From positions 48,204 through 112,203 of the forward strand of contig JAAVCH010000031.1 of the NCBI GenBank assembly GCA_014802425.1: 64,000 nt of DNA, given 5' to 3'. This DNA is from Bacteroides sp. Its GTDB lineage: Bacteria > Bacteroidota > Bacteroidia > Bacteroidales > Muribaculaceae. The notes beneath the pieces were generated by a model. That model ran no database searches, was not told where the DNA came from, and saw only the letters and a list, made by a program, of their open reading frames with translations. Both the position numbers and the translations under genes were made by a program. Position 1 is the stretch's first letter. Each line of letters begins with the position of its first letter. Positions 1 to 64,000 of this stretch are shown one piece after another.

Positions 1-1407
1 ATGCAGCCGAAGCCGGCCGTTCTCATACTTACGGAAATCAAGTATCTGATTTATAAGGCGCTTGAGGATGCCTACATTCTTGTCGGCCAGATTCACCATT
101 GCGTGCTGTTCGGCGGTAAGGTTGGATGCGGCACGGAGCTGATGGAGGGGGGCGGCTATGAGGGTGAGGGGAGTGCGCAGGTCGTGGCTGACGTTGGTGA
201 AGAAGGTGAGTTTGGCGCTGGTGGCTTCGTTGAGGCGCGCGTTGAGGTCGGTGAGCTCGTCGCGCTGTGTGATGAGCTGTGCGTTCTGGCGGGCAAGCTG
301 CTCCTGGGAGCGGCGGCGGTTCCAGTAAGCCTTGAGGATCAGGAATATGACCACAGCGAGGAGCACCACCACCATCACGATGGCCACGATGGCCACCCGC
401 TGCTCGTTCTCACGGGTACGGAACAGGTTGACGCGGTCCTTCAGGAATTCCACACGCTCCTGCTCACTGACTACGCTGCGGTTAAGGTCGAGCATGATGT
501 CGGCGTTGGAGGTATCGACGGGCGCGGCCGTGGATATGAGTACTTTTTCCTGAAGCTCCTCGCCCCGGGCCGCCATTACGGCGAGGTCGATGAGCTCGGC
601 TCCACCGGTGGGATAAATGAATGTGGCGTCGATGTCACCCTTGGCCACGGCGTTGATGCCGATTTCAGCCACGGCGTCGATGCCGGCTATCCGCACGTCG
701 CGTCCGAGCCGGCGTGCGGCCTGACGCGCGCCGATGGCCATACGGTCGTTGTGGGCGAGTATGGCCTGCGCCTCGGGATGGGCGCGGAGCATGGAATCGG
801 CCAGGACCTCGGCACGGGCCTGGTTCCATTGTCCGTCGGCCGAGGCCACGCATTCCGCCCCGGGATGCTCGGCAAGAGCCTGAAGCATACCCTCATGGCG
901 TCCGGTGGAAGGGGAGGAGTTGTCGAGGCCGCGTATCTCGATGATCTTGACCTCGGGGCCGACGTGCGCCACGAGATATTCGGCGGCGGAGCGCCCGAGC
1001 TTGGGATTGTCGGCCGATACGAATATGTCGGACACATCGGCTGATGGCTGACGGTCGAAGGTTATGACCTTTATCCCCTTGGCCCGCGCCTCACGGAGCA
1101 CGCCGTTGAGGTTGTCGGAGTTGACCGGCGAGGCCATGATCACGTCCACCTTGTCGGCGATCATCCTGCGGATATCCTCCACCTGACGGTCCGGGTCGTC
1201 GTAGGCGCTGGTGATGTCGAGCTCTATCTCGGGATACATCACGCTCTGCCGGCGCAGCTCATCGTTGAGCTTGAGGCGCCAGTCGTCGTAGCTGCATTGG
1301 GAGACACCTATCCGGTAGCGGCTGCCGTCGTCGGAACAGCCCGCGGGCAATAGCAGGGATATGATGAGGACAAGGGAAAAGCATAGGAACGTCAGGGTGC
1401 GTGTCAT
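1..1407 (-). CDS. Hybrid two-component sensor-regulator, periplasmic sugar-binding type (N-terminal part)
   Basis: The gene runs off the left edge; 469 codons are visible. It begins with a hydrophobic signal/anchor ending near LLPAGC, followed by a LacI/RbsB-type periplasmic binding domain (about residues 30-320), a membrane segment near 338-357, a coiled linker, and a histidine kinase dimerisation box SHDLRTPLTL with the phosphoacceptor at His408. The rest of the kinase, receiver and presumably AraC-type output domains lie outside. The architecture matches the Bacteroides fructan regulator BT1754, whose periplasmic domain binds fructose. It diverges from GH32, transporter and fructokinase genes, so fructose sensing is the likely job (inference). 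The ATG at 1407 is preceded by a TAnnTTTG box at 1446-1453. Confidence 0.88.
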   Translation of the reverse strand, partial: MTRTLTFLCFSLVLIISLLLPAGCSDDGSRYRIGVSQCSYDDWRLKLNDELRRQSVMYPEIELDITSAYDDPDRQVEDIRRMIADKVDVIMASPVNSDNLNGVLREARAKGIKVITFDRQPSADVSDIFVSADNPKLGRSAAEYLVAHVGPEVKIIEIRGLDNSSPSTGRHEGMLQALAEHPGAECVASADGQWNQARAEVLADSMLRAHPEAQAILAHNDRMAIGARQAARRLGRDVRIAGIDAVAEIGINAVAKGDIDATFIYPTGGAELIDLAVMAARGEELQEKVLISTAAPVDTSNADIMLDLNRSVVSEQERVEFLKDRVNLFRTRENEQRVAIVAIVMVVVLLAVVIFLILKAYWNRRRSQEQLARQNAQLITQRDELTDLNARLNEATSAKLTFFTNVSHDLRTPLTLIAAPLHQLRAASNLTAEQHAMVNLADKNVGILKRLINQILDFRKYENGRLRLH

Positions 1408-1445
1408 GTCAGGCAGGTGTTGCGGCAATAAGCCGGTGTGTGGGG

Positions 1446-1453
1446 CAAAGGTA
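1446..1453 (-). promoter_or_regulatory. Candidate -7 box for the sensor-regulator gene
   Basis: Minus-strand TACCTTTG fits the Bacteroidota -7 consensus TAnnTTTG and is followed by C, as at many promoters here. It would give a leader of about 30 nt. No clear -33 TTTG is seen. Confidence 0.4.
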
Positions 1454-1585
1454 ATAAAAAAATCCGGATTTGCGGCAGATGAATGTGCTAAATCCAGTGA
1501 CTCTTCAAGTTTCACCACCCCAATGGCGTACTTGACCCGTAAGGGTCATCGGGAGCGGGAAACCAAACCGTCGGATGCAAGAATT

Positions 1586-1611
1586 GTTACATAGGATGTA
1601 ACGCACGTTAC
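1586..1611 (+). promoter_or_regulatory. Candidate operator of the fructan locus (GTTAC repeats)
   Basis: GTTACAT, AGG, ATGTAAC is a perfect 7-bp inverted repeat (1586-1602). GTTAC recurs at 1607-1611, exactly 21 bp from the first copy, i.e. two helical turns on the same face. It lies about 60 bp upstream of the GH32 -7 box, where an AraC-type output domain of a hybrid sensor would be expected to bind. Sequence is direct; function is inferred. Confidence 0.4.
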
Positions 1612-1672
1612 ACCGCAACATCCCTTACACCCGATGCAACAGAATCATCATCAACAAAAAAGGATTGCTGCA

Positions 1673-1680
1673 TATCTTTG
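1673..1680 (+). promoter_or_regulatory. Candidate -7 box for the GH32 operon
   Basis: TATCTTTG matches TAnnTTTG and is followed by CACC. The predicted leader is about 95 nt to the ATG at 1783. There is no good -33 TTTG, which would fit an activator-dependent promoter served by the repeats at 1586-1611. Confidence 0.5.
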
Positions 1681-1782
1681 CACCGCCAAAGGAAGCCGAC
1701 GCTTCCACCTCCCGGCCCACAAATCCGACAATACCACTGAAAATACTTCACCGCAACAGCGCATCAAATGATTTTACTTTAT

Positions 1783-3594
1783 ATGAAGAAGACCCTCTTA
1801 ACCGCCATGACAGCTCTCACGGCCCTCGGCGCGGCTTCGGCCGCCGACCTCCGGGTGGACTGCCTGTCGCCCTCCAACACGCTGGTCCGCATCACGGACC
1901 CGCAGGAGAAATACCTGCTTCTGCCCGTGCAGGAGAACGCCCCCATGGCCCATATCCGCGTGCTGAGCGACGGCCGCCTCGACGAAACACTCAACATAAC
2001 CCTCGCCCAGTCGAACATCGACTTCTATGTGCCGCTGCGCCTCACGGGACGTGACGGAAAGGACATCCTGCTCGATGTGCGTACCGACAACACCCGCTCC
2101 AACCACCGCGATGCCAATGACGCCGCGTGGAGCTCGGGGCTGAAGCTCTCCGATACATTCGACACCTCCAACACCGAGAAATACCGCCCCGCCTACCACC
2201 ACACACCGCTCTACGGCTGGATGAACGACCCGAACGGCATGTTCTACAAGGACGGCCTCTGGCATCTCTACTACCAGTGGAACCCCTATGGCTCCAAATG
2301 GGAGAACATGAGCTGGGGCCACTCCACATCGAAAGACCTCATACACTGGGACGCCCAGGAACCGGTGCTTTACGGCGACGCCCTGGGGGCCGTGTTCAGC
2401 GGAAGCTCCGTTGTGGACCACGACAATACGGCCGGATTCGGCAATGACGCCGTAATCGCCCTCTTCACTTCGGCCGGCGCATCCCAGGTGCAGAGCATGG
2501 CACACAGCGAGGACGACGGCATGACCTTCCGCCGCTATGAGGGGAACCCCGTGATAGCCTACGAGCGCGAAAGCCGCGACCCCAATATGTTCTGGGACGC
2601 CGAAAACCACCGTTGGGTGCTGCTTCTGGCCTCTGCCCTCGACCATGAGATGCTCATCTTCACCTCGCCCGACCTTAAGGAATGGGCCCTGACAAGCAAG
2701 TTCGGCCACGGCTACGGCGCGCAGGACGGCGTCTGGGAATGTCCGGACCTGATGTATCTCCCCGTCGTAGGCACCGACGACCATAAATGGGTGCTCATCT
2801 GCAACATCAACCCCGGCGGCCCGGCCGGCGGCTCCGGCACACAGTACTTCGTCGGCGATTTCGACGGCACCACTTTCAAGTGCGATTCCGAAGCCTCCGT
2901 CACCAAATGGATCGACTACGGCAAGGACTACTACGCCGCCGTCAGCTTCTCCAACGCTCCGGCCGACCGCAAGACCCTCCTCGGATGGATGAGCAACTGG
3001 GAATACGCCAACGACGTGCCCACCCGACAGTTCCGCTCGGCCAACTCGCTCCCCCGCGAACTCGCCGTGTTCAAGGGCACCGACGGTGAATACTACGTGG
3101 CCTCGGTACCCTCTCCCGAAGTCGACGCCCTCCGGGGCAAAGGGACGGCCCTGAAAGGGGGACAGCTCTCCGCAAGCGCCAGAAAATTCGCCCTTCCCAC
3201 AGCCAACGACGGCATTTGCGAGATCAGCTTCGAAGTGGAGCTCAAGAAAGGGGCTACGGCCGAAGTGACCCTCTACAACGCCCAGGGCGAGAAGGTGGCG
3301 ATGACGCTCGACGCCGACAAGGACACTTTCTCGATGGACCGCCGCGAGTCGGGTAAGGTGGATTTCAGCCAGCAGTTCCCAGCTGTGACGGTGGCTCCCG
3401 CACACAACGGCACAGGACACTACTCCGTGCGCCTCTTCATCGACCGCTCCAGCGTCGAGGCCTTCGCCGCTGACGGCCACTTCGCGATGACCAACCTCGT
3501 ATTCCCCGAAAATCCCTACACCCACATCTCCTTCAGCTCCCCGACAAAGGGAGCCAGACTTGAGAAAGCCGTGATATGGAACCTTAAACTCTAA
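1783..3594 (+). CDS. GH32 glycoside hydrolase (fructan beta-fructosidase/levanase family)
   Basis: A secreted fructan hydrolase of 603 aa. The reading frame extends to an ATG at 1768, but the ATG at 1783 gives a clean signal peptide (MKKTLLTAMTALTALGAASA, cut before AD), so I chose it. GH32 signatures are all present, numbered from 1783: WMNDPNG with the nucleophile Asp149, FSGSSVV, RDP with the transition-state stabiliser Asp266, and WEC with the acid/base Glu319. The five-blade propeller is followed by the C-terminal beta-sandwich (about residue 440 on). A roughly 125-residue N-terminal beta domain precedes the propeller. With no lipobox, a periplasmic location is likely. It heads a fructose operon; whether it is exo- or endo-acting and which linkage it cuts cannot be read from sequence. 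Confidence 0.93.
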   Translation: MKKTLLTAMTALTALGAASAADLRVDCLSPSNTLVRITDPQEKYLLLPVQENAPMAHIRVLSDGRLDETLNITLAQSNIDFYVPLRLTGRDGKDILLDVRTDNTRSNHRDANDAAWSSGLKLSDTFDTSNTEKYRPAYHHTPLYGWMNDPNGMFYKDGLWHLYYQWNPYGSKWENMSWGHSTSKDLIHWDAQEPVLYGDALGAVFSGSSVVDHDNTAGFGNDAVIALFTSAGASQVQSMAHSEDDGMTFRRYEGNPVIAYERESRDPNMFWDAENHRWVLLLASALDHEMLIFTSPDLKEWALTSKFGHGYGAQDGVWECPDLMYLPVVGTDDHKWVLICNINPGGPAGGSGTQYFVGDFDGTTFKCDSEASVTKWIDYGKDYYAAVSFSNAPADRKTLLGWMSNWEYANDVPTRQFRSANSLPRELAVFKGTDGEYYVASVPSPEVDALRGKGTALKGGQLSASARKFALPTANDGICEISFEVELKKGATAEVTLYNAQGEKVAMTLDADKDTFSMDRRESGKVDFSQQFPAVTVAPAHNGTGHYSVRLFIDRSSVEAFAADGHFAMTNLVFPENPYTHISFSSPTKGARLEKAVIWNLKL

Positions 3595-3613
3595 TCCCTT
3601 AAAAAAACGCAAT

Positions 3614-4801
3614 ATGGACTCAAAAGTCGTGACCGACAATACGAAGCCCGGCAACATCCTGCTGCAGCTTGTACCCGTGATGCTCTGCTTCTTCGCAATG
3701 GGCTTCGTCGACCTCGTGGGATCCGCCACCAACTTCGTCAAGGAGGACCTCCACCTCTCCTCGGCCCAGGCCGGATTCATCCCCTCGCTGGTGTTCTTCT
3801 GGTTTCTCATCTTCTCGGTGCCCACAGGCATCCTGATGAATAAGATCGGACGCAAGAAGACGGTGCTCTTCTCGCTGCTGCTGACTCTCGTGTCGCTGAT
3901 CATCCCGATATTCCATGCCGGCTACTACACGATGCTCATAGCCTTCTCCCTCCTCGGCATCGGCAACGCCGTGATGCAGACCTCGCTCAACCCCCTCGTG
4001 TCGGGCCTCATCAATCCCGCCCGCCTCGCCTCGACGCTGACCTTCGGCCAGTTCGTGAAGGCGCTGGCATCCCTTCTGGCCCCCTACCTCATGGCATGGG
4101 GCGCAGCGGCCCTGCTCCCCACATTCGGCCTCGGATGGAGAGTGCTGTTCCCCATCTTCGCCATCGTCTGCCTCCTTTCGATAGCAATGCTGGCCGGCAC
4201 CCCCATACGTGAGGAGAAAGCCGACAAGGTGACGGGCTTCATGGAGTGCGTGCGTCTGCTCGGAGTGCCTTTCGTGCTGCTCTGCTTCATCGGCATCATG
4301 TGCCATGTGGGTATCGACGTGGGCACCAACACCTTCGCCCCCCAGATCCTCCGCGAACGCTTCGGCCTGACGGTGGAGGAAGCCGTGATCGGCACCCAGA
4401 TATACTTCTACTTCCGCACCGGCGGCTGCCTGCTCGGCTCATGGGCGCTGGCCAAGCTCCCGGTCAGAGGATTCTTCGCATTCAGCGTATGCTGCATGCT
4501 GGGCGGAATGCTGGGCCTCTTCCTGGCCACGAGCCAGACCATGGTGCTCACCGCAATAGCCCTCATCGGCTTCGGCAACTCCAACATCTTCTCTGTGGTC
4601 TTCGCCCAGGCGCTCAACCATAGCCCCGAGGAGAAAAACGAAGTGTCCGGCCTCATGATCATGGGCCTCTTCGGCGGCACCATCTTCCCCCTCTGCATGG
4701 GCTTTGCCCAGGACGCCGCAGGTGTGGCCGGAGCCGTGGCCGTGATGACGGTAGGCGTGCTCTATCTCTTCTTCTACATCTTCAAGATGAAAAAAGCCTG
4801 A
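3614..4801 (+). CDS. MFS sugar transporter, FucP/FHS family, probable fructose permease
   Basis: A 395-aa inner-membrane protein with about 12 hydrophobic segments. The first is preceded by a short polar N-terminus, and the loop between TM2 and TM3 carries the MFS signature (MNKIGRKK at about 76-83). It starts 19 bp after the GH32 stop. The order GH32, permease, fructokinase parallels the B. thetaiotaomicron fructan locus, where the equivalent protein (BT1758) imports fructose. Proton-coupled fructose uptake from the periplasm is therefore the likely role, by family and context. Glucose or fucose specificity cannot be excluded from sequence. Confidence 0.88.
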   Translation: MDSKVVTDNTKPGNILLQLVPVMLCFFAMGFVDLVGSATNFVKEDLHLSSAQAGFIPSLVFFWFLIFSVPTGILMNKIGRKKTVLFSLLLTLVSLIIPIFHAGYYTMLIAFSLLGIGNAVMQTSLNPLVSGLINPARLASTLTFGQFVKALASLLAPYLMAWGAAALLPTFGLGWRVLFPIFAIVCLLSIAMLAGTPIREEKADKVTGFMECVRLLGVPFVLLCFIGIMCHVGIDVGTNTFAPQILRERFGLTVEEAVIGTQIYFYFRTGGCLLGSWALAKLPVRGFFAFSVCCMLGGMLGLFLATSQTMVLTAIALIGFGNSNIFSVVFAQALNHSPEEKNEVSGLMIMGLFGGTIFPLCMGFAQDAAGVAGAVAVMTVGVLYLFFYIFKMKKA

Positions 4802-4821
4802 AGGTGAATCCTTATGGCTGA

Positions 4822-4847
4822 TCCGGAGTGGACGGGAACACTCCGGA
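4822..4847 (+). promoter_or_regulatory. Intercistronic hairpin between permease and fructokinase
   Basis: TCCGGAGTG and CACTCCGGA form a perfect 9-bp stem with an 8-nt loop just after the permease stop. No T-run follows, so it looks like an mRNA stability or processing element rather than a terminator. A second GC-rich imperfect stem follows at about 4854-4892. Confidence 0.35.
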
Positions 4848-4939
4848 CCGATTCCGGCCGATATCTGGCGGCTCCGGCCGGTGCCGGTCGCCGCCGACAT
4901 TCCCGACAATCCTGTTAATTACGATAAAATCTTAAAATC

Positions 4940-5824
4940 ATGAATAAAGATAAAGTAGTAGTAGGCATGGGCGAAGCACTCTGGGACGTGCTCCCCGAGG
5001 GCAAGAAGATAGGCGGAGCTCCCGCGAATTTCGCCTATCATGTGAAGCAGTTCGGTCTCGACAGCTGCGTGGTCAGCGCAATAGGCGCCGACGCGCTCGG
5101 CGCCGAGATACTCGAGAACTTCGACAGCAAGGAGCTCAACTACAACATCGCGACAGTGCCTTACCCCACCGGCACCGTACAGGTGGAGATTGACCAGGCC
5201 GGCATCCCCCAGTACGACATCAAGGAAAACGTGGCATGGGACAATATCCCCTTCACTCCGGAACTCGAAGAACTTGCGAAAAACACACGCGCCGTATGCT
5301 TCGGCTCACTCGCCCAGCGCAATGTGGTGAGCCGCGAAACGATAGACCGATTCCTTGACACAATGCCCAGGGACGAGGACACTCTGGTGGTGTTCGACGT
5401 CAACCTCCGCCAGGGCTTCTACAACAAAGAGATCCTCACCGGCTCCATGGAGCGCTGCAACATCCTCAAGATCAACGACGAGGAACTCGTGACGGTAAGC
5501 CGGATGTTCGGCTATCCGGGCATCGACCTCCAGGACAAGTGCTGGATTCTTCTCGGTAAGTACAACCTCAAGATGCTCATCCTCACCTGCGGCGTCAACG
5601 GCAGCTATGTCTTCACTCCCGGACGCGTGTCGTTCCAGCCCACTCCCACTGTGGAGGTGGCCGACACGGTCGGCGCCGGCGACAGCTTCACTGCCGCCTT
5701 CATCGCCAACATCCTCAAGGGACGCAGCGTAGAGGAGGCCCATCGTCTCGCCGTGGAGACCTCGGCCTACGTCTGCACCCAGCAGGGCGCCATGCCCCAG
5801 CTTCCCGCACATCTCACCCACTGA
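4940..5824 (+). CDS. PfkB-family carbohydrate kinase, probable fructokinase
   Basis: A cytoplasmic 294-aa kinase of the ribokinase fold that would phosphorylate imported fructose. The N-terminal substrate-binding motif (GGAPANFAYH, about 27-36) and the C-terminal PfkB signature DTVGAGDSF with catalytic base Asp248 are intact. It is third in the fructan operon, 138 bp after the permease. The spacer has hairpins but no clear TAnnTTTG box, so co-transcription is likely. Closest by context is the Bacteroides fructokinase BT1757. The phosphorylation position (6-OH versus 1-OH) is not shown by sequence; fructose to fructose-6-phosphate is the usual reaction. Confidence 0.9.
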   Translation: MNKDKVVVGMGEALWDVLPEGKKIGGAPANFAYHVKQFGLDSCVVSAIGADALGAEILENFDSKELNYNIATVPYPTGTVQVEIDQAGIPQYDIKENVAWDNIPFTPELEELAKNTRAVCFGSLAQRNVVSRETIDRFLDTMPRDEDTLVVFDVNLRQGFYNKEILTGSMERCNILKINDEELVTVSRMFGYPGIDLQDKCWILLGKYNLKMLILTCGVNGSYVFTPGRVSFQPTPTVEVADTVGAGDSFTAAFIANILKGRSVEEAHRLAVETSAYVCTQQGAMPQLPAHLTH

Positions 5825-5873
5825 TCCCGTACGCCTCTTCCTCCGCTCCTTAATCGTTTTTTCATCAGGAATC

Positions 5874-5936
5874 GATTGAAGCCGGCAGCCCTGTCGGCCG
5901 GAATCTTCCGAGGGCGGCTTCAATCCATCATTTTTA
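5874..5936 (+). terminator. Terminator of the fructan operon
   Basis: Perfect 11-bp arms (GATTGAAGCCG and CGGCTTCAATC) enclose a 30-nt loop that itself can fold (CCGGC/GCCGG), followed by ATCATTTTT. It lies 50 bp after the kinase stop. Confidence 0.6.
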
Positions 5937-6024
5937 GGTATATAGGTTTCAGAGTAGTTTTCTTTCTGAATAATTCATGTTGTTAACTCTCGCACATTCC
6001 ACACAAGGTAGAGGCATAAAAGAA

Positions 6025-6055
6025 GGCTCCCGCACGGCTTCGGCCGGCGGGAGTC
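6025..6055 (-). terminator. Terminator of the Ala-rich lipoprotein gene
   Basis: On the minus strand GACTCCCGC pairs with GCGGGAGCC around a GC-rich loop, followed by TTCTTTTATG. It lies 35 bp past the stop of the gene ending at 6091. Confidence 0.5.
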
Positions 6056-6090
6056 TTTGGCATGCGGGCGGGAGCTTTCCCTTGAGGGGA

Positions 6091-6585
6091 TTACTCTCTG
6101 TTTTTCTTCTTTTCCATAAGGGCCTTTGCCTTGGCTTCGGCATCGTTGATGCCTTCCTTGGCTGCTGTGCTCACTTCCTGACCTGTTGCGCGTACTGCGG
6201 CAGCTGCCTTCTCGGAAGCGGTCTTGGCGGCGGAGACACCCTTGTCGGCGGTTTCCTTGACGGCTGTGGCGGCCTTAGTGGCTGTCGACTCCGCCTTGTC
6301 AGCGGCATCCTTTACAGCGGAAGTACCCTTGGAGACAGTGGAAGCGGCCTTTGTAGCCGCACCCTGGGCTGCGGCCTGAGTGGCCTCGGCGGCTTCGGGC
6401 ACCACTTCCTCCACCACTTCAGTGAGCACTGCGGTGGTGTCGGGGGCTACGGAATCAAACTCCATCACCACGCCGACAGCCGTGTCGGCAGCTACGGTGT
6501 CCTGGTCAGCAGCCTTGTTGCCGCCGCAGGAAGCAGCCAGCAGAACGAGTGAGCCGGCGCCGAGGATAGAAAATACTTTCTTCAT
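6091..6585 (-). CDS. Ala/Lys-rich lipoprotein with LEA-like helical repeats
   Basis: A 164-aa lipoprotein with lipobox LAASC (lipidated Cys20). A short acidic, Val/Thr-rich linker follows. From about residue 75 the protein is almost wholly Ala, Lys, Thr, Glu and Ser in loose 11-residue periods (TKAASTVSKGT, VKDAADKAEST, TKAATAVKETA, VSAAKTASEKA) and ends in a highly charged tail (MEKKKNRE). This resembles LEA_4/apolipoprotein-type amphipathic helices and the helical region of YtxH proteins; it may cover membrane or protect proteins under stress (inference). No domain with known catalysis is visible. It is monocistronic and sits 41 bp downstream of another lipoprotein gene in the same direction, so the two may share a transcript. 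Confidence 0.75.
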   Translation of the reverse strand: MKKVFSILGAGSLVLLAASCGGNKAADQDTVAADTAVGVVMEFDSVAPDTTAVLTEVVEEVVPEAAEATQAAAQGAATKAASTVSKGTSAVKDAADKAESTATKAATAVKETADKGVSAAKTASEKAAAAVRATGQEVSTAAKEGINDAEAKAKALMEKKKNRE

Positions 6586-6625
6586 AACTGTATGTTGAAT
6601 TTGGGGATTGTCACCCTTGACTGTT

Positions 6626-7399
6626 TTACTTGGAAGCGTTTACGAGACGTGCCAGACCTGCCTCCACCTTGGCTACGGAAGCCTCGTCGACACCGCGGGT
6701 GCCGGTGCTTTCGCCCCAGATGGCGCGGTAGTAGATGGTGTTGCCTGTCACCTGCGGACCATACACCACCGTCATTGTGGCGTCAGCGGGATTGGCCGAG
6801 TTGTAGAGCACGAAGTCGTTGCCCTGCTCGCCACCTTTCTTGTAGTACTGCAGGAGGAATCCGTAGAAGTCCCAGTTGTCCTCGTCGTCCTGCTCCTCGC
6901 TTACGGTCATGCCGGCGGCATTGAGGCGCTCGTTGGAGTTGAAGCCGTAGCTATAGCCGGGCAGGCCGCTGTTGGCGGTCGACACGAAGCCGAGTCCGTC
7001 CTCGTCGTCATACTCCTCGCGGAATCCTGTCCAAGTAGCCATCTCGTCTTTCACCTGCTGGCGTGTGGCGCCCCAGCTGAGGTAGGGGAGGGTGAAGTTG
7101 GTGTTGGTGGGCTTAACCGTCACGGTGCACTTGGCAACTGCGCCGTCCTTCGAAGTCACAGTAATCACTGTCGTGCCCACGTGTTCGCCGGAGATGTTGC
7201 CGTCGCCGTCGACTGTGGCGATGAAGTCATTGGCTGAAGTCCATGTGCAGTTCTTTTCGGAGGCTTTGTTCTTTACGGTAGCCTTGTAGTCAACGCTGAT
7301 TTCAGGATACTCAAGTGTGACCGACTTGGGTTCGTCGTTGTCGTCACCGCATGCCGCAAGCATCAGGGGAAGGGCGGCAAGGAAGAGGAATTTCTTCAT
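6626..7399 (-). CDS. Lipoprotein with a BIG2-type Ig-like domain
   Basis: A 257-aa protein with lipobox LAAC (Cys17) followed by an acidic GDDNDEP segment, a common surface-export-like pattern in Bacteroidota. Residues about 25-98 look like a bacterial Ig-like group 2 (BIG2) domain: a WTSANDFIATVDGDGNISG-type core, then GTTVITVTSKDGAVAKCTVTV. The remaining 150 residues are acidic, rich in Tyr, Trp and Asp, and not recognised; they include WGATRQQVKDEM, a start often seen in small secreted Bacteroidota proteins. Function unknown, probably cell-surface. It has its own promoter at 7554-7561 and a structured leader. Confidence 0.72.
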   Translation of the reverse strand: MKKFLFLAALPLMLAACGDDNDEPKSVTLEYPEISVDYKATVKNKASEKNCTWTSANDFIATVDGDGNISGEHVGTTVITVTSKDGAVAKCTVTVKPTNTNFTLPYLSWGATRQQVKDEMATWTGFREEYDDEDGLGFVSTANSGLPGYSYGFNSNERLNAAGMTVSEEQDDEDNWDFYGFLLQYYKKGGEQGNDFVLYNSANPADATMTVVYGPQVTGNTIYYRAIWGESTGTRGVDEASVAKVEAGLARLVNASK

Positions 7400-7462
7400 T
7401 TTCTGATTGTTTTTGATTATGTTTTAAGTTGTTTATACGGGTTATATCTCACGACCTCCGCA

Positions 7463-7533
7463 CCGGAGTATCAGTCACGATGCTCCGGCTCTTAGGTACA
7501 AAAAGAGCCATTTGCCGGCGGACATAGTCCGCC
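7463..7533 (-). promoter_or_regulatory. Structured 5' leader of the BIG2 lipoprotein (three stem-loops)
   Basis: Three inverted repeats lie between the -7 box and the start codon. GGCGGAC/GTCCGCC (7517-7533, 3-nt loop) is perfect. GGCTCTT/AAGAGCC (7487-7509) is perfect. CCGGAGTATC/GATGCTCCGG (7463-7488) has one mismatch. The last two share bases 7487-7488, so they compete slightly. A 5-nt U-run follows the first hairpin in transcript order. An attenuator-like role is possible but unproved. Read on the plus strand, the first hairpin is followed by CCCTTTTTATAT and could act as a terminator. Confidence 0.4.
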
Positions 7534-7553
7534 CCCTTTTTATATAACAAGCG

Positions 7554-7561
7554 CAAAATTA
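7554..7561 (-). promoter_or_regulatory. Candidate -7 box for the BIG2 lipoprotein
   Basis: Minus-strand TAATTTTG fits TAnnTTTG and is followed by CGC. It predicts a leader of about 150 nt containing the stem-loops at 7463-7533. Confidence 0.5.
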
Positions 7562-7656
7562 ATATTTATCTTAAGAAATACCTCGGTTTGGACGAATTAT
7601 TTATGTTATAAAACATATTTTAATGCTTTCAGGGGTATTTCAAGTGTTTTTCGGAC

Positions 7657-8289
7657 ATGACAGTACTCGATATCCACACCCATCATCCGGCCCCTCAGCC
7701 TCTCGGAGTGATTTCGGCGGCGCCGGAGGAATTGCCCGTTCTGTCGGGAGCCCAGCTGTACTCGGCAGGCATCCATCCCTGGAATGTGAAGGGAATCGGC
7801 CTCAGCGCGGCGCAGACAGCCGCGCTGACCGCGGCCGCGTCGCGCTCCGACGTCGTGGCCATCGGCGAGACAGGCATCGACCTCGTGCGCGAGGGATGCG
7901 CTCCGCTCGCAGGACAGATCAACGCCATGCGCGCCCACATCGACCTCAGCGAAAGCCTCGGCAAACCGCTGATACTCCACTGCGTGCGCGGCCACGACAT
8001 CATCGCCCAGACCCGCAGGGAGCTTAATCCGACGCAACCGTGGATTATCCACGGTTTCCGGGGGAAGCCCTCCATAGCCGACATCCTCCTCAAGGCAGGG
8101 TGCGTGCTCAGCTTCGGCGACAGGTTCAACGCCGAGGCGCTGCTGTGCGTGCCCCCGGAGGCCATCCTCGCCGAGACCGACGAGGCGGAGTACGACATCC
8201 GCGAAGTCATAGGTCTGCTGGCTGAATGCCGTCCGGAAATCGATGAGGCGCTGATATCGGCCAATTCCGCACGGGTGCTCGGCCTCTGA
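7657..8289 (+). CDS. TatD-family metal-dependent hydrolase, short form
   Basis: A 210-aa TIM-barrel hydrolase; usual TatD proteins are about 255-265 aa. The metal-binding signatures are retained: HTH near the N-terminus (His7, His9), GETGID, ILHCV, IIHGF and ETD near residue 170. The family has Mg-dependent 3'-5' exonuclease activity on DNA. The shortening lies mainly in the loops between GIHPW and GETGID and around IHGF, so the active site should be complete. The ATG at 7657 is the only sensible start. It converges with mutS, 10 bp from its stop. Substrate unknown. Confidence 0.85.
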   Translation: MTVLDIHTHHPAPQPLGVISAAPEELPVLSGAQLYSAGIHPWNVKGIGLSAAQTAALTAAASRSDVVAIGETGIDLVREGCAPLAGQINAMRAHIDLSESLGKPLILHCVRGHDIIAQTRRELNPTQPWIIHGFRGKPSIADILLKAGCVLSFGDRFNAEALLCVPPEAILAETDEAEYDIREVIGLLAECRPEIDEALISANSARVLGL

Positions 8290-8299
8290 GCGCAGGCGC

Positions 8300-10981
8300 C
8301 TACTTCCCGGTAAGCATGCTCTGGAGCTCGTGAAGTTTCGTCAGGGCCTGCAGGGGAGTGAGGTTGTCGATCTGCAGGTCGAGCAGGGCGTCGCGCATCT
8401 GCCCCAGCAGGGGATCGTCGAGCTGGAAAAGCGAGAGCTGTATGCCGTCGACGGTCGGAGCCGGGATGGCTTCCGTGGCGGCACGCCGTGCCCGGGCGCC
8501 CTGCTTCCCCTTGGGGCTGGTCCCGCCGGCGCTCCGGGCGTCGGGGGCCGCGGCGTTGGCCTCAAGGGTCTTCAGCACCTCCGAGGCGCGTTTCACTATC
8601 CCCTGCGGCATTCCGGCCAGCTTGGCCACATGGATGCCGAAGCTGTGCTCCGAGCCTCCGCGCTCCAGGCGGCGCAGGAACACTATGCGCCCCTCTATCT
8701 CCTTGACCGACACGTTGTAGTTGACGATGCGGCCGAAGAGCCTCTCCATCTCGTTGAGCTCATGGTAGTGGGTGGCGAAGAGGGTCTTGGGTCTGACCTG
8801 TCCGTTCTCGTGGATATGCTCCACGATGGCCCAGGCTATGGATATGCCGTCGTAAGTCGAGGTGCCGCGCCCGAGTTCGTCGAAGAGTATCAGGGAGCGG
8901 GTGGTCATGTTGTTGAGGATGGCGGCGGCCTCGTTCATCTCTACCATGAATGTGGATTCGCCGGAAGAGATGTTGTCCGACGCGCCGACACGTGTCATAA
9001 TCTTGTCCACCAGGCCGATGGAAGCCGATTCGGCGGGCACGAAGCTACCGGTCTGCGCCATAAGGGCGATGAGGGCCGTCTGGCGGAGCAGGGCCGACTT
9101 ACCGCTCATGTTCGGACCGGTGATCATCATTATCTGGCGTGAGTCGGCGTCAAGCTCCACATCGTTGGCCACATAGGTCTCCCCGGGGGGGAGACGGCGT
9201 TCGATGACGGGATGGCGCCCCCCCTTGATTTCGAGGCGCAGCGAGTCGTCGACACGCGGACGCACGTAGCCGTACTCTTCGGCGGCGAGGGCCAGCGAGA
9301 GCAGGGCGTCGAGTTCCGAGGCGGCGCGCGCGTTGTCGGCTATGTCCTCCACCTTTTTCATGCATCTTTCGATAAGCGCGGCGTAGAGAGTGCGCTCAAG
9401 GGCGTCGATTTTCTCGTCGGCGCCGAGGATGCGCTGTTCGTATTCCTTGAGCTCGGGGGTGATGTAGCGTTCGGCCCCCACGAGGGTCTGGCGGCGGATC
9501 CAGTCGGCGGGCACCTTGTCCTTGTGCGTATTGCGCACCTCTATGTAATAGCCGTGTACATTGTTGAAACTCAGCTTGAGCGAGGGGATGGAGGTGCGCT
9601 CCGTCTCGCGGCGGAGTATTTCGTCGAGGGCCTCCTTGCTGTGGTGTACGAGGCGCCGGAGTTCGTCGAGGGCGGCATCCACGCCTGAGGCTATCACGCC
9701 CCCTTTCTGGAGGGAGGCGGGGGCTTCGGGCGAGATGGTGCGCCGTATGTCGGCCGACACTTCGGAAGTGTCGCGCAGCCCCTCGCCGAGCCTTACGAGG
9801 GGAGGGCATCCGGCCTGCGTGAGGAGCGGGCGGAGCGCGAGGGTCTCCTCAAGCGATGAGGCGAGGGTGATGAGTTCGCGGGGAGTGATGCGCGTCGAGG
9901 AGAGGCGTCCGCAGAGGCGGATGAGGTCGCCCACACGCGAGAGACGGTCGTGGATGTCGGAGCGCAGCTCCGGGTCGCGGAAGAAATACTCCACGCAGTC
10001 CTGGCGCGAGGTGATGGCCTTGAGGTCGAGCAGCGGCATGGCCACCCACCGGCGCAGCATGCGCGCTCCCATCGGGGTGACCGTATGGTCGAGCACGTCG
10101 ATGAGGGCCATCCCCTCTTCGGAGGGAGTGGAGAGTATTTCGAGATTGCGCATTGTGAAGCGGTCGAGGTACATGTGTATCCCCGAGTCAATGCGTCCCA
10201 GCGAGGTTATGTGGCGTGTATGGGTGTGCTGTGTGAAGTCGAGGTAGTGGAGGATGCTGCCGGCGGCTATCACGGCCTCGTGGAGGTCGTCGACCCCGAA
10301 TCCCTTGAGGGTCTTTGTGGCGAACTGCCGGGTGAGGCGTTCGCGGGCGGCGTCGAGGGTGTAGATCCAGTCGTCCTGCTCGTTGAAGATGGTCCTGACC
10401 GTGATGAACTGTTCGCACATTGGGCGTGTGCCGCGCATGCGCAGTGTCTCCTTCGGGGAGATTCCGGCCAGCAGCTTGTCGACAAATTCGGCCGACCCCT
10501 GCGAGCATAGGAATTCGCCGGTGGTGAGGTCGAGGAAGGCCGCCCCGACTACGGGGCGCCCCTGCTTGTCGGCCTTTCCGAAATGCAGGGCCGCCAGGAA
10601 GTTGTTCTCGCGGGGGGACAGGGTGGTGTCGTTGAGGTTCAGACCGGGAGTGACAAGCTCCGTTATGCCCCGCTTCACGAGTTTTTTGGCCAGTTTCGGG
10701 TCTTCGAGCTGTTCGCATATCGCCACCCGGCGTCCGGCCCTCACGAGCTTCGGCAGGTATGTGTCGAGCGCATGGTGGGGGAATCCGGCGAGTTCCACAT
10801 ACGTGGCCGCGCCGTTGCCCCGGCGCGTGAGCGTGATGCCGAGTATCTGACTGGCGTCGATGGCATCCTGTGAGAAAGTTTCGTAGAAGTCGCCCACACG
10901 GAAGAGGAGTATCGCGTCGGGATGCTTTTTCTTCATCTCGGCGTACTGCTTCATCAGCGGGGTGTCCTGTGACTTGGCCAT
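8300..10981 (-). CDS. mutS: DNA mismatch repair protein MutS
   Basis: An 893-aa mismatch-recognition ATPase. The N-terminal domain has the mismatch-wedging motif F32-Y-E34 within GDFYETF. Connector, lever and clamp domains follow, and the C-terminal ABC-type ATPase carries Walker A GPNMSGKS (about 622-629), DELGRGTS and FATHYHEL. A linker of about 40 residues rich in Ala, Arg and Pro (near 805-845) precedes the C-terminal dimerisation segment. It is last in a minus-strand run with mgtE, 25 bp upstream; no promoter is seen between them. Confidence 0.97.
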   Translation of the reverse strand: MAKSQDTPLMKQYAEMKKKHPDAILLFRVGDFYETFSQDAIDASQILGITLTRRGNGAATYVELAGFPHHALDTYLPKLVRAGRRVAICEQLEDPKLAKKLVKRGITELVTPGLNLNDTTLSPRENNFLAALHFGKADKQGRPVVGAAFLDLTTGEFLCSQGSAEFVDKLLAGISPKETLRMRGTRPMCEQFITVRTIFNEQDDWIYTLDAARERLTRQFATKTLKGFGVDDLHEAVIAAGSILHYLDFTQHTHTRHITSLGRIDSGIHMYLDRFTMRNLEILSTPSEEGMALIDVLDHTVTPMGARMLRRWVAMPLLDLKAITSRQDCVEYFFRDPELRSDIHDRLSRVGDLIRLCGRLSSTRITPRELITLASSLEETLALRPLLTQAGCPPLVRLGEGLRDTSEVSADIRRTISPEAPASLQKGGVIASGVDAALDELRRLVHHSKEALDEILRRETERTSIPSLKLSFNNVHGYYIEVRNTHKDKVPADWIRRQTLVGAERYITPELKEYEQRILGADEKIDALERTLYAALIERCMKKVEDIADNARAASELDALLSLALAAEEYGYVRPRVDDSLRLEIKGGRHPVIERRLPPGETYVANDVELDADSRQIMMITGPNMSGKSALLRQTALIALMAQTGSFVPAESASIGLVDKIMTRVGASDNISSGESTFMVEMNEAAAILNNMTTRSLILFDELGRGTSTYDGISIAWAIVEHIHENGQVRPKTLFATHYHELNEMERLFGRIVNYNVSVKEIEGRIVFLRRLERGGSEHSFGIHVAKLAGMPQGIVKRASEVLKTLEANAAAPDARSAGGTSPKGKQGARARRAATEAIPAPTVDGIQLSLFQLDDPLLGQMRDALLDLQIDNLTPLQALTKLHELQSMLTGK

Positions 10982-11006
10982 TATGGATATAAGCGGGTGG
11001 AGGGGG

Positions 11007-12377
11007 TTATTGATTCATGGGGATGAGGCTCAGCATCCACGTAGCCATCCCCACGTAGATGAGCAGGCCCACTACGTCATTGGTGATCTGGATGAAGGGG
11101 CCGGTGGCGAGCGCCGGGTTGATTTTCAGCCGCTCAAGGGTAAGGGGCACCAGTGTGCCGAACACCGTGGCAAAGATCACCACGCAGAAGAGCGACGCGG
11201 CCACGGCCAGCGCCACCGCATAGGAGCGCGGCTGAGTGAGAAGCACATAGATCAGCACCGTCGTGGAGATGACTATGGCGTTAAGGAGCGCCACAATGAC
11301 CTCGCGTCCTATCTGACGCCCGGCGTTCTTGAGCTCGAGCTTGCCGTTGGCCAGGCCCTGCACCACTATGGCCGATGCCTGCACGCCGACGTTACCGCCC
11401 GTGCCGCCGATAAGCGGGATGAAGATCGCGAGCACCGTGACGGCTGCTATCTTGGCCTCGAAGCCGGTGAGTATGACCGAATTGATGAGGCCGCCGATGA
11501 TGCCTATGAGGAGCCAGGGGAGGCGGGCCTTGGTCTGGGCGAAGATGGAGTCGGCGGCGTCGATGTCGCTCGATATGCCGGAAGCCAGCTGATAGTCGCG
11601 CTCGCTCTGCTCGCGCACCTCGTCCATCACGTCGTCGACCGTTATCTGGCCCACGAGGCGCCCGATACTGTCCACCACGGGCATGGCCACGAGGTCATAC
11701 TTCTCGAAGTCGATGGCCACGTCCTCTATCGGCGTGTCGGTGCGCACCGACACAGGGTCGCTCTCCATGACGTGCTTGATCTTGCTCACCGACGGATGGG
11801 TCACCATCTTCTTCAGCGGCAGTATCCCCTTCAGGCGCTGGTCGTCGTCGACTACATACACGTAGTAGATGTCGTCGAGGTCCTCGGCCTGGCGGCGCAT
11901 CTCCTTTATGCATTCGGGCATCGACATATTCTCGTTGACCTCGATCATCTCGGTGCCCATCAGGCCGCCGGCCGTGTCTTCGTCATACTGCAGCAGGTCG
12001 ACGATGTCGCCGGCCTGCTCCATGTCGTCGATATGGCGGATGACTTCGTCGCGGTCCTCTTCGTCGAGTTCCTGGATAAGGTCCACGGCATCGTCGGTGT
12101 CGAGGAGATCGATGAAATGGCCTATCTGCTCGGGCTCCATGTGTTCGAGGAGTTTCCGGCGGTCCTCCTCGTCGAGTTCCACCAGCACGTCGGCCTTCTT
12201 CTCCCGGTCGTCGATGAGGTTGAAGAGCCATTCGGCCTCCTTGATGTTGAGACGGTCGAGCAGTTCGGCTATATCGGCCGGGTGCAGCTCACGTATTTCG
12301 CGGCGCGCGGCGTGGTCGTCGTGTTCTTCGGCCAGGCGCTCTATAAGTTCGATTGATTCGTCGTTGATTTCCTTCAT
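11007..12377 (-). CDS. mgtE: Magnesium transporter MgtE
   Basis: A 456-aa inner-membrane Mg2+ channel. The order is a cytoplasmic acidic N domain (about 1-125, DELDEED-rich), two CBS domains (about 130-255), the plug helix, and five membrane segments at the C-terminus (about 280-455) with the conserved PLIGGTGGNVGVQ-type pore region. N and CBS domains close the pore when cytosolic Mg2+ is high. It starts 18 bp after the nucleoside kinase stop, so the three genes kinase, mgtE and mutS are probably one transcript. Confidence 0.95.
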   Translation of the reverse strand: MKEINDESIELIERLAEEHDDHAARREIRELHPADIAELLDRLNIKEAEWLFNLIDDREKKADVLVELDEEDRRKLLEHMEPEQIGHFIDLLDTDDAVDLIQELDEEDRDEVIRHIDDMEQAGDIVDLLQYDEDTAGGLMGTEMIEVNENMSMPECIKEMRRQAEDLDDIYYVYVVDDDQRLKGILPLKKMVTHPSVSKIKHVMESDPVSVRTDTPIEDVAIDFEKYDLVAMPVVDSIGRLVGQITVDDVMDEVREQSERDYQLASGISSDIDAADSIFAQTKARLPWLLIGIIGGLINSVILTGFEAKIAAVTVLAIFIPLIGGTGGNVGVQASAIVVQGLANGKLELKNAGRQIGREVIVALLNAIVISTTVLIYVLLTQPRSYAVALAVAASLFCVVIFATVFGTLVPLTLERLKINPALATGPFIQITNDVVGLLIYVGMATWMLSLIPMNQ

Positions 12378-12395
12378 AGTCTTTTGTCGGCATTC

Positions 12396-14069
12396 TCAAT
12401 AATGAAACGATGACCCGCCCAGGAACTCCCGCAGGAGCGAAGTGAAGGGCACCTGTTCGGCCGGTATCGGCTCGAAGTAGGAGAGGAATTTGAGTAGGCG
12501 CGAGGCCTCGGCGTAAAGGGGATCGACGTGCGGCACCTGCCGCAGCAGCGGCTCGGCGTATGCCTTCATCACTCCGAGCTCGAATATGAGCGAGGAGTTG
12601 AATGTGGCGTCGGCGTTCTCCTGGAAAGGGAATATCCACTTCTCCTCCCCGCGGCGCACGCTCGGCCAGCGGCGGATGGTTCCGAGTGCCGAGGTATGAC
12701 GGTACTTGTGGTCGCGCACGATGCGGCGCAGCAGCCTGTTGTCGGTGGTGGAGATCCAGTTGTGGTCGTCGATGCTCAGCGAGGTGAGGGCCGACACGTA
12801 GACCTTGAACACCTCCTCGCCCGGAAGCTCGCGTGTCAGCTCGGGATTCAGACCGTGGATTCCCTCGATGAGCAGCACGTCGTCGGGGTCGAGCCTAAGG
12901 GGCCTGTGGCGCTCTATGCGGCGTCCAAGCTCGAAGCTGTAGGTGGGGAGGTTGATTTCCTCGCCGTCGAGCAGGTGGCGGAGGTCGGAGTTCAGGCGGT
13001 CGAGGTCGAGGGCGTAAAGGGATTCGTAGTCGTAATCGCCGTTTTCATCGCGCGGGTTGTGCTCACGGTCCACGAAGTAATCGTCGAGCGAGATCATCTT
13101 GGGTGTCTTGAGGCGTGTCATCAGCTGGATGGCCAGACGCTTTGTGGTGGTGGTCTTTCCCGACGACGACGGTCCGGCGAGGAGCACCACGCGGGCGCCG
13201 CGTCCGCCGTTGCGTGCGGCTATGCGCCCGGCGATGTCGCCGAGGTATTTCTCGTGCATGGCCTCGGCCACGTTTATCAGCTCCGAGGCGCGCCGCTCCA
13301 TCACCGAACGGTTAAGCTCCCCGACGTCGCTCACCTTTATCGTGCGGTTGAAGAGGAGATAATCCTCGAAGGCGCGGTACATCTTCTCCTGCGTCACCGG
13401 TTGCCGCGGCACATCGCGGCGTTTCGGGTCGGGGCCCAGAAGAAGGAATCCCTCGTGGTAGGGGCGGAGGTCGAACACCGGCACCTCAGCCGCCGTGGGA
13501 GCCAGCGGACCGTAATAGTTGTCGGCCACTCCGTCGAAGGTATAATAGGCCGAGTAAAGCTCTCCACGGGTCTCGAGAAGGGAGATTTTGGAGTAAAGGC
13601 CCTGCCGGCGGTAGATTTCTGTCACTTCCCCGGTCAGAGTCTCGTGAGGGAGGAACGGGGTGCGCTCCCCCACATGGCGGCGCATCTCGGCCAGCATCCC
13701 GGAGAGCATCTCCCCGTCGGGGGTCACCATATTGCCTTCGCTGTCGAAGAGATGGCAGAGGTAGCCCCCCGAGATGGAATGCTCGATGCGCAGGCGCAGG
13801 TCGGGGCGCACCTTTACGAGCGCCCTGTAGAGCATCATGCACATGGAGCGCACATAGACACGGCGTCCGGAAGGGGAGGCGGCGTCAAGGAACTCCACCT
13901 GTTTCGGGGCGTAGATGCAGTAACGCAGCCCCTCGGTCTTATTGTTGACATGGGCGCACACGGGGTCGATGCCGAGACGCGGAGCCAGCATCGAGGCCAG
14001 ATCCATGAGCGAAGTGCCCCCGGGCACCTCGACATACTCCGCGATATTCACGCAAAATACTCTAATCAC
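12396..14069 (-). CDS. TGS-domain nucleoside (uridine) kinase-like protein
   Basis: A 557-aa protein if it starts at GTG 14069. That start places the TGS-like ubiquitin fold at the N-terminus (IRVFCVNIAEYVEVPGGTSL), as in Bacteroidota orthologues; the ATG at 14126 would add 19 unconserved residues. A threonyl-tRNA-synthetase-like second domain follows (about 60-250). The C-terminal half is a phosphoribulokinase/uridine kinase P-loop domain with GPSSSGKTTT near residue 297, a DDYFVDRE lid segment and LLIEGIHGLNPEL. Family annotation is nucleoside kinase; the true substrate is not established by sequence, and the TGS domain suggests a nucleotide or RNA regulatory role (inference). A TAATTTTG box at 14182-14189 would give a leader of about 105 nt. 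Confidence 0.85.
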   Translation of the reverse strand: MIRVFCVNIAEYVEVPGGTSLMDLASMLAPRLGIDPVCAHVNNKTEGLRYCIYAPKQVEFLDAASPSGRRVYVRSMCMMLYRALVKVRPDLRLRIEHSISGGYLCHLFDSEGNMVTPDGEMLSGMLAEMRRHVGERTPFLPHETLTGEVTEIYRRQGLYSKISLLETRGELYSAYYTFDGVADNYYGPLAPTAAEVPVFDLRPYHEGFLLLGPDPKRRDVPRQPVTQEKMYRAFEDYLLFNRTIKVSDVGELNRSVMERRASELINVAEAMHEKYLGDIAGRIAARNGGRGARVVLLAGPSSSGKTTTTKRLAIQLMTRLKTPKMISLDDYFVDREHNPRDENGDYDYESLYALDLDRLNSDLRHLLDGEEINLPTYSFELGRRIERHRPLRLDPDDVLLIEGIHGLNPELTRELPGEEVFKVYVSALTSLSIDDHNWISTTDNRLLRRIVRDHKYRHTSALGTIRRWPSVRRGEEKWIFPFQENADATFNSSLIFELGVMKAYAEPLLRQVPHVDPLYAEASRLLKFLSYFEPIPAEQVPFTSLLREFLGGSSFHY

Positions 14070-14181
14070 GATATATAGCCGATTAACAGATTCCACAAAA
14101 TCCCCCGTTCCCGAGAGCGACGGCACCCGGATTCAGAAGCCGGACGAGGGATTAAAGACCCTAAAGAGGGAAATAATCATA

Positions 14182-14189
14182 CAAAATTA
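14182..14189 (-). promoter_or_regulatory. Candidate -7 box for the kinase-mgtE-mutS run
   Basis: Minus-strand TAATTTTG fits TAnnTTTG. It lies back to back with the tRNA-Glu promoter, 30 bp away. Confidence 0.42.
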
Positions 14190-14218
14190 ACCATTTTTTT
14201 CAATATCGCCCCGAAAAA

Positions 14219-14250
14219 TTTGTTGGATTAAAAAAAGTTATATAACTTTG
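14219..14250 (+). promoter_or_regulatory. Promoter of tRNA-Glu/rpsT
   Basis: A full Bacteroidota promoter: TTTG at 14219-14222, a 20-bp spacer, and TAACTTTG at 14243-14250, followed by CAGTCGC. The same CAGTCG extension occurs at both mscL/gap promoters. Confidence 0.8.
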
Positions 14251-14329
14251 CAGTCGCAAAATACCCCGGCTCCCTTACGGATACCCCGTTATCCTCCGGA
14301 AAGACGCCGAGGCAGTCGCGACAATAAGT

Positions 14330-14404
14330 GGCCCATTCGTCTATCGGTTAGGACGAGAGATTTTCATTCTCTAAAGAGCAGTTCGACTCTGCTATGGGCT
14401 ACCA
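14330..14404 (+). tRNA. tRNA-Glu(UUC), copy 1, CCA encoded
   Basis: A cloverleaf is readable: acceptor GGCCCAT/ATGGGCT, anticodon stem AGAGA/TCTCT with loop TTTTCAT (anticodon UUC), and T-arm AGCAG/CTGCT with TTCGACT. The 72-nt body ends at A14401 and is followed by a genomic CCA. It lies 34 bp upstream of rpsT. Confidence 0.97.
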
Positions 14405-14438
14405 TTCTTTATAAAAGCAAACAACATCCAATCCAAAG

Positions 14439-14693
14439 ATGGCAAACCATAAATCATCCTTAAAAAGAATTCGCCAGGCGGAAAAGAGAAGACTTGAGAA
14501 CCGCTACTGGGCAAAAACGGCCCGCAACGCCGTGCGCAACGTTCGCAAGATGACTGACAAGGCTGAGGCAACTGCAGCCTACAATAAGGTAAGCGCCCTC
14601 CTGCAGCGTCTCGGTCGCAAGAATGTGATTTCGAAGAACAAGGCAGCCAATCTCTGCAGCGGCATGATGCAGCACATCAACAAGCTCGCCTGA
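14439..14693 (+). CDS. rpsT: 30S ribosomal protein S20
   Basis: An 84-aa basic protein that binds 16S rRNA in early 30S assembly. It starts [18 protein letters not shown] and contains the family's [15 protein letters not shown]-type C-terminal helix. Length is normal. It sits between two identical tRNA-Glu genes and shares the strong promoter at 14219-14250. Confidence 0.97.
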
Positions 14694-14771
14694 ATATAAC
14701 AACATAGCTTCCAGGCGCGTCGGCTCACCTGAGATCCTCAGGAAGCGGCCGGTGGCCAACGGAAGATTCGC

Positions 14772-14843
14772 GGCCCATTCGTCTATCGGTTAGGACGAGA
14801 GATTTTCATTCTCTAAAGAGCAGTTCGACTCTGCTATGGGCTA
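14772..14843 (+). tRNA. tRNA-Glu(UUC), copy 2, no encoded CCA
   Basis: All 72 bases equal copy 1 (14330-14401). The base after the discriminator differs: CTT follows instead of CCA, so maturation needs a CCA-adding enzyme. It lies 78 bp after the rpsT stop and just before a terminator, so it is probably the last gene of the tRNA-rpsT-tRNA transcript. Confidence 0.96.
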
Positions 14844-14869
14844 CTTCCCCAAATCCATCCTATCCCCCC

Positions 14870-14909
14870 GAGGCCGGAAGCTAAAGACGCTCCGGCCTCA
14901 ACACTTTTT
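14870..14909 (+). terminator. Terminator of the tRNA-rpsT-tRNA unit
   Basis: GAGGCCGGA pairs with TCCGGCCTC around a short loop, followed by AACACTTTTT. Confidence 0.7.
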
Positions 14910-15087
14910 ATAGGGAACCGCCTCTTTACAGTGAACCACGACTTATAGCGGACTGCACTTTATAGAAAACCGCACTCCAAAAGCCCTGTATCAGGTTTTG
15001 TAGTGCGGTTCATTTTTTTTGACACGGCGGCCGGTCTTATCCTGCGGCGCCGGCGGTGTTTTATTCAGGTCAGACGTCTTCGGTGGA

Positions 15088-16470
15088 TTAGGAGAGGTAT
15101 TCGTGGATGGCCTTGGCGGCCTTGCGGCCTGCTCCCATTGCGAGGATGACGGTGGCGGCGCCGGTGACAGCGTCACCGCCGGCAAACACACCGGGCCTGC
15201 TTGTACGCCCGTCCTCATCGGCCACTATGCAGCCGCGCCGCGTGGTATCGAGCCCTGCGGTGGTATCCTTGATAAGGGGGTTGGGGCTGGTGCCGAGGGC
15301 CATGATGACCACATCGCACTCTATCTCGAACTCGCTGCCCGGCTTCGGACGCGGCGAACGACGCCCTGATTCATCGGGCTCGCCAAGCTCCATGGCCACA
15401 CATTCCAGTCCGCGCACCCAGCCGTCGGGTGTGCCGAGCACCTTCACGGGATTCGTCAGCATACGGAACTCTATCCCCTCCTGCTTGGCGTGATGCACCT
15501 CCTCGACACGCGCCGGAAGCTCGGCTTCCGAACGGCGGTAGACAATCACCGCCTCGGCGCCGAGGCGCTTGGCCGTGCGCACCGCGTCCATCGCCACATT
15601 TCCGCCACCCACGACGACGGCACGCTTGCCGGCATAGATGGGAGTCTCACTGTCGGGACGGTAGGCATGCATGAGGTTGGCTCTGGTCAGGAACTCATTG
15701 GCCGAGAAGACACCGTTGAGGTTTTCCCCCTCGATGCCCATGAAGCGGGGGAGTCCGGCGCCTGAGCCTACGAATACCGCATCGTATCCCTCGCGGTCGA
15801 GAAGGTCGTCGATGGTCATGGTGCGTCCCACCACGACGTCCGTCTCGAACTCCACCCCCAGACGCTTCACGGCCTCCACCTCGCGGGCCACTATGCGCTC
15901 CTTCGGCAGACGGAACTCCGGGATGCCGTAGACCAGCACGCCCCCCACCTTATGCAGGGCCTCGAAGATCTTCACTCCGTAGCCGAGACGCGCAAGGTCG
16001 GACGCGCAGGCGAGGCCGGCGGGGCCGCTCCCCACGATGGCCACTCGCTTGCCGTTGGGCTCGGCGCGCACCACCTCCGCATCCCCGGCATGCTCTATGG
16101 CCCAGTCGCCCACATAACGCTCCAGCTTGCCTATGGCCACAGGCTCCGACTTTATGCCCAGCACGCAGGCTCCCTCGCACTGCGACTCCTGCGGACACAC
16201 CCGGCCGCACACAGAGGGAAGACTGCTGTCGGCAGCTATCACAGCCGACGCGCCGGCCACGTCGCCGGCAGCAAGCGCGGCGATGAAGCCCGGGATGTCG
16301 ACATGCACCGGACACTGCTCCTGACAGCGCGGACGCTTGCAGTTGAGGCAGCGCGACGCCTCAAGTCTCGCTTCCCCGGCGTCGTAGCCGAGGCATACTT
16401 CTTCAAAATTGGTGGCGCGGCAGGCGGGATCCTGCTCGCGCACCGGAGTGCGCGGTATTCTATTTGCCAT
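15088..16470 (-). CDS. GltA-like flavoprotein, NfnB-type large subunit
   Basis: A 460-aa cytoplasmic flavoprotein. The frame opens further upstream, but the ATG at 16470 (MANRIPRTPVREQ) matches the family start and overlaps the upstream gene by 11 bp. N-terminal Cys motifs for iron-sulfur clusters are present (CLNCKRPRCQEQCP and CGRVCPQESQCEGAC, about 38-100). Two dinucleotide folds follow (VGSGPAGLACASDL for FAD; VVVGGGNVAMDAV for NAD(P)H), with the family C-terminus GDAVTGAATVILAMGAGRKA. It is often labelled NADPH-dependent glutamate synthase small subunit. Pairing with the adjacent ferredoxin reductase-like gene instead indicates NfnAB, the electron-bifurcating NADH-dependent ferredoxin:NADP oxidoreductase (inference from context). 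Confidence 0.9.
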   Translation of the reverse strand: MANRIPRTPVREQDPACRATNFEEVCLGYDAGEARLEASRCLNCKRPRCQEQCPVHVDIPGFIAALAAGDVAGASAVIAADSSLPSVCGRVCPQESQCEGACVLGIKSEPVAIGKLERYVGDWAIEHAGDAEVVRAEPNGKRVAIVGSGPAGLACASDLARLGYGVKIFEALHKVGGVLVYGIPEFRLPKERIVAREVEAVKRLGVEFETDVVVGRTMTIDDLLDREGYDAVFVGSGAGLPRFMGIEGENLNGVFSANEFLTRANLMHAYRPDSETPIYAGKRAVVVGGGNVAMDAVRTAKRLGAEAVIVYRRSEAELPARVEEVHHAKQEGIEFRMLTNPVKVLGTPDGWVRGLECVAMELGEPDESGRRSPRPKPGSEFEIECDVVIMALGTSPNPLIKDTTAGLDTTRRGCIVADEDGRTSRPGVFAGGDAVTGAATVILAMGAGRKAAKAIHEYLS

Positions 16471-17323
16471 GACATTCACATTTTGAATCCTCCACCTCGC
16501 GGAGGGTCTTCGGGTTATTACGATACATATTCTGGCGGCGCATGGCCTCGTCGAAATCCACCTTGTGGCCGTCAAACTCCGGACCCTCGACGCATGTGAA
16601 CTTCGTCTCGCCCCCCACGCTCACGCGGCAGGCGCCGCACATGCCGGTGCCGTCCACCATCAGGGCGTTGAGCGACACCATCGTCGGGATGCCGTAGCGG
16701 GCCGTCTCCATGGCGGCGAACTTCATCATTATCATGGGGCCTATCACCACGCAGTGGTCGAACCGGCGCCCCTCGTCGTCGATCAGATGGCGCATGAGGG
16801 CCGTGACGTTGCCGTGGAATCCCTCGGTGCCGTCATCGGTGCATAGATGCACGTCGGCCACACGCCTCATCTCGTCGACATAAGTGAAAAGCTCCTTGGT
16901 GCGCGCGCCGATTATGACGTCGCACTTCACTCCATGCTCATGGAGCCACTTGGCCTGAGGATAGACCGGAGCCGTACCCACGCCTCCGGCCACGAAGAGG
17001 ATGCACCGGGAACGCAGCTCCTCGTCGGAAAGCTCAAGAAGGTCGGACGGGCGCCCGAGAGGCCCCGCGAAATCGGTGAACGAGTCGCCCGGCTCAAGCG
17101 AGTTGATTTTCGCCGACGACCGCCCCACCGCCTGGGTCACGATCGTCACCGTGCCCTCCTCGGGATTGTAATCACAGATGGTAAGGGGGATTCTCTCTCC
17201 CTCCTCACCGACGCGGACTATCACGAACTGCCCCGGCCGGGCCGACGCCGCCACGCGGGGAGCGTTGACGCGCATCTCGGTGATGTTGGGAGCAAGAGTC
17301 CGCTTGCTGACAATGTCGAACAT
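16460..17323 (-). CDS. Ferredoxin-NADP reductase-like FAD/2Fe-2S subunit, NfnA-type
   Basis: A 287-aa protein of the dihydroorotate dehydrogenase electron-transfer subunit family. An FAD-binding beta barrel (about 1-95) is followed by an NAD-binding fold (FVAGGVGTAPVYPQAKWL, near 110) and C-terminal cysteines for a 2Fe-2S cluster (MCGACRVSVGG, then FTCVEGPEFDGH). It immediately precedes the GltA-like large subunit and overlaps it by 11 bp, which points to coupled translation and a heterodimer. In NfnAB this subunit exchanges electrons with NAD(H). Sulfide dehydrogenase activity, another name for the family, is possible but less likely. Confidence 0.9.
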   Translation of the reverse strand: MFDIVSKRTLAPNITEMRVNAPRVAASARPGQFVIVRVGEEGERIPLTICDYNPEEGTVTIVTQAVGRSSAKINSLEPGDSFTDFAGPLGRPSDLLELSDEELRSRCILFVAGGVGTAPVYPQAKWLHEHGVKCDVIIGARTKELFTYVDEMRRVADVHLCTDDGTEGFHGNVTALMRHLIDDEGRRFDHCVVIGPMIMMKFAAMETARYGIPTMVSLNALMVDGTGMCGACRVSVGGETKFTCVEGPEFDGHKVDFDEAMRRQNMYRNNPKTLREVEDSKCECHGK

Positions 17324-17431
17324 GGCTATAGATTCTTCATGATGTTAATGCCCTCCCGGCGCCTCCGGAGCGTGCCGCCCGCGGCACCGGGAAGATTTCA
17401 TTACGCGAATTTAAGCTATTAATTTGAAAAA

Positions 17432-17463
17432 TTTGTCATAATCACAAATTTAAGTTACTTTTG
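17432..17463 (+). promoter_or_regulatory. Promoter of the yqeY-serS run
   Basis: TTTG at 17432-17435, a 20-bp spacer, and TACTTTTG at 17456-17463: both boxes at the expected distance. The leader is about 118 nt and includes a GC-rich palindrome (GCGCGCCGGCGCGCG-like, near 17476-17492). Confidence 0.75.
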
Positions 17464-17587
17464 TAACCTGACACGCACGCGCCGGCGCGCGTGTGACGGG
17501 TCATACCCGGTCAGATCATGTCGGCGGCAGGCATTCCGCCGGCCCCTCGAAGTCAATAATACGAAAGAATATAAGAAAGATACAATA

Positions 17588-18046
17588 ATGGCAGACAATC
17601 TTTTCGACAAAGTGAGCGAAGACATCCGCTCGGCCATGCTCGCCCGCGACAAGGTGCGCCTTGAGGCGCTGCGCGGCGTAAAGAAGGAATTCCTTGAAGC
17701 CAAGACCGCGAAAGGCGCAGGGGGAGAACTCCCCGACGCCACAGCCCTCAAGATCCTGGTCAAGATGGTGAAGCAGCGCAAGGAAAGCGCACAAATCTAC
17801 AGCGACAACAACCGCCCCGAGCTCGCCGAGAACGAACTCGCCGAGGCGGCCGTCATCGAGGAATACCTCCCCAAGCAGCTTACCCCCGAGGAACTTGAGG
17901 CCGAACTCCGCGCCATCATCGCCGAAGTGGGGGCAGAATCACCCGCCCACATGGGCAAAGTGATGGGTGTGGCCTCCAAACGCCTCTCCGGACGCGCCGA
18001 AGGCCGAGCCATCAATGAATGCGTGAAGCGTCTTCTCAACAACTAA
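17588..18046 (+). CDS. GatB/YqeY domain protein
   Basis: A 152-aa helical protein of the YqeY family, homologous to the C-terminal tRNA-contacting domain of the amidotransferase subunit GatB. It starts MADNLFDKVSEDIRSAM, with conserved KVRLEALRGVKKE and a C-terminal MGKVMGVASKRLSGRAEG helix-turn. Its role is presumed to be in tRNA-dependent processes; the family has no settled biochemical function. It opens a plus-strand run with serS 54 bp downstream, a neighbour that fits a tRNA-linked role. Confidence 0.93.
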   Translation: MADNLFDKVSEDIRSAMLARDKVRLEALRGVKKEFLEAKTAKGAGGELPDATALKILVKMVKQRKESAQIYSDNNRPELAENELAEAAVIEEYLPKQLTPEELEAELRAIIAEVGAESPAHMGKVMGVASKRLSGRAEGRAINECVKRLLNN

Positions 18047-18100
18047 CCCAAGCCCGGGCCCCTGACCGGCCTCGCTTACAATCCCCCACCCACCGACAAA

Positions 18101-19372
18101 ATGCTTACCCTGCAAGTCATAAAGGATAATCCCGATTTCGTCATCAGCCGCCTCGCCGTAAAGGGCTTCGACGGCCGCGCCGTAATCACCGAAATACTCG
18201 AAATCGACGCAGAGCGCCGACGCCTCCAGGCCAAGTGCGACTCCGACGCCAACGAACTCAAAAAACTCTCCGAATCCATCGCCTCCCTCATGAAGGGAGG
18301 GCAGAAGGAGGAGGCCCAGAAAGTAAAGGAGAAAGTAGCTGAAATCAAGGGCGCCACAAAGGGGCTGCAGGACCGCCTTGAGGAGTGCCGTGCAAAGCAG
18401 ACCGAACTCCTGCTCACAGTGCCCAACCTCCCCAACGCCACAGTGCCCGAAGGCCTTACGGCCGACGACAATGTGGTGGAACTCACCGGCGGCCCCATGC
18501 CGGAGCTCCCCGCCGACGCGCTCCCTCACTGGGACCTCGCCAAAAAATACGGCCTCATCGACTTCGAACTCGGAGTGAAGGTGACGGGAGCCGGATTCCC
18601 CTTCTACATCGGCAAGGGAGCCCGCCTGCAGCGCGCCCTCATACAGTTCTTCCTCGACTCGGCAGTAGAGGCCGGCTACACTGAGGTGGAGCCCCCCTAC
18701 GTGGTGAACGCAGCCTCGGGCTACGGCACCGGACAGCTCCCCGACAAGGAAGGACAGATGTACCACGTCACCCAGGACGACCTCTACCTCATCCCGACAG
18801 CCGAGGTGCCCGTCACCAACATCTACCGCGACGTGATCATACCTGCCGCCGAACTCCCGAAACGCAACTGCGCCTACTCCCCCTGCTGGCGCCGCGAAGC
18901 CGGCAGCTACGGCAAGGACGTGCGCGGACTCAACCGCCTCCATCAGTTCGACAAGGTCGAAATCGTGCGCATCGAGAAGCCCGAGGACTCCTACGCGGCC
19001 CTCGAAGAGATGAAGGACCACGTGCGCGGCCTGCTCGAAAAGCTCGGCCTCCCCTGGCACATACTCCGCCTCTGCGGCGGCGACATGTCGTTCACCTCGG
19101 CCATCACCTTCGACTTCGAGGTATGGAGCGCAGCCCAGAAGCGCTGGCTCGAAGTGTCCAGCGTCTCCAACTTCGAGACCTACCAGGCCAACCGCCTCAA
19201 ATGCCGCTACCGCGACACCGACAAGAAAATCCACCTCTGCCATACCCTCAACGGCTCGGCTCTGGCGCTCCCCCGCATCATGGCCGCCCTTCTGGAGAAC
19301 AACCAGACCCCCGAGGGCATCAAGGTGCCCGAGTGCCTGAGAAAGTACACCGGTTTCGACATCATCTCGTGA
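18101..19372 (+). CDS. serS: Seryl-tRNA synthetase
   Basis: A 423-aa class II synthetase charging tRNA-Ser. An N-terminal antiparallel coiled coil (about 25-105) that reaches the tRNA long arm is followed by the catalytic core, with motif 2 around CAYSPCWRREAGSYGKDVRGL and motif 3 around NGSALALPRIMAALLENNQ. Length is normal. A matching tRNA-Ser lies at 62334-62420 in this window. Confidence 0.97.
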   Translation: MLTLQVIKDNPDFVISRLAVKGFDGRAVITEILEIDAERRRLQAKCDSDANELKKLSESIASLMKGGQKEEAQKVKEKVAEIKGATKGLQDRLEECRAKQTELLLTVPNLPNATVPEGLTADDNVVELTGGPMPELPADALPHWDLAKKYGLIDFELGVKVTGAGFPFYIGKGARLQRALIQFFLDSAVEAGYTEVEPPYVVNAASGYGTGQLPDKEGQMYHVTQDDLYLIPTAEVPVTNIYRDVIIPAAELPKRNCAYSPCWRREAGSYGKDVRGLNRLHQFDKVEIVRIEKPEDSYAALEEMKDHVRGLLEKLGLPWHILRLCGGDMSFTSAITFDFEVWSAAQKRWLEVSSVSNFETYQANRLKCRYRDTDKKIHLCHTLNGSALALPRIMAALLENNQTPEGIKVPECLRKYTGFDIIS

Positions 19373-19433
19373 ACCATCAACCCGAATTCCGACTCCGACA
19401 CGGCGGAGTCCCAACCATTCAATCCACTCCGAC

Positions 19434-20216
19434 ATGAGCGACAACAACTATCCCGGCTACATCAGCAAAGAAGAAAAGAAAATCCCTATCGACGACCCCT
19501 CGGGAAAATGGTCGGACCTCACCCTGCTCCCCGAATGGGAGGAGGAATTCTATGATATATACACCGTGCGCAAGCACGGCAAATGGGTGATGCTCAAGGC
19601 ATTGAAAAAACAGTACGCCGACCTGCCGGAATACCGCGAAATGCTGGAAAAGGAATTCGACACCCGCTACAATCTCGCCCACCCCAACATCGTCATGGTC
19701 AACGACTATGAGGATGTGCCGGGTGTGGGGAAGGCCATAATCACCGATGACGTCTACGGATATTCGCTGCGCCGGCTCATCGACGAGAAACGCCTCACGC
19801 CCCGCATCGTCAACCGGCTCAAGACCCAGCTCCTCGACGCGCTCGACTACATCCAGGAGAACCACATCGTGCACCATCCCATCACGCCCGACTCGATAAT
19901 CTTCACCGAGTACAACGAAAACCTGAAGCTCATCAATGTGGGCTACGACCAGAAGTCGGCCCTCTCGGCCCAGGACACCAGGGCCGACATCGAAAGCTAC
20001 GGCCGCGTGCTCTCCGAAGTGCTCGACAATCTCCCGGAGGCCCTGCCGCGCCTGCGCCGCATAGCCAACCGCGCGATGGACCACCAGCGCCCCTACCGCA
20101 ACTTCATCGACCTCCAGCTCGACATGCAGCGGCGCTCGGCCGTGACGGTCTACATCTTCCTGGCGGCATTCATCGCCGTGATGCTGCTGCTGGTCTATTT
20201 CCTCATCTCCCGATAA
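19434..20216 (+). CDS. Tail-anchored protein kinase-like pseudokinase
   Basis: A 260-aa protein with a Ser/Thr kinase-like fold and one C-terminal membrane helix (about 238-258). The beta-3 lysine is kept (Lys55 in VMLKAL) and an alpha-C segment with Glu follows (LEKEFDTRYNLAHPNIV). The catalytic loop reads HHPITPDSI at 147-155 in place of HRDLKPENI: catalytic Asp is Pro149, Lys is Thr151, Asn is Ser154. The DFG motif is NVG (168-170), and no glycine-rich loop is visible. It should therefore be inactive as a kinase and act as a scaffold or nucleotide sensor facing the cytoplasm (inference). It lies between serS (61 bp) and a GNAT-like gene (52 bp) in the same direction. Confidence 0.82.
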   Translation: MSDNNYPGYISKEEKKIPIDDPSGKWSDLTLLPEWEEEFYDIYTVRKHGKWVMLKALKKQYADLPEYREMLEKEFDTRYNLAHPNIVMVNDYEDVPGVGKAIITDDVYGYSLRRLIDEKRLTPRIVNRLKTQLLDALDYIQENHIVHHPITPDSIIFTEYNENLKLINVGYDQKSALSAQDTRADIESYGRVLSEVLDNLPEALPRLRRIANRAMDHQRPYRNFIDLQLDMQRRSAVTVYIFLAAFIAVMLLLVYFLISR

Positions 20217-20268
20217 GCCTTCCCGGAAGCGGAACAGCACCTCCGATAAACACCTCATCCTTCAGCCA

Positions 20269-21399
20269 ATGCTTGAAATAAAAAAGATAAACCCCACTCG
20301 CAAGGAGCTCAGGAAATTCACCGAGTTCCAGCTCGACCTGTACAAGGGCAACCACTATTTCGTGCCCCCTCTGATCAGCGACGATGTGGACACCCTCTCG
20401 CCCGACAGGAACCCGGCCTTCGAATTCTGCGAGGCCGACTGCTTCATGGCCTACCGCGACGGTAAGCCCGTAGGGCGCATCGCGGCCATCATCAACAGGC
20501 AGGTCAACGAGTCGGCCGGCCACAAGGCCGCCCGCTTCGGATTCGTCGACTTCATCGACGACAAGGAAGTGTCCGGCGCCCTGCTCGCCCGCGTCGAGGA
20601 GTGGGCCCGCGAGAAAGGGATGGAGAAGGTCATAGGCCCCCTCTCTTTCACCGACCTCGACAAGGAAGGATGCCTCATCGAGGGATTCGACCAGCTCTCC
20701 ACCATGGCCACAATCTACAACTATCCCTATTACTCGGAGCATTTCGAGCACCACGGCTACACCAAGGAGTCCGACTGGGTTGAATTCCTCATGGAAGTGC
20801 CTGCCGAAGTGCCCGAGAAGCACCTGCGCATCGGCGAGATTGTCAAGAAGAAGTTCGGCCTCAAGGTGGTGAAGTTCAAGTCGCGCAAGAAAATCAAGGA
20901 CCAGTACGGACGCGCCCTCTTCCATCTCATCAACGACGCCTACAAGGACCTCTACCAGTTCTCGAAGCTCTCCGAGCGCCAGATCGACAAGTACATCGAC
21001 GACTACCTCGGGCTGCTCGACCTCGACCTCGTGACCATCATCACCGACTCCGCCGACCAGATCGTGGGAGTCGGCATTTCGATGGCCTCCATGAGCCGCG
21101 CCCTCCAGAAATCGGGGGGCAGGATGCTGCCTTTCGGATGGTGGCATCTGCTCAAGGGGCTGAAAGGGAAGAACGACCGCGTCGACCTGCTCCTCGTGGC
21201 CGTGCGCCCCGACTACCAGGCAAAGGGGGTCAACGCGCTCCTCTTCGTGGACCTTATCCCCCAGTACATCAAGAAGGGGTTCAGATACGCCGAATCAAAC
21301 CCCGAGATGGAGACCAACGACAAGGTGCAGAACCAGTGGGAGGCCTTCAACCCGCGTCAGCACAAGCGCCGCCGCTCATACGTGAAGCACCTGTCATGA
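20269..21399 (+). CDS. GNAT-fold N-acetyltransferase-like protein
   Basis: A 376-aa cytoplasmic protein common in Bacteroidota and usually called an N-acetyltransferase or hypothetical protein. It appears to hold two GNAT-like halves. The first covers roughly 1-190, with FMAYRDGKPVGRIAAIIN as a beta4-like strand and GPLSFTDLDKEGCLIEGF as a conserved patch. The second covers roughly 200-376, with VDLLLVAVRPDYQAKGVNAL, an acetyl-CoA-loop-like segment. The end is strongly basic (RQHKRRRSYVKHL). Substrate unknown. It follows the pseudokinase by 52 bp, so the two are probably co-transcribed. Confidence 0.75.
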   Translation: MLEIKKINPTRKELRKFTEFQLDLYKGNHYFVPPLISDDVDTLSPDRNPAFEFCEADCFMAYRDGKPVGRIAAIINRQVNESAGHKAARFGFVDFIDDKEVSGALLARVEEWAREKGMEKVIGPLSFTDLDKEGCLIEGFDQLSTMATIYNYPYYSEHFEHHGYTKESDWVEFLMEVPAEVPEKHLRIGEIVKKKFGLKVVKFKSRKKIKDQYGRALFHLINDAYKDLYQFSKLSERQIDKYIDDYLGLLDLDLVTIITDSADQIVGVGISMASMSRALQKSGGRMLPFGWWHLLKGLKGKNDRVDLLLVAVRPDYQAKGVNALLFVDLIPQYIKKGFRYAESNPEMETNDKVQNQWEAFNPRQHKRRRSYVKHLS

Positions 21400-21497
21400 C
21401 GTGTGCCCCGGCCAATGCGTGGCTCATCCCCCGCAAGGGGACCGGAAACACCCCCCGACACACCCTAAACACACCCGCGTACAACCAACCCTGACAA

Positions 21498-22262
21498 ATG
21501 CAACACGAAAAAACGGGAGCTGAAAAGATAATGCCCTACGAGGAAGGAAAGGCCAAGGGGCAGCAGGTAGAGACGATGTTCGACTCCATCGCCCCCGCCT
21601 ACGATCTCATGAACTCCTGCATGAGCCTCGGAATGCATACCCACTGGCGCAATCTGGCGCTCAAGATGGCCGTGGACCGCCTCGGCCACCCCCCCGGCCG
21701 CATCCTCGATGTGGCCACCGGCACCGGCGACCTCGTATTCGCCCTCCACCGGCGCCACCCCCGGGCCGCCATCACCGGAATCGACCTTTCCGACGGAATG
21801 CTCTCCATAGCCCGACGCAAGCTCGCCGAGCATGAGCCCCCCGCCGATCCCTCCCAGCTCCGCTTCATGCAGGCCGACTGCATGGATATGCCGTTCGACG
21901 ACGATACGTTCGACCTCGTCACCGTGGCCTATGGAGTGCGCAACTTCGAGGATACCCGCCGCGGATATGCCGAAATGCTCCGGGTGCTCCGCCCCGGCGG
22001 AGTGCTGTGCGTGGTGGAGCTGTCGGAGCCTACGGCCTGGCTGCCGCGCATGGCCTACAAAGCCTACACGCGGGGATTCATCCCCGTGGCCGGACGCCTG
22101 CTCAGCGGCGACCCGCGCGCCTATTCCTACCTCCACGAAAGCATCGAGGCCGCTCCGCAGCGCGCCGCCATGACCGGAATAATGACCGAGGCCGGACTTA
22201 GGGACGCATCGTTCAGGTCGGTATTTCCGGGAGCGGTGTGCATCTACCTCGGGTCGAAGTGA
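21498..22262 (+). CDS. ubiE: Demethylmenaquinone methyltransferase
   Basis: A 254-aa SAM-dependent enzyme performing the last C-methylation of menaquinone synthesis. It shows FDSIAPAYDLMNS, motif I DVATGTGDLVFAL, GIDLSDGML, and YGVRNFEDTRRGYAEMLRVL, all typical of UbiE/MenG. The first ATG gives 254 aa; the internal ATG at 21531 (MPYEEGKAKGQQ) would also fit the family length. Anaerobic Bacteroidales use menaquinone, so the quinone is almost certainly MK. It is 98 bp after the GNAT-like gene. Confidence 0.95.
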   Translation: MQHEKTGAEKIMPYEEGKAKGQQVETMFDSIAPAYDLMNSCMSLGMHTHWRNLALKMAVDRLGHPPGRILDVATGTGDLVFALHRRHPRAAITGIDLSDGMLSIARRKLAEHEPPADPSQLRFMQADCMDMPFDDDTFDLVTVAYGVRNFEDTRRGYAEMLRVLRPGGVLCVVELSEPTAWLPRMAYKAYTRGFIPVAGRLLSGDPRAYSYLHESIEAAPQRAAMTGIMTEAGLRDASFRSVFPGAVCIYLGSK

Positions 22263-22434
22263 TTTCCGCCGCCTCAGCTCCCACGCGGAAGCCGGGGCCG
22301 ATAGGCCGGCGAACGTAGCCGCCCCCTGCGCAGGCATAGCCGCACTGTGCCGACTCACGGCAGAGCCGCCCGCTGCGTGGACAGGGTAGGGAAGAAGCGG
22401 CCTGTAATTTAACCATCTGTAAAAGTATAATCCA

Positions 22435-23712
22435 GTGACACGAAAGGATTTTGAGATAATGGCTCCCGTCGGAAGCCGGGAGTCGCTTGCCGCCGCGCTG
22501 AGCGCCGGAGCCGACGCCGTGTATTTCGGCATCGAAGGGCTCAACATGCGCTCGCGCTCAAGCTCCAATTTCACCCTTGACGACATGCGCGACATCGTGG
22601 CCACCTGCGATGAGCGGGGAGTCAAGACCTACCTTACGGTCAACACCGTGATCTACGACGCCGACATGCCTCGCATGCGCGAGATAATCGACGCCGCAAA
22701 AGAGGCCGGCATCTCGGCCGTCATCGCCTCCGACATCGCGGCCATAATGTATGCCGACAGCGTCGGACAGCCCGTGCATATCTCCACTCAGGTCAATATC
22801 ACCAACATCGAAGCCGTGCGCTTCTACGCCCGGTGGGCCGACGTGATGGTGCTGGCCCGCGAGCTCAACCTTGAGCAGGTCAGCGAGATATCGCGCCTCA
22901 TACGGGAAGAGGACATCTGCGGCCCCTCGGGAGAGCAGGTGCGCCTTGAGATGTTCTGCCACGGCGCCCTCTGTATGGCGGTGAGCGGAAAGTGCTACAT
23001 GAGCCTCCATGAGATGAACTCATCGGCCAACCGCGGGGCATGCAACCAGATATGCCGGCGCGCCTACACCGTCACCGACAAGGAGACCGGACAGCAGCTC
23101 GACATCGAGAACCAGTACATCATGTCGCCCAAGGACCTGAAGACCATCCATTTCCTCAACAAGATGGTGGATGCCGGCGTCAGGGTGTTCAAGATCGAAG
23201 GGCGCGCCCGCGGACCCGAATACGTCCACGAGACAGTCCGCGCCTACTCCGAAGCCCTCGACGCTATATGCCGGGGCGAATTCGACGACGCCAAAATCGA
23301 AAAATGGGACGAGCGGCTGGGAAAGATCTTCAATCGCGGATTCTGGGACGGCTACTACATGGGGCAGCGCCTCGGGGAATGGAGTTCGCACTACGGCTCC
23401 TCGGCCACGCGCCGCAAGCGCTACATAGCCAAGGCCACCCGATATTTCTCACGGCTCGGAGTAGGGGAGTTCCGCATGGAGTCGGGCGAACTGCACGTGG
23501 GCGACGAAGTGATCGTCACCGGTCCCACGACGGGAGCCGTCATCTTCAAGGCGGAGGAACTGCGCCTTGATGTCGATCCCGTGGAGTCGGTAAGGAAAGG
23601 TGACCTCTTCGCCATGCCCGTGCCCGAAAAGATCCGTCTCTCCGACCGCCTCTACCTCTGGGAGGAAATCGACAAGGATGCCGCCGTACCCGGGCAGGAC
23701 GCGAATCCGTGA
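22435..23712 (+). CDS. Peptidase U32 family protein (TrhP/YegQ-like)
   Basis: A 425-aa protein starting at GTG 22435. The TIM-barrel start APVGSRESLAAALSAGADAV and the U32 signature with conserved cysteines (EMFCHGALCMAVSGKCYMS, then NRGACNQICRRAY, about 180-212) are clear. A C-terminal beta domain (about 335-425) follows. In E. coli, members of this family (TrhP, RlhA) hydroxylate tRNA wobble uridine or 23S rRNA with prephenate-linked chemistry rather than cutting protein; the neighbouring serS and yqeY fit a tRNA role. The collagenase label is historical. Substrate is not shown by sequence. Confidence 0.92.
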   Translation: MTRKDFEIMAPVGSRESLAAALSAGADAVYFGIEGLNMRSRSSSNFTLDDMRDIVATCDERGVKTYLTVNTVIYDADMPRMREIIDAAKEAGISAVIASDIAAIMYADSVGQPVHISTQVNITNIEAVRFYARWADVMVLARELNLEQVSEISRLIREEDICGPSGEQVRLEMFCHGALCMAVSGKCYMSLHEMNSSANRGACNQICRRAYTVTDKETGQQLDIENQYIMSPKDLKTIHFLNKMVDAGVRVFKIEGRARGPEYVHETVRAYSEALDAICRGEFDDAKIEKWDERLGKIFNRGFWDGYYMGQRLGEWSSHYGSSATRRKRYIAKATRYFSRLGVGEFRMESGELHVGDEVIVTGPTTGAVIFKAEELRLDVDPVESVRKGDLFAMPVPEKIRLSDRLYLWEEIDKDAAVPGQDANP

Positions 23713-23790
23713 ACTACACTTCACGGCCCCGCCGCATCCCCCGTCAGCACACATACGAACTATAACGACGAAAAAAACACAATATAAGAT

Positions 23791-24894
23791 ATGGCATTAA
23801 AATGTGGAATAGTAGGTTTGCCGAACGTAGGCAAATCCACGCTCTTCAACTGTCTGAGCAACGCCAAGGCCCAGTCGGCCAACTTCCCCTTCTGCACCAT
23901 CGAGCCTAACGTGGGCGTCATCACCGTGCCCGACGACCGCCTGACGAAGCTCGTCGAGATGTGTCAGCCCCGCAGCACGGTGCCCGCCACGGTGGAGATC
24001 GTGGACATCGCCGGACTCGTAAAGGGCGCATCCAAGGGTGAAGGACTCGGCAACAAGTTTCTGGCCAACATCCGCGAGACCGACGCCATCCTGCACGTGC
24101 TCCGCTGCTTCGACGACGACAACATCACCCACGTCGACACCACAGTCGATCCCGTGCGCGACATGGAGATAATCAACTACGAACTCCAGCTCAAGGACCT
24201 CGAAACCGTCGACAATCGCCTGGCCAAGACCGAAAAGCAGGCCAAGACCGGCGGCGACAAGACCGCCAAGATGCAGGTGGAGGTGCTCAAGGCCTACAAG
24301 GAGGCCCTCGAACAGGGTAAACCCGCGCGCAGCGTGAGCTTCGACGGTAAGGATGAGGAAAAATTCGCACGCGAGCTCTTCCTGCTCACCAACAAGCCGG
24401 TGCTCTACGTCTGCAACGTCGACGACGCATCGGCCGTCAGCGGCAACCACTACGTCGACGAGGTGCGCAAGGCCATCGAGGGGACCGGATCCGACCTGAT
24501 GGTCGTGGCCGCCAAGACCGAGAGCGAGATCGCCGAGCTCGACACATGGGAGGAGCGTCAGGAATTCCTTAACGAAATCGGACTCGACGAGTCGGGCGTA
24601 AGCCGCCTGATACGCGCCGCCTACCGTCTCCTCGACCTCCAGACCTACTTCACCGCCGGCCCCGACGAAGTGCGCGCCTGGACCTTCATGCGCGGCACAA
24701 AGGCCCCGCAGGCCGCAGGCATAATCCACACCGATTTCGAGAAGGGCTTCATCCGCGCCGAAGTCATCAAGTACGACGACTTCGTGACCCTCGGCTCCGA
24801 GAACGCCGTAAAGGAAGCCGGCAAAATGGCCGTCGAAGGCAAGGAATACGTTGTGCAGGACGGCGACATCATGCACTTCCGCTTCAATGTCTGA
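23791..24894 (+). CDS. ychF: Obg-family ATPase YchF
   Basis: A 367-aa P-loop protein: Walker [10 protein letters not shown] at 9-17, [20 protein letters not shown] for switch II, a coiled-coil insertion (about 130-200) and a C-terminal TGS domain with [20 protein letters not shown]. The NxxE-type specificity motif (CNVDD) replaces NKxD, as in YchF members that prefer ATP. It binds ribosomes and responds to oxidative stress in E. coli. It is the last gene of the plus-strand run and ends at a strong terminator. Confidence 0.96.
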
Positions 24895-24945
24895 CCCGCT
24901 CCCGGCGATTCCGCCGCATACGCGCACACACAACCCATGCATAAA

Positions 24946-24986
24946 AAAGATAGGGCCCCGGGCGAATGCCACGGGGCCCTATCTTT
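24946..24986. terminator. Bidirectional terminator between ychF and mscL
   Basis: A perfect 15-bp stem (AAAGATAGGGCCCCG and its complement) with an 11-nt loop. A-rich bases on the left and TTTAAAA on the right let it serve both converging genes. Confidence 0.85.
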
Positions 24987-25006
24987 AAAAGTTCCATACA
25001 GGCGCA

Positions 25007-25453
25007 TCACTTCTGAGCCTGCTGCTTCTGAAGAAGATCGCGGATTTCAGTGAGGAGCACCTCCTCCTTGGTGGGTTCGGGAGCCGCTTCGGGCTCCGGC
25101 GCGGGAGCCGCCTCCTGCTTCTTGAGCTTCATGGCCATACGGATGGCCACGAAGATGCAGATGGCGATGATCACGAAGTCGATGATGTTCTGGATGAACA
25201 TACCGTAGTTCCAGTTGACGGCTTCCTTGAGCACCTCACCCGTCACGGCGTCGGTCTCGGCCGGACTCAGCTCCACGGCCTTATCGGAGAAATTCACGCC
25301 GCCCGTGGCGAGCGACACCACAGGCATGATGATGTCATTGACCAACGAAGTGACTATCTTGCCGAAAGCACCGCCGATGATAACGCCGACCGCCATGTCG
25401 ACGATGTTTCCCTTAAGGGCAAATTCCTTAAAATCAGTTAAAAATTTACTCAT
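25007..25453 (-). CDS. mscL: Large-conductance mechanosensitive channel MscL
   Basis: A 148-aa inner-membrane channel released by turgor. TM1/pore [20 protein letters not shown] (about 15-34), a periplasmic loop, TM2 (about 85-107) and a cytoplasmic C-terminal helix. The tail is extended with an Ala/Pro/Glu-rich linker ([12 protein letters not shown]) before the final helical bundle segment. It diverges from gap through the symmetric promoter pair at 25540-25580. Confidence 0.96.
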
Positions 25454-25539
25454 AGCTTAAATTATATGTGAAGTTACGGATAAATTCAGCCAGTAGGTTT
25501 GTTATAAAAGTGGAGCCAATGCAGAGTTTCGGACCCTAC

Positions 25540-25580
25540 CGACTGCAAAATTAGGAAATTTTTTGTTAATTTTGCAGTCG
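25540..25580. promoter_or_regulatory. Symmetric divergent promoters of mscL and gap
   Basis: A perfect 14-bp inverted repeat (CGACTGCAAAATTA, 13-bp spacer, TAATTTTGCAGTCG). Each arm holds one TAATTTTG -7 box: minus strand 25546-25553 for mscL and plus strand 25567-25574 for gap. The two start regions are therefore mirror images, and neither has a TTTG at -33. The gap leader would be about 154 nt, the mscL leader about 86 nt. Confidence 0.7.
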
Positions 25581-25723
25581 AAAAGGTTAAAGGCTTAATA
25601 CAAGCCGCGAAATAGACTGACTTAAAGCTTGACCCGGCAATCAAATCCGGAACAACCCGATTCCGCAGCGAGCGGGAAAAAGAGATTGTTTAACTTGTAA
25701 ATTAACACTTAGAACCCAAATAA

Positions 25724-26746
<1,023 letters not shown>

Positions 26747-26822
26747 TCCGCCCCTCCTTTCAAGCTTAGGCCGGCTCCCGTCCGGACTGGCTTAGGCCGA
26801 TGATTATAGAGACATACACATT

Positions 26823-26860
26823 AAAAGCCGATGCTTTCATCACGAAAGTATCGGCTTTTT
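26823..26860 (+). terminator. Terminator of gap
   Basis: AAAAGCCGAT-CTTTC pairs with GAAAG-ATCGGCTTTT, with one bulge and a 5-nt loop, followed by TTTCTATG. Confidence 0.85.
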
Positions 26861-27249
26861 CTATGAAGCGGCATCAGAGCTGCTCCACACGTACCAATAT
26901 TCAACCAAACTGACCGCGCCGGAGGTCTTCCACTTCCTTCCGACTGCGGGACCATGATTCTGTTCACACAGTTTTTATCTGGTCAAGATGAAATATTTGC
27001 TCTTTTTATGACCGCACACATTCCTGTTGGAGCGCGAAACGTTTATGTACACTTTCAATTGCAAATATTATAAAATTTTCATAAACCGCCAAATTTTTCG
27101 TAAAAATTTTTCAATTTTTTCATTACTTAATATTTTTCAAGTAATTTGACCCGTAAAAATATCATCTCCACACTAACAAATGGAGCTATAAAATTGTCAA
27201 TATTCTTTCCAACAGCCAATACCGGCCCCATATCCGGATGCAACATTTA
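26861..27249. other. AT-rich gene-free stretch upstream of the DegT aminotransferase
   Basis: No supportable gene. From about 27000 the composition drops sharply in GC compared with the roughly 60% GC neighbourhood, with long A and T runs. One small perfect inverted repeat ATTACTT/AAGTAAT lies at 27122-27145. Any frame open here is short and lacks coding bias. Confidence 0.6.
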
Positions 27250-27281
27250 GTTGCGGATACCGACATATTTTGTTATTTTTG
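27250..27281 (+). promoter_or_regulatory. Promoter of the DegT aminotransferase gene
   Basis: GTTG (one mismatch to TTTG) at 27250-27253, a 20-bp spacer, and TATTTTTG at 27274-27281. Transcription from about 27288 rules out a start codon at 27238 and supports ATG 27370. Confidence 0.6.
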
Positions 27282-27369
27282 TGATGTTGTATACCTTATG
27301 CGTCCGGAGCGGGCGAGGCCGCAGGCCTTCTCTGCCCCGGATGCCTCTCAAAACATATCCCATACTCTC

Positions 27370-28635
27370 ATGAGAGATAGAATTTTGCTCTGCCTGGCTC
27401 ATATGTCGGGCAAAGAGATGGACTTCATCAAGGAGGCGTTCGACCAGAACTGGGTCGTGCCCCTGGGTCCGAACGTCAATGGCTTCGAAAAGGACCTCGA
27501 AGACTTCGTGAATCACCGCGACGGGGAGACGCCGCTCCACAAGAAGGTCGTGGCCCTCTCGGCCGGCACGGCGGCAGTGCATCTCGCCCTCATAGCCTGC
27601 GGCGTAAAGGCCGGCGACGAGGTGATGGTGCAGTCGTTCACTTTCTGCGCCTCATCGCATCCCGTCACATATCTCGGCGCCGTGCCCGTGTTCGTCGACT
27701 CCGAGCCCGACACCTGGAACATCGACCCCGTCCTGCTCGACGAGGCCATCGCCGACCGTATCGCCAAGACCGGCCGCACACCCAAGGCCATCATCCCCGT
27801 AGCCCTCTACGGCATGCCATACAAGATTGATGAAATCATGAAGGTAGCCGAAAAATACGGCATCCCCGTCATCGAGGACGCCGCCGAAGGATTCGGATCG
27901 AAGTTCGCAGGCCGGGTTCTCGGCACTTTCGGCCGCTACGGCGTGCTTTCATTCAACGGCAACAAGATGATCACCACCTCCGGCGGAGGAGCCCTCATAT
28001 GCCCCGACGCCGAAGAGGCCCGCGAAATACTCTGGTACGCCACACAGGCCCGCGAGTCATATCCCTACTACCAGCATGAGGCCATCGGCTACAACTACCG
28101 CATGTCAAACATCTGCGCCGGCATCGGACGCGGCCAGATGACCATCCTCGACGGGCACCTCGCCCATCACCGCCACGTGCAGGAACTATATTGCCGCCTT
28201 CTCGCCGATGTGCCCGGATTCACCATGCACCGTGAGCCGTCGGCCGTATTCGACTCCAACTTCTGGCTCTGCACGGCCACCCTTGACCCCGACCTGAAGA
28301 TAACGGGCCAGGACCGTGTCTACGACAAAGTGGTGGAAGGAGCCGTAGGAGGCGCCGCAGGCGTCACCCACGCCGCCAAGACAGCCGTCACCGACTGCCA
28401 GCCCAACGACAACGTGGAGGCCCTCCGCATAGCCCTGGACAAGGCCGGCATCGAGGCCCGTCCGCTCTGGAAGCCGATGCACCGCCAGCCCGTCTACGCC
28501 TCCAACCCGGCCTACGTCAACGGTGTCTCGGAATCCCTCTTCAAGGTCGGCATATGCCTCCCTGCGGGCCCCTGGGTAACCGACGACGACATCCTTTACA
28601 TCTGCGACACCATCAAGGCCTCGATCATCCGCTGA
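27370..28635 (+). CDS. DegT/DnrJ/EryC1/StrS-family aminotransferase
   Basis: A 421-aa PLP-dependent sugar aminotransferase. I chose ATG 27370 (MRDRILLCLAHMSGKEMDFI), which matches the family start and lies downstream of the promoter; the frame is open back to 27238 but that part precedes the -7 box. GPNVNGFEKDLEDFV, the cofactor region VVALSAGTAAVHLAL, EDAAEGFGSKF and the Schiff-base lysine in LSFNGNKMITTSGGG are visible. Such enzymes make amino sugars for capsule, LPS or protein glycans from keto-sugar nucleotides. No other glycan genes are adjacent, so the pathway is open. A roughly 50-residue region near 340-390 (EGAVGGAAGVTHAAKTAVTD) looks like an insertion. Confidence 0.92.
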   Translation: MRDRILLCLAHMSGKEMDFIKEAFDQNWVVPLGPNVNGFEKDLEDFVNHRDGETPLHKKVVALSAGTAAVHLALIACGVKAGDEVMVQSFTFCASSHPVTYLGAVPVFVDSEPDTWNIDPVLLDEAIADRIAKTGRTPKAIIPVALYGMPYKIDEIMKVAEKYGIPVIEDAAEGFGSKFAGRVLGTFGRYGVLSFNGNKMITTSGGGALICPDAEEAREILWYATQARESYPYYQHEAIGYNYRMSNICAGIGRGQMTILDGHLAHHRHVQELYCRLLADVPGFTMHREPSAVFDSNFWLCTATLDPDLKITGQDRVYDKVVEGAVGGAAGVTHAAKTAVTDCQPNDNVEALRIALDKAGIEARPLWKPMHRQPVYASNPAYVNGVSESLFKVGICLPAGPWVTDDDILYICDTIKASIIR

Positions 28636-28684
28636 CGCCCGGGCACCCCGTAACCGGAAAAATCCCCAGGCTCACCGCCATCCC

Positions 28685-28868
28685 CATTACCCCGGAGGGA
28701 TTTTACTTCGGTTAACCCGGGGCATCGCCCCGGGTTGCCCTCTCCGAGTATGGAGGACGGAATTCGAAGGTCAACGAGGTACAGTCCCTCCGGGACTGGT
28801 GCGCCGTGGACGGCTTAACCCGGGGCGATGCCCCGGGTTAACCTAAGTGAAACCCCTCCGGGGTAATG
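28685..28868. repeat. MITE-like element with 55-bp terminal inverted repeats
   Basis: Left arm 28685-28739 and right arm 28812-28868 are inverted copies of each other with few mismatches, both running from CATTACCCCGGAGGG through the palindrome AACCCGGGGCATCGCCCCGG. The 72-bp centre contains a small stem (GTCCCTCCGGGAC). No gene is inside. A short derivative with the same termini lies at 45134-45166. Confidence 0.7.
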
Positions 28869-28932
28869 AAGGACATGAGGAGAAGCCGGGATGGATATGG
28901 AGGATGTATCAAAAAGTACATCCTATCACATC

Positions 28933-29002
28933 TTATCGTATCTTGCCGAATCGAAGCACATCATACCTTATCGTATCTTGCCGCATCGAAGCGTACCATA
29001 CG
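28933..29002 (+). repeat. Two 35-bp tandem repeats
   Basis: Units 28933-28967 and 28968-29002 both begin TTATCGTATCTTGCCG and agree at 30 of 35 positions. Degenerate partial units flank them (CTATCACATC before, CTATCGCATC after). They lie just past the stop of the AspT-like gene; nothing typical of a terminator is seen. Confidence 0.7.
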
Positions 29003-29015
29003 GTAGCCTATCGCA

Positions 29016-30716
29016 TCATATCAGGGCTACGGTGATGATGCCCCAGATGACGAGCATTACGTTGCTGACGGCGTAGGTGACGGTATAGCCGAGGGTGGGC
29101 AGATTGGAGCCTATCGCTTCCTGGGCCGCACCGAGGGCCGCAGTGCAGGTGCGGGTGCCCGCCACACATCCCAGTGTGATGGCCGGGTTCATCTTGAATA
29201 CATATTTTCCAAGTACCAGTCCTACGCATACCGGCACCAGTGTGGCTATGGCTCCCACGCCAAGCAGGGCCCAGCCTACCTCACGGATGCCGCTGACGAA
29301 TGTCGGGGCGGCGTCGATGCCTATCACGGCGATGAAGACGTTGAGGCCCAGGTTGTTCATCAGCCATATGGCCGGCTTCGGAATCTGACCGATGGTAGGT
29401 CGCCGCGTACGCAGCCAGCCGAACACCAGACCCGCTATCAGCGAGCCTCCGCTGAGACCGAAACTGAACGGTATGGAGTCTATCACTATAGGGATGGCTC
29501 CCAGGAATCCGCCGATGAAGATGGCAAGGCCGAGGAACATTATGTCGGTCTTGGTGGTGGGCACCTCTACGAATCCTATCTTATCCGACACGGCGCGCAG
29601 ATTGTCCTTACGTCCCACGAGCACCAGCGTGTCGCCACGCTCGATGACGGTGTCGTCGATGATTTCCACCGACACATCGTCCTTGGTCAGTTCCTCGATG
29701 GCCACTCCGTTCATCGAATGGGATTTACGCAGCTTCCCTATGGTCTTTCCCGAAAGTTCCCGGGAAGTCACGAGGATAGGTATGCGCTCCACGGGGAACT
29801 CCAGCAGTCCGGGATCGTTCACCTCCGAGCCGAGGAGTCCGGTATTCTCCATCAGGTATTCACGACGTCCCCATATGACCACCGTATCCCCCTGGCGTAT
29901 CTCCGTTTCCGGGCCGGCCACCGAAATTGAGCCGTCGGCATGGCGCACACGGTCGATGAAGAGGATCTTGCCCATCGTGCGCAGGTACTGCTCCACGGTA
30001 TGCACCGAGTGGCCTCCCGCGAAATAGGGGCGTTCCACCTTGAAGGTGCGGAAGGCCACGGTGCGGAGGGCGTTGACATTGACTGGGTCCGACTTCCACG
30101 AGGATTCATTCATCTCGGCCTCAAGCTCGGCGGCCTGCCGCTTCACGTTGTCGAGTCCGCCAAGGAACCACGGGCCGACGGTGCCGAGCATTATCACGGT
30201 GCCGAGTGTGCCGAAGACGTACGTCACGGCATAGCACACCGGCATGATGTCGATCATTTCTTTCTTAAGGGTGTCGGCCACGGGAAGATTCCCCACTGCG
30301 TCCGAGCCCACGGCCAGGAGCGACGAGCACGTCTGCGAGCCGGAGAACAGGCCCACCGTCTCACCCTTGTTGTAGGCCATCCAGCGGGCCATCAGGAACA
30401 CTATGACGAAGCACGTGGCGCTCATAAGCACCGCGAAGAGCACCTGCTTAAGGCCCATCCCCTTCAGCGACTTGAAGAACTGCGGACCGACACTGTAGCC
30501 GACCGCGAAAAGGAACATCATGAAGAACACAGTCTTTATCTGGCCCGAAAGCTCCACTCCGAGCTGACCCACGAAAATGGCTATGATGAGCACCGCCGTC
30601 ACCGGCCCCAGCACGAAACTCCTGTATTTAAGCCGGCCGAGCCAGAAGCCCGCACCCACCGTCAGGAAAAGGGCCAGTACGGGATTGGCACGCAATATGT
30701 CGAGGATATAGTCCAT
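29016..30716 (-). CDS. AspT/YidE-family putative transporter with TrkA-C domains
   Basis: A 566-aa inner-membrane protein with the duplicated AspT-antiporter layout. The first membrane block (about 1-180) includes FAVGYSVGPQFF and GLFSGSQTCSSLLAVGSDA. Then come two cytosolic RCK_C/TrkA-C domains (about 205-375, with GDTVVIWGRREYL and GDTLVLVGRKDNL) and a second membrane block (about 385-566) repeating LGLSGGSLIAGLVFGW and GCVAGTRTCTAALGAAQEA. The family includes the aspartate:alanine exchanger of lactobacilli. Substrate in Bacteroidales is unknown; the RCK domains suggest ligand gating. Ends in a repeat-rich intergenic region. Confidence 0.9.
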   Translation of the reverse strand: MDYILDILRANPVLALFLTVGAGFWLGRLKYRSFVLGPVTAVLIIAIFVGQLGVELSGQIKTVFFMMFLFAVGYSVGPQFFKSLKGMGLKQVLFAVLMSATCFVIVFLMARWMAYNKGETVGLFSGSQTCSSLLAVGSDAVGNLPVADTLKKEMIDIMPVCYAVTYVFGTLGTVIMLGTVGPWFLGGLDNVKRQAAELEAEMNESSWKSDPVNVNALRTVAFRTFKVERPYFAGGHSVHTVEQYLRTMGKILFIDRVRHADGSISVAGPETEIRQGDTVVIWGRREYLMENTGLLGSEVNDPGLLEFPVERIPILVTSRELSGKTIGKLRKSHSMNGVAIEELTKDDVSVEIIDDTVIERGDTLVLVGRKDNLRAVSDKIGFVEVPTTKTDIMFLGLAIFIGGFLGAIPIVIDSIPFSFGLSGGSLIAGLVFGWLRTRRPTIGQIPKPAIWLMNNLGLNVFIAVIGIDAAPTFVSGIREVGWALLGVGAIATLVPVCVGLVLGKYVFKMNPAITLGCVAGTRTCTAALGAAQEAIGSNLPTLGYTVTYAVSNVMLVIWGIITVALI

Positions 30717-30798
30717 AAGCGGAATTTTTTGAAGAATTAAAGCAAAATTATGTTAAATCAGTCCAAGGGAGGGGAGTCCGGTATCAGATTGACTGTAT

Positions 30799-32451
30799 AT
30801 GATACGTTTAGGAGAATACGTGGCCGGATATCGGATTTCCCGGCATAAGCGTCTGCTCATAATTTCAACACTCTCCCTTTTATTTCAGTTTACCCGAGTT
30901 ACAGACAATTTATTTACAGCACATCAATTGACTCATACATTGAAGAATAGAATTCACATTCCCATATGGGCCGCTCTGCTCCCGGTGGTGCTTCTGCTCA
31001 CAGGAGTGATAGGTTGTCTTATCATCAAGGGAGCCTCTTTTGTGGCCGAATACAGTTACGCCATGCTTCTCGGCGCCGCCCTGAGCGGGCTGGCCGTGGC
31101 TTTCCTTTTCGCTCCTCCGGGACGCGAACGCCTTAAAGGGGGTCTGCGCCGCGCCGCCGCGCAGACTCTCCCCGCCGTGCCCATCCTTCTGCTGATCGGC
31201 ACCGTATCGGCCACATGGATGCTGTCAGGAGTGGTGCCGATGCTTATCGAGCTGGGTCTGCGCTACATCAGCGCCCCGATGTTCCTCGTCATCACATGCT
31301 GCGCCTGCGCCGGCATCGCGTTGCTGACTGGAAGCTCCTGGAGCACCATCGCCACCATCGGGGTGGCCTTCATGGGCATCGGCTCCCTGCTCGGATATTC
31401 CTCCGGATGGGTGGCCGGAGCCATCATCTCGGGAGCCTACTTCGGCGACAAGATGTCGCCCCTGTCCGACACCACCGTGCTGGCGGCCTCCTCTTCGGAG
31501 GTGGACCTCTTCACCCATATCCGCTATATGCTCATCACGACGCTGCCGTCGCTGTTCATATCGCTGACGGTGTTCGGAGTGGCGGGGCACCTCATGCACC
31601 TCACCGACGCCGGCTCCGACAGCCGCATGCTCGACGCCCTGAAGGACACCTTCCATCTCACTCCCTGGCTCTACGTGATTCCGGCCCTCACGGTGACGCT
31701 CATACTGCTGCGCGTGAAAACAGTCATCACCCTCGCCGCCGCAAGCGTGGCCGGCCTGCTGGGCATCATATTCTTCCAGCCCCACATCCTGGAGATGGTG
31801 GCGGGCGACGATTCCTTCTATTCAGCCGTGCTGGCCGCCGGACGCATCCTGCTCACCGACACGTCGATCGCCACAGGCCATCTGCCGCTCGACGAGCTCG
31901 TGGCCACAGGCGGCATGGAGGGGATGCTCTCCACGGTGCTGCTGATACTGAGCGCCATGATGTTCGGCACGGTGATGCTCGGCACCGGAATGCTTGAAGT
32001 CATCACGGAGGCATTCACCCGCATCGTGCGCCACCGCGTGGGGGCCGTAGGGGCCACCGCCGCCTCCGGACTCTTCCTCAACTCCGCCACGGCCGACCAG
32101 TACCTCTCCATCATCATCGGAGCCAACATGTACCGCTCCATCTATCAGCGCCTCGGACTCGAAGGGCGTCTGCTCAGCCGCACGCTGGAGGACTCCGTAT
32201 CGGTGACGAGCGTGATTATCCCGTGGAATTCCTGCGGCGTCACCCAGTCGGCCGTACTCGGAGTGGCCACGGTGACATATCTACCTTACTGCGTGTTCAA
32301 CTACCTCAGCCCCGTGATGAGCATCCTCATAGCGCTGACCGGATTCAAGATCCGCCAGAAGATGAAGGCCCCCGGCGCCGAAGGCCTCGCCGGCGCCGAG
32401 CAGGCTCCGGAAGAAGTGACTCCGGAAGAAGTGGCCGTATCCCACGCCTGA
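30799..32451 (+). CDS. NhaC-family Na+/H+ antiporter
   Basis: An inner-membrane antiporter of up to 550 aa with about 11 hydrophobic segments. It has the NhaC landmarks GSSWSTIATIGVAFMGIG, GAYFGDKMSPLSDTTVLA and IPWNSCGVTQSAVLGV. The annotated ATG 30799 leaves about 50 polar residues before TM1, unusual for the family; TTG at 30928 or 30940 (KNRIHIPIWAALLPVV follows) would give a normal start, so the N-terminus is uncertain. The tail after TM11 is rich in Ala, Glu and Pro (EEVTPEEVAVSHA). Exchange of Na+ or another cation/metabolite for H+ is by family. Confidence 0.87.
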   Translation: MIRLGEYVAGYRISRHKRLLIISTLSLLFQFTRVTDNLFTAHQLTHTLKNRIHIPIWAALLPVVLLLTGVIGCLIIKGASFVAEYSYAMLLGAALSGLAVAFLFAPPGRERLKGGLRRAAAQTLPAVPILLLIGTVSATWMLSGVVPMLIELGLRYISAPMFLVITCCACAGIALLTGSSWSTIATIGVAFMGIGSLLGYSSGWVAGAIISGAYFGDKMSPLSDTTVLAASSSEVDLFTHIRYMLITTLPSLFISLTVFGVAGHLMHLTDAGSDSRMLDALKDTFHLTPWLYVIPALTVTLILLRVKTVITLAAASVAGLLGIIFFQPHILEMVAGDDSFYSAVLAAGRILLTDTSIATGHLPLDELVATGGMEGMLSTVLLILSAMMFGTVMLGTGMLEVITEAFTRIVRHRVGAVGATAASGLFLNSATADQYLSIIIGANMYRSIYQRLGLEGRLLSRTLEDSVSVTSVIIPWNSCGVTQSAVLGVATVTYLPYCVFNYLSPVMSILIALTGFKIRQKMKAPGAEGLAGAEQAPEEVTPEEVAVSHA

Positions 32452-32487
32452 CGGCCGGATGCCGTATCCCGCATTACGAAATTCAAT

Positions 32488-32518
32488 ATCCCGTGCCCCC
32501 GGCGCGGGATTCTTTTTT
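32488..32518 (+). terminator. Terminator of the NhaC-like gene
   Basis: ATCCCGTGCC and GGCGCGGGAT form a stem with one mismatch pair, followed by TCTTTTTT. Confidence 0.7.
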
Positions 32519-32571
32519 ACATACGGGCCGGTAATAGGGAATTTCTTTTTTTCAAATCCCGTAAAAAGAGC

Positions 32572-32579
32572 TATATTTG
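32572..32579 (+). promoter_or_regulatory. Candidate -7 box of pyrH-frr
   Basis: TATATTTG matches TAnnTTTG; a T-rich run lies at the -33 distance rather than a clear TTTG. Leader about 48 nt to ATG 32634. Confidence 0.5.
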
Positions 32580-32633
32580 TAAAAAATCCGGGAGATATGT
32601 GGTTTCATGGCTTCCGGGCAACCTACAGACAAG

Positions 32634-33341
32634 ATGAAATTCAAGAGAATACTGCTCAAACTCTCCGGAGAGTCCCTGATGGGGGAGCAGGGCTACGGCA
32701 TCGACACCCGGCGTCTCGAAGCCTATGCCCGCCAGATAAAGGAAGCCGTCGAGGGCGGCGTCCAGGTAGCCATAGTCATCGGCGGAGGCAACATTTTCCG
32801 TGGGCTCAGCGGCGCGTCGAAGGGGTTCGACCGCGTGAAGGGTGACCAGATGGGAATGCTCGCCACAGTCATCAACTCGCTTGCCCTCAGTTCGGCCCTG
32901 GAGGCCATCGGACAGCCCGCCACCGTGCTGACCGCCATAGGGATGTTCCCCATCGGCGAGCCCTATTCCAAATGGAAGGCCATCGAGGCCATGAAGGCCG
33001 GTAAGGTGGCCATCATCTCCGGCGGCACCGGCAACCCCTACTTCACCACCGACACCGGCTCGGCCCTCCGCGCCATCGAGACCGAGGCCGACGTGATGCT
33101 GAAGGGCACACGCGTCGACGGCGTCTACTCCGCCGACCCCGAGAAGGACCCCACGGCCACTAAATTCGACACCATCACCTACGATGAAGTCCTGGCCCGC
33201 AACCTCCGCGTGATGGACCTCACCGCCACAGCCCTCTGCAAGGAGAACAATATGCCTATCTACGTATTCGACATGGACACCGAAGGGAATCTCTCCCGGA
33301 TGCTCTCCGGCGAAAACATAGGCACCTACATCCACCCCTGA
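32634..33341 (+). CDS. pyrH: UMP kinase
   Basis: A 235-aa hexameric amino-acid-kinase-fold enzyme making UDP from UMP. The start [17 protein letters not shown] at 32634 fits the family better than ATG 32607, which adds nine residues. [28 protein letters not shown] and the C-terminal [10 protein letters not shown] are diagnostic. It precedes frr by 40 bp, the arrangement found in most bacteria. Confidence 0.95.
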
Positions 33342-33381
33342 CAATCCATCCAATCCCGGTAATTCAAAAACCCACCTATAT

Positions 33382-33942
33382 ATGGACGTAAAAGAATATC
33401 TCCAGAACGCCGAGGACTCCATGCAGCTTGCCGTGGAATACCTCGACGACACCCTTTCCCGCATCCGCGCCGGCAAGGCGTCGGCCCGTCTGCTCGACAA
33501 CATCCGCGTGGACTACTACGGCTCTTCGGCCCCCATCTCGAATGTGGCCAACGTCAGTGTGCCCGACGCACGCACCATCGCCATCACTCCCTGGGAGAAG
33601 AATATGTTCAAGGAAATCGAGAAGGCCATCATCAACTCCGACCTCGGCATCATGCCCGAGAACAACGGCGAGGTGATCCGCCTCTCCATCCCCCCCTTGA
33701 CCGAAGACCGCCGCAAGGCCCTCGTGAAGCAGTGCAAGGGTGAGGCCGAGACAGCCAAGGTTTCGGTGCGCAACGCGCGCCGCGACACCATCGACGCCCT
33801 CAAGAAGGCCGTGAAGAACGACGGCATGAGCGAAGACCAGCAGAAGGACGGCGAGGCCCGCGTGCAGAAGCTCCACGACAAGTACATCAAGAAAATCGAC
33901 GACACATTCGCCGAAAAGGAGAAGGAGATCCTCACTGTCTGA
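33382..33942 (+). CDS. frr: Ribosome recycling factor
   Basis: A 186-aa, two-domain tRNA-mimicking protein that splits post-termination ribosomes with [46 protein letters not shown] and the basic helix [20 protein letters not shown] are conserved. Length is normal (about 185). Confidence 0.97.
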
Positions 33943-33983
33943 GCCACAGTGCCCCCCCTTTCTCGCCGCATTACGCAAAAAAT

Positions 33984-34021
33984 GAGCGGGAATATTCCTC
34001 GGAAAGGGAATATTCCCGCTC
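33984..34021 (-). terminator. Terminator of the nadA operon (also facing frr)
   Basis: GAGCGGGAATATTCC and GGAATATTCCCGCTC form a perfect 15-bp stem with an 8-nt loop. On the minus strand it is followed by ATTTTTTG, so it ends the run whose last gene stops at 34131. Confidence 0.75.
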
Positions 34022-34130
34022 ACTGTATCCGTACATACGCAGTATCCGTGAATGCGGCACTGTCACACCGTCATATATGGATTATTCCCGTATGCGGCGC
34101 TGTCAGTCCATATGTCCGGCCGAGGGGGAG

Positions 34131-35105
34131 TCAACGGTAGACGCGGCGCAGCATCATGTCGAGCAGCCGCCGGGGGAGCAGGAGGGCCGCCATGGCGCCG
34201 AGCCGATTCTTTAGGCGCGCACCGGAATCGCGCAGGGAAGCCGCCGCGTGGCGGCGGATGAAGCCGCGGCAGTCGGCCATGTTCACCGGATCGGCCGCCG
34301 AGGGATTGGCCAGCATCAGGCCGAGCATGTTGAAGCTCGCGGCAAGCCGGCGGTCGGTGGCGGCGCGCAGCAGCTCCGGATCGCCTGCGAAGCGGCGCCG
34401 GATACGGTCGGTGACGCCGAGCACTATTAGGCGCCGGGGATTGAATGCATGGATGAGGCTTTCTGGCCGGAGACGGTAGGCATACACATCACTGTCGAGA
34501 CGGGCATAGACGCGGGCCCGCATGGCCACACGGTGGAAGACACTGAGGTCTTCGTAAAGCTCCCCCTCAGGGAAGCGTATGCCGTCCCACAGGGGCGGGC
34601 GGTACAGCTTGGCGTAGAGCGACGCCTCGACCCCCGTCTGGTAAAGGCTGAGGAGCGTGGCGCTCCGTCCCGACAGCATCCGCAGGCCGCCCGGAGCGGC
34701 GTCAGCCCGGGCCATCATGCCGGCGAGCGGGACGCCGGATTTCCATCTGACCACATTACCCTCGATTATCCCGCAGTCCTCTCCGGCCTCGGAGGCACCC
34801 TGCAGAAGCCTGTCGAAGGCTCCGGGGAGCCATACATCGTCGGCGTCCATAAAAGCGAGCCAGGAACCCGTGACAAGCTCCAGGCCCACATTACGGGCCA
34901 CTGAAGGACCTGAATTGGGTATCGACACCAATCGGAATCGTGAATCGCGGGCGGCGAACATACGGGCTATCTCAGGGGTGGAGTCAGTGCTGCCGTCATC
35001 CACTACGATGCACTCGCCGAATGCCTCCCCCTGCGCCTGCAGCGACTCAAGGGCCTCCGCCAGCCACTCCCCGGCATTCCACGCCGGCACCACTACGCTT
35101 ATCAT
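34131..35105 (-). CDS. Glycosyltransferase family 2
   Basis: A 324-aa GT-A fold enzyme: N-terminal ISVVVPAWNAGEWLAEALES, nucleotide-sugar contact CIVVDDGSTDSTPE and the metal-binding FMDADDVW near residue 93. The C-terminal third is Arg/Leu-rich and may bind the membrane. It would add a sugar to a cell-surface glycan; donor and acceptor unknown. Its ATG overlaps the methyltransferase stop by 4 bp, so they are translationally coupled, an unusual pairing. Confidence 0.9.
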   Translation of the reverse strand: MISVVVPAWNAGEWLAEALESLQAQGEAFGECIVVDDGSTDSTPEIARMFAARDSRFRLVSIPNSGPSVARNVGLELVTGSWLAFMDADDVWLPGAFDRLLQGASEAGEDCGIIEGNVVRWKSGVPLAGMMARADAAPGGLRMLSGRSATLLSLYQTGVEASLYAKLYRPPLWDGIRFPEGELYEDLSVFHRVAMRARVYARLDSDVYAYRLRPESLIHAFNPRRLIVLGVTDRIRRRFAGDPELLRAATDRRLAASFNMLGLMLANPSAADPVNMADCRGFIRRHAAASLRDSGARLKNRLGAMAALLLPRRLLDMMLRRVYR

Positions 35106-35638
35106 ATAAACTCCCTGTAGAACTCCCAGAGGGCTATTCCGGCCGAGACACTGACGTTGAGCGAATGCTTCACGCCGTGCATGGGAATCTCAAGCACGGT
35201 GTCGGACATATCCACTATCCGCTGGTCGACTCCGTTGACTTCATTCCCCACGACGAGCAGCGACCCGGCGTCGCGGTCGAGCACCCGGCCGAGGTGCCGG
35301 AGATCAACCGAACCGTGGGCCTGCTCCAGCACATAGACCTTCATTCCCTTCGATTTAAGACGGCGCACCTCCGCCACAGCGTCGGCCACGTGCCGCCACT
35401 CCACGCTCTCCTCGGCCCCGAGGGCGGTCTTGGATATCTCGGGCGAGGGGGGGACGGGAGATATGCCCCCCAGCACCACCCGGGCCACCTTCATCGCGTC
35501 AGCGGTGCGGAAGATGGAGCCTATGTTCTGGGCCGACCGCACATTGTCGGTCAGTACCGTCAGGGGGAGCTTGCGCAGCGCGCGGTACTCGTCGCGGGTG
35601 ACGCGGGTAAGCTCGATTATGTTCTTTTTCTCACGCAT
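35102..35638 (-). CDS. TrmH/SpoU-family RNA methyltransferase
   Basis: A 178-aa SPOUT-fold 2'-O-ribose methyltransferase. Motif 1 NVRSAQNIGSIFRTAD, motif 2 LLVVGNEVNGVDQRI and motif 3 EIPMHGVKHSLNVSVSAGI are all intact and form the SAM-binding knot. There is no N-terminal RNA-binding domain, as in TrmL-like short members. Its target (tRNA or rRNA) is not determined by sequence. Second in the nadA operon, 9 bp after nadA. Confidence 0.93.
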   Translation of the reverse strand: MREKKNIIELTRVTRDEYRALRKLPLTVLTDNVRSAQNIGSIFRTADAMKVARVVLGGISPVPPSPEISKTALGAEESVEWRHVADAVAEVRRLKSKGMKVYVLEQAHGSVDLRHLGRVLDRDAGSLLVVGNEVNGVDQRIVDMSDTVLEIPMHGVKHSLNVSVSAGIALWEFYREFI

Positions 35639-35647
35639 GGCCCGTGG

Positions 35648-36583
35648 TCACGAGAGTTCGAGCATCCGCTCGATGGGGCGCAGGGCCTTGGCGGCGAGTT
35701 CCGGCTCCACGATTATTTCAGGTGATTCCTCGCGCAGGCAGCGGGCCACTTTTTCGAGCGTCGACATCTTCATGTAGTCGCATTCATTGCACTGGCACTC
35801 GGCATCCTCCGCCGGGGCCGGGAGGAATGTCTTGCCGGGGCATTCGCGGCGCATCTCGAAGAGGATGCCGCTCTCGGTGACCACGATGTACTCCCGGGCG
35901 TCGTCGGTGCGGGCGAAGTCGAGCAGGGCGGCTGTGGAGCCTACCTTGTCGGCCACCATCTGGAGCGGACGCCGGCACTCGGGATGCACGAGTATCTTGG
36001 CGCCGGGATGCGCCTTCTTCATGTCGAGTATGGCCTGGATGGAGAATCGCTCGTGGACATGGCATGCGCCGTCCCAGAGGAGCATCCGCCGTCCTGTGAC
36101 GGAGTTTATGTATTCCCCGAGGTTATGGTCGGGGCCGAAGATGATCTTCTCGTCCTGCGGAAGCGACTCGATTATCTTGCGGGCGTTGCCGGAGGTGACC
36201 ACTATGTCGGTGTGCGCCTTTACGGCGGCCGATGTATTGACGTAGCTTACCACGGTATGGTCCGGATGCTCCGCCACGAAAGCGGCGAACTCCTTCGGAT
36301 CGCAGCTGTCGGCCAGCGAGCATCCGGCTTCGGCGTCGGGCACGAGCACCTTCTTGCCGGGGCATAGAATCTTGGCGGTCTCTCCCATGAAGTGGACACC
36401 GCACATGACAATGATGTCGGCGTCGGTCTGTGCCGCCTTACGGGCCAGCGCGAGGGAGTCGCCTATGAAGTCGGCGATTTCCTGGATTTCGTCGCGCTGA
36501 TAATAGTGGGCCATGATGAGCGCATTCTTCTCGCGCTTGAGCCGGAGGATTTCCTCCTTAAGGTTTTCCTGGGTCATATTCAT
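35648..36583 (-). CDS. nadA: Quinolinate synthase
   Basis: A 311-aa enzyme condensing iminoaspartate with dihydroxyacetone phosphate to quinolinate for NAD synthesis. Three Cys ligands of its 4Fe-4S cluster are placed as in the family: VMCGVHF (Cys61), ILVHPECRRP is nearby, and further cysteines lie in DAECQCNECDYMK near the C-terminus. MAHYYQRDEIQEIADFIGDS, SYVNTSAAVKAHTD and FGPDHNLGEY line the active site. nadB and nadC are not in this window. A TAACTTTG box at 36886-36893 would give an unusually long leader of about 300 nt. Confidence 0.95.
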   Translation of the reverse strand: MNMTQENLKEEILRLKREKNALIMAHYYQRDEIQEIADFIGDSLALARKAAQTDADIIVMCGVHFMGETAKILCPGKKVLVPDAEAGCSLADSCDPKEFAAFVAEHPDHTVVSYVNTSAAVKAHTDIVVTSGNARKIIESLPQDEKIIFGPDHNLGEYINSVTGRRMLLWDGACHVHERFSIQAILDMKKAHPGAKILVHPECRRPLQMVADKVGSTAALLDFARTDDAREYIVVTESGILFEMRRECPGKTFLPAPAEDAECQCNECDYMKMSTLEKVARCLREESPEIIVEPELAAKALRPIERMLELS

Positions 36584-36739
36584 CGTTCGTGATGGAGAGG
36601 TGGATTCATCGGATGGGTCAGGAGAGCGGCCGCCGCCGGCGAAAGGTGCCGGCCGTCTCCCGGCCTTTATTTATTATTATTGGTGATGATTTTTAAAAAT
36701 GAAAAAATTCAAATCAATAATAACAACAACAATAAAAGC
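36584..36739. other. Gene-free AT-rich segment upstream of nadA
   Basis: It begins with a GC-rich imperfect hairpin (36621-36660, GGAGAGCGGCCG against CGGCCGTCTCC) and then turns into a nearly pure A/T tract with TTATTATTATT and AATAATAACAACAACAATAA. No coding frame is supported. It abuts the 9-mer cluster and could be a duplex-unwinding element if that cluster is an origin (inference). Confidence 0.5.
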
Positions 36740-37134
36740 TGTCAATAACTGACAATAACTTTTGGCCTAAAAATTTGCATATTTGGTTATTAACGTCAGC
36801 TGTCGGGCTGTTGACAGGTTATTGACAACCGCCTATGCTCATTATCACGTGGATACGCACGTTATTGACAGGCGTGTCGGGATGGCAAAGTTACTAAAAA
36901 ATCCTCAAATCCGGGACTGTGGCCTGTCAAAAAACGGCCTATAACCGGTCAAACCGGCTGTCAAGAACATGCCCGGTTATAGACAGGGACCCGTGAACCG
37001 GGCCGGATGTAAAAAAATCCGGTTTTCCAAATCTTGCTGAAAATGAGTTATCGACCTGTTGTTGACATGGTTATAGACGGGATATTGACAGGTTTCAGGC
37101 CACTTTTCGACAAGTTATTGACAAGTTATTGACA
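36740..37134. repeat. Iteron-like cluster of TTATTGACA 9-mers
   Basis: About 15 sites in 395 bp. Exact TTATTGACA: plus strand 36819-36827, 36862-36870, 37115-37123, 37126-37134; minus strand 36740-36748. One mismatch: minus 36750-36758, 36925-36933, 36959-36967; plus 36977-36985, 37059-37067, 37082-37090. Two mismatches: 36808-36816, 37048-37056, 37071-37079, 37104-37112. Most exact copies are preceded by G and followed by GG or A. Neighbouring copies are 10-12 bp apart (36740/36750, 37048/37059/37071, 37104/37115/37126), i.e. on one helical face. The 9-mer matches the DnaA box TTATCCACA at 7 of 9 bases. Confidence 0.75.
36886..36893 (-). promoter_or_regulatory. Candidate -7 box of the nadA operon
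   Basis: Minus-strand TAACTTTG followed by CC, inside the 9-mer cluster. It would give a leader of about 296 nt carrying several of the repeats. No TTTG at the right -33 distance. Confidence 0.35.
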
Positions 37135-37286
37135 GGGTTCCCGGTGGTTTTTTCCCTTTTTATGCCTGACGCGGGAGCCCTCGGAGACGGGAATCGACAG
37201 TCAGGGATGGCCGAAGGCGGGAGGATGAAGGGGAGGCTTTGAGGAGGGGATGGAGGGGCTTGGCGCGGACCGATGGAGGGAAAATA

Positions 37287-37319
37287 AAAAGCCGCGTCCC
37301 GGGGGGGACACGGCTTTTA
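37287..37319 (-). terminator. Terminator of the 2-oxoacid oxidoreductase operon
   Basis: AAAAGCCGTGTCCC and GGGACGCGGCTTTT pair with one mismatch around a C-rich loop; minus-strand TTTTTATTTT follows. It lies 20 bp past the gamma-subunit stop. Confidence 0.8.
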
Positions 37320-37338
37320 TTGCAAGGGTGCGGAGTGA

Positions 37339-37881
37339 TTACTTCTTCAGGAGAGCGCGGCCTTTTTCGATGGCCTGCTCATTGAGGGGGATGAGCTTGT
37401 GGTGACGCTCGGGGAGGGATTTCTTGAGGCCCTTGATCACATTCTCCATGGGAAGCTTATAGCGCATGGCTTCGAGCAGGGCGCCCATCACCACCATGTT
37501 GTAGGCCTTGGAATTGCCGATCTCGAGAGTGGCGTCCATGGCGTCGATGGGGTAGATGGTGATGTCTTCGCGGGTGGGGTGGTTGTGGATGCCGTTGGTG
37601 TCGTAGATGAGGATACCGCCGGGCTTCACCTTCGGGGCGAATTTATCGAGGCTCTGCTGGTTGAGGGCGATGACGTTGTCATAGCTGTCGAGCACGGGGG
37701 AGGAGATCTTCTCGTCGGAGAGGATCACGGTGACGTTGGCTGTGCCGCCGCGCTGTTCGGGACCGTAGGAGGGCATCCATGTAACCTCCTTGTCGTCCAT
37801 AAGTCCGGAGTAAGCGAGGATCTTGCCCATAGAGAGGACACCTTGACCGCCGAATCCGGCAATGATGATTTCTTCTTTCAT
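37339..37881 (-). CDS. 2-oxoacid:ferredoxin oxidoreductase, gamma subunit
   Basis: A 180-aa subunit of the pyruvate/2-ketoacid:ferredoxin oxidoreductase family. It starts with IIIAGFGGQGVLSMGKILA, has PSYGPEQRGGTANVTVILS and the NMVVMGALLEA helix, all typical of VorC/KorC/PorG. It completes a four-subunit enzyme with the three genes upstream in transcription order (ferredoxin, alpha, beta). The complex oxidatively decarboxylates a 2-oxoacid to an acyl-CoA and reduces ferredoxin, or runs in reverse under anaerobic conditions. Confidence 0.92.
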   Translation of the reverse strand: MKEEIIIAGFGGQGVLSMGKILAYSGLMDDKEVTWMPSYGPEQRGGTANVTVILSDEKISSPVLDSYDNVIALNQQSLDKFAPKVKPGGILIYDTNGIHNHPTREDITIYPIDAMDATLEIGNSKAYNMVVMGALLEAMRYKLPMENVIKGLKKSLPERHHKLIPLNEQAIEKGRALLKK

Positions 37882-37971
37882 GATCTTATGAGGTAATTGA
37901 GCGGCTTCCGGGGGATGACGGGGCCTTTTTCCGGGCCGGCCGCCGTTTCCGGGGGCCGCAAGAGGTTATTT

Positions 37972-38733
37972 TCAGATGTTCTTGAGGTCGCCGAGGGGAT
38001 ATTTCGGGAACATGTTCTCGGCCATCCATTCGTTGGCCTTTTCGGGGCTCATCTTCCAGCCGGAGTTGCAGGTGGACACTACCTCCACCACCGAGGTGCC
38101 GCGCTTTGCGATGGCGTTCTCGAAGGCCTTCTTAAGGGCGGCCTTTGTCTTGCGCACGTTGCCGGGGGTGTGTACGGACTGGCGTGTCACGTAGCAGGTA
38201 CCGTCGAGGATGGCCATGAGGTTGGTGATTTCCAGCGGGTGTCCGTTGAGGTCGACGCGGCGTCCGTAGGGAGTGGTGGCAGTCTTCTGGCCCACGAGGG
38301 TGGTGGGGGCCATCTGGCCGCCTGTCATGCCGTAGATGGCGTTGTTGACGAAGATCATGACGATGTTCTCGCCACGGTTGGCGGCGTGGATCGACTCTGC
38401 GGTGCCGATGGCCGACATGTCGCCGTCGCCCTGGTAGGTGAAGAGCACGTTCTCGGGCCAGAGGCGGGAAGCGGCTGTGGCCACTGCCGGTGCGCGTCCG
38501 TGGGCGGCTTCGATCCAGTCGACGTCGATGTAGTTGTATGCGAATACGGCGCATCCTACGGGCGATACGCCTACGGTGCGGTCAGTGATGCCGAGTTCGG
38601 CGATGACCTCGGCGAGGATCTTGTGGATCACGCCGTGGCTGCAGCCGGGGCAGTAGTGCATGTGTACCTGGTCGAGGAGTTCGGGTGCGGCGTACACCTT
38701 ATTCTCGGGGCGGATGATATCTTGCATTTCCAT
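37972..38733 (-). CDS. 2-oxoacid:ferredoxin oxidoreductase, TPP-binding beta subunit
   Basis: A 253-aa subunit holding thiamine pyrophosphate. HYCPGCSHGVIHKILAE at the N-terminus and the TPP/Mg motif GDGDMSAIG through NNAIYGMTGGQ are intact; VSTCNSGWKMSP near the C-terminus is typical of the VorA/KorB group. It has no cluster-binding C-terminal extension, as the separate ferredoxin subunit supplies the clusters. It is separated from the alpha subunit by 23 bp. The substrate (branched-chain 2-oxoacid, 2-oxoglutarate or other) cannot be settled here. Confidence 0.93.
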   Translation of the reverse strand: MEMQDIIRPENKVYAAPELLDQVHMHYCPGCSHGVIHKILAEVIAELGITDRTVGVSPVGCAVFAYNYIDVDWIEAAHGRAPAVATAASRLWPENVLFTYQGDGDMSAIGTAESIHAANRGENIVMIFVNNAIYGMTGGQMAPTTLVGQKTATTPYGRRVDLNGHPLEITNLMAILDGTCYVTRQSVHTPGNVRKTKAALKKAFENAIAKRGTSVVEVVSTCNSGWKMSPEKANEWMAENMFPKYPLGDLKNI

Positions 38734-38756
38734 TGTGTCAGATTTAGGGCTCTAAA

Positions 38757-39839
38757 TTATTTGATGAGTTTCTCCTCGAGTGCCACTACGACTTCGTCCG
38801 GGCTGGGGATGATGCCGCCGAGGCGGCCGAAATGCTCCACGGGGAGTGAGTCGTGCACTGCGAGGCGCACGTCCTCGATCATCTGGCCGGCGTTGAGCTC
38901 GACGCAGAGGATACCCTTCTTGCCTTCTGCGGCGCGGGCGATGGCGTCGGTCGGGAAGGGCCAGAGGGTGATGGGGCGCACGATGCCGACCTTGATTCCC
39001 TTTTCTGCGGCCATTTCCTTGGCCTTTGTGCAGATACGGGCTATCGAGCCGAAGGCCACGATGAGGTAGTCGGCTCCTTCGACGTCGATTTCCTCCCAGC
39101 GGGTCTCGTTCTTCTCGATTTCGCGGTAGCGGGCCTGGAGCTCGTGGTTGATGACCTCCATGCGTGCCGATTCAAGTTCGAGCGAGGTGATGACGTTGCG
39201 CTTGCGGCCGTCCTTGCGGCCGTCGGCAGCCCAGGGGCACTGGCGGCGGATTTCCTCGTCGGTGCGGCGCGGACGCTGCTCGGGGAGCACCACCTTCTCC
39301 ATCATCTGGCCCACGATGCCGTCGGCCAGGATCATGGCGGGGTTGGTGTATTTGAACGCCAGGTCGAAGCCGAGGCCTACGAAGTCCACCATTTCCTGCA
39401 CCGTGGCGGGAGCGAGCACGATCAGGTGGTAGTCGCCGTGGCCGCCTCCCTTGCAGGCCTGGAAGTAGTCGGCCTGGGAGGGCTGGATGGTGCCGAGGCC
39501 CGGGCCTCCGCGCATCACGTTGAGGATGAGCGCGGGCAGCGATGCTGCCGCGATGTAGGAGATGCCCTCCTGCTTGAGGCTGACGCCGGGGGAGGACGAC
39601 GATGTCATGACGGCCTTGCCGGTGGCGGCGCCGCCGTAGACCATATTGATTGCAGCCACTTCGGATTCAGCCTGGAGCACAACCATGCCGGTCGTCTCCC
39701 AAGGCATGAGTTCCTCAAGTGTCTCAAGTACTTCGCTCTGGGGGGTGATGGGGTAACCGAAGTATCCGTCGCAGCCGTAGCGGATGGCGGCGTGCGCGAT
39801 GGCCTCGTTACCCTTCATGAGTCTTACCTCTTCTTTCAT
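38757..39839 (-). CDS. vorB: 2-oxoacid:ferredoxin oxidoreductase, alpha subunit (VorB type)
   Basis: A 360-aa subunit with pyrimidine-binding and transketolase-C-like domains. KGNEAIAHAAIRYGCDGYFGYPITPQ at the N-terminus, QAESEVAAINMVYGGAATGK, TSSSSPGVSLKQEGISY and GTIQPSQADYFQACKGGGHGDY are diagnostic. Bacteroidales versions are usually named 3-methyl-2-oxobutanoate:ferredoxin oxidoreductase VorB; the symbol reflects that and not a tested substrate. Gene order is ferredoxin, alpha, beta, gamma. Confidence 0.93.
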   Translation of the reverse strand: MKEEVRLMKGNEAIAHAAIRYGCDGYFGYPITPQSEVLETLEELMPWETTGMVVLQAESEVAAINMVYGGAATGKAVMTSSSSPGVSLKQEGISYIAAASLPALILNVMRGGPGLGTIQPSQADYFQACKGGGHGDYHLIVLAPATVQEMVDFVGLGFDLAFKYTNPAMILADGIVGQMMEKVVLPEQRPRRTDEEIRRQCPWAADGRKDGRKRNVITSLELESARMEVINHELQARYREIEKNETRWEEIDVEGADYLIVAFGSIARICTKAKEMAAEKGIKVGIVRPITLWPFPTDAIARAAEGKKGILCVELNAGQMIEDVRLAVHDSLPVEHFGRLGGIIPSPDEVVVALEEKLIK

Positions 39840-39931
39840 ATCAGATGTTGGGTGTTAATCAAGGTTTGGAGTTTCAGGTTTTGGATTGAGTCTTTCTGTC
39901 TTTCTCTCAGTCGATACTTGCGTCGGGACTC

Positions 39932-40162
39932 TCAGTCAGCTTTTACGCGATATACCTCGATGCAGGCGTCCGGGCATACCCAGGCGCATGAGCAGCAGCC
40001 TGTGCAATTGTCGGGATTGGCCATGTAAGCGTAGTGATAACCGCGGTCATTGACTTCGTTTGCCTGGAGGGAAAGGGTGTCCGTAGGACATGCCACCACA
40101 CAGAGGTTACATCCCTTGCAACGCTCGACGTTGACAGTGACGGCTCCTTTAACTTTTGCCAT
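39932..40162 (-). CDS. 2x[4Fe-4S] ferredoxin-type delta subunit
   Basis: A 76-aa subunit that passes electrons from the TPP site to external ferredoxin. Two cluster motifs are visible, CKGCNLCVVACP and CTGCCSCAWVCP. I chose ATG 40162 (MAKVKGAVTVNVERCKGC). The frame opens at 40219, but that lies only about 7 nt from the predicted transcription start. First gene of the operon, 92 bp before the alpha subunit. Confidence 0.93.
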   Translation of the reverse strand: MAKVKGAVTVNVERCKGCNLCVVACPTDTLSLQANEVNDRGYHYAYMANPDNCTGCCSCAWVCPDACIEVYRVKAD

Positions 40163-40232
40163 ATGTTGTTGATTTTTAAATGGTTGGCGGCAGCCTGACG
40201 GCATGCGCCTGTTTTTCATGATGTTATCTCCA

Positions 40233-40240
40233 CAAATATA
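40233..40240 (-). promoter_or_regulatory. Candidate -7 box of the oxidoreductase operon
   Basis: Minus-strand TATATTTG matches TAnnTTTG, 70 bp before ATG 40162. No convincing -33 TTTG. Confidence 0.5.
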
Positions 40241-40299
40241 GTGGTTTTCGGGGAGTTTTTATGTTAATTCGGGAGAATTTATACTCACTTGTGAGTATG

Positions 40300-41010
40300 T
40301 TATACAACATATTCTTCGCGATGTTTCCTCAGCCAGTCGGTGAGGATGCGCATCCCTTCGGTGGCTTTAGCACGGATAACACGCACGCCTGCAGGGGTCT
40401 GGGCCGGATTGGGGTCGATGTAGAACACCGGCACGCCCGGACGCACGTAATGCAGCAGTCCGGCCGCCGGATATACCGCAAGTGAGGTACCGATCACCAC
40501 GAACACGTCGGCCTCGCGCACCAGTTCCACGGCAGGCTCGATCATCGGCACCGCCTCCTGGAAGAACACTATGTGCGGGCGCATGAGGTCGCCCCGGCGT
40601 CCGCGTGTCTGCGGGGTGGTGTCGGGGGAGTCGGGGGTGAGCGACTCGATATAGTCGGGGTCGCTGACGGAGCGTATCTTCATCAGCTCGCCGTGGAGGT
40701 GGAGCACCCTGCTCGATCCGGCGCGCTCGTGGAGGTCGTCGACATTCTGGGTGATGACGTAGACGTCGAAGTCTTTCTCAAGGTCGGCCAGGGCGCGGTG
40801 GGCCGCGTTGGGCTCGCTCTCCAGGAGGGCTCGGCGGCGTGCGTTGTAGAATTCATGCACCAGGGCCGGATTGCGGCGGAAGCCGTCGGCCGAGGCCACG
40901 TCCATCACTGGGTAGTTCTCCCACAGTCCGCCTGCGTCGCGGAAGGTGGATATGCCGCTTTCGGCCGAAATGCCGGCTCCTGTCGACACTACTAATTTGG
41001 GCTTCTTCAT
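40300..41010 (-). CDS. NAD-dependent protein deacylase (sirtuin), zinc-cysteine-less
   Basis: A 236-aa Sir2-family enzyme removing acyl groups from lysine with NAD. TGAGISAESGISTFRDAGG (NAD loop), TQNVDDLHERAGS and the catalytic HLHGEL are intact. EFYNARRR carries the Tyr-x-x-Arg pair that in SIRT5/CobB-type (class III) sirtuins binds succinyl or malonyl lysine, so a desuccinylase role is plausible. The protein has no cysteine in the segment where most sirtuins hold a structural zinc (about 110-145, KIRSVSDPDYIES onward). Monocistronic by appearance. Confidence 0.92.
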   Translation of the reverse strand: MKKPKLVVSTGAGISAESGISTFRDAGGLWENYPVMDVASADGFRRNPALVHEFYNARRRALLESEPNAAHRALADLEKDFDVYVITQNVDDLHERAGSSRVLHLHGELMKIRSVSDPDYIESLTPDSPDTTPQTRGRRGDLMRPHIVFFQEAVPMIEPAVELVREADVFVVIGTSLAVYPAAGLLHYVRPGVPVFYIDPNPAQTPAGVRVIRAKATEGMRILTDWLRKHREEYVV

Positions 41011-41083
41011 ATCGGAAAAGTTATTTGGGATTGACCGGAAAAATCAAGGGAATGAGGATTTTCCCGATAGTGATAAAACGCAG

Positions 41084-41113
41084 GCGGGACGCCGACAATT
41101 GTCGGCGTCCCGC
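41084..41113 (-). terminator. Terminator palindrome of the 1206-aa secreted protein
   Basis: A perfect 30-bp palindrome (half-site GCGGGACGCCGACAA). On the minus strand it is followed by CTGCGTTTTATC; on the plus strand by TGAAAAAATG. Confidence 0.7.
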
Positions 41114-41142
41114 TGAAAAAATGTATCCGGAAGCGGATGCGC

Positions 41143-44100
41143 TTACTTCACTACGGTCTTATAGGTCTTTCCGCCCACGTTGACGAAGTAGATTCCCGTG
41201 GCGGCCGGGATGTGCTCGACCGGTGCGGCGGTGCGGAAGTCGGCGAGGCGTCCGTCGGCGGTGTAGACGGCCACTGTCTGTCCGGCTGCTCCGAGCACGT
41301 CGATGGCGCCGGGGTTGCCGAGCACGCGGACGGCTGTGAAGTCGATCTCGGCCATTCCTGCCGGGCCCGGTACGGCTTCGTTGGAGAAGAGCGACTCGCC
41401 GCGGCCGGCGTAAAGCGTGGTCACGCGGTAGGTGGCTCCGGCGGGGGAGTTCTCGACTACGAACTTATTGCCGCTGACAGGCTCCGTGTTGAGGCGTTCG
41501 TCGCCTCGGTATACGTTGTAGCCCTCGATGGTGAGGTCGGCCGCTGTTCCGGCGGGTATGTAGTTGATGTCGTCGAGCATCAGCACGAACATGTCGCGCG
41601 ACACGCAGCGGATGGCGAAGTACTGGGTGTTCTCGGGGAGCGTGTAGTAATACTGGGTCCAGCTCCATGGCACTGAGTTGACGGCGTCGAGTTTCTCGAA
41701 GTCGGAGAGGTTGGAGCCGGTCGTGGAGTACCATACCTCGAAGCTTTCGTCGCAGTCGGCGAGCATCGACTTGGCCCAGAACGAAACAGTCTGCGAGGCT
41801 CCGCAGAGGCGGGGCGAGATGGCCCAGTCGTCAGACTTCATGCTCGTGTATTCCTCGTCGGTCACGGCCATGGAGATGATGTACTTGTTGCCGGAGTGGG
41901 CCTTGTAGTACTGCGGGTCGGAGAAGTTCTCGCAAAGCGGGGCGTAAGCGGCGTCGCATACCCACCATGACTGACGGCTCATCGCCGTGGGAGCTCCCTG
42001 CGGGAGTTCGAAGCCGCCGGGCTCGAATCCGTAGATGAAGAGCTTGTCGACGTCGACGAATGTCCAGCCTGTCACTGAGGTGGCCCAGGGAGCGGCTGTC
42101 TCGAATGTCTCGGTGACGTCGTCGGAGAATGCCGTGGTCACGTCGGGCGCGCTCCAGGAGAGTGTCACTTCAGCGGGTTTCCCTTCGGGATATTCTGCCT
42201 TGAGGTCGCTGACGGTCGGGTAGTTGGGGGTGATGGTGAGTACGTTGAGGTCCTCCATCGTATCGTTGGCGGGGTTCTGGTCGCCGGCGAGGCTGACGCG
42301 CACCGTGTAGCTGACATTCTCGGGAGTGAGGATGGTGTGGGGCACGTTGAGCGTCACCGTGGCGTGGCCGTCGGAGGCGAGCGAGGCCACTTTCTGCTCG
42401 GCCACTGTCTTGCCGTCGGTCTCGGCCGTCACGGTGAACTCGCCGGCGTCCTTGAGGCCTGCGTTGTTGACGGTGACGGCGAATGATGCCGAGTTGCCTG
42501 TCTTCACGCCTTCGTTGAAGTCCACATCCTTGATTTCGAGGTCGTTGTCGAAGCGGTCGCGCACCTGAAGGTTGTCGAACTGCACGTACTGGTAGGAGTT
42601 GGTGGTGAAGATGATGAAGAACTGCACGTTCTTGCCGGCATGGTCCTTGAGCGAATGCTCGATGCGGTGCCATCCCTCGGTCTTGAAGTCGGAGAGGGTG
42701 TAGGTGGCTTCGCTGACTAATTCCTTGCCTTCGCTGACGAGTATCTCTATCGTGTTGGCGTTAGGCTCGTCGACGTAGTAATTGTAGGCGTAGAATGTCA
42801 GCATCGGGTTCTTGGTGTCGGCCAGGCTCACCTTGGCTGTCTGGAGGTAGGCCTGCGAGCCCTGGTATGCTCCGAACATATAGAGCATTCCGTTGTCGCC
42901 GTCCTGGGTGGCCATTTCCTCGAAAGTGCGGTCGGAGCCGTTGGTGATGTAGCTCATGGTGTCGGAGCTTCCGGTGACGTAGCTGTAGACCGTGTTGAGG
43001 TTGGGGAATGAATCCTCATAGGGCGCGGTCCAGGGCTCGCCGACGGGCACCTGTTCGGTCAGGACCGACATTTCGTTTTCGCCGGCCGAATTCTCGGCCG
43101 TCACCCCGAACTGCCAGAAGAGCTGTTCCTCGCCAGGAATCATGATCTGGAACGTGTGCTCGGTCTCAGTGAGGTCCTTGGCTATCTTGATCCATGTGCC
43201 CTGCACGTAGGTGTAGATGTTGTAGGTGACGGATTCGGGACGCACGGGATTGCCGTCGATGTTGGTGGTGACGGGGCTCCAGTTCACGGTCACCCATCCG
43301 TATTCATCGGTCTCGTAGGCGTTGGCCTCAAGAGGACAGGAGGGGAGGTTGATTCCGGCGAATGATGTGATCTTCGCCATCACGCCCTCGCCGTAACGGT
43401 TGTGGGCCACTGCCTCGTAGGTGTGCTCGCCGGGGGTCAGTCCGTCAGCCTCCTTGTCGGTGAAGGTGAGTTCCTCGCCGAGCGCGGGTTTCTCGAAGGT
43501 ATGGATGAGGGTGCCGTCGCGGAAGAGCTCCACTTTGGTGAGTTCTTCGAGGGCGCCGCCGTTGAGGTCTTCGGAGGGAGCGGTGAGGGTGAGCGTGATC
43601 TCGTTGGCTCCGTCGATGTCGGGGACAGCGGCGAATTCGGTGATGGCTGTCGGGATGGCGCCTTCGGTGGCGGGGCCTATCTTGAAGTTGGAGGCCATGA
43701 TGTACCATCCGGAGGGGCCGGTGATGTTGTGGAGCGCGATGTATACGGGCTCGTCGGAGTCGGAGGTGATTGTGCCGGAGAAGGTCTTGACGGTGGAGTT
43801 GTTGAACCATGTGGCCGGAATCGCCGTCATCGTCATGGCCTCGCGGTTCTGCGCGTAGCCGTAGACGATCTCGAATTTTCCGGGGAAGTCGGAGTCACGC
43901 AGGCGCATGTCGATCGACACTGTATGGTGCCCACCCTTCATGAGCTTCACCGGGGGGAAGAAGAGCCAGTCGTCGGCGCCGTCGGGGCCCACGTCGCAGG
44001 TCACCTCATCGGTGTAGTCGGTCCAGGTATTGCCGTCGCCGTTGGCGTCGAGCACCTTCACGAAGTCGAGTTCGGCGGTGGAGAATCCGCAAGTCCAGGG

Positions 44101-44763
44101 CGCTGTGGCCACACCCACCACTATGGGCGATGTCACGCCGGCCTCGGAGCGGGTGGCGTTGTCGATGGCCGTCACCTCATAGGTGTAGGCGTGGAGGTCT
44201 TCGGGTATGTCACTGTCGATCACGGTAGTGGCCGTGGTGCCGGTGGCGAGTGTCTTGCCGTCGGGCTGACGCACCACATCGTAGGTCATGCCGGAAGTGG
44301 CGGCCGAGCCGTCGGTGAGGGTATAGACGTTTGCCCAGTTGACGGAAATCGTGCCCTGTTCGTTGATGAACGCACGCGGCTGGGGAGCCTGTGGGGGATA
44401 GTAGCCGGCGCCCACCTTATAGGTGACGGGGTCGGAGGGGCCGTATTCGTTGGATACGACCACTTTGAGTTCATAGACTCCCTTGGTCGGGGCCACTATT
44501 TCCTCCGAGCGGTAGACGCCTGAGTAGACGTCGCCCGAGGAGAGTTCCTGTCCGTTGGCGGTGATGGTGAACTTGAGGTTGCCCTCGATAGGGTTGCCTG
44601 CGGCGGATAGCGTCGGGGCGGTGAAATAGACGATGCCATCGAGTGAACCGGGGTGGAAGAATGCGGAGACATCCTTTACCGGTGCCGGTGCAAGCGGAGT
44701 GGCGGCCCATCCGGCTGCCGTAGTGACGGCTGCGAGAATGAGTGTCGGGAAGAGGTGTTTCAT
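41143..44763 (-). CDS. Large secreted multidomain protein: FN3-like and jelly-roll domains, Por-type C-terminus
   Basis: A 1206-aa protein with signal peptide MKHLFPTLILAAVTTAAGWA. It alternates fibronectin-III-like modules (for example near 125-215, 375-470 and 470-575) with three lectin-like choice-of-anchor-J jelly-roll domains (about 225-365, 585-745, 895-1075, marked by DDWLFFPP and SDDWAISPRL). A CARDB-like segment lies near 745-860. The end (ATGIYFVNVGGKTYKTVVK) resembles type IX/Por secretion C-terminal signals, though no secretion genes are in this window. No catalytic motif is seen; glycan or host-surface binding is a guess. It is the first of five proteins with similar C-termini between here and 55.4 kb. 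Confidence 0.83.
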   Translation of the reverse strand: MKHLFPTLILAAVTTAAGWAATPLAPAPVKDVSAFFHPGSLDGIVYFTAPTLSAAGNPIEGNLKFTITANGQELSSGDVYSGVYRSEEIVAPTKGVYELKVVVSNEYGPSDPVTYKVGAGYYPPQAPQPRAFINEQGTISVNWANVYTLTDGSAATSGMTYDVVRQPDGKTLATGTTATTVIDSDIPEDLHAYTYEVTAIDNATRSEAGVTSPIVVGVATAPWTCGFSTAELDFVKVLDANGDGNTWTDYTDEVTCDVGPDGADDWLFFPPVKLMKGGHHTVSIDMRLRDSDFPGKFEIVYGYAQNREAMTMTAIPATWFNNSTVKTFSGTITSDSDEPVYIALHNITGPSGWYIMASNFKIGPATEGAIPTAITEFAAVPDIDGANEITLTLTAPSEDLNGGALEELTKVELFRDGTLIHTFEKPALGEELTFTDKEADGLTPGEHTYEAVAHNRYGEGVMAKITSFAGINLPSCPLEANAYETDEYGWVTVNWSPVTTNIDGNPVRPESVTYNIYTYVQGTWIKIAKDLTETEHTFQIMIPGEEQLFWQFGVTAENSAGENEMSVLTEQVPVGEPWTAPYEDSFPNLNTVYSYVTGSSDTMSYITNGSDRTFEEMATQDGDNGMLYMFGAYQGSQAYLQTAKVSLADTKNPMLTFYAYNYYVDEPNANTIEILVSEGKELVSEATYTLSDFKTEGWHRIEHSLKDHAGKNVQFFIIFTTNSYQYVQFDNLQVRDRFDNDLEIKDVDFNEGVKTGNSASFAVTVNNAGLKDAGEFTVTAETDGKTVAEQKVASLASDGHATVTLNVPHTILTPENVSYTVRVSLAGDQNPANDTMEDLNVLTITPNYPTVSDLKAEYPEGKPAEVTLSWSAPDVTTAFSDDVTETFETAAPWATSVTGWTFVDVDKLFIYGFEPGGFELPQGAPTAMSRQSWWVCDAAYAPLCENFSDPQYYKAHSGNKYIISMAVTDEEYTSMKSDDWAISPRLCGASQTVSFWAKSMLADCDESFEVWYSTTGSNLSDFEKLDAVNSVPWSWTQYYYTLPENTQYFAIRCVSRDMFVLMLDDINYIPAGTAADLTIEGYNVYRGDERLNTEPVSGNKFVVENSPAGATYRVTTLYAGRGESLFSNEAVPGPAGMAEIDFTAVRVLGNPGAIDVLGAAGQTVAVYTADGRLADFRTAAPVEHIPAATGIYFVNVGGKTYKTVVK

Positions 44764-44903
44764 AGAGTGTTGGTTGGTATGGATATTAATATGCGTGTGT
44801 AGGTCAATCGTGTCGTGGCTCCTCAGGGAAAGCCCGTTTTCAAGGAGAAAGAGGCCTTACGGTGTTAAAGAGCTGTCAGGTTGGTTTCTACTTGTGCATA
44901 CCG

Positions 44904-44911
44904 CAAAGATA
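44904..44911 (-). promoter_or_regulatory. Candidate -7 box of the 1206-aa protein
   Basis: Minus-strand TATCTTTG followed by CGG; leader about 134 nt. Confidence 0.45.
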
Positions 44912-45133
44912 ATGAAAAAAATTGAAAATCAATTCATTCCCCATGATTAATTTGCCGTCCGTCCCTACTCGGAGGCGGCTCATGCGTATGAGTGTGGTCA
45001 CGGTCACGTTGGCCTTCACGTTTTTCCCCTTTAAATGGCCGTTTCTTGATGCGCGGCAGCGAATCCGGCATGAATCATTATAATGCTGCCATATCATGTC
45101 CATATATCCCGGGCATCTCTTCATGCTATTCTA
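44912..45133. other. Gene-free spacer
   Basis: No gene supported. The part near 44912-44950 is A/T-rich and then returns to mixed composition; it leads into the repeats at 45134-45321. Confidence 0.5.
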
Positions 45134-45166
45134 CATTACCCCGAAGTGGAACCCCTCCGGGGTAAT
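45134..45166. repeat. Miniature copy of the 28.7-kb inverted-repeat element
   Basis: ATTACCCC and GGGGTAAT close a 33-bp unit whose right part (AAGTGGAACCCCTCCGGGG) matches the terminus of the element at 28685-28868 at about 22 of 25 bases. It looks like an internal-deletion derivative. Confidence 0.6.
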
Positions 45167-45170
45167 AGGG

Positions 45171-45321
45171 CAGAGCGGGGGCTGACCGGAACACATGGGG
45201 CAGAGCGGGGGCTGACCGGAGCATATGGGGTAGAGCAGGGGCTGACCGGAGCATATGGGGGCAGAGCAGGGGCTGCCCGGAGCACATGGGGCTGACCGGG
45301 GGCTGCCCGGAGCACATGGGG
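45171..45321. repeat. 30-bp minisatellite, five units
   Basis: Units start at 45171, 45201, 45231, 45262 and 45292 (one is 31 bp). The core is CAGAGCGGGGGCTGACCGGA then ACACATGGGG. The first two units are closest; the last is the most diverged. Because the unit is a multiple of three, it is open in several frames and encodes artefactual 10-residue repeats. The end (GGGGGCTGCC and GGCAGCCCCC around 45297-45329) forms a strong hairpin that could end the lipoprotein gene at 45348. Confidence 0.8.
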
Positions 45322-45347
45322 CAGCCCCCGGGGGCTGCCTGCGGAAC

Positions 45348-45839
45348 TTACCAGGGGGCGTAGGGCTGGTAGGAGTAGACGTAGGTCTGGAGGCCGTATT
45401 CGTTGCGCCATTGCATCCAGAGGATGTCGCCACGGTCGGTGAACCAGTAGTTCATCGTGGTCGGCGCGCCGGAGGATTCATACTGGATGTTGATCTGATA
45501 GGAGGAGTTGCCTCCGTAGGCGCGCTGGCACCAGTAGGCTGTGTTCTCCCAGTAGCGGCGTCCGTTGCTGTAGTAATAATAGACGCCGCGTCCGTCGCCG
45601 TTGAAGTATAGGAAGTTGGTATCGTAGGAACTGACGTACTGCGAGTTCACCTCCACGAGGCGCCAGTAGCCGTTGAGGTCGGAGTCGTAGAAGGTCGACG
45701 ACCATCCCGGCGGGGGAGTCGGGTTCCATGAATAGTCCACGCCGCAGCCCGTAAGGCCTGTGGCGGCGGCGAGGCCTGTGAGGGCCAGTAGTGTCGCCGC
45801 TGTATGACGGCGTAAGGTGTGGAGTGGGTTCTTGAGCAT
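45348..45839 (-). CDS. Tyr-rich lipoprotein of unknown function
   Basis: A 163-aa protein with an Arg-rich N-terminus and lipobox LTGC (Cys32). The mature part is unusually rich in Tyr, Trp, Asn and Ser (FLYFNGDGRGVYYYYSNGRRYWENTAYWC begins at about residue 80) and contains GYWRLVEVNSQYV, a start seen in small Bacteroidota lipoproteins with a lipocalin-like barrel. Function unknown; a small beta-barrel or sandwich on the outer membrane is a guess. Its stop lies about 20 bp from the minisatellite hairpin. Confidence 0.68.
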   Translation of the reverse strand: MLKNPLHTLRRHTAATLLALTGLAAATGLTGCGVDYSWNPTPPPGWSSTFYDSDLNGYWRLVEVNSQYVSSYDTNFLYFNGDGRGVYYYYSNGRRYWENTAYWCQRAYGGNSSYQINIQYESSGAPTTMNYWFTDRGDILWMQWRNEYGLQTYVYSYQPYAPW

Positions 45840-45857
45840 AGGCGTGGAGGTTTAGGG

Positions 45858-46355
45858 TTAGAATTCAGTAAAGCTTAGCGGAAGTAGGGACGACACGCTC
45901 GGAAGTACGAGCACATGCCGCCGTCCATAAAGAATAACCTCGATGGGGCCGTAAAGGTTTTCGTATTCGAGCAAAGCCTGGCGGCATGCGCCGCAGGGGG
46001 ATATGGGCTCGAACTGGAAGCTCTCCTCCCAGGGGGTGCCTTCGGGTGTGCTCCCTACGTTGCGGGCGGCGATGGCTATCTTCTTCATTGGCACTCCCGG
46101 ATAACGCGCCCCGGCATAGAAGCATGCCGTGCGCTCGGCGCATAGTCCCGAGGGATAGGCGGCGTTCTCCTGATTGGCACCGGTGACGATCTCGCCGTTG
46201 TCCATGAGGATGGCGGCCCCTACATGGAATCCGGAGTAGGTGGCAAGTGAGTTGCGGGTGGCCTCGCGGGCCATCTCCACCAGACGGCGGTCCTGCTCCG
46301 GGAGTTCGTCCGGTGTGCAGGCCTTCATGTCGATTGTGATGCGGATGTCTTGCAT
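45858..46355 (-). CDS. cdd: Cytidine deaminase
   Basis: A 165-aa zinc enzyme converting cytidine and deoxycytidine to uridine forms. The motifs CAERTACF (zinc ligand and catalytic Glu) and PCGACRQALLEYE (two Cys ligands) are intact, with YSGFHVGAAIL forming the substrate pocket. The N-terminus is about 20 residues longer than in short homotetrameric enzymes. It starts at ATG 46355, 90 bp from the recA stop. Confidence 0.94.
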   Translation of the reverse strand: MQDIRITIDMKACTPDELPEQDRRLVEMAREATRNSLATYSGFHVGAAILMDNGEIVTGANQENAAYPSGLCAERTACFYAGARYPGVPMKKIAIAARNVGSTPEGTPWEESFQFEPISPCGACRQALLEYENLYGPIEVILYGRRHVLVLPSVSSLLPLSFTEF

Positions 46356-46380
46356 ATACTGTGCGGGTGATTGATGAAAA

Positions 46381-46429
46381 AGAGGCCCGACCTGCGGCGC
46401 GACGGAGTCTCGCCGAGGTTCGGGCCTTT
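46381..46429 (-). terminator. Terminator of recA
   Basis: AAAGGCCCGAACCT and AGGTCGGGCCTCTT pair around a folded loop (GGCGAGACTCCGTCGC); minus-strand TTTTTCATC follows. Confidence 0.65.
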
Positions 46430-46445
46430 GGATTATGGCACGGAT

Positions 46446-47651
46446 TTATGAGTCGATGTCTACGTCAAACTCATCGCCGAAGAGGTCGTCGGGCACTTCG
46501 TCGGTCTGGCCCTCCGACTCGTCGTAGTCCTGAGAGTCGTCATCGTCGTCGCCGGCGTCAGGATCACCTTTCTTGTCTTTTGTGGAGGTTGTCGGCGACG
46601 GGCGTCCCGAGGCTTTGTCCTCGGCGATGCGCTCGCGCACCGCCTTGTCGAGTTCGGCCATGAGTTCGGGGTTGTCCTGAATGATGTTCTTTACGGCGTC
46701 GCGTCCCTGGCCGAGCTTCGAGCCGTTGTAGCTGAACCACGCGCCCGACTTCTTTATGATGCCCAGCGCCACGGCCAGGTCAAGTATCTCACCCGAGCGG
46801 GAGATGCCCTCGCCGAACATCATGTCGAATTCGGCACGCTGGAACGGAGGCGCCACCTTGTTCTTCACGACCTTTACCTTCACGGTGCGTCCGATGGGAT
46901 TGTCGCCCTGCTTGATGAACTGGCCGGGGCGGATGTCGATGCGCACCGAAGCGTAGAACTTCAGGGCGTTGCCGCCGGTGGTGGTCTCCGGGTTGCCGAA
47001 CATCACGCCGATCTTCTCGCGGAGCTGGTTGATGAAGATGCACACGGTGCGGGTGCGGGATATCGAGCCGGTGAGCTTGCGCATGGCCTGGCTCATGAGG
47101 CGGGCGTGGAGGCCTACGTTCTTGTCGCCCATCTCTCCTTCGATCTCCGCCTTGGGGGTAAGGGCGGCCACGGAGTCGATTACGAGCACGTCGATCGCAC
47201 CTGAGTTCACGAGCTGCTCGGCGATCTCAAGGGCCTGCTCGCCGTTGTCGGGCTGGGCGATCCAGAGGTTGTTGACGTCCACTCCGAGTTTCTCGGCATA
47301 GAAGCGGTCGAAGGCGTGCTCGGCGTCGATGATGGCGCAGACGCCTCCCTGTTTCTGGGCCTCGGCTATGACGTGGATGGCGAGGGTGGTCTTACCCGAT
47401 GACTCCGGACCGTAGATTTCGGTGATGCGGCCTCGGGGCAGGCCGCCGACTCCGAGGGCCGTGTCCAGGCCGATCGAGCCGGTGGAGATGGCCTCCACGT
47501 CCTGTATGTTGTCGTCGCCCAGGCGCATCACGGTGCCCGAACCGAAGTCCTTCTCCAGGCGCTCCATGGTCACAAGGAGCGCTTTCTTCTTTTCTTCGGC
47601 GTCGTCGATGCGGGTCGCGGGTGATTTGGTTGCTGATTTTTTCTTTGCCAT
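46446..47651 (-). CDS. recA: Recombinase RecA
   Basis: A 401-aa recombinase; most RecA proteins are 340-355. Walker [10 protein letters not shown] is at 81-89, with [10 protein letters not shown] (Walker B) and the DNA-binding loop 2 region [26 protein letters not shown]. The extra length is a C-terminal tail of about 50 residues rich in Asp, Glu and Ser, which in E. coli RecA is a shorter acidic tail that lowers filament activity at low Mg2+. It is followed by cdd. Confidence 0.97.
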
Positions 47652-47734
47652 AATATATATAGGTGTTTATGTTGATTTCCGGTAATTCCGACTGCGTGGA
47701 GACATGGGCTTCGGACGCCGTCTTATTCTGATTG

Positions 47735-47742
47735 CAAAGTTA
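47735..47742 (-). promoter_or_regulatory. Candidate -7 box of recA
   Basis: Minus-strand TAACTTTG followed by CAATCAG; leader about 77 nt. No LexA-like palindrome is recognised nearby. The 180 bp beyond (47743-47922) hold no gene. Confidence 0.45.
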
Positions 47743-47922
47743 ATACTACAACGCTCCATCTCCTAATATTATTCGGTAAATTTTGATCCGGAGCGGCTTA
47801 AAGATTCTTAACTGTTAACCTATGAGTGCAATATATTGGCACCATGGTGCAATGATGCGGCACCGCTCCCGGGTCTTCGTCCTGCTTCGGAAACCGGGTG
47901 TGGCGGCTGCTTCGGAAACATG

Positions 47923-47955
47923 AAAAAAGTCGGGGCCGCTGTCAGCGGCCCCGAC
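47923..47955 (-). terminator. Terminator of the 654-aa secreted protein
   Basis: GTCGGGGCCGCT and AGCGGCCCCGAC form a perfect 12-bp stem with a 3-nt loop, followed on the minus strand by TTTTTT. Confidence 0.88.
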
Positions 47956-47983
47956 CGTCACGGGGATATTTCAGAGTGGATTA

Positions 47984-49948
47984 TCAGCGTACGATGAACT
48001 TCTTGCCGCCCTTGATGTAGAGGCCGGCGGGGAGCTTGTCGGCGTTGACCTTGAGGCCGCTTACAGTGTATACGTCCTCATCGGCGTCTTCGGCTGCGAT
48101 GCCTTCAACGCCGTTGCCGTTCGAGAGGGTCCAGGAGAAGAAGAGGTCGTCGTTGGCGTGGCCCTCCTTGTTGTCGGCCACATACTCGGCATCGCCGAAG
48201 CTGCCGGCGGCGATGATCAGGGAGTAGGTGCCTTCGAGCGAGGGTGTCTCGGGGAATGTCAGCACGTAGGTGTTGCCTTCGCCGGGAGTGACTGTGGCGA
48301 TCTGGGAGTAGCGGTTCTCGACGCTCTCGAGCACGATGTCGCAGTTTTCGGTCATCTCGATGCCCTCGGCGAATGTCAGTGTCACGGAAACCAGTTCCTC
48401 GACTGTGGCCTCGTTCTCGGGATTGACTGCTGTAGGCTCTACGTCATATACGGTGTTCGAAACCTCGGGGAAGCCTACGAATGTGTATTCGAGCTTAAGT
48501 TCGGGGTTGGAGTGTCCGGTCTCGGGATCGGCGAGCCATGCCTGGTCGCCGAAGCTGCCCTGGGGCACTGTGATGTAGTAGGTGCCGTTGGCCTTGGGGA
48601 GCTCGGGGAAGAGGGCCTTGAACTGCGTGAACACGCCGAATATGCCGCCGGCGCTCTGCATGGAGAATTTGAGGGCTGTCTCGGAAGAGTAGCTGCCGTC
48701 GGCGCTCTCGAACTTGATGGTGGCGCCGTCGGCCTTTACGCCGAGGTTGTCGATGGGAGCGTTGAAGGTGATCACTTCGAGCTGCACGTCGTTGATGTCG
48801 ACGATGCCTTCGCTGTCGCCGTTCTTGAACTGGGGCATGCCCTTGGTGAACTCAATGTCGTAGGCCACGGGCTCGGCCGGAGCCACGATGGTATAGGCCA
48901 CCTTGATGGCTTCCTTGTTGGTCTCTTCGATTTCGTTGAAGTCCTTGCCGGTGAGCTTGTCGGCAGGGATTACGATCTCCACTTTGCCGGGAGTCTCAAG
49001 AGGAGTGACGAATGTGACGTTGAGCACGTTCGGGAGTGCGTCGCGCAGGTCGGTGGCGAATGCGTCGGCGGCAAGGGGTTCGCCGTCGAGAGTCACCTGA
49101 ACGGCGCCGTAAGCCACGTCGACCATCGAGAGGGAGCCGAATGTGAACTGCACGTTCTCCAGGGATTCCACTTCACCCTCCTCGGGGTCGAGCGTGTAGG
49201 TGAAGTCGAGGCCTTCGGCGGGAGCCGCGCTGATGGTGTAGAATATGGAGAGGTCGTCTTCGAGGTCGTAGTAGTTGTAGTCCTCGTCATAGCCGGAGAT
49301 GCTGTAGGTGGGGATGTACACCTCGTATGTGCCGGCCTCGGTCTGCACGGGGTCGAATGTGAAGACGAGGTTGTTCGAGCCATAGGGCTTGACGGCTGCC
49401 TTGACGTTGGTCAGGGCCTCGCCCTTGTAGATGACCATGAGGTCGTCCTTCGAGTTGATTTCGATTTCCTCGAATTCGGGGAAGGTCACTGTCACTGTGG
49501 AGAGCTCGCTCACCATTCCGTCGGCGGGCTCGGTGGTGAAGTCGAAGGATGCTTCCGAAGCGCCCCCCTCGATGACGTAGGTGAAGGTGACGTCTGTCTC
49601 CAGGTCCTCGAAATCGGCGCCGTCGTCGTTGTAGACGTAAGTTGAGATGCTGTAGGCGCCGAGAGTCACCTCATACGTTCCGGCTGTGAAGATGGCGGGC
49701 CGGAAATCGATGTAGAGGCTCGGGCCGCTGGCATAGGCGTTGTACATGCCGTTGTACGGAGCGCCGTTGCAGGAGACCGTGATGTCGTCCTTGGTGTTGA
49801 TGTCGATCTCATCGCAATTCTGGAATTCCACGACAACGGTAGAAAGGTCCGACACCACTCCCTCTTCGGGGAAGACGGTGTAGGAGATTTCTGCGGCTGC
49901 CGGAAGAGCCATGGCTGCGATGGCCAGGGTGGTAAAGATTTTCTTCAT
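47984..49948 (-). CDS. Secreted acidic protein with tandem Ig-like repeats, Por-type C-terminus
   Basis: A 654-aa protein with signal peptide MKKIFTTLAIAAMALPAAA. It is built of about five repeats of some 115-120 residues, each beginning with a P..G.V..LS.V...F pattern (PEEGVVSDLSTVVVEF near residue 28, PADGMVSELSTVTVTF, PEEGEVESLENVQFTF) and carrying GTYEV(Y)I or GTYYITVP strands near the end. This suggests a rod of beta-sandwich domains. The mature protein is strongly acidic. The C-terminus (KLPAGLYIKGGKKFIVR) resembles Por-type sorting signals. Function unknown; repeat proteins of this kind are often surface stalks or adhesins. Confidence 0.78.
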   Translation of the reverse strand: MKKIFTTLAIAAMALPAAAEISYTVFPEEGVVSDLSTVVVEFQNCDEIDINTKDDITVSCNGAPYNGMYNAYASGPSLYIDFRPAIFTAGTYEVTLGAYSISTYVYNDDGADFEDLETDVTFTYVIEGGASEASFDFTTEPADGMVSELSTVTVTFPEFEEIEINSKDDLMVIYKGEALTNVKAAVKPYGSNNLVFTFDPVQTEAGTYEVYIPTYSISGYDEDYNYYDLEDDLSIFYTISAAPAEGLDFTYTLDPEEGEVESLENVQFTFGSLSMVDVAYGAVQVTLDGEPLAADAFATDLRDALPNVLNVTFVTPLETPGKVEIVIPADKLTGKDFNEIEETNKEAIKVAYTIVAPAEPVAYDIEFTKGMPQFKNGDSEGIVDINDVQLEVITFNAPIDNLGVKADGATIKFESADGSYSSETALKFSMQSAGGIFGVFTQFKALFPELPKANGTYYITVPQGSFGDQAWLADPETGHSNPELKLEYTFVGFPEVSNTVYDVEPTAVNPENEATVEELVSVTLTFAEGIEMTENCDIVLESVENRYSQIATVTPGEGNTYVLTFPETPSLEGTYSLIIAAGSFGDAEYVADNKEGHANDDLFFSWTLSNGNGVEGIAAEDADEDVYTVSGLKVNADKLPAGLYIKGGKKFIVR

Positions 49949-50081
49949 GAGCAGAAAAGCATTAAAGTTGTTATTGATTGGAGTTGATTGTATGGTGGCG
50001 GTGGGGTAGGGGGGCGCCCCCCCGTTGCGGATACGGTCAGGCCTCCCGGCGTGAGCCGGAGGACCTGACCGTAGGCCGGGT

Positions 50082-52055
50082 TTATCTGATTATTTCCTTG
50101 CTGACTTTGGAGCCGCGCTTCACGATATAGAGCTCACCGGCGGCCGGACGCTCCACGCGGATGCCGGAGAGGGTGTAGTAGACCGGAGCGGAGTCCGCAT
50201 CGGCTGCCACATCCTCCACCCCGGCCTCTTTCCATATCCGGAGCTGCTCGGCGATGGAAAGGCGCTCCTCGGCCTGATCGGTGAGGGGCACCGCCACGCA
50301 GTTGACCACGCGGTAGTCGTCCTCCTTATCGAGCACGTAGGCTATGGCGGTGAGGTTGGCGGGATTTACGGCAGGCGCCATCACGACCATCTCGCCGCGG
50401 GCGTTCTCTTCCTCGACGTAGGTGTCGGGAATCGGGAGGCTTACCGTCACTTCAGTCTCCTCGCCGATCTTCATCACGGCCGGGAGCGACACTTCGTCGT
50501 GTCCCTTGTAGCCGTAGACCTTACGCGCCACTTCCTGGTATTTCCATCCGGGAATCTTGGAGGGGAGTTCGGTGAAGCCGCCCAGTCCGGATGCTATCTC
50601 CACGCCGGAGCTGTAGTTTTCCTGGTACCACCGGGCGTTGTTGTCGAGCCCCACGTTGTTCTCCGTCAGGATGAAGCCCATGGCGTAGCGGTCGCCCGAA
50701 AGGGTCATCGCCGGGGTGAGGCGTACGGTCATGTCGACCTCGGTGGCGGATGATGTCATTGAGGCCTGCGGGAACGAAGCGTCGGCTTCGATGCCCATCA
50801 TTGACACCTCGTTGTGGCGCCGGCGCACGGCGTTGGCCACGCTGAGGGCGTCGTCAGGGTCGGCGGGCACGCCATCGTGGGCCATGCTGAAGTAGGTCAC
50901 CGTGAGGTCGCGGTCGATGCGCAGTGCCGGAGCTGAGTTGACGGCGAAGAGGTAGGTGTACTCCTCGTTCTCCATATAGTCGGGCTGGCCGGTGCCGGAG
51001 ATATGCACGGAGACGGGCACGGCGTATTCGCTGAGTTCGGGATGGTCGGCTATCTGCTCCATGGCGTACATGCCGAGCGGACAGTTGCCGCACCATGTGC
51101 CGGTGGACTCCTCAAGGAGCACGCGGCGGTAGGGGATGAAGCCGAGTCCCTGCACCTCGCCGCGGGCCTCTACGGGCTCCATTCCGGGGGCGGAGAGGGT
51201 CACGCGCCAGGATGCCTTGGCGTCGGCCTGAACCGTCGAGGTGAAGCTGAACCCATAGGGTTCCCCCTCCTTGAGTCCGGAGCCGGACTTGGCCTGGAGC
51301 GGGCCGCCGTCGCCGGGATAGAACGTGAGGGTCCAGTCGGAGAGCCCTTCGGGAGTGGTGGCCTCAAGCACGCCGGTCACTTCGTATTCTCCGGCTGCCG
51401 CGTAGGGGGCGCAGGAGGCGGAGAGTCCGGCCTTGTCGAGACGCTGCACGAGCACGTTGTCGATCACCAGGATGTCCTTATCGGTATTGAGGTTGGCGAA
51501 GGCTATCCAGACTGTCTTGCCGGCATAGGCGTCGAGCGGCAGGGAGTAGGAAGTGAAGTCGTTCTCGATGTCTTCGGGGAAGCGCCCTTCCGGCACCTTC
51601 TCTATGAGCATCGTCGGTTCGGCGGGCAGGTTGTCGGCGTTGATTTCCGAATCGCTGACATAGACGCGGAGGTCGCTCAGGCGGTCACCCTGGCGCATCA
51701 CATAGCTCTGGGCGTCGAATGTGAGTGCATAGCCGGCGGTGGGGATTTCCAACGGGCGCGAGATAAGCCAGTCGTTGGATGTGCCTCCTTCGCGGTAGGC
51801 CGAGTGGGAGGCCATGAATGCGTCGGGCGAGGCCGAGCTGTCCTTGATTTTCCACCAAGGGCGGGCCACACCCTCGGAGTCGGTGAATATCGGGCGCACT
51901 GTCTCGATGGGGGGCAGGTGGTCGAGTTCGAGCATTGTCGGGAAGTCGGCCGTATAGTCGCCGTTGAAGTCCTGGTCGAGCGCCACTGAATGGGCCATGC
52001 CCCCTGCGGGGACGAGGGCCAGTGCGAAAGCGGGAAGTAGATGTTTCTTATTCAT
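50082..52055 (-). CDS. Omp28-family secreted protein with CGNC motif
   Basis: A 657-aa exported protein (signal peptide to about residue 20). An N-terminal jelly-roll (choice-of-anchor-J) domain (about 25-195, NDWLISRPLEIPTAGYALTF) is followed by an Omp28-type domain with EESTGTWCGNCPLGMYAMEQ, whose Cys322-x-x-Cys325 sits in a thioredoxin-like setting. The C-terminal part is a beta-rich module ending in a Por-like tail (GELYIVKRGSKVSKEIIR). Omp28 proteins of Porphyromonas are surface antigens and adhesins; whether the Cys pair is redox-active is not known. A paralogue follows upstream at 52161-54008. Confidence 0.8.
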   Translation of the reverse strand: MNKKHLLPAFALALVPAGGMAHSVALDQDFNGDYTADFPTMLELDHLPPIETVRPIFTDSEGVARPWWKIKDSSASPDAFMASHSAYREGGTSNDWLISRPLEIPTAGYALTFDAQSYVMRQGDRLSDLRVYVSDSEINADNLPAEPTMLIEKVPEGRFPEDIENDFTSYSLPLDAYAGKTVWIAFANLNTDKDILVIDNVLVQRLDKAGLSASCAPYAAAGEYEVTGVLEATTPEGLSDWTLTFYPGDGGPLQAKSGSGLKEGEPYGFSFTSTVQADAKASWRVTLSAPGMEPVEARGEVQGLGFIPYRRVLLEESTGTWCGNCPLGMYAMEQIADHPELSEYAVPVSVHISGTGQPDYMENEEYTYLFAVNSAPALRIDRDLTVTYFSMAHDGVPADPDDALSVANAVRRRHNEVSMMGIEADASFPQASMTSSATEVDMTVRLTPAMTLSGDRYAMGFILTENNVGLDNNARWYQENYSSGVEIASGLGGFTELPSKIPGWKYQEVARKVYGYKGHDEVSLPAVMKIGEETEVTVSLPIPDTYVEEENARGEMVVMAPAVNPANLTAIAYVLDKEDDYRVVNCVAVPLTDQAEERLSIAEQLRIWKEAGVEDVAADADSAPVYYTLSGIRVERPAAGELYIVKRGSKVSKEIIR

Positions 52056-52160
52056 GTATAATGAGAGAGATTTTAAAAGTCTGTAAATGAGATGGACGGT
52101 CAGGTCTGTCTTGTAGGTGCGGGGCCCGGGGGTGGGGGCCTGTCGGGGTTGGTGAGGGCG

Positions 52161-54008
52161 TCAGAGCGCCAGTTTCCGGCTGACGCCTGCGCGGGCCGAC
52201 GAGGCGCGGACTATGTAGAGTCCGGCGGGGAGGTCGGGCGTGATGTCCCGTCGCGTACCGGGGAGCATGGTCAGTCGGTCGGAGCTTACGCGAGTGCCGG
52301 AAAGGGACCATATGTCGAGCGTCACGTCGCAGGCTTCCGTGGAGCTTACGGAGATCACGCCGTCGTGTGCCGATATGCCGAGGGATGCGTCGCTGTCGGC
52401 GCCGACGGGGCTGACGCCGAGTGTCTCGATGGCTTCGGCTATGCCGGCGGCGCAGGCGTTCTGTATCTCGCCCGACTCGCAGTCCATGACGTAGGCCACG
52501 AAGCGGCCGCGTTTCCAGTCGTTGAGCAGCGCGTCGCGCCCGAGGGTGATGATGAATCTTTCGCCGTGCGGGTCATAGGAGTCCTTGACCGTGCCGGGAG
52601 CCGGGGTAAAGGCGTACTGTGCCGATACCGTGACCTCCGGGAAATCCACGAGTTCGCCGGGAATCATCGACGGCAGGTAGTAGTAGGGTCCGGCCGCCGG
52701 GCGGGTGGCGCTGTTTTTCTGGTATGAGTTGGGGAGGTCGGCGAAATCGGCCGTCACCGTGCATCCCACTCCGAAGGTGTGTCCCTCCTGGGCGAAGCGG
52801 GTCGATGAGCGCACCTCGACTTCGGCCGAGAGTGTGCCGTCGGCGTTCTCCCACATGTGGGTGACGTCGATCCGGCAGCGTGTGGGAAGTCCGTAATAGC
52901 TGTCGAATTTCGACAGGTTGCTGTAGGATGTGTCGGCGATTCGGTTGAGCTTGAAGTAGGGGAGGGCGTAGAACTTGAGGGCTTTCCAGTAGTCGGTCAG
53001 TTCGAGCATGTCACCCTGATGGGTCACGAGTGGGATCATCGCGTCGCCCATGCGCCGCTCGGTGTTGCGGAGGGTGACACGTCCTTCGGGGCAGTTGACA
53101 CACCACATTCCGGTGGCTTCGTCCACCACGAGTGTGCGCGCGTAGTCCGACGTATAGAGCGTGAACGAGTCGAGCAGGATGATGTCGTCCTCTCCGTCGG
53201 TGTGGAGGGTGGCCATGCACTGCAGCGGGGTGTCGGCGGTGGCGGGCAGGGAGGCCTGTATTTCGGCTGACTCACCCGGAGCCAGCTCGGGGACGGGACA
53301 CTCGGCGAGAGGCGTGCCTCCGGAATACCATATGAGCGACGCCCCCTTCAGCGGGGCGCCTGTGTTGAGCAGGCGCACCTCCGGGGCGATTCTGCCGTCG
53401 GTCATGTCGGAGAGGCCGTAATAGACTCGGGGCAGCGAGGTGAGTTCGGCGTTGCGTCCCGGTATGCCTACGAAGATGTCGTCGACTGCGAGGAGGTATC
53501 CGTTGCGGCTTACGGCGGCGATGGTGAGCTCCACTTCCTCGCCGGCACAGTCGAGCGGTAGGAGGTAGGTGGTCCAGTCGTCGGGCACGCCGTCCACTTT
53601 CAGAATCGTCTGCGTCAGGCCTGATTCCTTATGGAGCAGGCGCACCTCAAGGTCGTCGGCCAGATATCCGTAGACGGAGCAGGCGGCGAACCGGAGCACC
53701 GTCCCTTCCTCCACGGTCAGGGCCGGGAGAGTGAGGGTGTTGTCGCAGGATGAGCCGGCGCCGGTGTATGTCGGGCTTATCGCGGTGTATCCGCGTGAGC
53801 CGACACGGTCCACGGTCCATCCGTCGGCCGTATAGCCGCGCTTGTAGCGGTCGGCCACGGGGAGGAGTCCGTTGGCGTTGGCCACGGTGAGCGCTGCGGG
53901 CATCGTGCCGTCGGAGAAGTCGAAGCTCACGGCCGCACGCACCGGCATGGCCAGCCATGCCGGTGCGGAAAGGACCGTTAATATAAGTGTCTTGCGGAAA
54001 TCCGTCAT
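52161..54008 (-). CDS. Omp28-family secreted protein with CVNC motif
   Basis: A 615-aa paralogue of the neighbouring Omp28-like protein with the same plan: signal peptide, N-terminal jelly-roll (about 27-180), Omp28-type region with DEATGMWCVNCPEGRVTLRN (Cys303, Cys306) and a beta-rich C-terminus ending LPAGLYIVRASSARAGVSR. It keeps the C-x-x-C spacing but replaces Gly by Val inside it, so any redox property may differ. The 105-bp gap to the gene at 50082-52055 has no clear promoter. Probable outer-membrane or surface protein. Confidence 0.78.
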   Translation of the reverse strand: MTDFRKTLILTVLSAPAWLAMPVRAAVSFDFSDGTMPAALTVANANGLLPVADRYKRGYTADGWTVDRVGSRGYTAISPTYTGAGSSCDNTLTLPALTVEEGTVLRFAACSVYGYLADDLEVRLLHKESGLTQTILKVDGVPDDWTTYLLPLDCAGEEVELTIAAVSRNGYLLAVDDIFVGIPGRNAELTSLPRVYYGLSDMTDGRIAPEVRLLNTGAPLKGASLIWYSGGTPLAECPVPELAPGESAEIQASLPATADTPLQCMATLHTDGEDDIILLDSFTLYTSDYARTLVVDEATGMWCVNCPEGRVTLRNTERRMGDAMIPLVTHQGDMLELTDYWKALKFYALPYFKLNRIADTSYSNLSKFDSYYGLPTRCRIDVTHMWENADGTLSAEVEVRSSTRFAQEGHTFGVGCTVTADFADLPNSYQKNSATRPAAGPYYYLPSMIPGELVDFPEVTVSAQYAFTPAPGTVKDSYDPHGERFIITLGRDALLNDWKRGRFVAYVMDCESGEIQNACAAGIAEAIETLGVSPVGADSDASLGISAHDGVISVSSTEACDVTLDIWSLSGTRVSSDRLTMLPGTRRDITPDLPAGLYIVRASSARAGVSRKLAL

Positions 54009-54035
54009 GACGGAGTATCGGATATGGTGGATGAT

Positions 54036-55433
54036 TTACTTCACTACAACGGTGCGGGAAGTCCGGCCGGCCTTAACGGCGTAGATGCCGGGGGCCACTT
54101 CGACCGACTTGCCCTGACCGGCGAGATGGCCGTCGAGCGTATATACCTCGGCTTCGGCCTCGCCTGCCACTTCGATGCGGCCGTCGGCCACGATGATGAA
54201 GCAGCGGTCGTCGCCGGCGATGATTTCATTGACGGCTGCCAGGGGCTGGTCGAGCACGATCACGAAAGGATAGTAGGTGTATTCACCGGTGGCGGGGTTG
54301 GGCTCCTGCCAGATGGCGCCGAGCACCTTTCCGTCGATTGAGATCTTTGCGACTCCGGCGAGCGAGCGGGTGGTGGAGAAGCCGAAGGCGGCGGGGAGCT
54401 TCTTGTTTTCGCCGTTGAGCACTACGGATGCAGACCCTGTGAAGAGCACGTCGGTGCCGAGGCCGGCGGTGTAGAGGCTGATTTTATCGTCGTCGATGAA
54501 CTGGTCGGTGTTCATGTCGTAGATGCAGGCCACGTTTGTGAGGGTGCCCTCGGAGCCGTCGGCGTTTACGTCGGTGGCTACGGTGCGCATGCCGTAGAAG
54601 TGGCCGTCGGCGTCGCAGTTGTCGAAGGCGCCGACGAACCAGTCGTCGCCGTACTGGCCTTCGCGGTAGTTGTCGACGTAATAAGTTTCATACCATCCGA
54701 GTACCTCTCCCTTGTACTCGAAAGGTTCGTTGCGGGTTTCGAATTCGTTGAAGGTGATGAGCTCCCCTTCCTTTATGAGTGCGGGCACCGAGCCGCCGAC
54801 ATCGGTATAGAGCATGCCGCCGATGATGGTGCCTTCCACGTTCTGGGTCATGGGCCAGTAGCCCTGGTTGGAGAGGTAGTCGTTGGAGGTATAGACGTTC
54901 ATGTCGTAGCCCCCTTCGGCGTTCTTTGTCCACTGGCAGGGGTAGTAGCGTCCCTTGATTTCAGAGTCGGGTGCGGAGATGAACTGGTAGCCGGCGATGG
55001 TCTTTCCGTCGGGAGTCACGGCGATGGCCTGGGTGTTGTTCATCACGTTGGGGTGCAGCGGGAGGTATTTCCATTCGCCGTCGAGATAGTAGGCGGCCTT
55101 CTGCTTGCCGTCCTTATAGTATACGGAGCCTACGGCCATGCCGTCGTTCGTAAGGTCCATTACGGATACGCCGGTGATGGTCTGCCCCGAGGGAAGTCCC
55201 TCTTCCTTGTTGCTGATGGTTATGTTTTCTATTTCGGTGGGATTATCGGCGTGCCAGATGTAGCCGATGAGGTTGTCCTCGTCGGAGATGGCCACGTAAT
55301 TGCCGTTGTCGGATACACCCATCACTTCGCCCATTTCCTCAAAGAAGTAAGCCTGGGTGTCGGCATGGGAGAGTGATGCGGTCGCAAGGGCGGCCAGAGC
55401 GAGGGGGCCTCGGAAAAGTAAAGAATGTCTCAT
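54036..55433 (-). CDS. Secreted propeller-like protein with Por-type C-terminus
   Basis: A 465-aa protein. The frame extends to 55487, but ATG 55433 gives a good signal peptide (MRHSLLFRGPLALAALATASLSHA) and fits the promoter at 55505-55512. The body has HAF-like blade motifs (GVSDNGNYVAISDED, GVSVMDLTNDGMAVGSVYY, AVTPDGKTIAGYQF) suggesting a beta-propeller of unknown ligand. The tail VAPGIYAVKAGRTSRTVVVK is Por-like. It precedes the Omp28 pair by 27 bp (54036 against 54008), so the three genes are likely one operon. Confidence 0.76.
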   Translation of the reverse strand: MRHSLLFRGPLALAALATASLSHADTQAYFFEEMGEVMGVSDNGNYVAISDEDNLIGYIWHADNPTEIENITISNKEEGLPSGQTITGVSVMDLTNDGMAVGSVYYKDGKQKAAYYLDGEWKYLPLHPNVMNNTQAIAVTPDGKTIAGYQFISAPDSEIKGRYYPCQWTKNAEGGYDMNVYTSNDYLSNQGYWPMTQNVEGTIIGGMLYTDVGGSVPALIKEGELITFNEFETRNEPFEYKGEVLGWYETYYVDNYREGQYGDDWFVGAFDNCDADGHFYGMRTVATDVNADGSEGTLTNVACIYDMNTDQFIDDDKISLYTAGLGTDVLFTGSASVVLNGENKKLPAAFGFSTTRSLAGVAKISIDGKVLGAIWQEPNPATGEYTYYPFVIVLDQPLAAVNEIIAGDDRCFIIVADGRIEVAGEAEAEVYTLDGHLAGQGKSVEVAPGIYAVKAGRTSRTVVVK

Positions 55434-55504
55434 ATGGTAGATGTTTAAGTTGGTGTTTCTGATAGCGAAGGCTGATGTTAAGCGCATGAGCGGTCGGTAG
55501 AGCG

Positions 55505-55512
55505 CAAATATA
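55505..55512 (-). promoter_or_regulatory. Candidate -7 box of the secreted-protein operon
   Basis: Minus-strand TATATTTG followed by CGC; leader about 65 nt to ATG 55433. Confidence 0.45.
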
Positions 55513-55600
55513 CGAATAAATGCTTAGAAATCTATAGAGTTGATGGAATTTTTTAACTTAATTTTGCAGTAATGGGTGAAACGTATAGGTCTAAAGGTAG

Positions 55601-55633
55601 AAAGCGCCTTTCCCGCTGCGGGAAAGGCGCTTT
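55601..55633 (-). terminator. Terminator of pgi
   Basis: AAAGCGCCTTTCCCGC and GCGGGAAAGGCGCTTT form a near-perfect stem of at least 14 bp. It lies 40 bp past the pgi stop. The T-run is only TTT within the stem, so efficiency is uncertain. Confidence 0.65.
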
Positions 55634-55673
55634 GCTGTTGTGGTTTGCCGTCGTGCCGGCGGCGGGAGTCAGG

Positions 55674-57017
55674 TCAGTCCTGGATCTTGGTCTTGATGGC
55701 TGCTGACTCGGCTTCGTAGCCGGGCTTCTCGAGAAGGGCGAACATGTTCTTCTTGTAAGCCTCCACGCCGGGCTGGTTGAAGGGGTTGACTCCGAGGATG
55801 TAGCCGCTGATGCCGCAGGCCTTCTCGAAGAAGTAGATGAGCTGGCCGAGCACGTATTCGTCGAGCTTGGAGATTTCGATGCGCATGTTGGGCACTCCTC
55901 CCTCCACGTGTGCGATCTTAGTGCCGAGTTCGGCCATCTTGTTGACTTCGTCCACGCCCTTGCCGGCGAGATAGTTGATGCCGTCGAGGTTGGCTGCGTT
56001 TTCGGGCACGCGCACCGAGAGGGCGGGTTTCTTCACCGATATGACGGTCTCGAAGATGGTGCGCTCCCCTTCCTGGATCCACTGGCCCATGGAGTGGAGG
56101 TCGGTGGTGTTGTCGACGGCTGCGGGGAATATGCCCTTGCCTTCCTTTCCTTCCGATTCGCCGTAGAGCTGCTTCCACCATTCAGCGAGGTAGTGGAGCT
56201 TGGGGTTGTAGTTGACGAGGATCTCGATTTTCTTGCCGTTCTGGTAGAGGGCGTTGCGCATGCGGGCGTAACGCTCGGCGATGTTGTCGGGTCCGGGGTG
56301 GGCGGTGGCCTTCTCCATGTCGGCGGCGCCGGCGAGGAGCTTGGTGATGTCGTGTCCGGCCACTGCGATCGGGAGCAGGCCTACGGGAGTGAGCACGGAG
56401 AAGCGTCCGCCCACGTTGTCGGGGATCACGTAGGTCTCCCAGCCTTCCTGGTCGGCCATTGTGCGGAGGGCGCCTTTGTTGGCGTCGGTGATGGCCACGA
56501 TGAGCTCCTTGGCGGCTTCGGCGCCGGCCTGCTTCTCAAGCTGGTCGCGCAGGATACGGAAGGCGATGGCGGGCTCGGTGGTGGTGCCCGACTTGGAGAT
56601 CACGATGATGCCGAATTTCTTGCCTTCGAGGAGCTTCTGGAGCTCGGCGGTGTAGTCCTCGCCGATGTTCTGGCCGGCGTAGAGCACCTTGGGCGATTTC
56701 GGGGCGGGAGCGTAGAAGTCGGCGAAGCTGTCGCTGAGGGCCGTAATGACGGCCTTGGCTCCGAGGTAGGAGCCGCCGATGCCGATGCACACCACGTAGT
56801 CGCATTTCTCACGCAGGCGTTCGGCGGTGGCGTTGATGCGGGCCACGAGTTCGGCGGGTGTCTGCGAGGCGAGGTTTACCCAGCCGATGAAGTCGGAGCC
56901 TGCTCCGGTGCCTTTTTCGAGTTTGGTGATTGCCTCCACCGCTTCGGCGGCGTTGGCTTCATACTGCTTCTCGGCGAAGTAGTATGCGTCTTTAATGTTG
57001 AGTTCGATGGAGTTCAT
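55674..57017 (-). CDS. pgi: Glucose-6-phosphate isomerase
   Basis: A 447-aa short-type PGI, like those of Firmicutes and Bacteroidota, shorter than the 549-aa E. coli enzyme. [37 protein letters not shown] and the catalytic Glu region [20 protein letters not shown] are clear. It interconverts glucose-6-P and fructose-6-P and would take up the product of the fructokinase at the left end. Last of the run rsmA, lysS, gpsA, pgi. Confidence 0.96.
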
Positions 57018-57187
57018 TGATATGGTTTTTATAAGTCATTTCTTTTTGCGGCTGCCTTCTGGGGCAGCTGATTGCGGCTGGCTCTTACGGACAGCTTCTT
57101 ACGGCAGCTGAAGCTGCCTCCCGGTCGATGCCGCTTCCGGGATTCGGCTCCCGGGCTTCGGCGGGAGCCGTGCTTCGGCTGGCGGGG

Positions 57188-58189
57188 TCAGCTGAAGGTG
57201 TCGGTTATCGAGTCGATGGCGCGGCGGGCGGAGCGGCTGTCGTAGAGGATGGAGTAGACGCAGTCGAGGATGGGCATGTCGACGTGTACGCCGGAGACGT
57301 TGATCTCGTGGATGCACTTCGTGCCGTAGTAGCCCTCGGCCACCATGGCCATCTCCATCATGGCGGCCTTGACGCTGTAGCCCTTGCCGATCATGGAGCC
57401 GAAGTTATGGTTGCGCGAGAATTTGGAGTAGGCCGTCACCAGCAGGTCGCCAAGATAGGCGGAGCGGTCGATGTCGCGGTCAGGCATCGGGGACACGGCG
57501 TCGACGAAGCGGCGCATCTCGCGGATGGCGTTGCACACGAGCATGGCCATGAAGTTGTCGCCGGCCTTCATGCCGTTGACTATTCCGGCGGCGATGGCGT
57601 AGACGTTCTTGAGCACCGCGCCGTACTCTATGCCGGCCACGTCGGAGGATATGATGGTCTTCAGCTTGGCGCTGGCTATGAGCGAGGCGAATTCACGGCT
57701 GTTGGCCGTGTTGTGGCACCCGATGGTCAGGTAACTGAGGCGTTCGAGGGCCACTTCCTCGGCATGGCACGGGCCACCGATGACCATCAGGTGATCGTCG
57801 GTGCAGCCGAATCTGTCGGAGAAATAGTCGGTGACGATCATGTTGACGTCGGGCACTATTCCCTTTACGGCCGAGACGATGTACTTGTCGGCGATGTCGA
57901 CCGTGATGCCGTCGGCTATCCCCTTGAAGTAAGGGGAGGGTACGGCCACGACGAGCGTGTCGGCCTGGCGGCAGGCCTCGTTGATGTCGGATGTGAAGTC
58001 TATGCGCTCGATGTCGAAGCTGACGTCCGAGAGGTAGACGGGGTTGTGGCGGTAGCGGATGAAGTCGTCGATACGGTCCTGACGGTGCATGTACCATACG
58101 ATGCGGTCGCAGTTGCGCATCAGGAGTTTGGCCAGCGCCGTGGCCCAGCTGCCTCCGCCGATTACGGCTATTTTTCCTAAGGAGCCCAT
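57188..58189 (-). CDS. gpsA: Glycerol-3-phosphate dehydrogenase [NAD(P)+]
   Basis: A 333-aa enzyme making sn-glycerol-3-phosphate for phospholipids. N-terminal AVIGGGSWATALAKLL binds NAD(P); GGPCHAEEV, KNVYAIAAGIVNGMKAGDN with the catalytic lysine and a helical C-terminal domain are present. Starts 62 bp after lysS, the usual Bacteroidales order. Confidence 0.96.
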   Translation of the reverse strand: MGSLGKIAVIGGGSWATALAKLLMRNCDRIVWYMHRQDRIDDFIRYRHNPVYLSDVSFDIERIDFTSDINEACRQADTLVVAVPSPYFKGIADGITVDIADKYIVSAVKGIVPDVNMIVTDYFSDRFGCTDDHLMVIGGPCHAEEVALERLSYLTIGCHNTANSREFASLIASAKLKTIISSDVAGIEYGAVLKNVYAIAAGIVNGMKAGDNFMAMLVCNAIREMRRFVDAVSPMPDRDIDRSAYLGDLLVTAYSKFSRNHNFGSMIGKGYSVKAAMMEMAMVAEGYYGTKCIHEINVSGVHVDMPILDCVYSILYDSRSARRAIDSITDTFS

Positions 58190-58251
58190 CTCTGAGGGGT
58201 TTTTAAACGGGTTGGTAAGTGGGTTTGTCTGCCGGGCGTGCCGGTGTGGGG

Positions 58252-59823
58252 TCAGGCCTGGGCCTCGCCGTTTTCGCTCCCTTCCTCAGCATCGTCTTCT
58301 TTCCTGGCGCGCGCTTCGGGGCGCATCTGGGGGAAGAGAAGCACTTCCTGGATGGTGTTCTGGCCGGTGAGGAGCATCGCGAGGCGGTCCATGCCGATGC
58401 CCATGCCCGATGTGGGGGGCATGCCGTATTCGAGGGCGCGGATGAAGTCGGCGTCGATCACCATTGCCTCGTCGTCGCCCTTGTCGGCCAGGCGCATCTG
58501 CTCCACGAAGCGTTCGTACTGGTCGATCGGGTCATTGAGTTCGGAGTAGGCGTTGGCCAGCTCCTTGCCGTTGACCATGAGCTCGAAGCGTTCGGTCAGT
58601 TCGGGGTTCTCGCGGTGGCGCTTCGTCAGGGGCGACATCTCGATGGGATAGTCTGTGATGAAGGTGGGCTGGATGAATGTCCCCTCGCATTTCTCGCCGA
58701 AGATCTCGTCGATGAGCTTTCCCTTGCCCATCGAGGCGTCGACCTCGATGCCGATGCTCTTGGCGAAGTCGCGGAGCTCGTCCTCGGTCTTGCCGGTGAT
58801 GTCGAAGCCTGTGGCGTCGAGTATGGCCTGCGTCATGGTGATGCGGGGATAGGGGGGCTTGAAGTCGATTTCGTTGTCGCCGACGGTCACCTTGGTGGTG
58901 CCGTTGACGTCGAGGGCTATCTTCTCAAGCATGCGCTCGGTGAAGTCCATCATCCAGTTGTAGTCCTTGTAGGGCACATAGATCTCCATGGCGGTGAACT
59001 CCGGGTTGTGCGTGCGGTCCATGCCTTCGTTGCGGAAATTGCGCGAGAACTCGTAGACTCCGTCGAAGCCCCCCACGATGAGGCGCTTGAGGTAGAGTTC
59101 GTTGGCTATGCGGAGGTAGAGGGGTATGTCGAGGGCGTTGTGGTGGGTCACGAAGGGACGTGCGGCCGCTCCGCCGGGAATCGACTGGAGCACCGGGGTG
59201 TCGACCTCGATGTAGCCGTGGGAGTTGAAGAACTCACGCATGGAGTTGAACATCTTCGTACGCTTGTAGAATATCTCCTTCACCCCCTGGTTGACCACGA
59301 GGTCCACGTAGCGGCGGCGATATCGCATCTCCGGGTCGGTGAAGGCGTCGTAGGCCTTGCCGTCCTTCATCTTCACCACCGGGAGCGGGCGGAGGCTCTT
59401 GCCGAGGAAGGTGATTTTCTCGGCATGGACCGTGATTTCGCCCATCTGCGTGCGGAACACGAATCCCTCGACTCCGATGAAGTCGCCGATGTCCATGAGT
59501 TTCTTGAATACCACGTTGTAGAAGTCCTTGTCATCGCCGGGGCAGAGGTCGTCGCGGCTTACATAGACCTGAATGCGGCCGTCGGCGTCCTGAAGCTCCA
59601 TGAATGAGGCCTTGCCCATTATGCGGCGGCTCATGATGCGGCCGGCCACGCGCACGTGGCGCGGGGGCTGGAGGTCGTCGGAGAAGTTTTCCTTTATTTC
59701 CGACGTGTGTCCTGTCACGTCATACTCCGCTGCGGGATAGGGGTCGATTCCGCGTTCGCGGAGCGCTTCGAGTGAGCGACGGCGAACCTGTTCCTGTTCG
59801 CTCAGTTCCTGGGTGTTTGCCAT
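58252..59823 (-). CDS. lysS: Lysyl-tRNA synthetase, class II
   Basis: A 523-aa class IIb synthetase. An N-terminal OB-fold anticodon-binding domain (about 55-150, [21 protein letters not shown]) is followed by the catalytic core with motif 2 ([17 protein letters not shown]) and motif 3 ([15 protein letters not shown]). The C-terminus has an acidic tail ([16 protein letters not shown]) beyond the core. A TAATTTTG box lies at 59944-59951. Confidence 0.97.
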
Positions 59824-59943
59824 AATGTATGTTACACGTGTAATTTCGTTCTGTCAGTCCGGATTCCCCGTGGGTGCCGGTCGCGTCGGCGCGCCGGGCG
59901 GCGTATTTCGGGCGGGAAAAGGGATGGGTCGGCCGGATTTCCA

Positions 59944-59951
59944 CAAAATTA
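59944..59951 (-). promoter_or_regulatory. Candidate -7 box of lysS-gpsA-pgi
   Basis: Minus-strand TAATTTTG followed by TGG, in the 166-bp gap after rsmA; leader about 114 nt. Confidence 0.42.
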
Positions 59952-59989
59952 GCAAAAAATCATCAGTTTATAAAGTGTTGCGTCCGGTT

Positions 59990-60832
59990 TTATGCCTCGG
60001 AGGTCGTGGCGGTGTCTTCAGGCGTGTCGCCGGTCTCTCCGGCGGCGGAGGTGAGGTGGGGCAGGGCGGCGGTGAGGCGGATGAAGTCCTCCACTCCGAG
60101 GCGCTCGGGGCGGAGCGCCATCACGGAGTCCTGCATGATGGGGTTGGCGGGCCCCATGAGGGGGCCGAGGGAATTGCGCAGGGTCTTGCGGCGCTGACCG
60201 AAGGCGGTCTTCACCACGAGCTTGAACGCCTTTTCCGGCACCCCCAGTTCCGTGCGCGAGTTGCGGCGCAGGCGAAGCACCCCGCTTGTCACTTTAGGCG
60301 GGGGGGAGAACACTCCGGGAGAGACGCTGAAGAGGTACTCGCAGTCGTACCATGCCTGAAGCAGCACGCTGAGTATGCCGTAGACCTTGCTGCCCGGCGC
60401 CGAGCATATGCGCTCGGCCACCTCCTTCTGGAGCATACCGCTGACGAGAGGTATCTTGTCCTTGTAGTCGAGCACCTTGAAGAATATCTGGGAGGAGATG
60501 TTGTAGGGGTAGTTGCCGATCAGCACCATGGGGCCCTGTATGAGCGCGTCGAGGTCCATCTTGAGGAAATCCCCCTCCACGACACGCAGCCCCGGCATCT
60601 CCCGCGCCAGGTATTCCACCGACTCGGAGTCCAGCTCCACGGCCGTGACGTCCCTCCCCGCCTCAACGAGGAAGCGGGTGAGCACCCCCATTCCGGGGCC
60701 TATTTCCATTACCGGCAGCGAGCCGGGGCCTTCGCCTGCCTCGGCGGGGGATATGGTGTCGGCTATCTTCCGGGCTATGCCGAGGTCGCGCAGGAAGTGC
60801 TGGCCGAGATTCTTTTTGGCTTTTACTTGCAT
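59990..60832 (-). CDS. rsmA: 16S rRNA (adenine1518/1519-N6)-dimethyltransferase
   Basis: A 280-aa KsgA/RsmA enzyme dimethylating two adjacent adenines of helix 45. KKNLGQHFLRD at the N-terminus, SAM motif EIGPGMGVLTRFLVE, and IGNYPYNISSQIFFKVL with the NLPY-type NYPY catalytic motif are present. The C-terminal tail (DTPEDTATTSEA) is family-atypical and acidic. It lies 166 bp upstream of lysS. Confidence 0.95.
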   Translation of the reverse strand: MQVKAKKNLGQHFLRDLGIARKIADTISPAEAGEGPGSLPVMEIGPGMGVLTRFLVEAGRDVTAVELDSESVEYLAREMPGLRVVEGDFLKMDLDALIQGPMVLIGNYPYNISSQIFFKVLDYKDKIPLVSGMLQKEVAERICSAPGSKVYGILSVLLQAWYDCEYLFSVSPGVFSPPPKVTSGVLRLRRNSRTELGVPEKAFKLVVKTAFGQRRKTLRNSLGPLMGPANPIMQDSVMALRPERLGVEDFIRLTAALPHLTSAAGETGDTPEDTATTSEA

Positions 60833-60894
60833 AGGATTCAGGATGCTTTTTATCCTTATAATAGTGATAACGCCTGAGGCGTGCGGAATGTTAA

Positions 60895-60923
60895 GGCCCC
60901 GCGTCCGTAAGGGTCGCGGGGCC
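60895..60923 (-). terminator. Hairpin after the C1 peptidase gene
   Basis: GGCCCCGCG and CGCGGGGCC form a perfect 9-bp stem, followed on the minus strand by TTAACATT; only a weak T-run. Confidence 0.5.
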
Positions 60924-60960
60924 TGTGGCGCGCCGGGGGCCGGCGGTGGTGGGGGAAAGG

Positions 60961-62169
60961 TTATTTTTTCTTGGGGAGCACGTCGTTGTTGACGAGCACG
61001 GCGAGGGTCTTCTCAAGGAAGTAAGGCTCGCTGACGTAGAGGTAGCCGCCGTAGATCTGGTTGGTGTCCCATGAATTCTTCACTTTGTAGTAGCGGTTGC
61101 CTTCCTGGTCGGTGGCCGTGCCTACGATGACCATGCCGTGGTCGTCGGTGGTCTCCCAGTTGTCGAAGGTGCGCTGGCGGTCCTCCTGGGTGATGGTGCG
61201 CTCCTTGACGGGGCCCGTCACCTTGTTTTTCTCCTTCTCGCGGTCGGCGTCGGAGAGGGTCACCCATCGGGATAGCTCGGTGCCGTCCATGTCGGCCTCG
61301 GTGCGCTCGGCGGGGAGCACGGCCACACCTTCGCGCCACTTGAACGTGGGCTCCGACACGTCGGCGGCCCATGCCACGGTGTAGCCCTTCTCAAGGGCGT
61401 TGTCCACCATCTGCTTCATCTCCTCCATCGGCAGGTTGTAGCTTGATGCCCAGAGCCAGTTGTCGGCGATTTCGAGGGGGAAGTAGGTGTAGAAGGGGTG
61501 ATGGGTGTAGCTGGTGACGGACGTGAAATTGTCGGCGTCGAGCTTCATGGCTTTGGCGAACTCCTTCGGGGTGTAGGTCTTGCCTTCGTAGACGAATGTC
61601 TCGGGCACTTCGCCGAGGTAGGCGTCGAGTATTCCCTCGAAGCCGCGCAGCCATGCCGTGGAGAGTCTCTTGTTGGGGTTCTTTATGATTTGATTGAGGT
61701 AGGCTTCGAGGGCGTTGGCCATCTCGTAGTGGGAGTGCTTATCCTCGCCGTAGTTGAGGCCGGAGTAGGCCGACTCGGGCATGGCGCCGTATTCGCGCAG
61801 GGAGTGAAGCACGTCGGCGAAGCCGCCGCCCTGGGCGAAGTTGATCTTGCCGCCGGTGCGCACGTATTTCTTGGCCTTGTCGATGTAGCAGTTGCGCACG
61901 ACGAACATCTCCGAGAGGTCGAGCTCGGGCCCCCCCTGGCGGAGCACGTCCTCCTCCATGTGGGATATGCCCGAGAAGGCCCAGCATGTGCCGGACTTGT
62001 TCTGGTCCTTGACGGGAGTGGTCGGGAGCACACGCACGTCGGTGAACACGAATCCCGTGGAATCGGGATCAGCCACAGGCTCGTCCATGGCCGGAGCCAT
62101 CATGTAGGTGCCGAAGGCACAGGCGGGAGCCATCGCCGCCATAGTCAAAAATGCAAGCGTCTTTTTCAT
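60961..62169 (-). CDS. Secreted C1-family cysteine peptidase (bleomycin hydrolase/PepC-like)
   Basis: A 402-aa papain-fold peptidase of the C1B group. ATG 62169 is chosen: it gives signal peptide MKKTLAFLTMAAMAPACAFG and lies downstream of a TATCTTTG box at 62222-62229, while the frame's first ATG at 62274 lies upstream of it. Catalytic residues: Gln56, Cys62 in QNKSGTCWAFSG, His in TDDHGMVIVG and Asn in VKNSWD. C1B enzymes are aminopeptidases whose own C-terminus enters the active site; here it ends NNDVLPKKK. Family members in E. coli or yeast are cytosolic, so an exported version suggests extracytoplasmic peptide trimming (inference). Confidence 0.9.
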   Translation of the reverse strand: MKKTLAFLTMAAMAPACAFGTYMMAPAMDEPVADPDSTGFVFTDVRVLPTTPVKDQNKSGTCWAFSGISHMEEDVLRQGGPELDLSEMFVVRNCYIDKAKKYVRTGGKINFAQGGGFADVLHSLREYGAMPESAYSGLNYGEDKHSHYEMANALEAYLNQIIKNPNKRLSTAWLRGFEGILDAYLGEVPETFVYEGKTYTPKEFAKAMKLDADNFTSVTSYTHHPFYTYFPLEIADNWLWASSYNLPMEEMKQMVDNALEKGYTVAWAADVSEPTFKWREGVAVLPAERTEADMDGTELSRWVTLSDADREKEKNKVTGPVKERTITQEDRQRTFDNWETTDDHGMVIVGTATDQEGNRYYKVKNSWDTNQIYGGYLYVSEPYFLEKTLAVLVNNDVLPKKK

Positions 62170-62221
62170 CGTAGGTTGATATGAGGTTAGGTGTTTTTTA
62201 CCCGTTACAGGTTTTATATGG

Positions 62222-62229
62222 CAAAGATA
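62222..62229 (-). promoter_or_regulatory. Candidate -7 box of the C1 peptidase gene
   Basis: Minus-strand TATCTTTG followed by CCAT; a TTTC lies at the -33 distance. Leader about 46 nt. Confidence 0.5.
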
Positions 62230-62250
62230 ACAAAAATAATCCGTCTGAAA

Positions 62251-62282
62251 TTTGGAAAACGCATAAAAAAGCATTAACTTTG
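62251..62282 (+). promoter_or_regulatory. Promoter of tRNA-Ser
   Basis: TTTG at 62251-62254, a 20-bp spacer and TAACTTTG at 62275-62282, both boxes exact. Diverges from the peptidase promoter; the two -33 regions overlap. Confidence 0.8.
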
Positions 62283-62333
62283 TGCCCGACTTCCGGAATC
62301 ACCTCCGGAACGCATCGATTCAGATGGTCACCC

Positions 62334-62420
62334 GGAGAGGTGGGTGAGTGGCTGAAACCACCAGTTTGCTAAACTGACGTAGGAGCAATCCTACCACGGG
62401 TTCGAATCCCGTCCTCTCCG
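62334..62420 (+). tRNA. tRNA-Ser(GCU)
   Basis: An 87-nt class II tRNA: acceptor GGAGAGG/CCTCTCC with discriminator G62420, anticodon loop TTTGCTAAA (GCU, reads AGC/AGU), a long variable arm (CGTAGGAGCAATCCTACC) and T-arm CGGGTTCGAATCCCG. No CCA is encoded. Confidence 0.96.
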
Positions 62421-62426
62421 CTACTT

Positions 62427-62457
62427 AAGCCCCCGGCGCAGGATGCGCCGGGGGCTT
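62427..62457 (+). terminator. Terminator of tRNA-Ser
   Basis: AAGCCCCCGGCGCA and TGCGCCGGGGGCTT form a perfect 14-bp stem with a 3-nt loop, followed by TTCG. Confidence 0.8.
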
Positions 62458-62550
62458 TCGATATGCCCTGCGCGGAGAAGCGCCGGAGAGGGCGCAGGGG
62501 TCAAAGTCACTCCGGTAAGGGTGAAAAGGTGCATTTACGGGGCATTTTAT

Positions 62551-62581
62551 TTTGATAATTCGCTTAAGCGTTGTATCTTTG
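62551..62581 (+). promoter_or_regulatory. Promoter of the right-edge secreted protein
   Basis: TTTG at 62551-62554, a 19-bp spacer and TATCTTTG at 62574-62581. Leader about 90 nt. Confidence 0.7.
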
Positions 62582-62677
62582 GATATTGAAATAGTGTCCG
62601 GCTTTTTGCAGCGACTTCCACATCACCAGTTTTCCCACTGCACTTTCCGGCCACACTCACTCAACCAACATAACGTT

Positions 62678-64000
62678 ATGAAAAAGACCTTTACAGCAGC
62701 GGCCCTTATCGCGGCCGCAGGAGCGGGAGTCATGGTGGCATCGTCGCTTGACTCCAGGCCCGTCAGGCAAGTCGTGCCCCCGGAGCTCGGAACGGTGCTC
62801 ACGGAAGAGGTGACCCGACGCGACAACCCCGCTCCCGGGCGTGCAATGGCCGGCCGGACCATGGCGGGCGGAACGACCCTCTATGGATTCGTATCAGACT
62901 GGGAGCTCAATCCCGAAGAATGGTGGCGCCCCTACCGAGGCGTATATGAAATCAGCGAGTACGGCGACCTGGAGAAGGTGTACCCCGACCCGCTGCTCCC
63001 CGCCAACGCCAAGCTGAGCGCCGCATTCCTGCTCGACGGCTATCTTTACGGTTACGCCGAAAGCTATCCCGATGAAAACGACAACTGGGGCGACCGCTGT
63101 TTCGCAAAGGTGGACTTCGAGACCGGACAGGTGGTGGAGAGAGTCCCCGCCACACCGGGCACCACAGCCTCTTCGCTGGCCTACAACCCGGAGGAAGGCT
63201 ATTTCTACTACTGCACGTTCGACAACCGGCTCTGCCGCGCCACAATCACCAATCCGGCCGAAGTGGAGGAGATAAAGGTATTCGCCGACAGCAAGCAGAA
63301 CCTCATCTCGATAGCCTGGTGCCCCGACGCACGCAAGTTCTACGGCGTCACCGTGGGCCATCAGTTCGTGACGATGGACACCCGGGGCAACATCACCAAA
63401 GTGGCCGACATCCCCTCGCGCGGCAGCCACGCCACCTACAAGGCCGGCCTCGTATGGGCTCCCAACGAGGAGCTCTTCTACTGGAACTACCAGGGCAAGA
63501 GCGGCACGTCGAGCATCTACAGCATCACCCGCGAAGGTGTCTTCAACCTCGAATGCTCGCTTGAGAACAACGCCTGCCTCGACTGGCTCGTCACTCCCGA
63601 CGAACGTTTCATCCCCGTAGCTCCGGAGTCGCCCGTCATCGACAGCCTCGTGTTTGCGGACGCCGCCACATCCGGCACCCTGACATTCACCCTCCCCACC
63701 GATATGCAGAACGGCAATCCCCTCCCCGACGAGGGAGTGGACTGGACCGTGATGCTCGACGGCGAGCCCTATAAGCTCGGCAAGGACAAGCCCGGCAGCC
63801 AGGTGACAGTGCAGCTCACCGACATCGAGACCGGCAACCACGAGTTCGGAGTCTACGTGACGCTCGACGTCTTCTCGTGCGATCCCGTCTTCCGCCGTAT
63901 ATGGATCGGCAACGACACTCCGCTTGCCCCGACCCGGGTATCCCTCACGAAGAAGGCAGTAACCTGGGAAGCCCCCACGGGCGGCATCCACGGCGGATAC
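62678..64000 (+). CDS. Secreted propeller/FN3-like protein (partial, N-terminal 441 residues)
   Basis: An open frame from ATG 62678 to the right edge with no stop; it is not otherwise tabulated because it is truncated. Signal peptide MKKTFTAAALIAAAGAGVMVA, then a roughly 240-residue region with blade-like motifs (AYNPEEGYFYYC, AWCPDARKFYGVTVG, VWAPNEELFYWNYQG) suggesting a beta-propeller. FN3-like sandwiches follow (LTFTLPTDMQNGNPL to VTWEAPTGG), as in the protein at 41143-44763. It probably continues with lectin-like domains and a Por-type tail outside the window. Function unknown. Confidence 0.78.
   Translation, partial: MKKTFTAAALIAAAGAGVMVASSLDSRPVRQVVPPELGTVLTEEVTRRDNPAPGRAMAGRTMAGGTTLYGFVSDWELNPEEWWRPYRGVYEISEYGDLEKVYPDPLLPANAKLSAAFLLDGYLYGYAESYPDENDNWGDRCFAKVDFETGQVVERVPATPGTTASSLAYNPEEGYFYYCTFDNRLCRATITNPAEVEEIKVFADSKQNLISIAWCPDARKFYGVTVGHQFVTMDTRGNITKVADIPSRGSHATYKAGLVWAPNEELFYWNYQGKSGTSSIYSITREGVFNLECSLENNACLDWLVTPDERFIPVAPESPVIDSLVFADAATSGTLTFTLPTDMQNGNPLPDEGVDWTVMLDGEPYKLGKDKPGSQVTVQLTDIETGNHEFGVYVTLDVFSCDPVFRRIWIGNDTPLAPTRVSLTKKAVTWEAPTGGIHGGY

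Follow-up and report, generated by a model that had tools for sequence, protein, structure and literature searches.

Among the Bacteroidetes, a chromosomal replication origin (oriC) lying far from dnaA is common, and the oriC predicted for Prevotella intermedia OMA14 (DoriC), likewise remote from dnaA, has several DnaA boxes and coincides with a skew transition. In the accessible part of that report, the prediction used E. coli-type boxes with one mismatch, and no nadA neighbour is named (PMC4755523). DnaA contacts the bases of its box through residues 399, 423, 432-435 and 438-439, and the pair 433-434 is highly conserved. In the Epsilonproteobacteria (H. pylori, A. butzleri), a lineage-specific T5 in the box goes together with recognition-helix changes, and C6 (core TTCAC) and D433-H434 are kept, according to the accessible sections of PMC5043019. 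In the basal unwinding system of B. subtilis, a box is followed by triplets with a middle A on one strand (the DnaA-trios, 3'-GAT-5') and then by AT-rich DNA, and the published spacer between box and triplets peaks at 10-13 bp (accessible sections of PMC8287927 and PMC6669920).

The locus described here was compared with these systems. As in the DnaA-dependent oriC of the E. coli and B. subtilis type, 9-bp boxes of the TTATNNACA frame are clustered, an AT-rich tract lies at one end, and the skew minimum of relatives falls at the same place. However, the host boxes read TTATTGACA, in which T5 G6 replace the C5 C6 of the usual DnaA box, and the proposed origin lies by nadA with dnaA on another contig. 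The T5 and the altered recognition helix recall the Epsilonproteobacteria, whereas G6 and Q433 set the host apart from them. Since TTATTGACA has two mismatches to the E. coli-type TTATCCACA, it is not an E. coli-type box at one mismatch or fewer, and the one-mismatch setting used for P. intermedia would miss the host boxes. We consider the array very probably to be the oriC of the host. The sequence supports this in that the array, with its architecture, is conserved by nadA, the skew minimum of three relatives lies at nadA and the recognition helix is altered. The sequence-only reading had named, among other possibilities, an initiator-binding array of a DnaA-box variant, with CC changed to TG, at the chromosomal origin; the base change was correct, and this is the possibility favoured by the nadA-side arrays in relatives, the skew minimum in three single-contig relatives and the changed helix.

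The window (the whole 64-kb stretch of DNA that was analysed) carries the array in the 755-bp gap between nadA and a vor gene. This gap (36584..37338, core 36660-37134) is proposed as oriC from the box counts, the ORF calls and the clusters upstream of nadA in relatives. The codon-usage gene caller passes from nadA (start 36583) directly to the vor gene ending at 37339, leaving no likely gene between them, and with the ORF list it upheld the earlier description of a gene-free region. In the gap, TTATTGACA occurs 5 times exactly, 11 times with at most one mismatch and 20 times with at most two, which makes the earlier count of about 15 copies in 395 bp a fair one. Dinucleotide shuffles of the gap (1000, 1000 and 300 for the three classes) gave means of 0.007, 0.19 and 2.6 and maxima of 1, 3 and 8, respectively. 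The gap thus holds an intergenic DnaA-box cluster above chance, with the TTATNNACA frame and a lineage-specific centre; TTATCCACA itself was looked for in the gap and not found. Across the window, 11 of the 19 TTATTGACA sites with at most one mismatch fall inside the gap (window shuffles: mean 5.1, largest 11). The array is nearly unique within the host genome. Of the 14 exact GTTATTGACA sites in the 2.79-Mb assembly, 5 lie in the gap, 5 in a second, nearly identical copy of this region (contig C1) and 4 elsewhere, and so other intergenic regions do not carry the motif at equal density. The second copy (L023, L024) matches window positions 23125-45084 at about 99.5-99.8% identity (99.8% over 16.3 kb, 99.5% over 5.5 kb) and is probably a strain variant within the same bin, whose contamination is estimated at 5.45%, not a second origin. 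It carries a 2.9-kb insert (C1:5535-8416) missing from the window, with ORFs of 441 and 184 aa, the former showing a CxxxCxxC motif and appearing radical-SAM-like by eye.

The landmark of the region is nadA, encoding quinolinate synthase (35648..36583, minus strand; Pfam NadA, E 4.6e-123), whose start is turned toward the AT-rich side of the array. The AT-rich tract (36660..36739), noticed earlier near 36660-36760 and confirmed by a G+C of 0.20 at 36680-36739, is AT-rich in the aligned relatives too. It adjoins the boxes and is a candidate DNA-unwinding element, with unwinding predicted from composition. Under the 3'-NAN-5' rule taken from the accessible part of PMC8287927, nine consecutive middle-A triplets resembling DnaA-trios were recognized by eye at 36712..36738 (plus strand). 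Away from the box at 36740 they read 3'-GAA AAT AAC AAC AAC AAT AAT AAC TAA-5', and their AA pairs are conserved columns every 3 bp in a 23-row alignment. Nine triplets exceed the at least three within 16 bp of a box by which DnaA-trios are recognized, a rule that is permissive in A-rich DNA. The order of box, one-strand triplets and AT-rich DNA is that of B. subtilis; however, the host triplets are mostly 3'-AAC/AAT-5' and depart from the box-proximal consensus 3'-GAT-5', and 1 bp separates the first of them from the box (compared with the accessible sections of PMC8287927 and PMC6669920).

The anchor TTATTGACA box beside the triplets (36740..36748, minus strand) keeps its position in relatives, and a one-mismatch box follows it (36750-36758, minus strand). 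Two further TTATTGACA boxes on the plus strand lie +79 and +122 from the anchor (36819..36827 and 36862..36870; +79/+80 and +122/+123 in relatives), the first preceded by a two-mismatch box (36808-36816). The mismatch scan also placed one-mismatch boxes at 36925 (minus), 36959 (minus) and 36977 (plus), within 36925..36985. At the far end, seven boxes stand in a row on the plus strand (37048..37134), with starts at 37048, 37059, 37071, 37082, 37104, 37115 and 37126. The steps of 11, 12, 11, 22, 11 and 11 bp bear out the phasing of 10-12 bp noticed earlier; the last two boxes are exact, and this terminal 11-bp pair is kept in many relatives. Between the boxes, the GCAAAGTTA element (36885..36893, minus strand) forms almost invariant columns in the 23-row alignment. 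The Bacteroides-type -7 promoter element has the consensus TAnnTTTG, and TAACTTTGC, the complement of GCAAAGTTA, fits it and would read across the AT-rich tract to nadA. Matches to sigma-70 promoters, mostly TTGACA within boxes, were not used. A terminator-like hairpin with 14 pairs and a T-rich tail follows the vor operon (37287..37318, minus strand).

At such an origin, DnaA would bind the phased TTATTGACA boxes via its C-terminal helix-turn-helix, and a DnaA oligomer would grow toward the anchor box at 36740 and from there engage the A-rich strand across the triplets (36712-36738). The AT-rich tract would then open and allow helicase loading. This sequence of steps follows the B. subtilis model described in the accessible parts of PMC8287927 and PMC6669920, and for the host we infer DnaA binding, unwinding and initiation.

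The place of the array is kept in most relatives read. At least three TTATNNACA boxes were present in the 700 bp upstream of nadA in 14 of the 17 genomes of the genus, all of which were read, in 12 of the 15 read among 78 from other genera of the family, and in 15 of the 27 read among 117 from outside the family. The box density upstream of nadA was 5.63, 5.93 and 3.49 per kb in these three groups, compared to 0.05, 0.18 and 0.41 per kb elsewhere in the same loci. No TTATNNACA box was found in these 700 bp in 1/17 (G095), 2/15 and 6/27 genomes, respectively. Moreover, among the Bacteroidales loci read, 13 besides the window have at least five TTATNNACA boxes in 700 bp, and 12 of them adjoin nadA; L120 does not. 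The architecture is also conserved. Offsets of 0, 79-80, 122-123, 374-376 and 385-387 from the anchor are common to the host (G000), G007 and G066 and partly shared by G043, G151 and G094, and G049 shows offsets of 80, 123, 364 and 375. The 23-row alignment, which consists of chosen upstream regions from 22 distinct genomes (L102 is the same as G084), keeps the AA pairs of the triplets, both the anchor box and the box next to it, GCAAAGTTA, and the pair of boxes at the far end. Exceptions to this conservation of place and architecture are G095, G290 and others without boxes. G109, G055 and L096 have a different layout of 11-20 boxes in two blocks. The arrays of G109 (L118:9088-9715) and G055 (L119:3628-4226) contain 19 and 20 boxes beside nadA, in opposed blocks in which TTATTGACA is mixed with TTATCTACA.

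GC skew was sampled in three single-contig assemblies, one of the same family (G158) and two of two other families (G290 and G275), with 20 stretches of 20 kb taken from each. Right of nadA, the skew was positive in 8/9, 9/10 and 7/10 stretches of G158, G290 and G275; left of nadA, it was positive in 1/10, 0/9 and 0/9. All three thus show at nadA the minus-to-plus switch of an origin. At fourfold-degenerate sites, both gene strands shift to G right of nadA in the three relatives, and because both strands shift, the switch is not merely a matter of gene orientation. These fourfold-site figures rest on the codon-usage gene caller; a fourfold skew from a naive choice of the longest ORF was discarded, as antisense ORFs had been taken as genes in GC-rich DNA. 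Within the stretch carrying nadA, the cumulative skew curve is lowest at nadA itself in G290, where the minimum is flat, and in G275, and roughly 3 kb away from it in G158. The opposite switch was seen about half a chromosome away, at 3.06-3.24 Mb in G158 and 0.36-0.54 Mb in G290, and was ragged in G275. The dnaA gene is about 0.6 Mb from nadA in G158, and at the record start, far from nadA, in G290 and G275. In G290, the skew minimum is at nadA, yet no TTATNNACA box was found within 700 bp upstream of nadA. The host contig itself gives weak skew evidence for an origin. The raw cumulative minimum of the window, at 34-36 kb, is confounded with gene orientation, and at fourfold sites the minus-strand genes of the contig shift from 0.350 to 0.501 while the plus-strand genes stay (-0.438 to -0.422). 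The host skew cannot be followed round the chromosome because the assembly consists of 48 contigs.

The host has one DnaA, encoded on contig C10 apart from the nadA contig, with all three Pfam DnaA domains. Its recognition helix is RQHGTVLYG; that of E. coli is RDHTTVLHA. D433 is retained in G290, G275 and G194, outside the family, and in every family DnaA read residue 433 is Q, R, K, S, T or N. Within the genus, at least two TTATTGACA boxes were present in 11/12 genomes with Q or R at 433 and in 1/12 with another residue (Fisher p 1e-4, ignoring shared ancestry). For 37 family genomes the figures were 11/12 and 3/25 (p 5e-6, again ignoring shared ancestry). This comparison leaves out G064, G027 and G033, whose loci as read included no nadA-side array; G055, G094 and G307, in which a DnaA was looked for and not found; G112 and G188, which have no boxes; and G148 and G095, whose nadA locus and DnaA, respectively, were not among the sequences read. 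G110 and G066 were entered with 5 TTATTGACA boxes although the scan shows 6, which leaves the test of at least two unaffected. The DnaA tree of 29 rows unites the RQHGTV sequences in a single clade (100/100) and places apart the two R433 rows, G109 and G043, both with mixed TG/CT boxes.

A rule set beforehand, that TG boxes need Q or R at 433, was then applied to four new testable genomes. Three fitted (G151, G069 and G064, all R) and one, G097 with N, did not; grouping N with Q and R would be an after-the-fact grouping. Of six controls, five fitted (G044, G047, G132, G129 and G120), the sixth, G130, having N and one TG box. Among further genomes, G126 (S, 3 TG boxes) and G178 (T, 2 TG boxes) broke the rule and G167 and G111 fitted. 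G093, with Q433 and CT boxes, was an exception known beforehand, so that the exceptions to the association are G093, G097, G126 and G178. L093 (the same as G097), L105 (G069) and L102 (the known G084) added no new test, and no DnaA was found for L106 (G094) or L096. Beside its normal DnaA, G033 encodes a second, divergent DnaA C-terminal-domain ORF (L234, G033:C117:1267-1467) in a 175-aa frame with a GRSHSSV helix.

Box centres drift from group to group: CA, AA and TA lead outside the family, CA and CT in the other genera of the family, and CT and TG in the genus. TTATTGACA is seemingly a lineage-specific DnaA-box variant that changed together with DnaA, and we infer that the helix changes caused the changed box. 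A tentative scenario, somewhat less likely than not, is that DnaA and its boxes were re-coded together in the family: the loss of D433 would have freed the two central bases, and arrays of 10-20 boxes would then have been converted from CA or CT to TG more than once while their spacing stayed nearly base-exact. The outcome would be pairs of initiator and origin that are naturally orthogonal to one another. The same box may also have arisen independently elsewhere, and we regard the following as a lead. A Thermotogaceae MAG (L101:3971-4250, on contig JARRBB010000008.1), by its label from an unrelated phylum, has 12 boxes (11 TTATTGACA, 1 TTATCGACA) in about 280 bp beside an AT-rich TAGTAGTATATA tract. 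Its array is not near nadA, and its DnaA helix, aligned by eye, is RGRTTV, without D433. T. maritima itself uses AAACCTACCACC, according to the accessible part of PMC6669920.

Small clusters of the same box also exist away from nadA, and DnaA therefore probably binds non-origin places as well. In the host, four boxes (three TTATTGACA, one TTATCGACA) lie between rplQ and a gene of the C_GCAxxG_C_C family (G000:C23:109736-109789; L109:9736-9789), possibly a private DnaA-regulated site. In G027, a gap away from nadA contains nine boxes, mostly 21 bp apart (L120:9203-9391, contig C17), which resembles either a site for titrating or controlling DnaA or a further cluster of origin type. Such clusters lend some plausibility to the view that the nadA array is itself a regulatory or titration locus, datA-like or serving DnaA control of nadA, near the origin but distinct from it. 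Nevertheless, this view leaves unexplained why an AT tract with triplets lies by the anchor box and why three relatives have their skew minimum at nadA. The rplQ cluster, moreover, was present in 1/22 genomes in which the stretch after rplQ was read, and is not conserved. We consider this view very improbable.

Still less probable is that the boxes are sites for a transcription regulator of nadA or of the vor operon. The array abuts the nadA start, and the conserved promoter-like element points to nadA, as such a role would have it. However, some relatives have up to 20 boxes, spread across both strands of some 600 bp, which is more than an ordinary operator would hold, and the sites fit the TTATNNACA frame that DnaA boxes have and change along with DnaA. 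Nor is the vor side a conserved neighbour. The vor-type 2-oxoacid:ferredoxin oxidoreductase genes (37339..39839, minus strand; Pfam POR, TPP_enzyme_C and POR_N) were dropped as a landmark when, of 30 vorC loci, 2 besides the C1 copy of the window showed nadA in the flank, L052 with 6 exact boxes and L048 with none. The far flank of the array varies among relatives, with vor, pyrH-frr or other genes. The proposed synteny of nadA, gap and vor therefore stood for the array beside nadA, kept in most relatives read, and failed for the vor neighbour.

The sequence-only reading had counted convergent genes against an origin and in favour of a terminus. The polarity is real: between 20 and 52 kb, the genes called before 34 kb are mostly on the plus strand and those called from 34.1 kb on are all on the minus strand, converging at the array. 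The argument drawn from it fails, as nadA sits at the minus-to-plus switch in three relatives, which is the sign of an origin, and the opposite switch is about half a chromosome off in G158 and G290; in G158, G290 and G275, genes lie on both strands either side of nadA. A terminus or segregation locus (dif/matS/parS-like) is thus highly implausible. Equally so is the suggested remnant of an integrated plasmid origin with iterons of a Rep protein, which the direct repeats with helical spacing resemble but which found no support: the eight flanking genes tested belong to ordinary chromosomal housekeeping families with no Rep among them, no match to the region was found in 72,556 plasmid records, and the array is conserved at nadA across the family.

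For the reading as chromosomal origin, oriC is a known kind of element, and what we would call new is the box with T5 G6, the way it co-varies with residue 433, and nadA as a landmark. In the open-licence literature, no link of nadA with oriC in Bacteroidales was found; the DoriC tables, outside this search, may record nadA adjacency. The same literature gave only unrelated titles for Muribaculaceae with oriC and, among the matches listed for the letters TTATTGACA, no title on origins.

If the array is oriC, nadA offers a simple landmark of the origin across at least part of the Bacteroidales, where TTATTGACA boxes would be missed by a TTATCCACA search with one mismatch. In records rotated to begin at dnaA, such as G275 and G290, the first base is a long way from the apparent origin, and growth estimates from peak-to-trough ratios would have to take this into account. 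Furthermore, the matched change of DnaA helix and box may serve as a ready test of how initiator specificity evolves.
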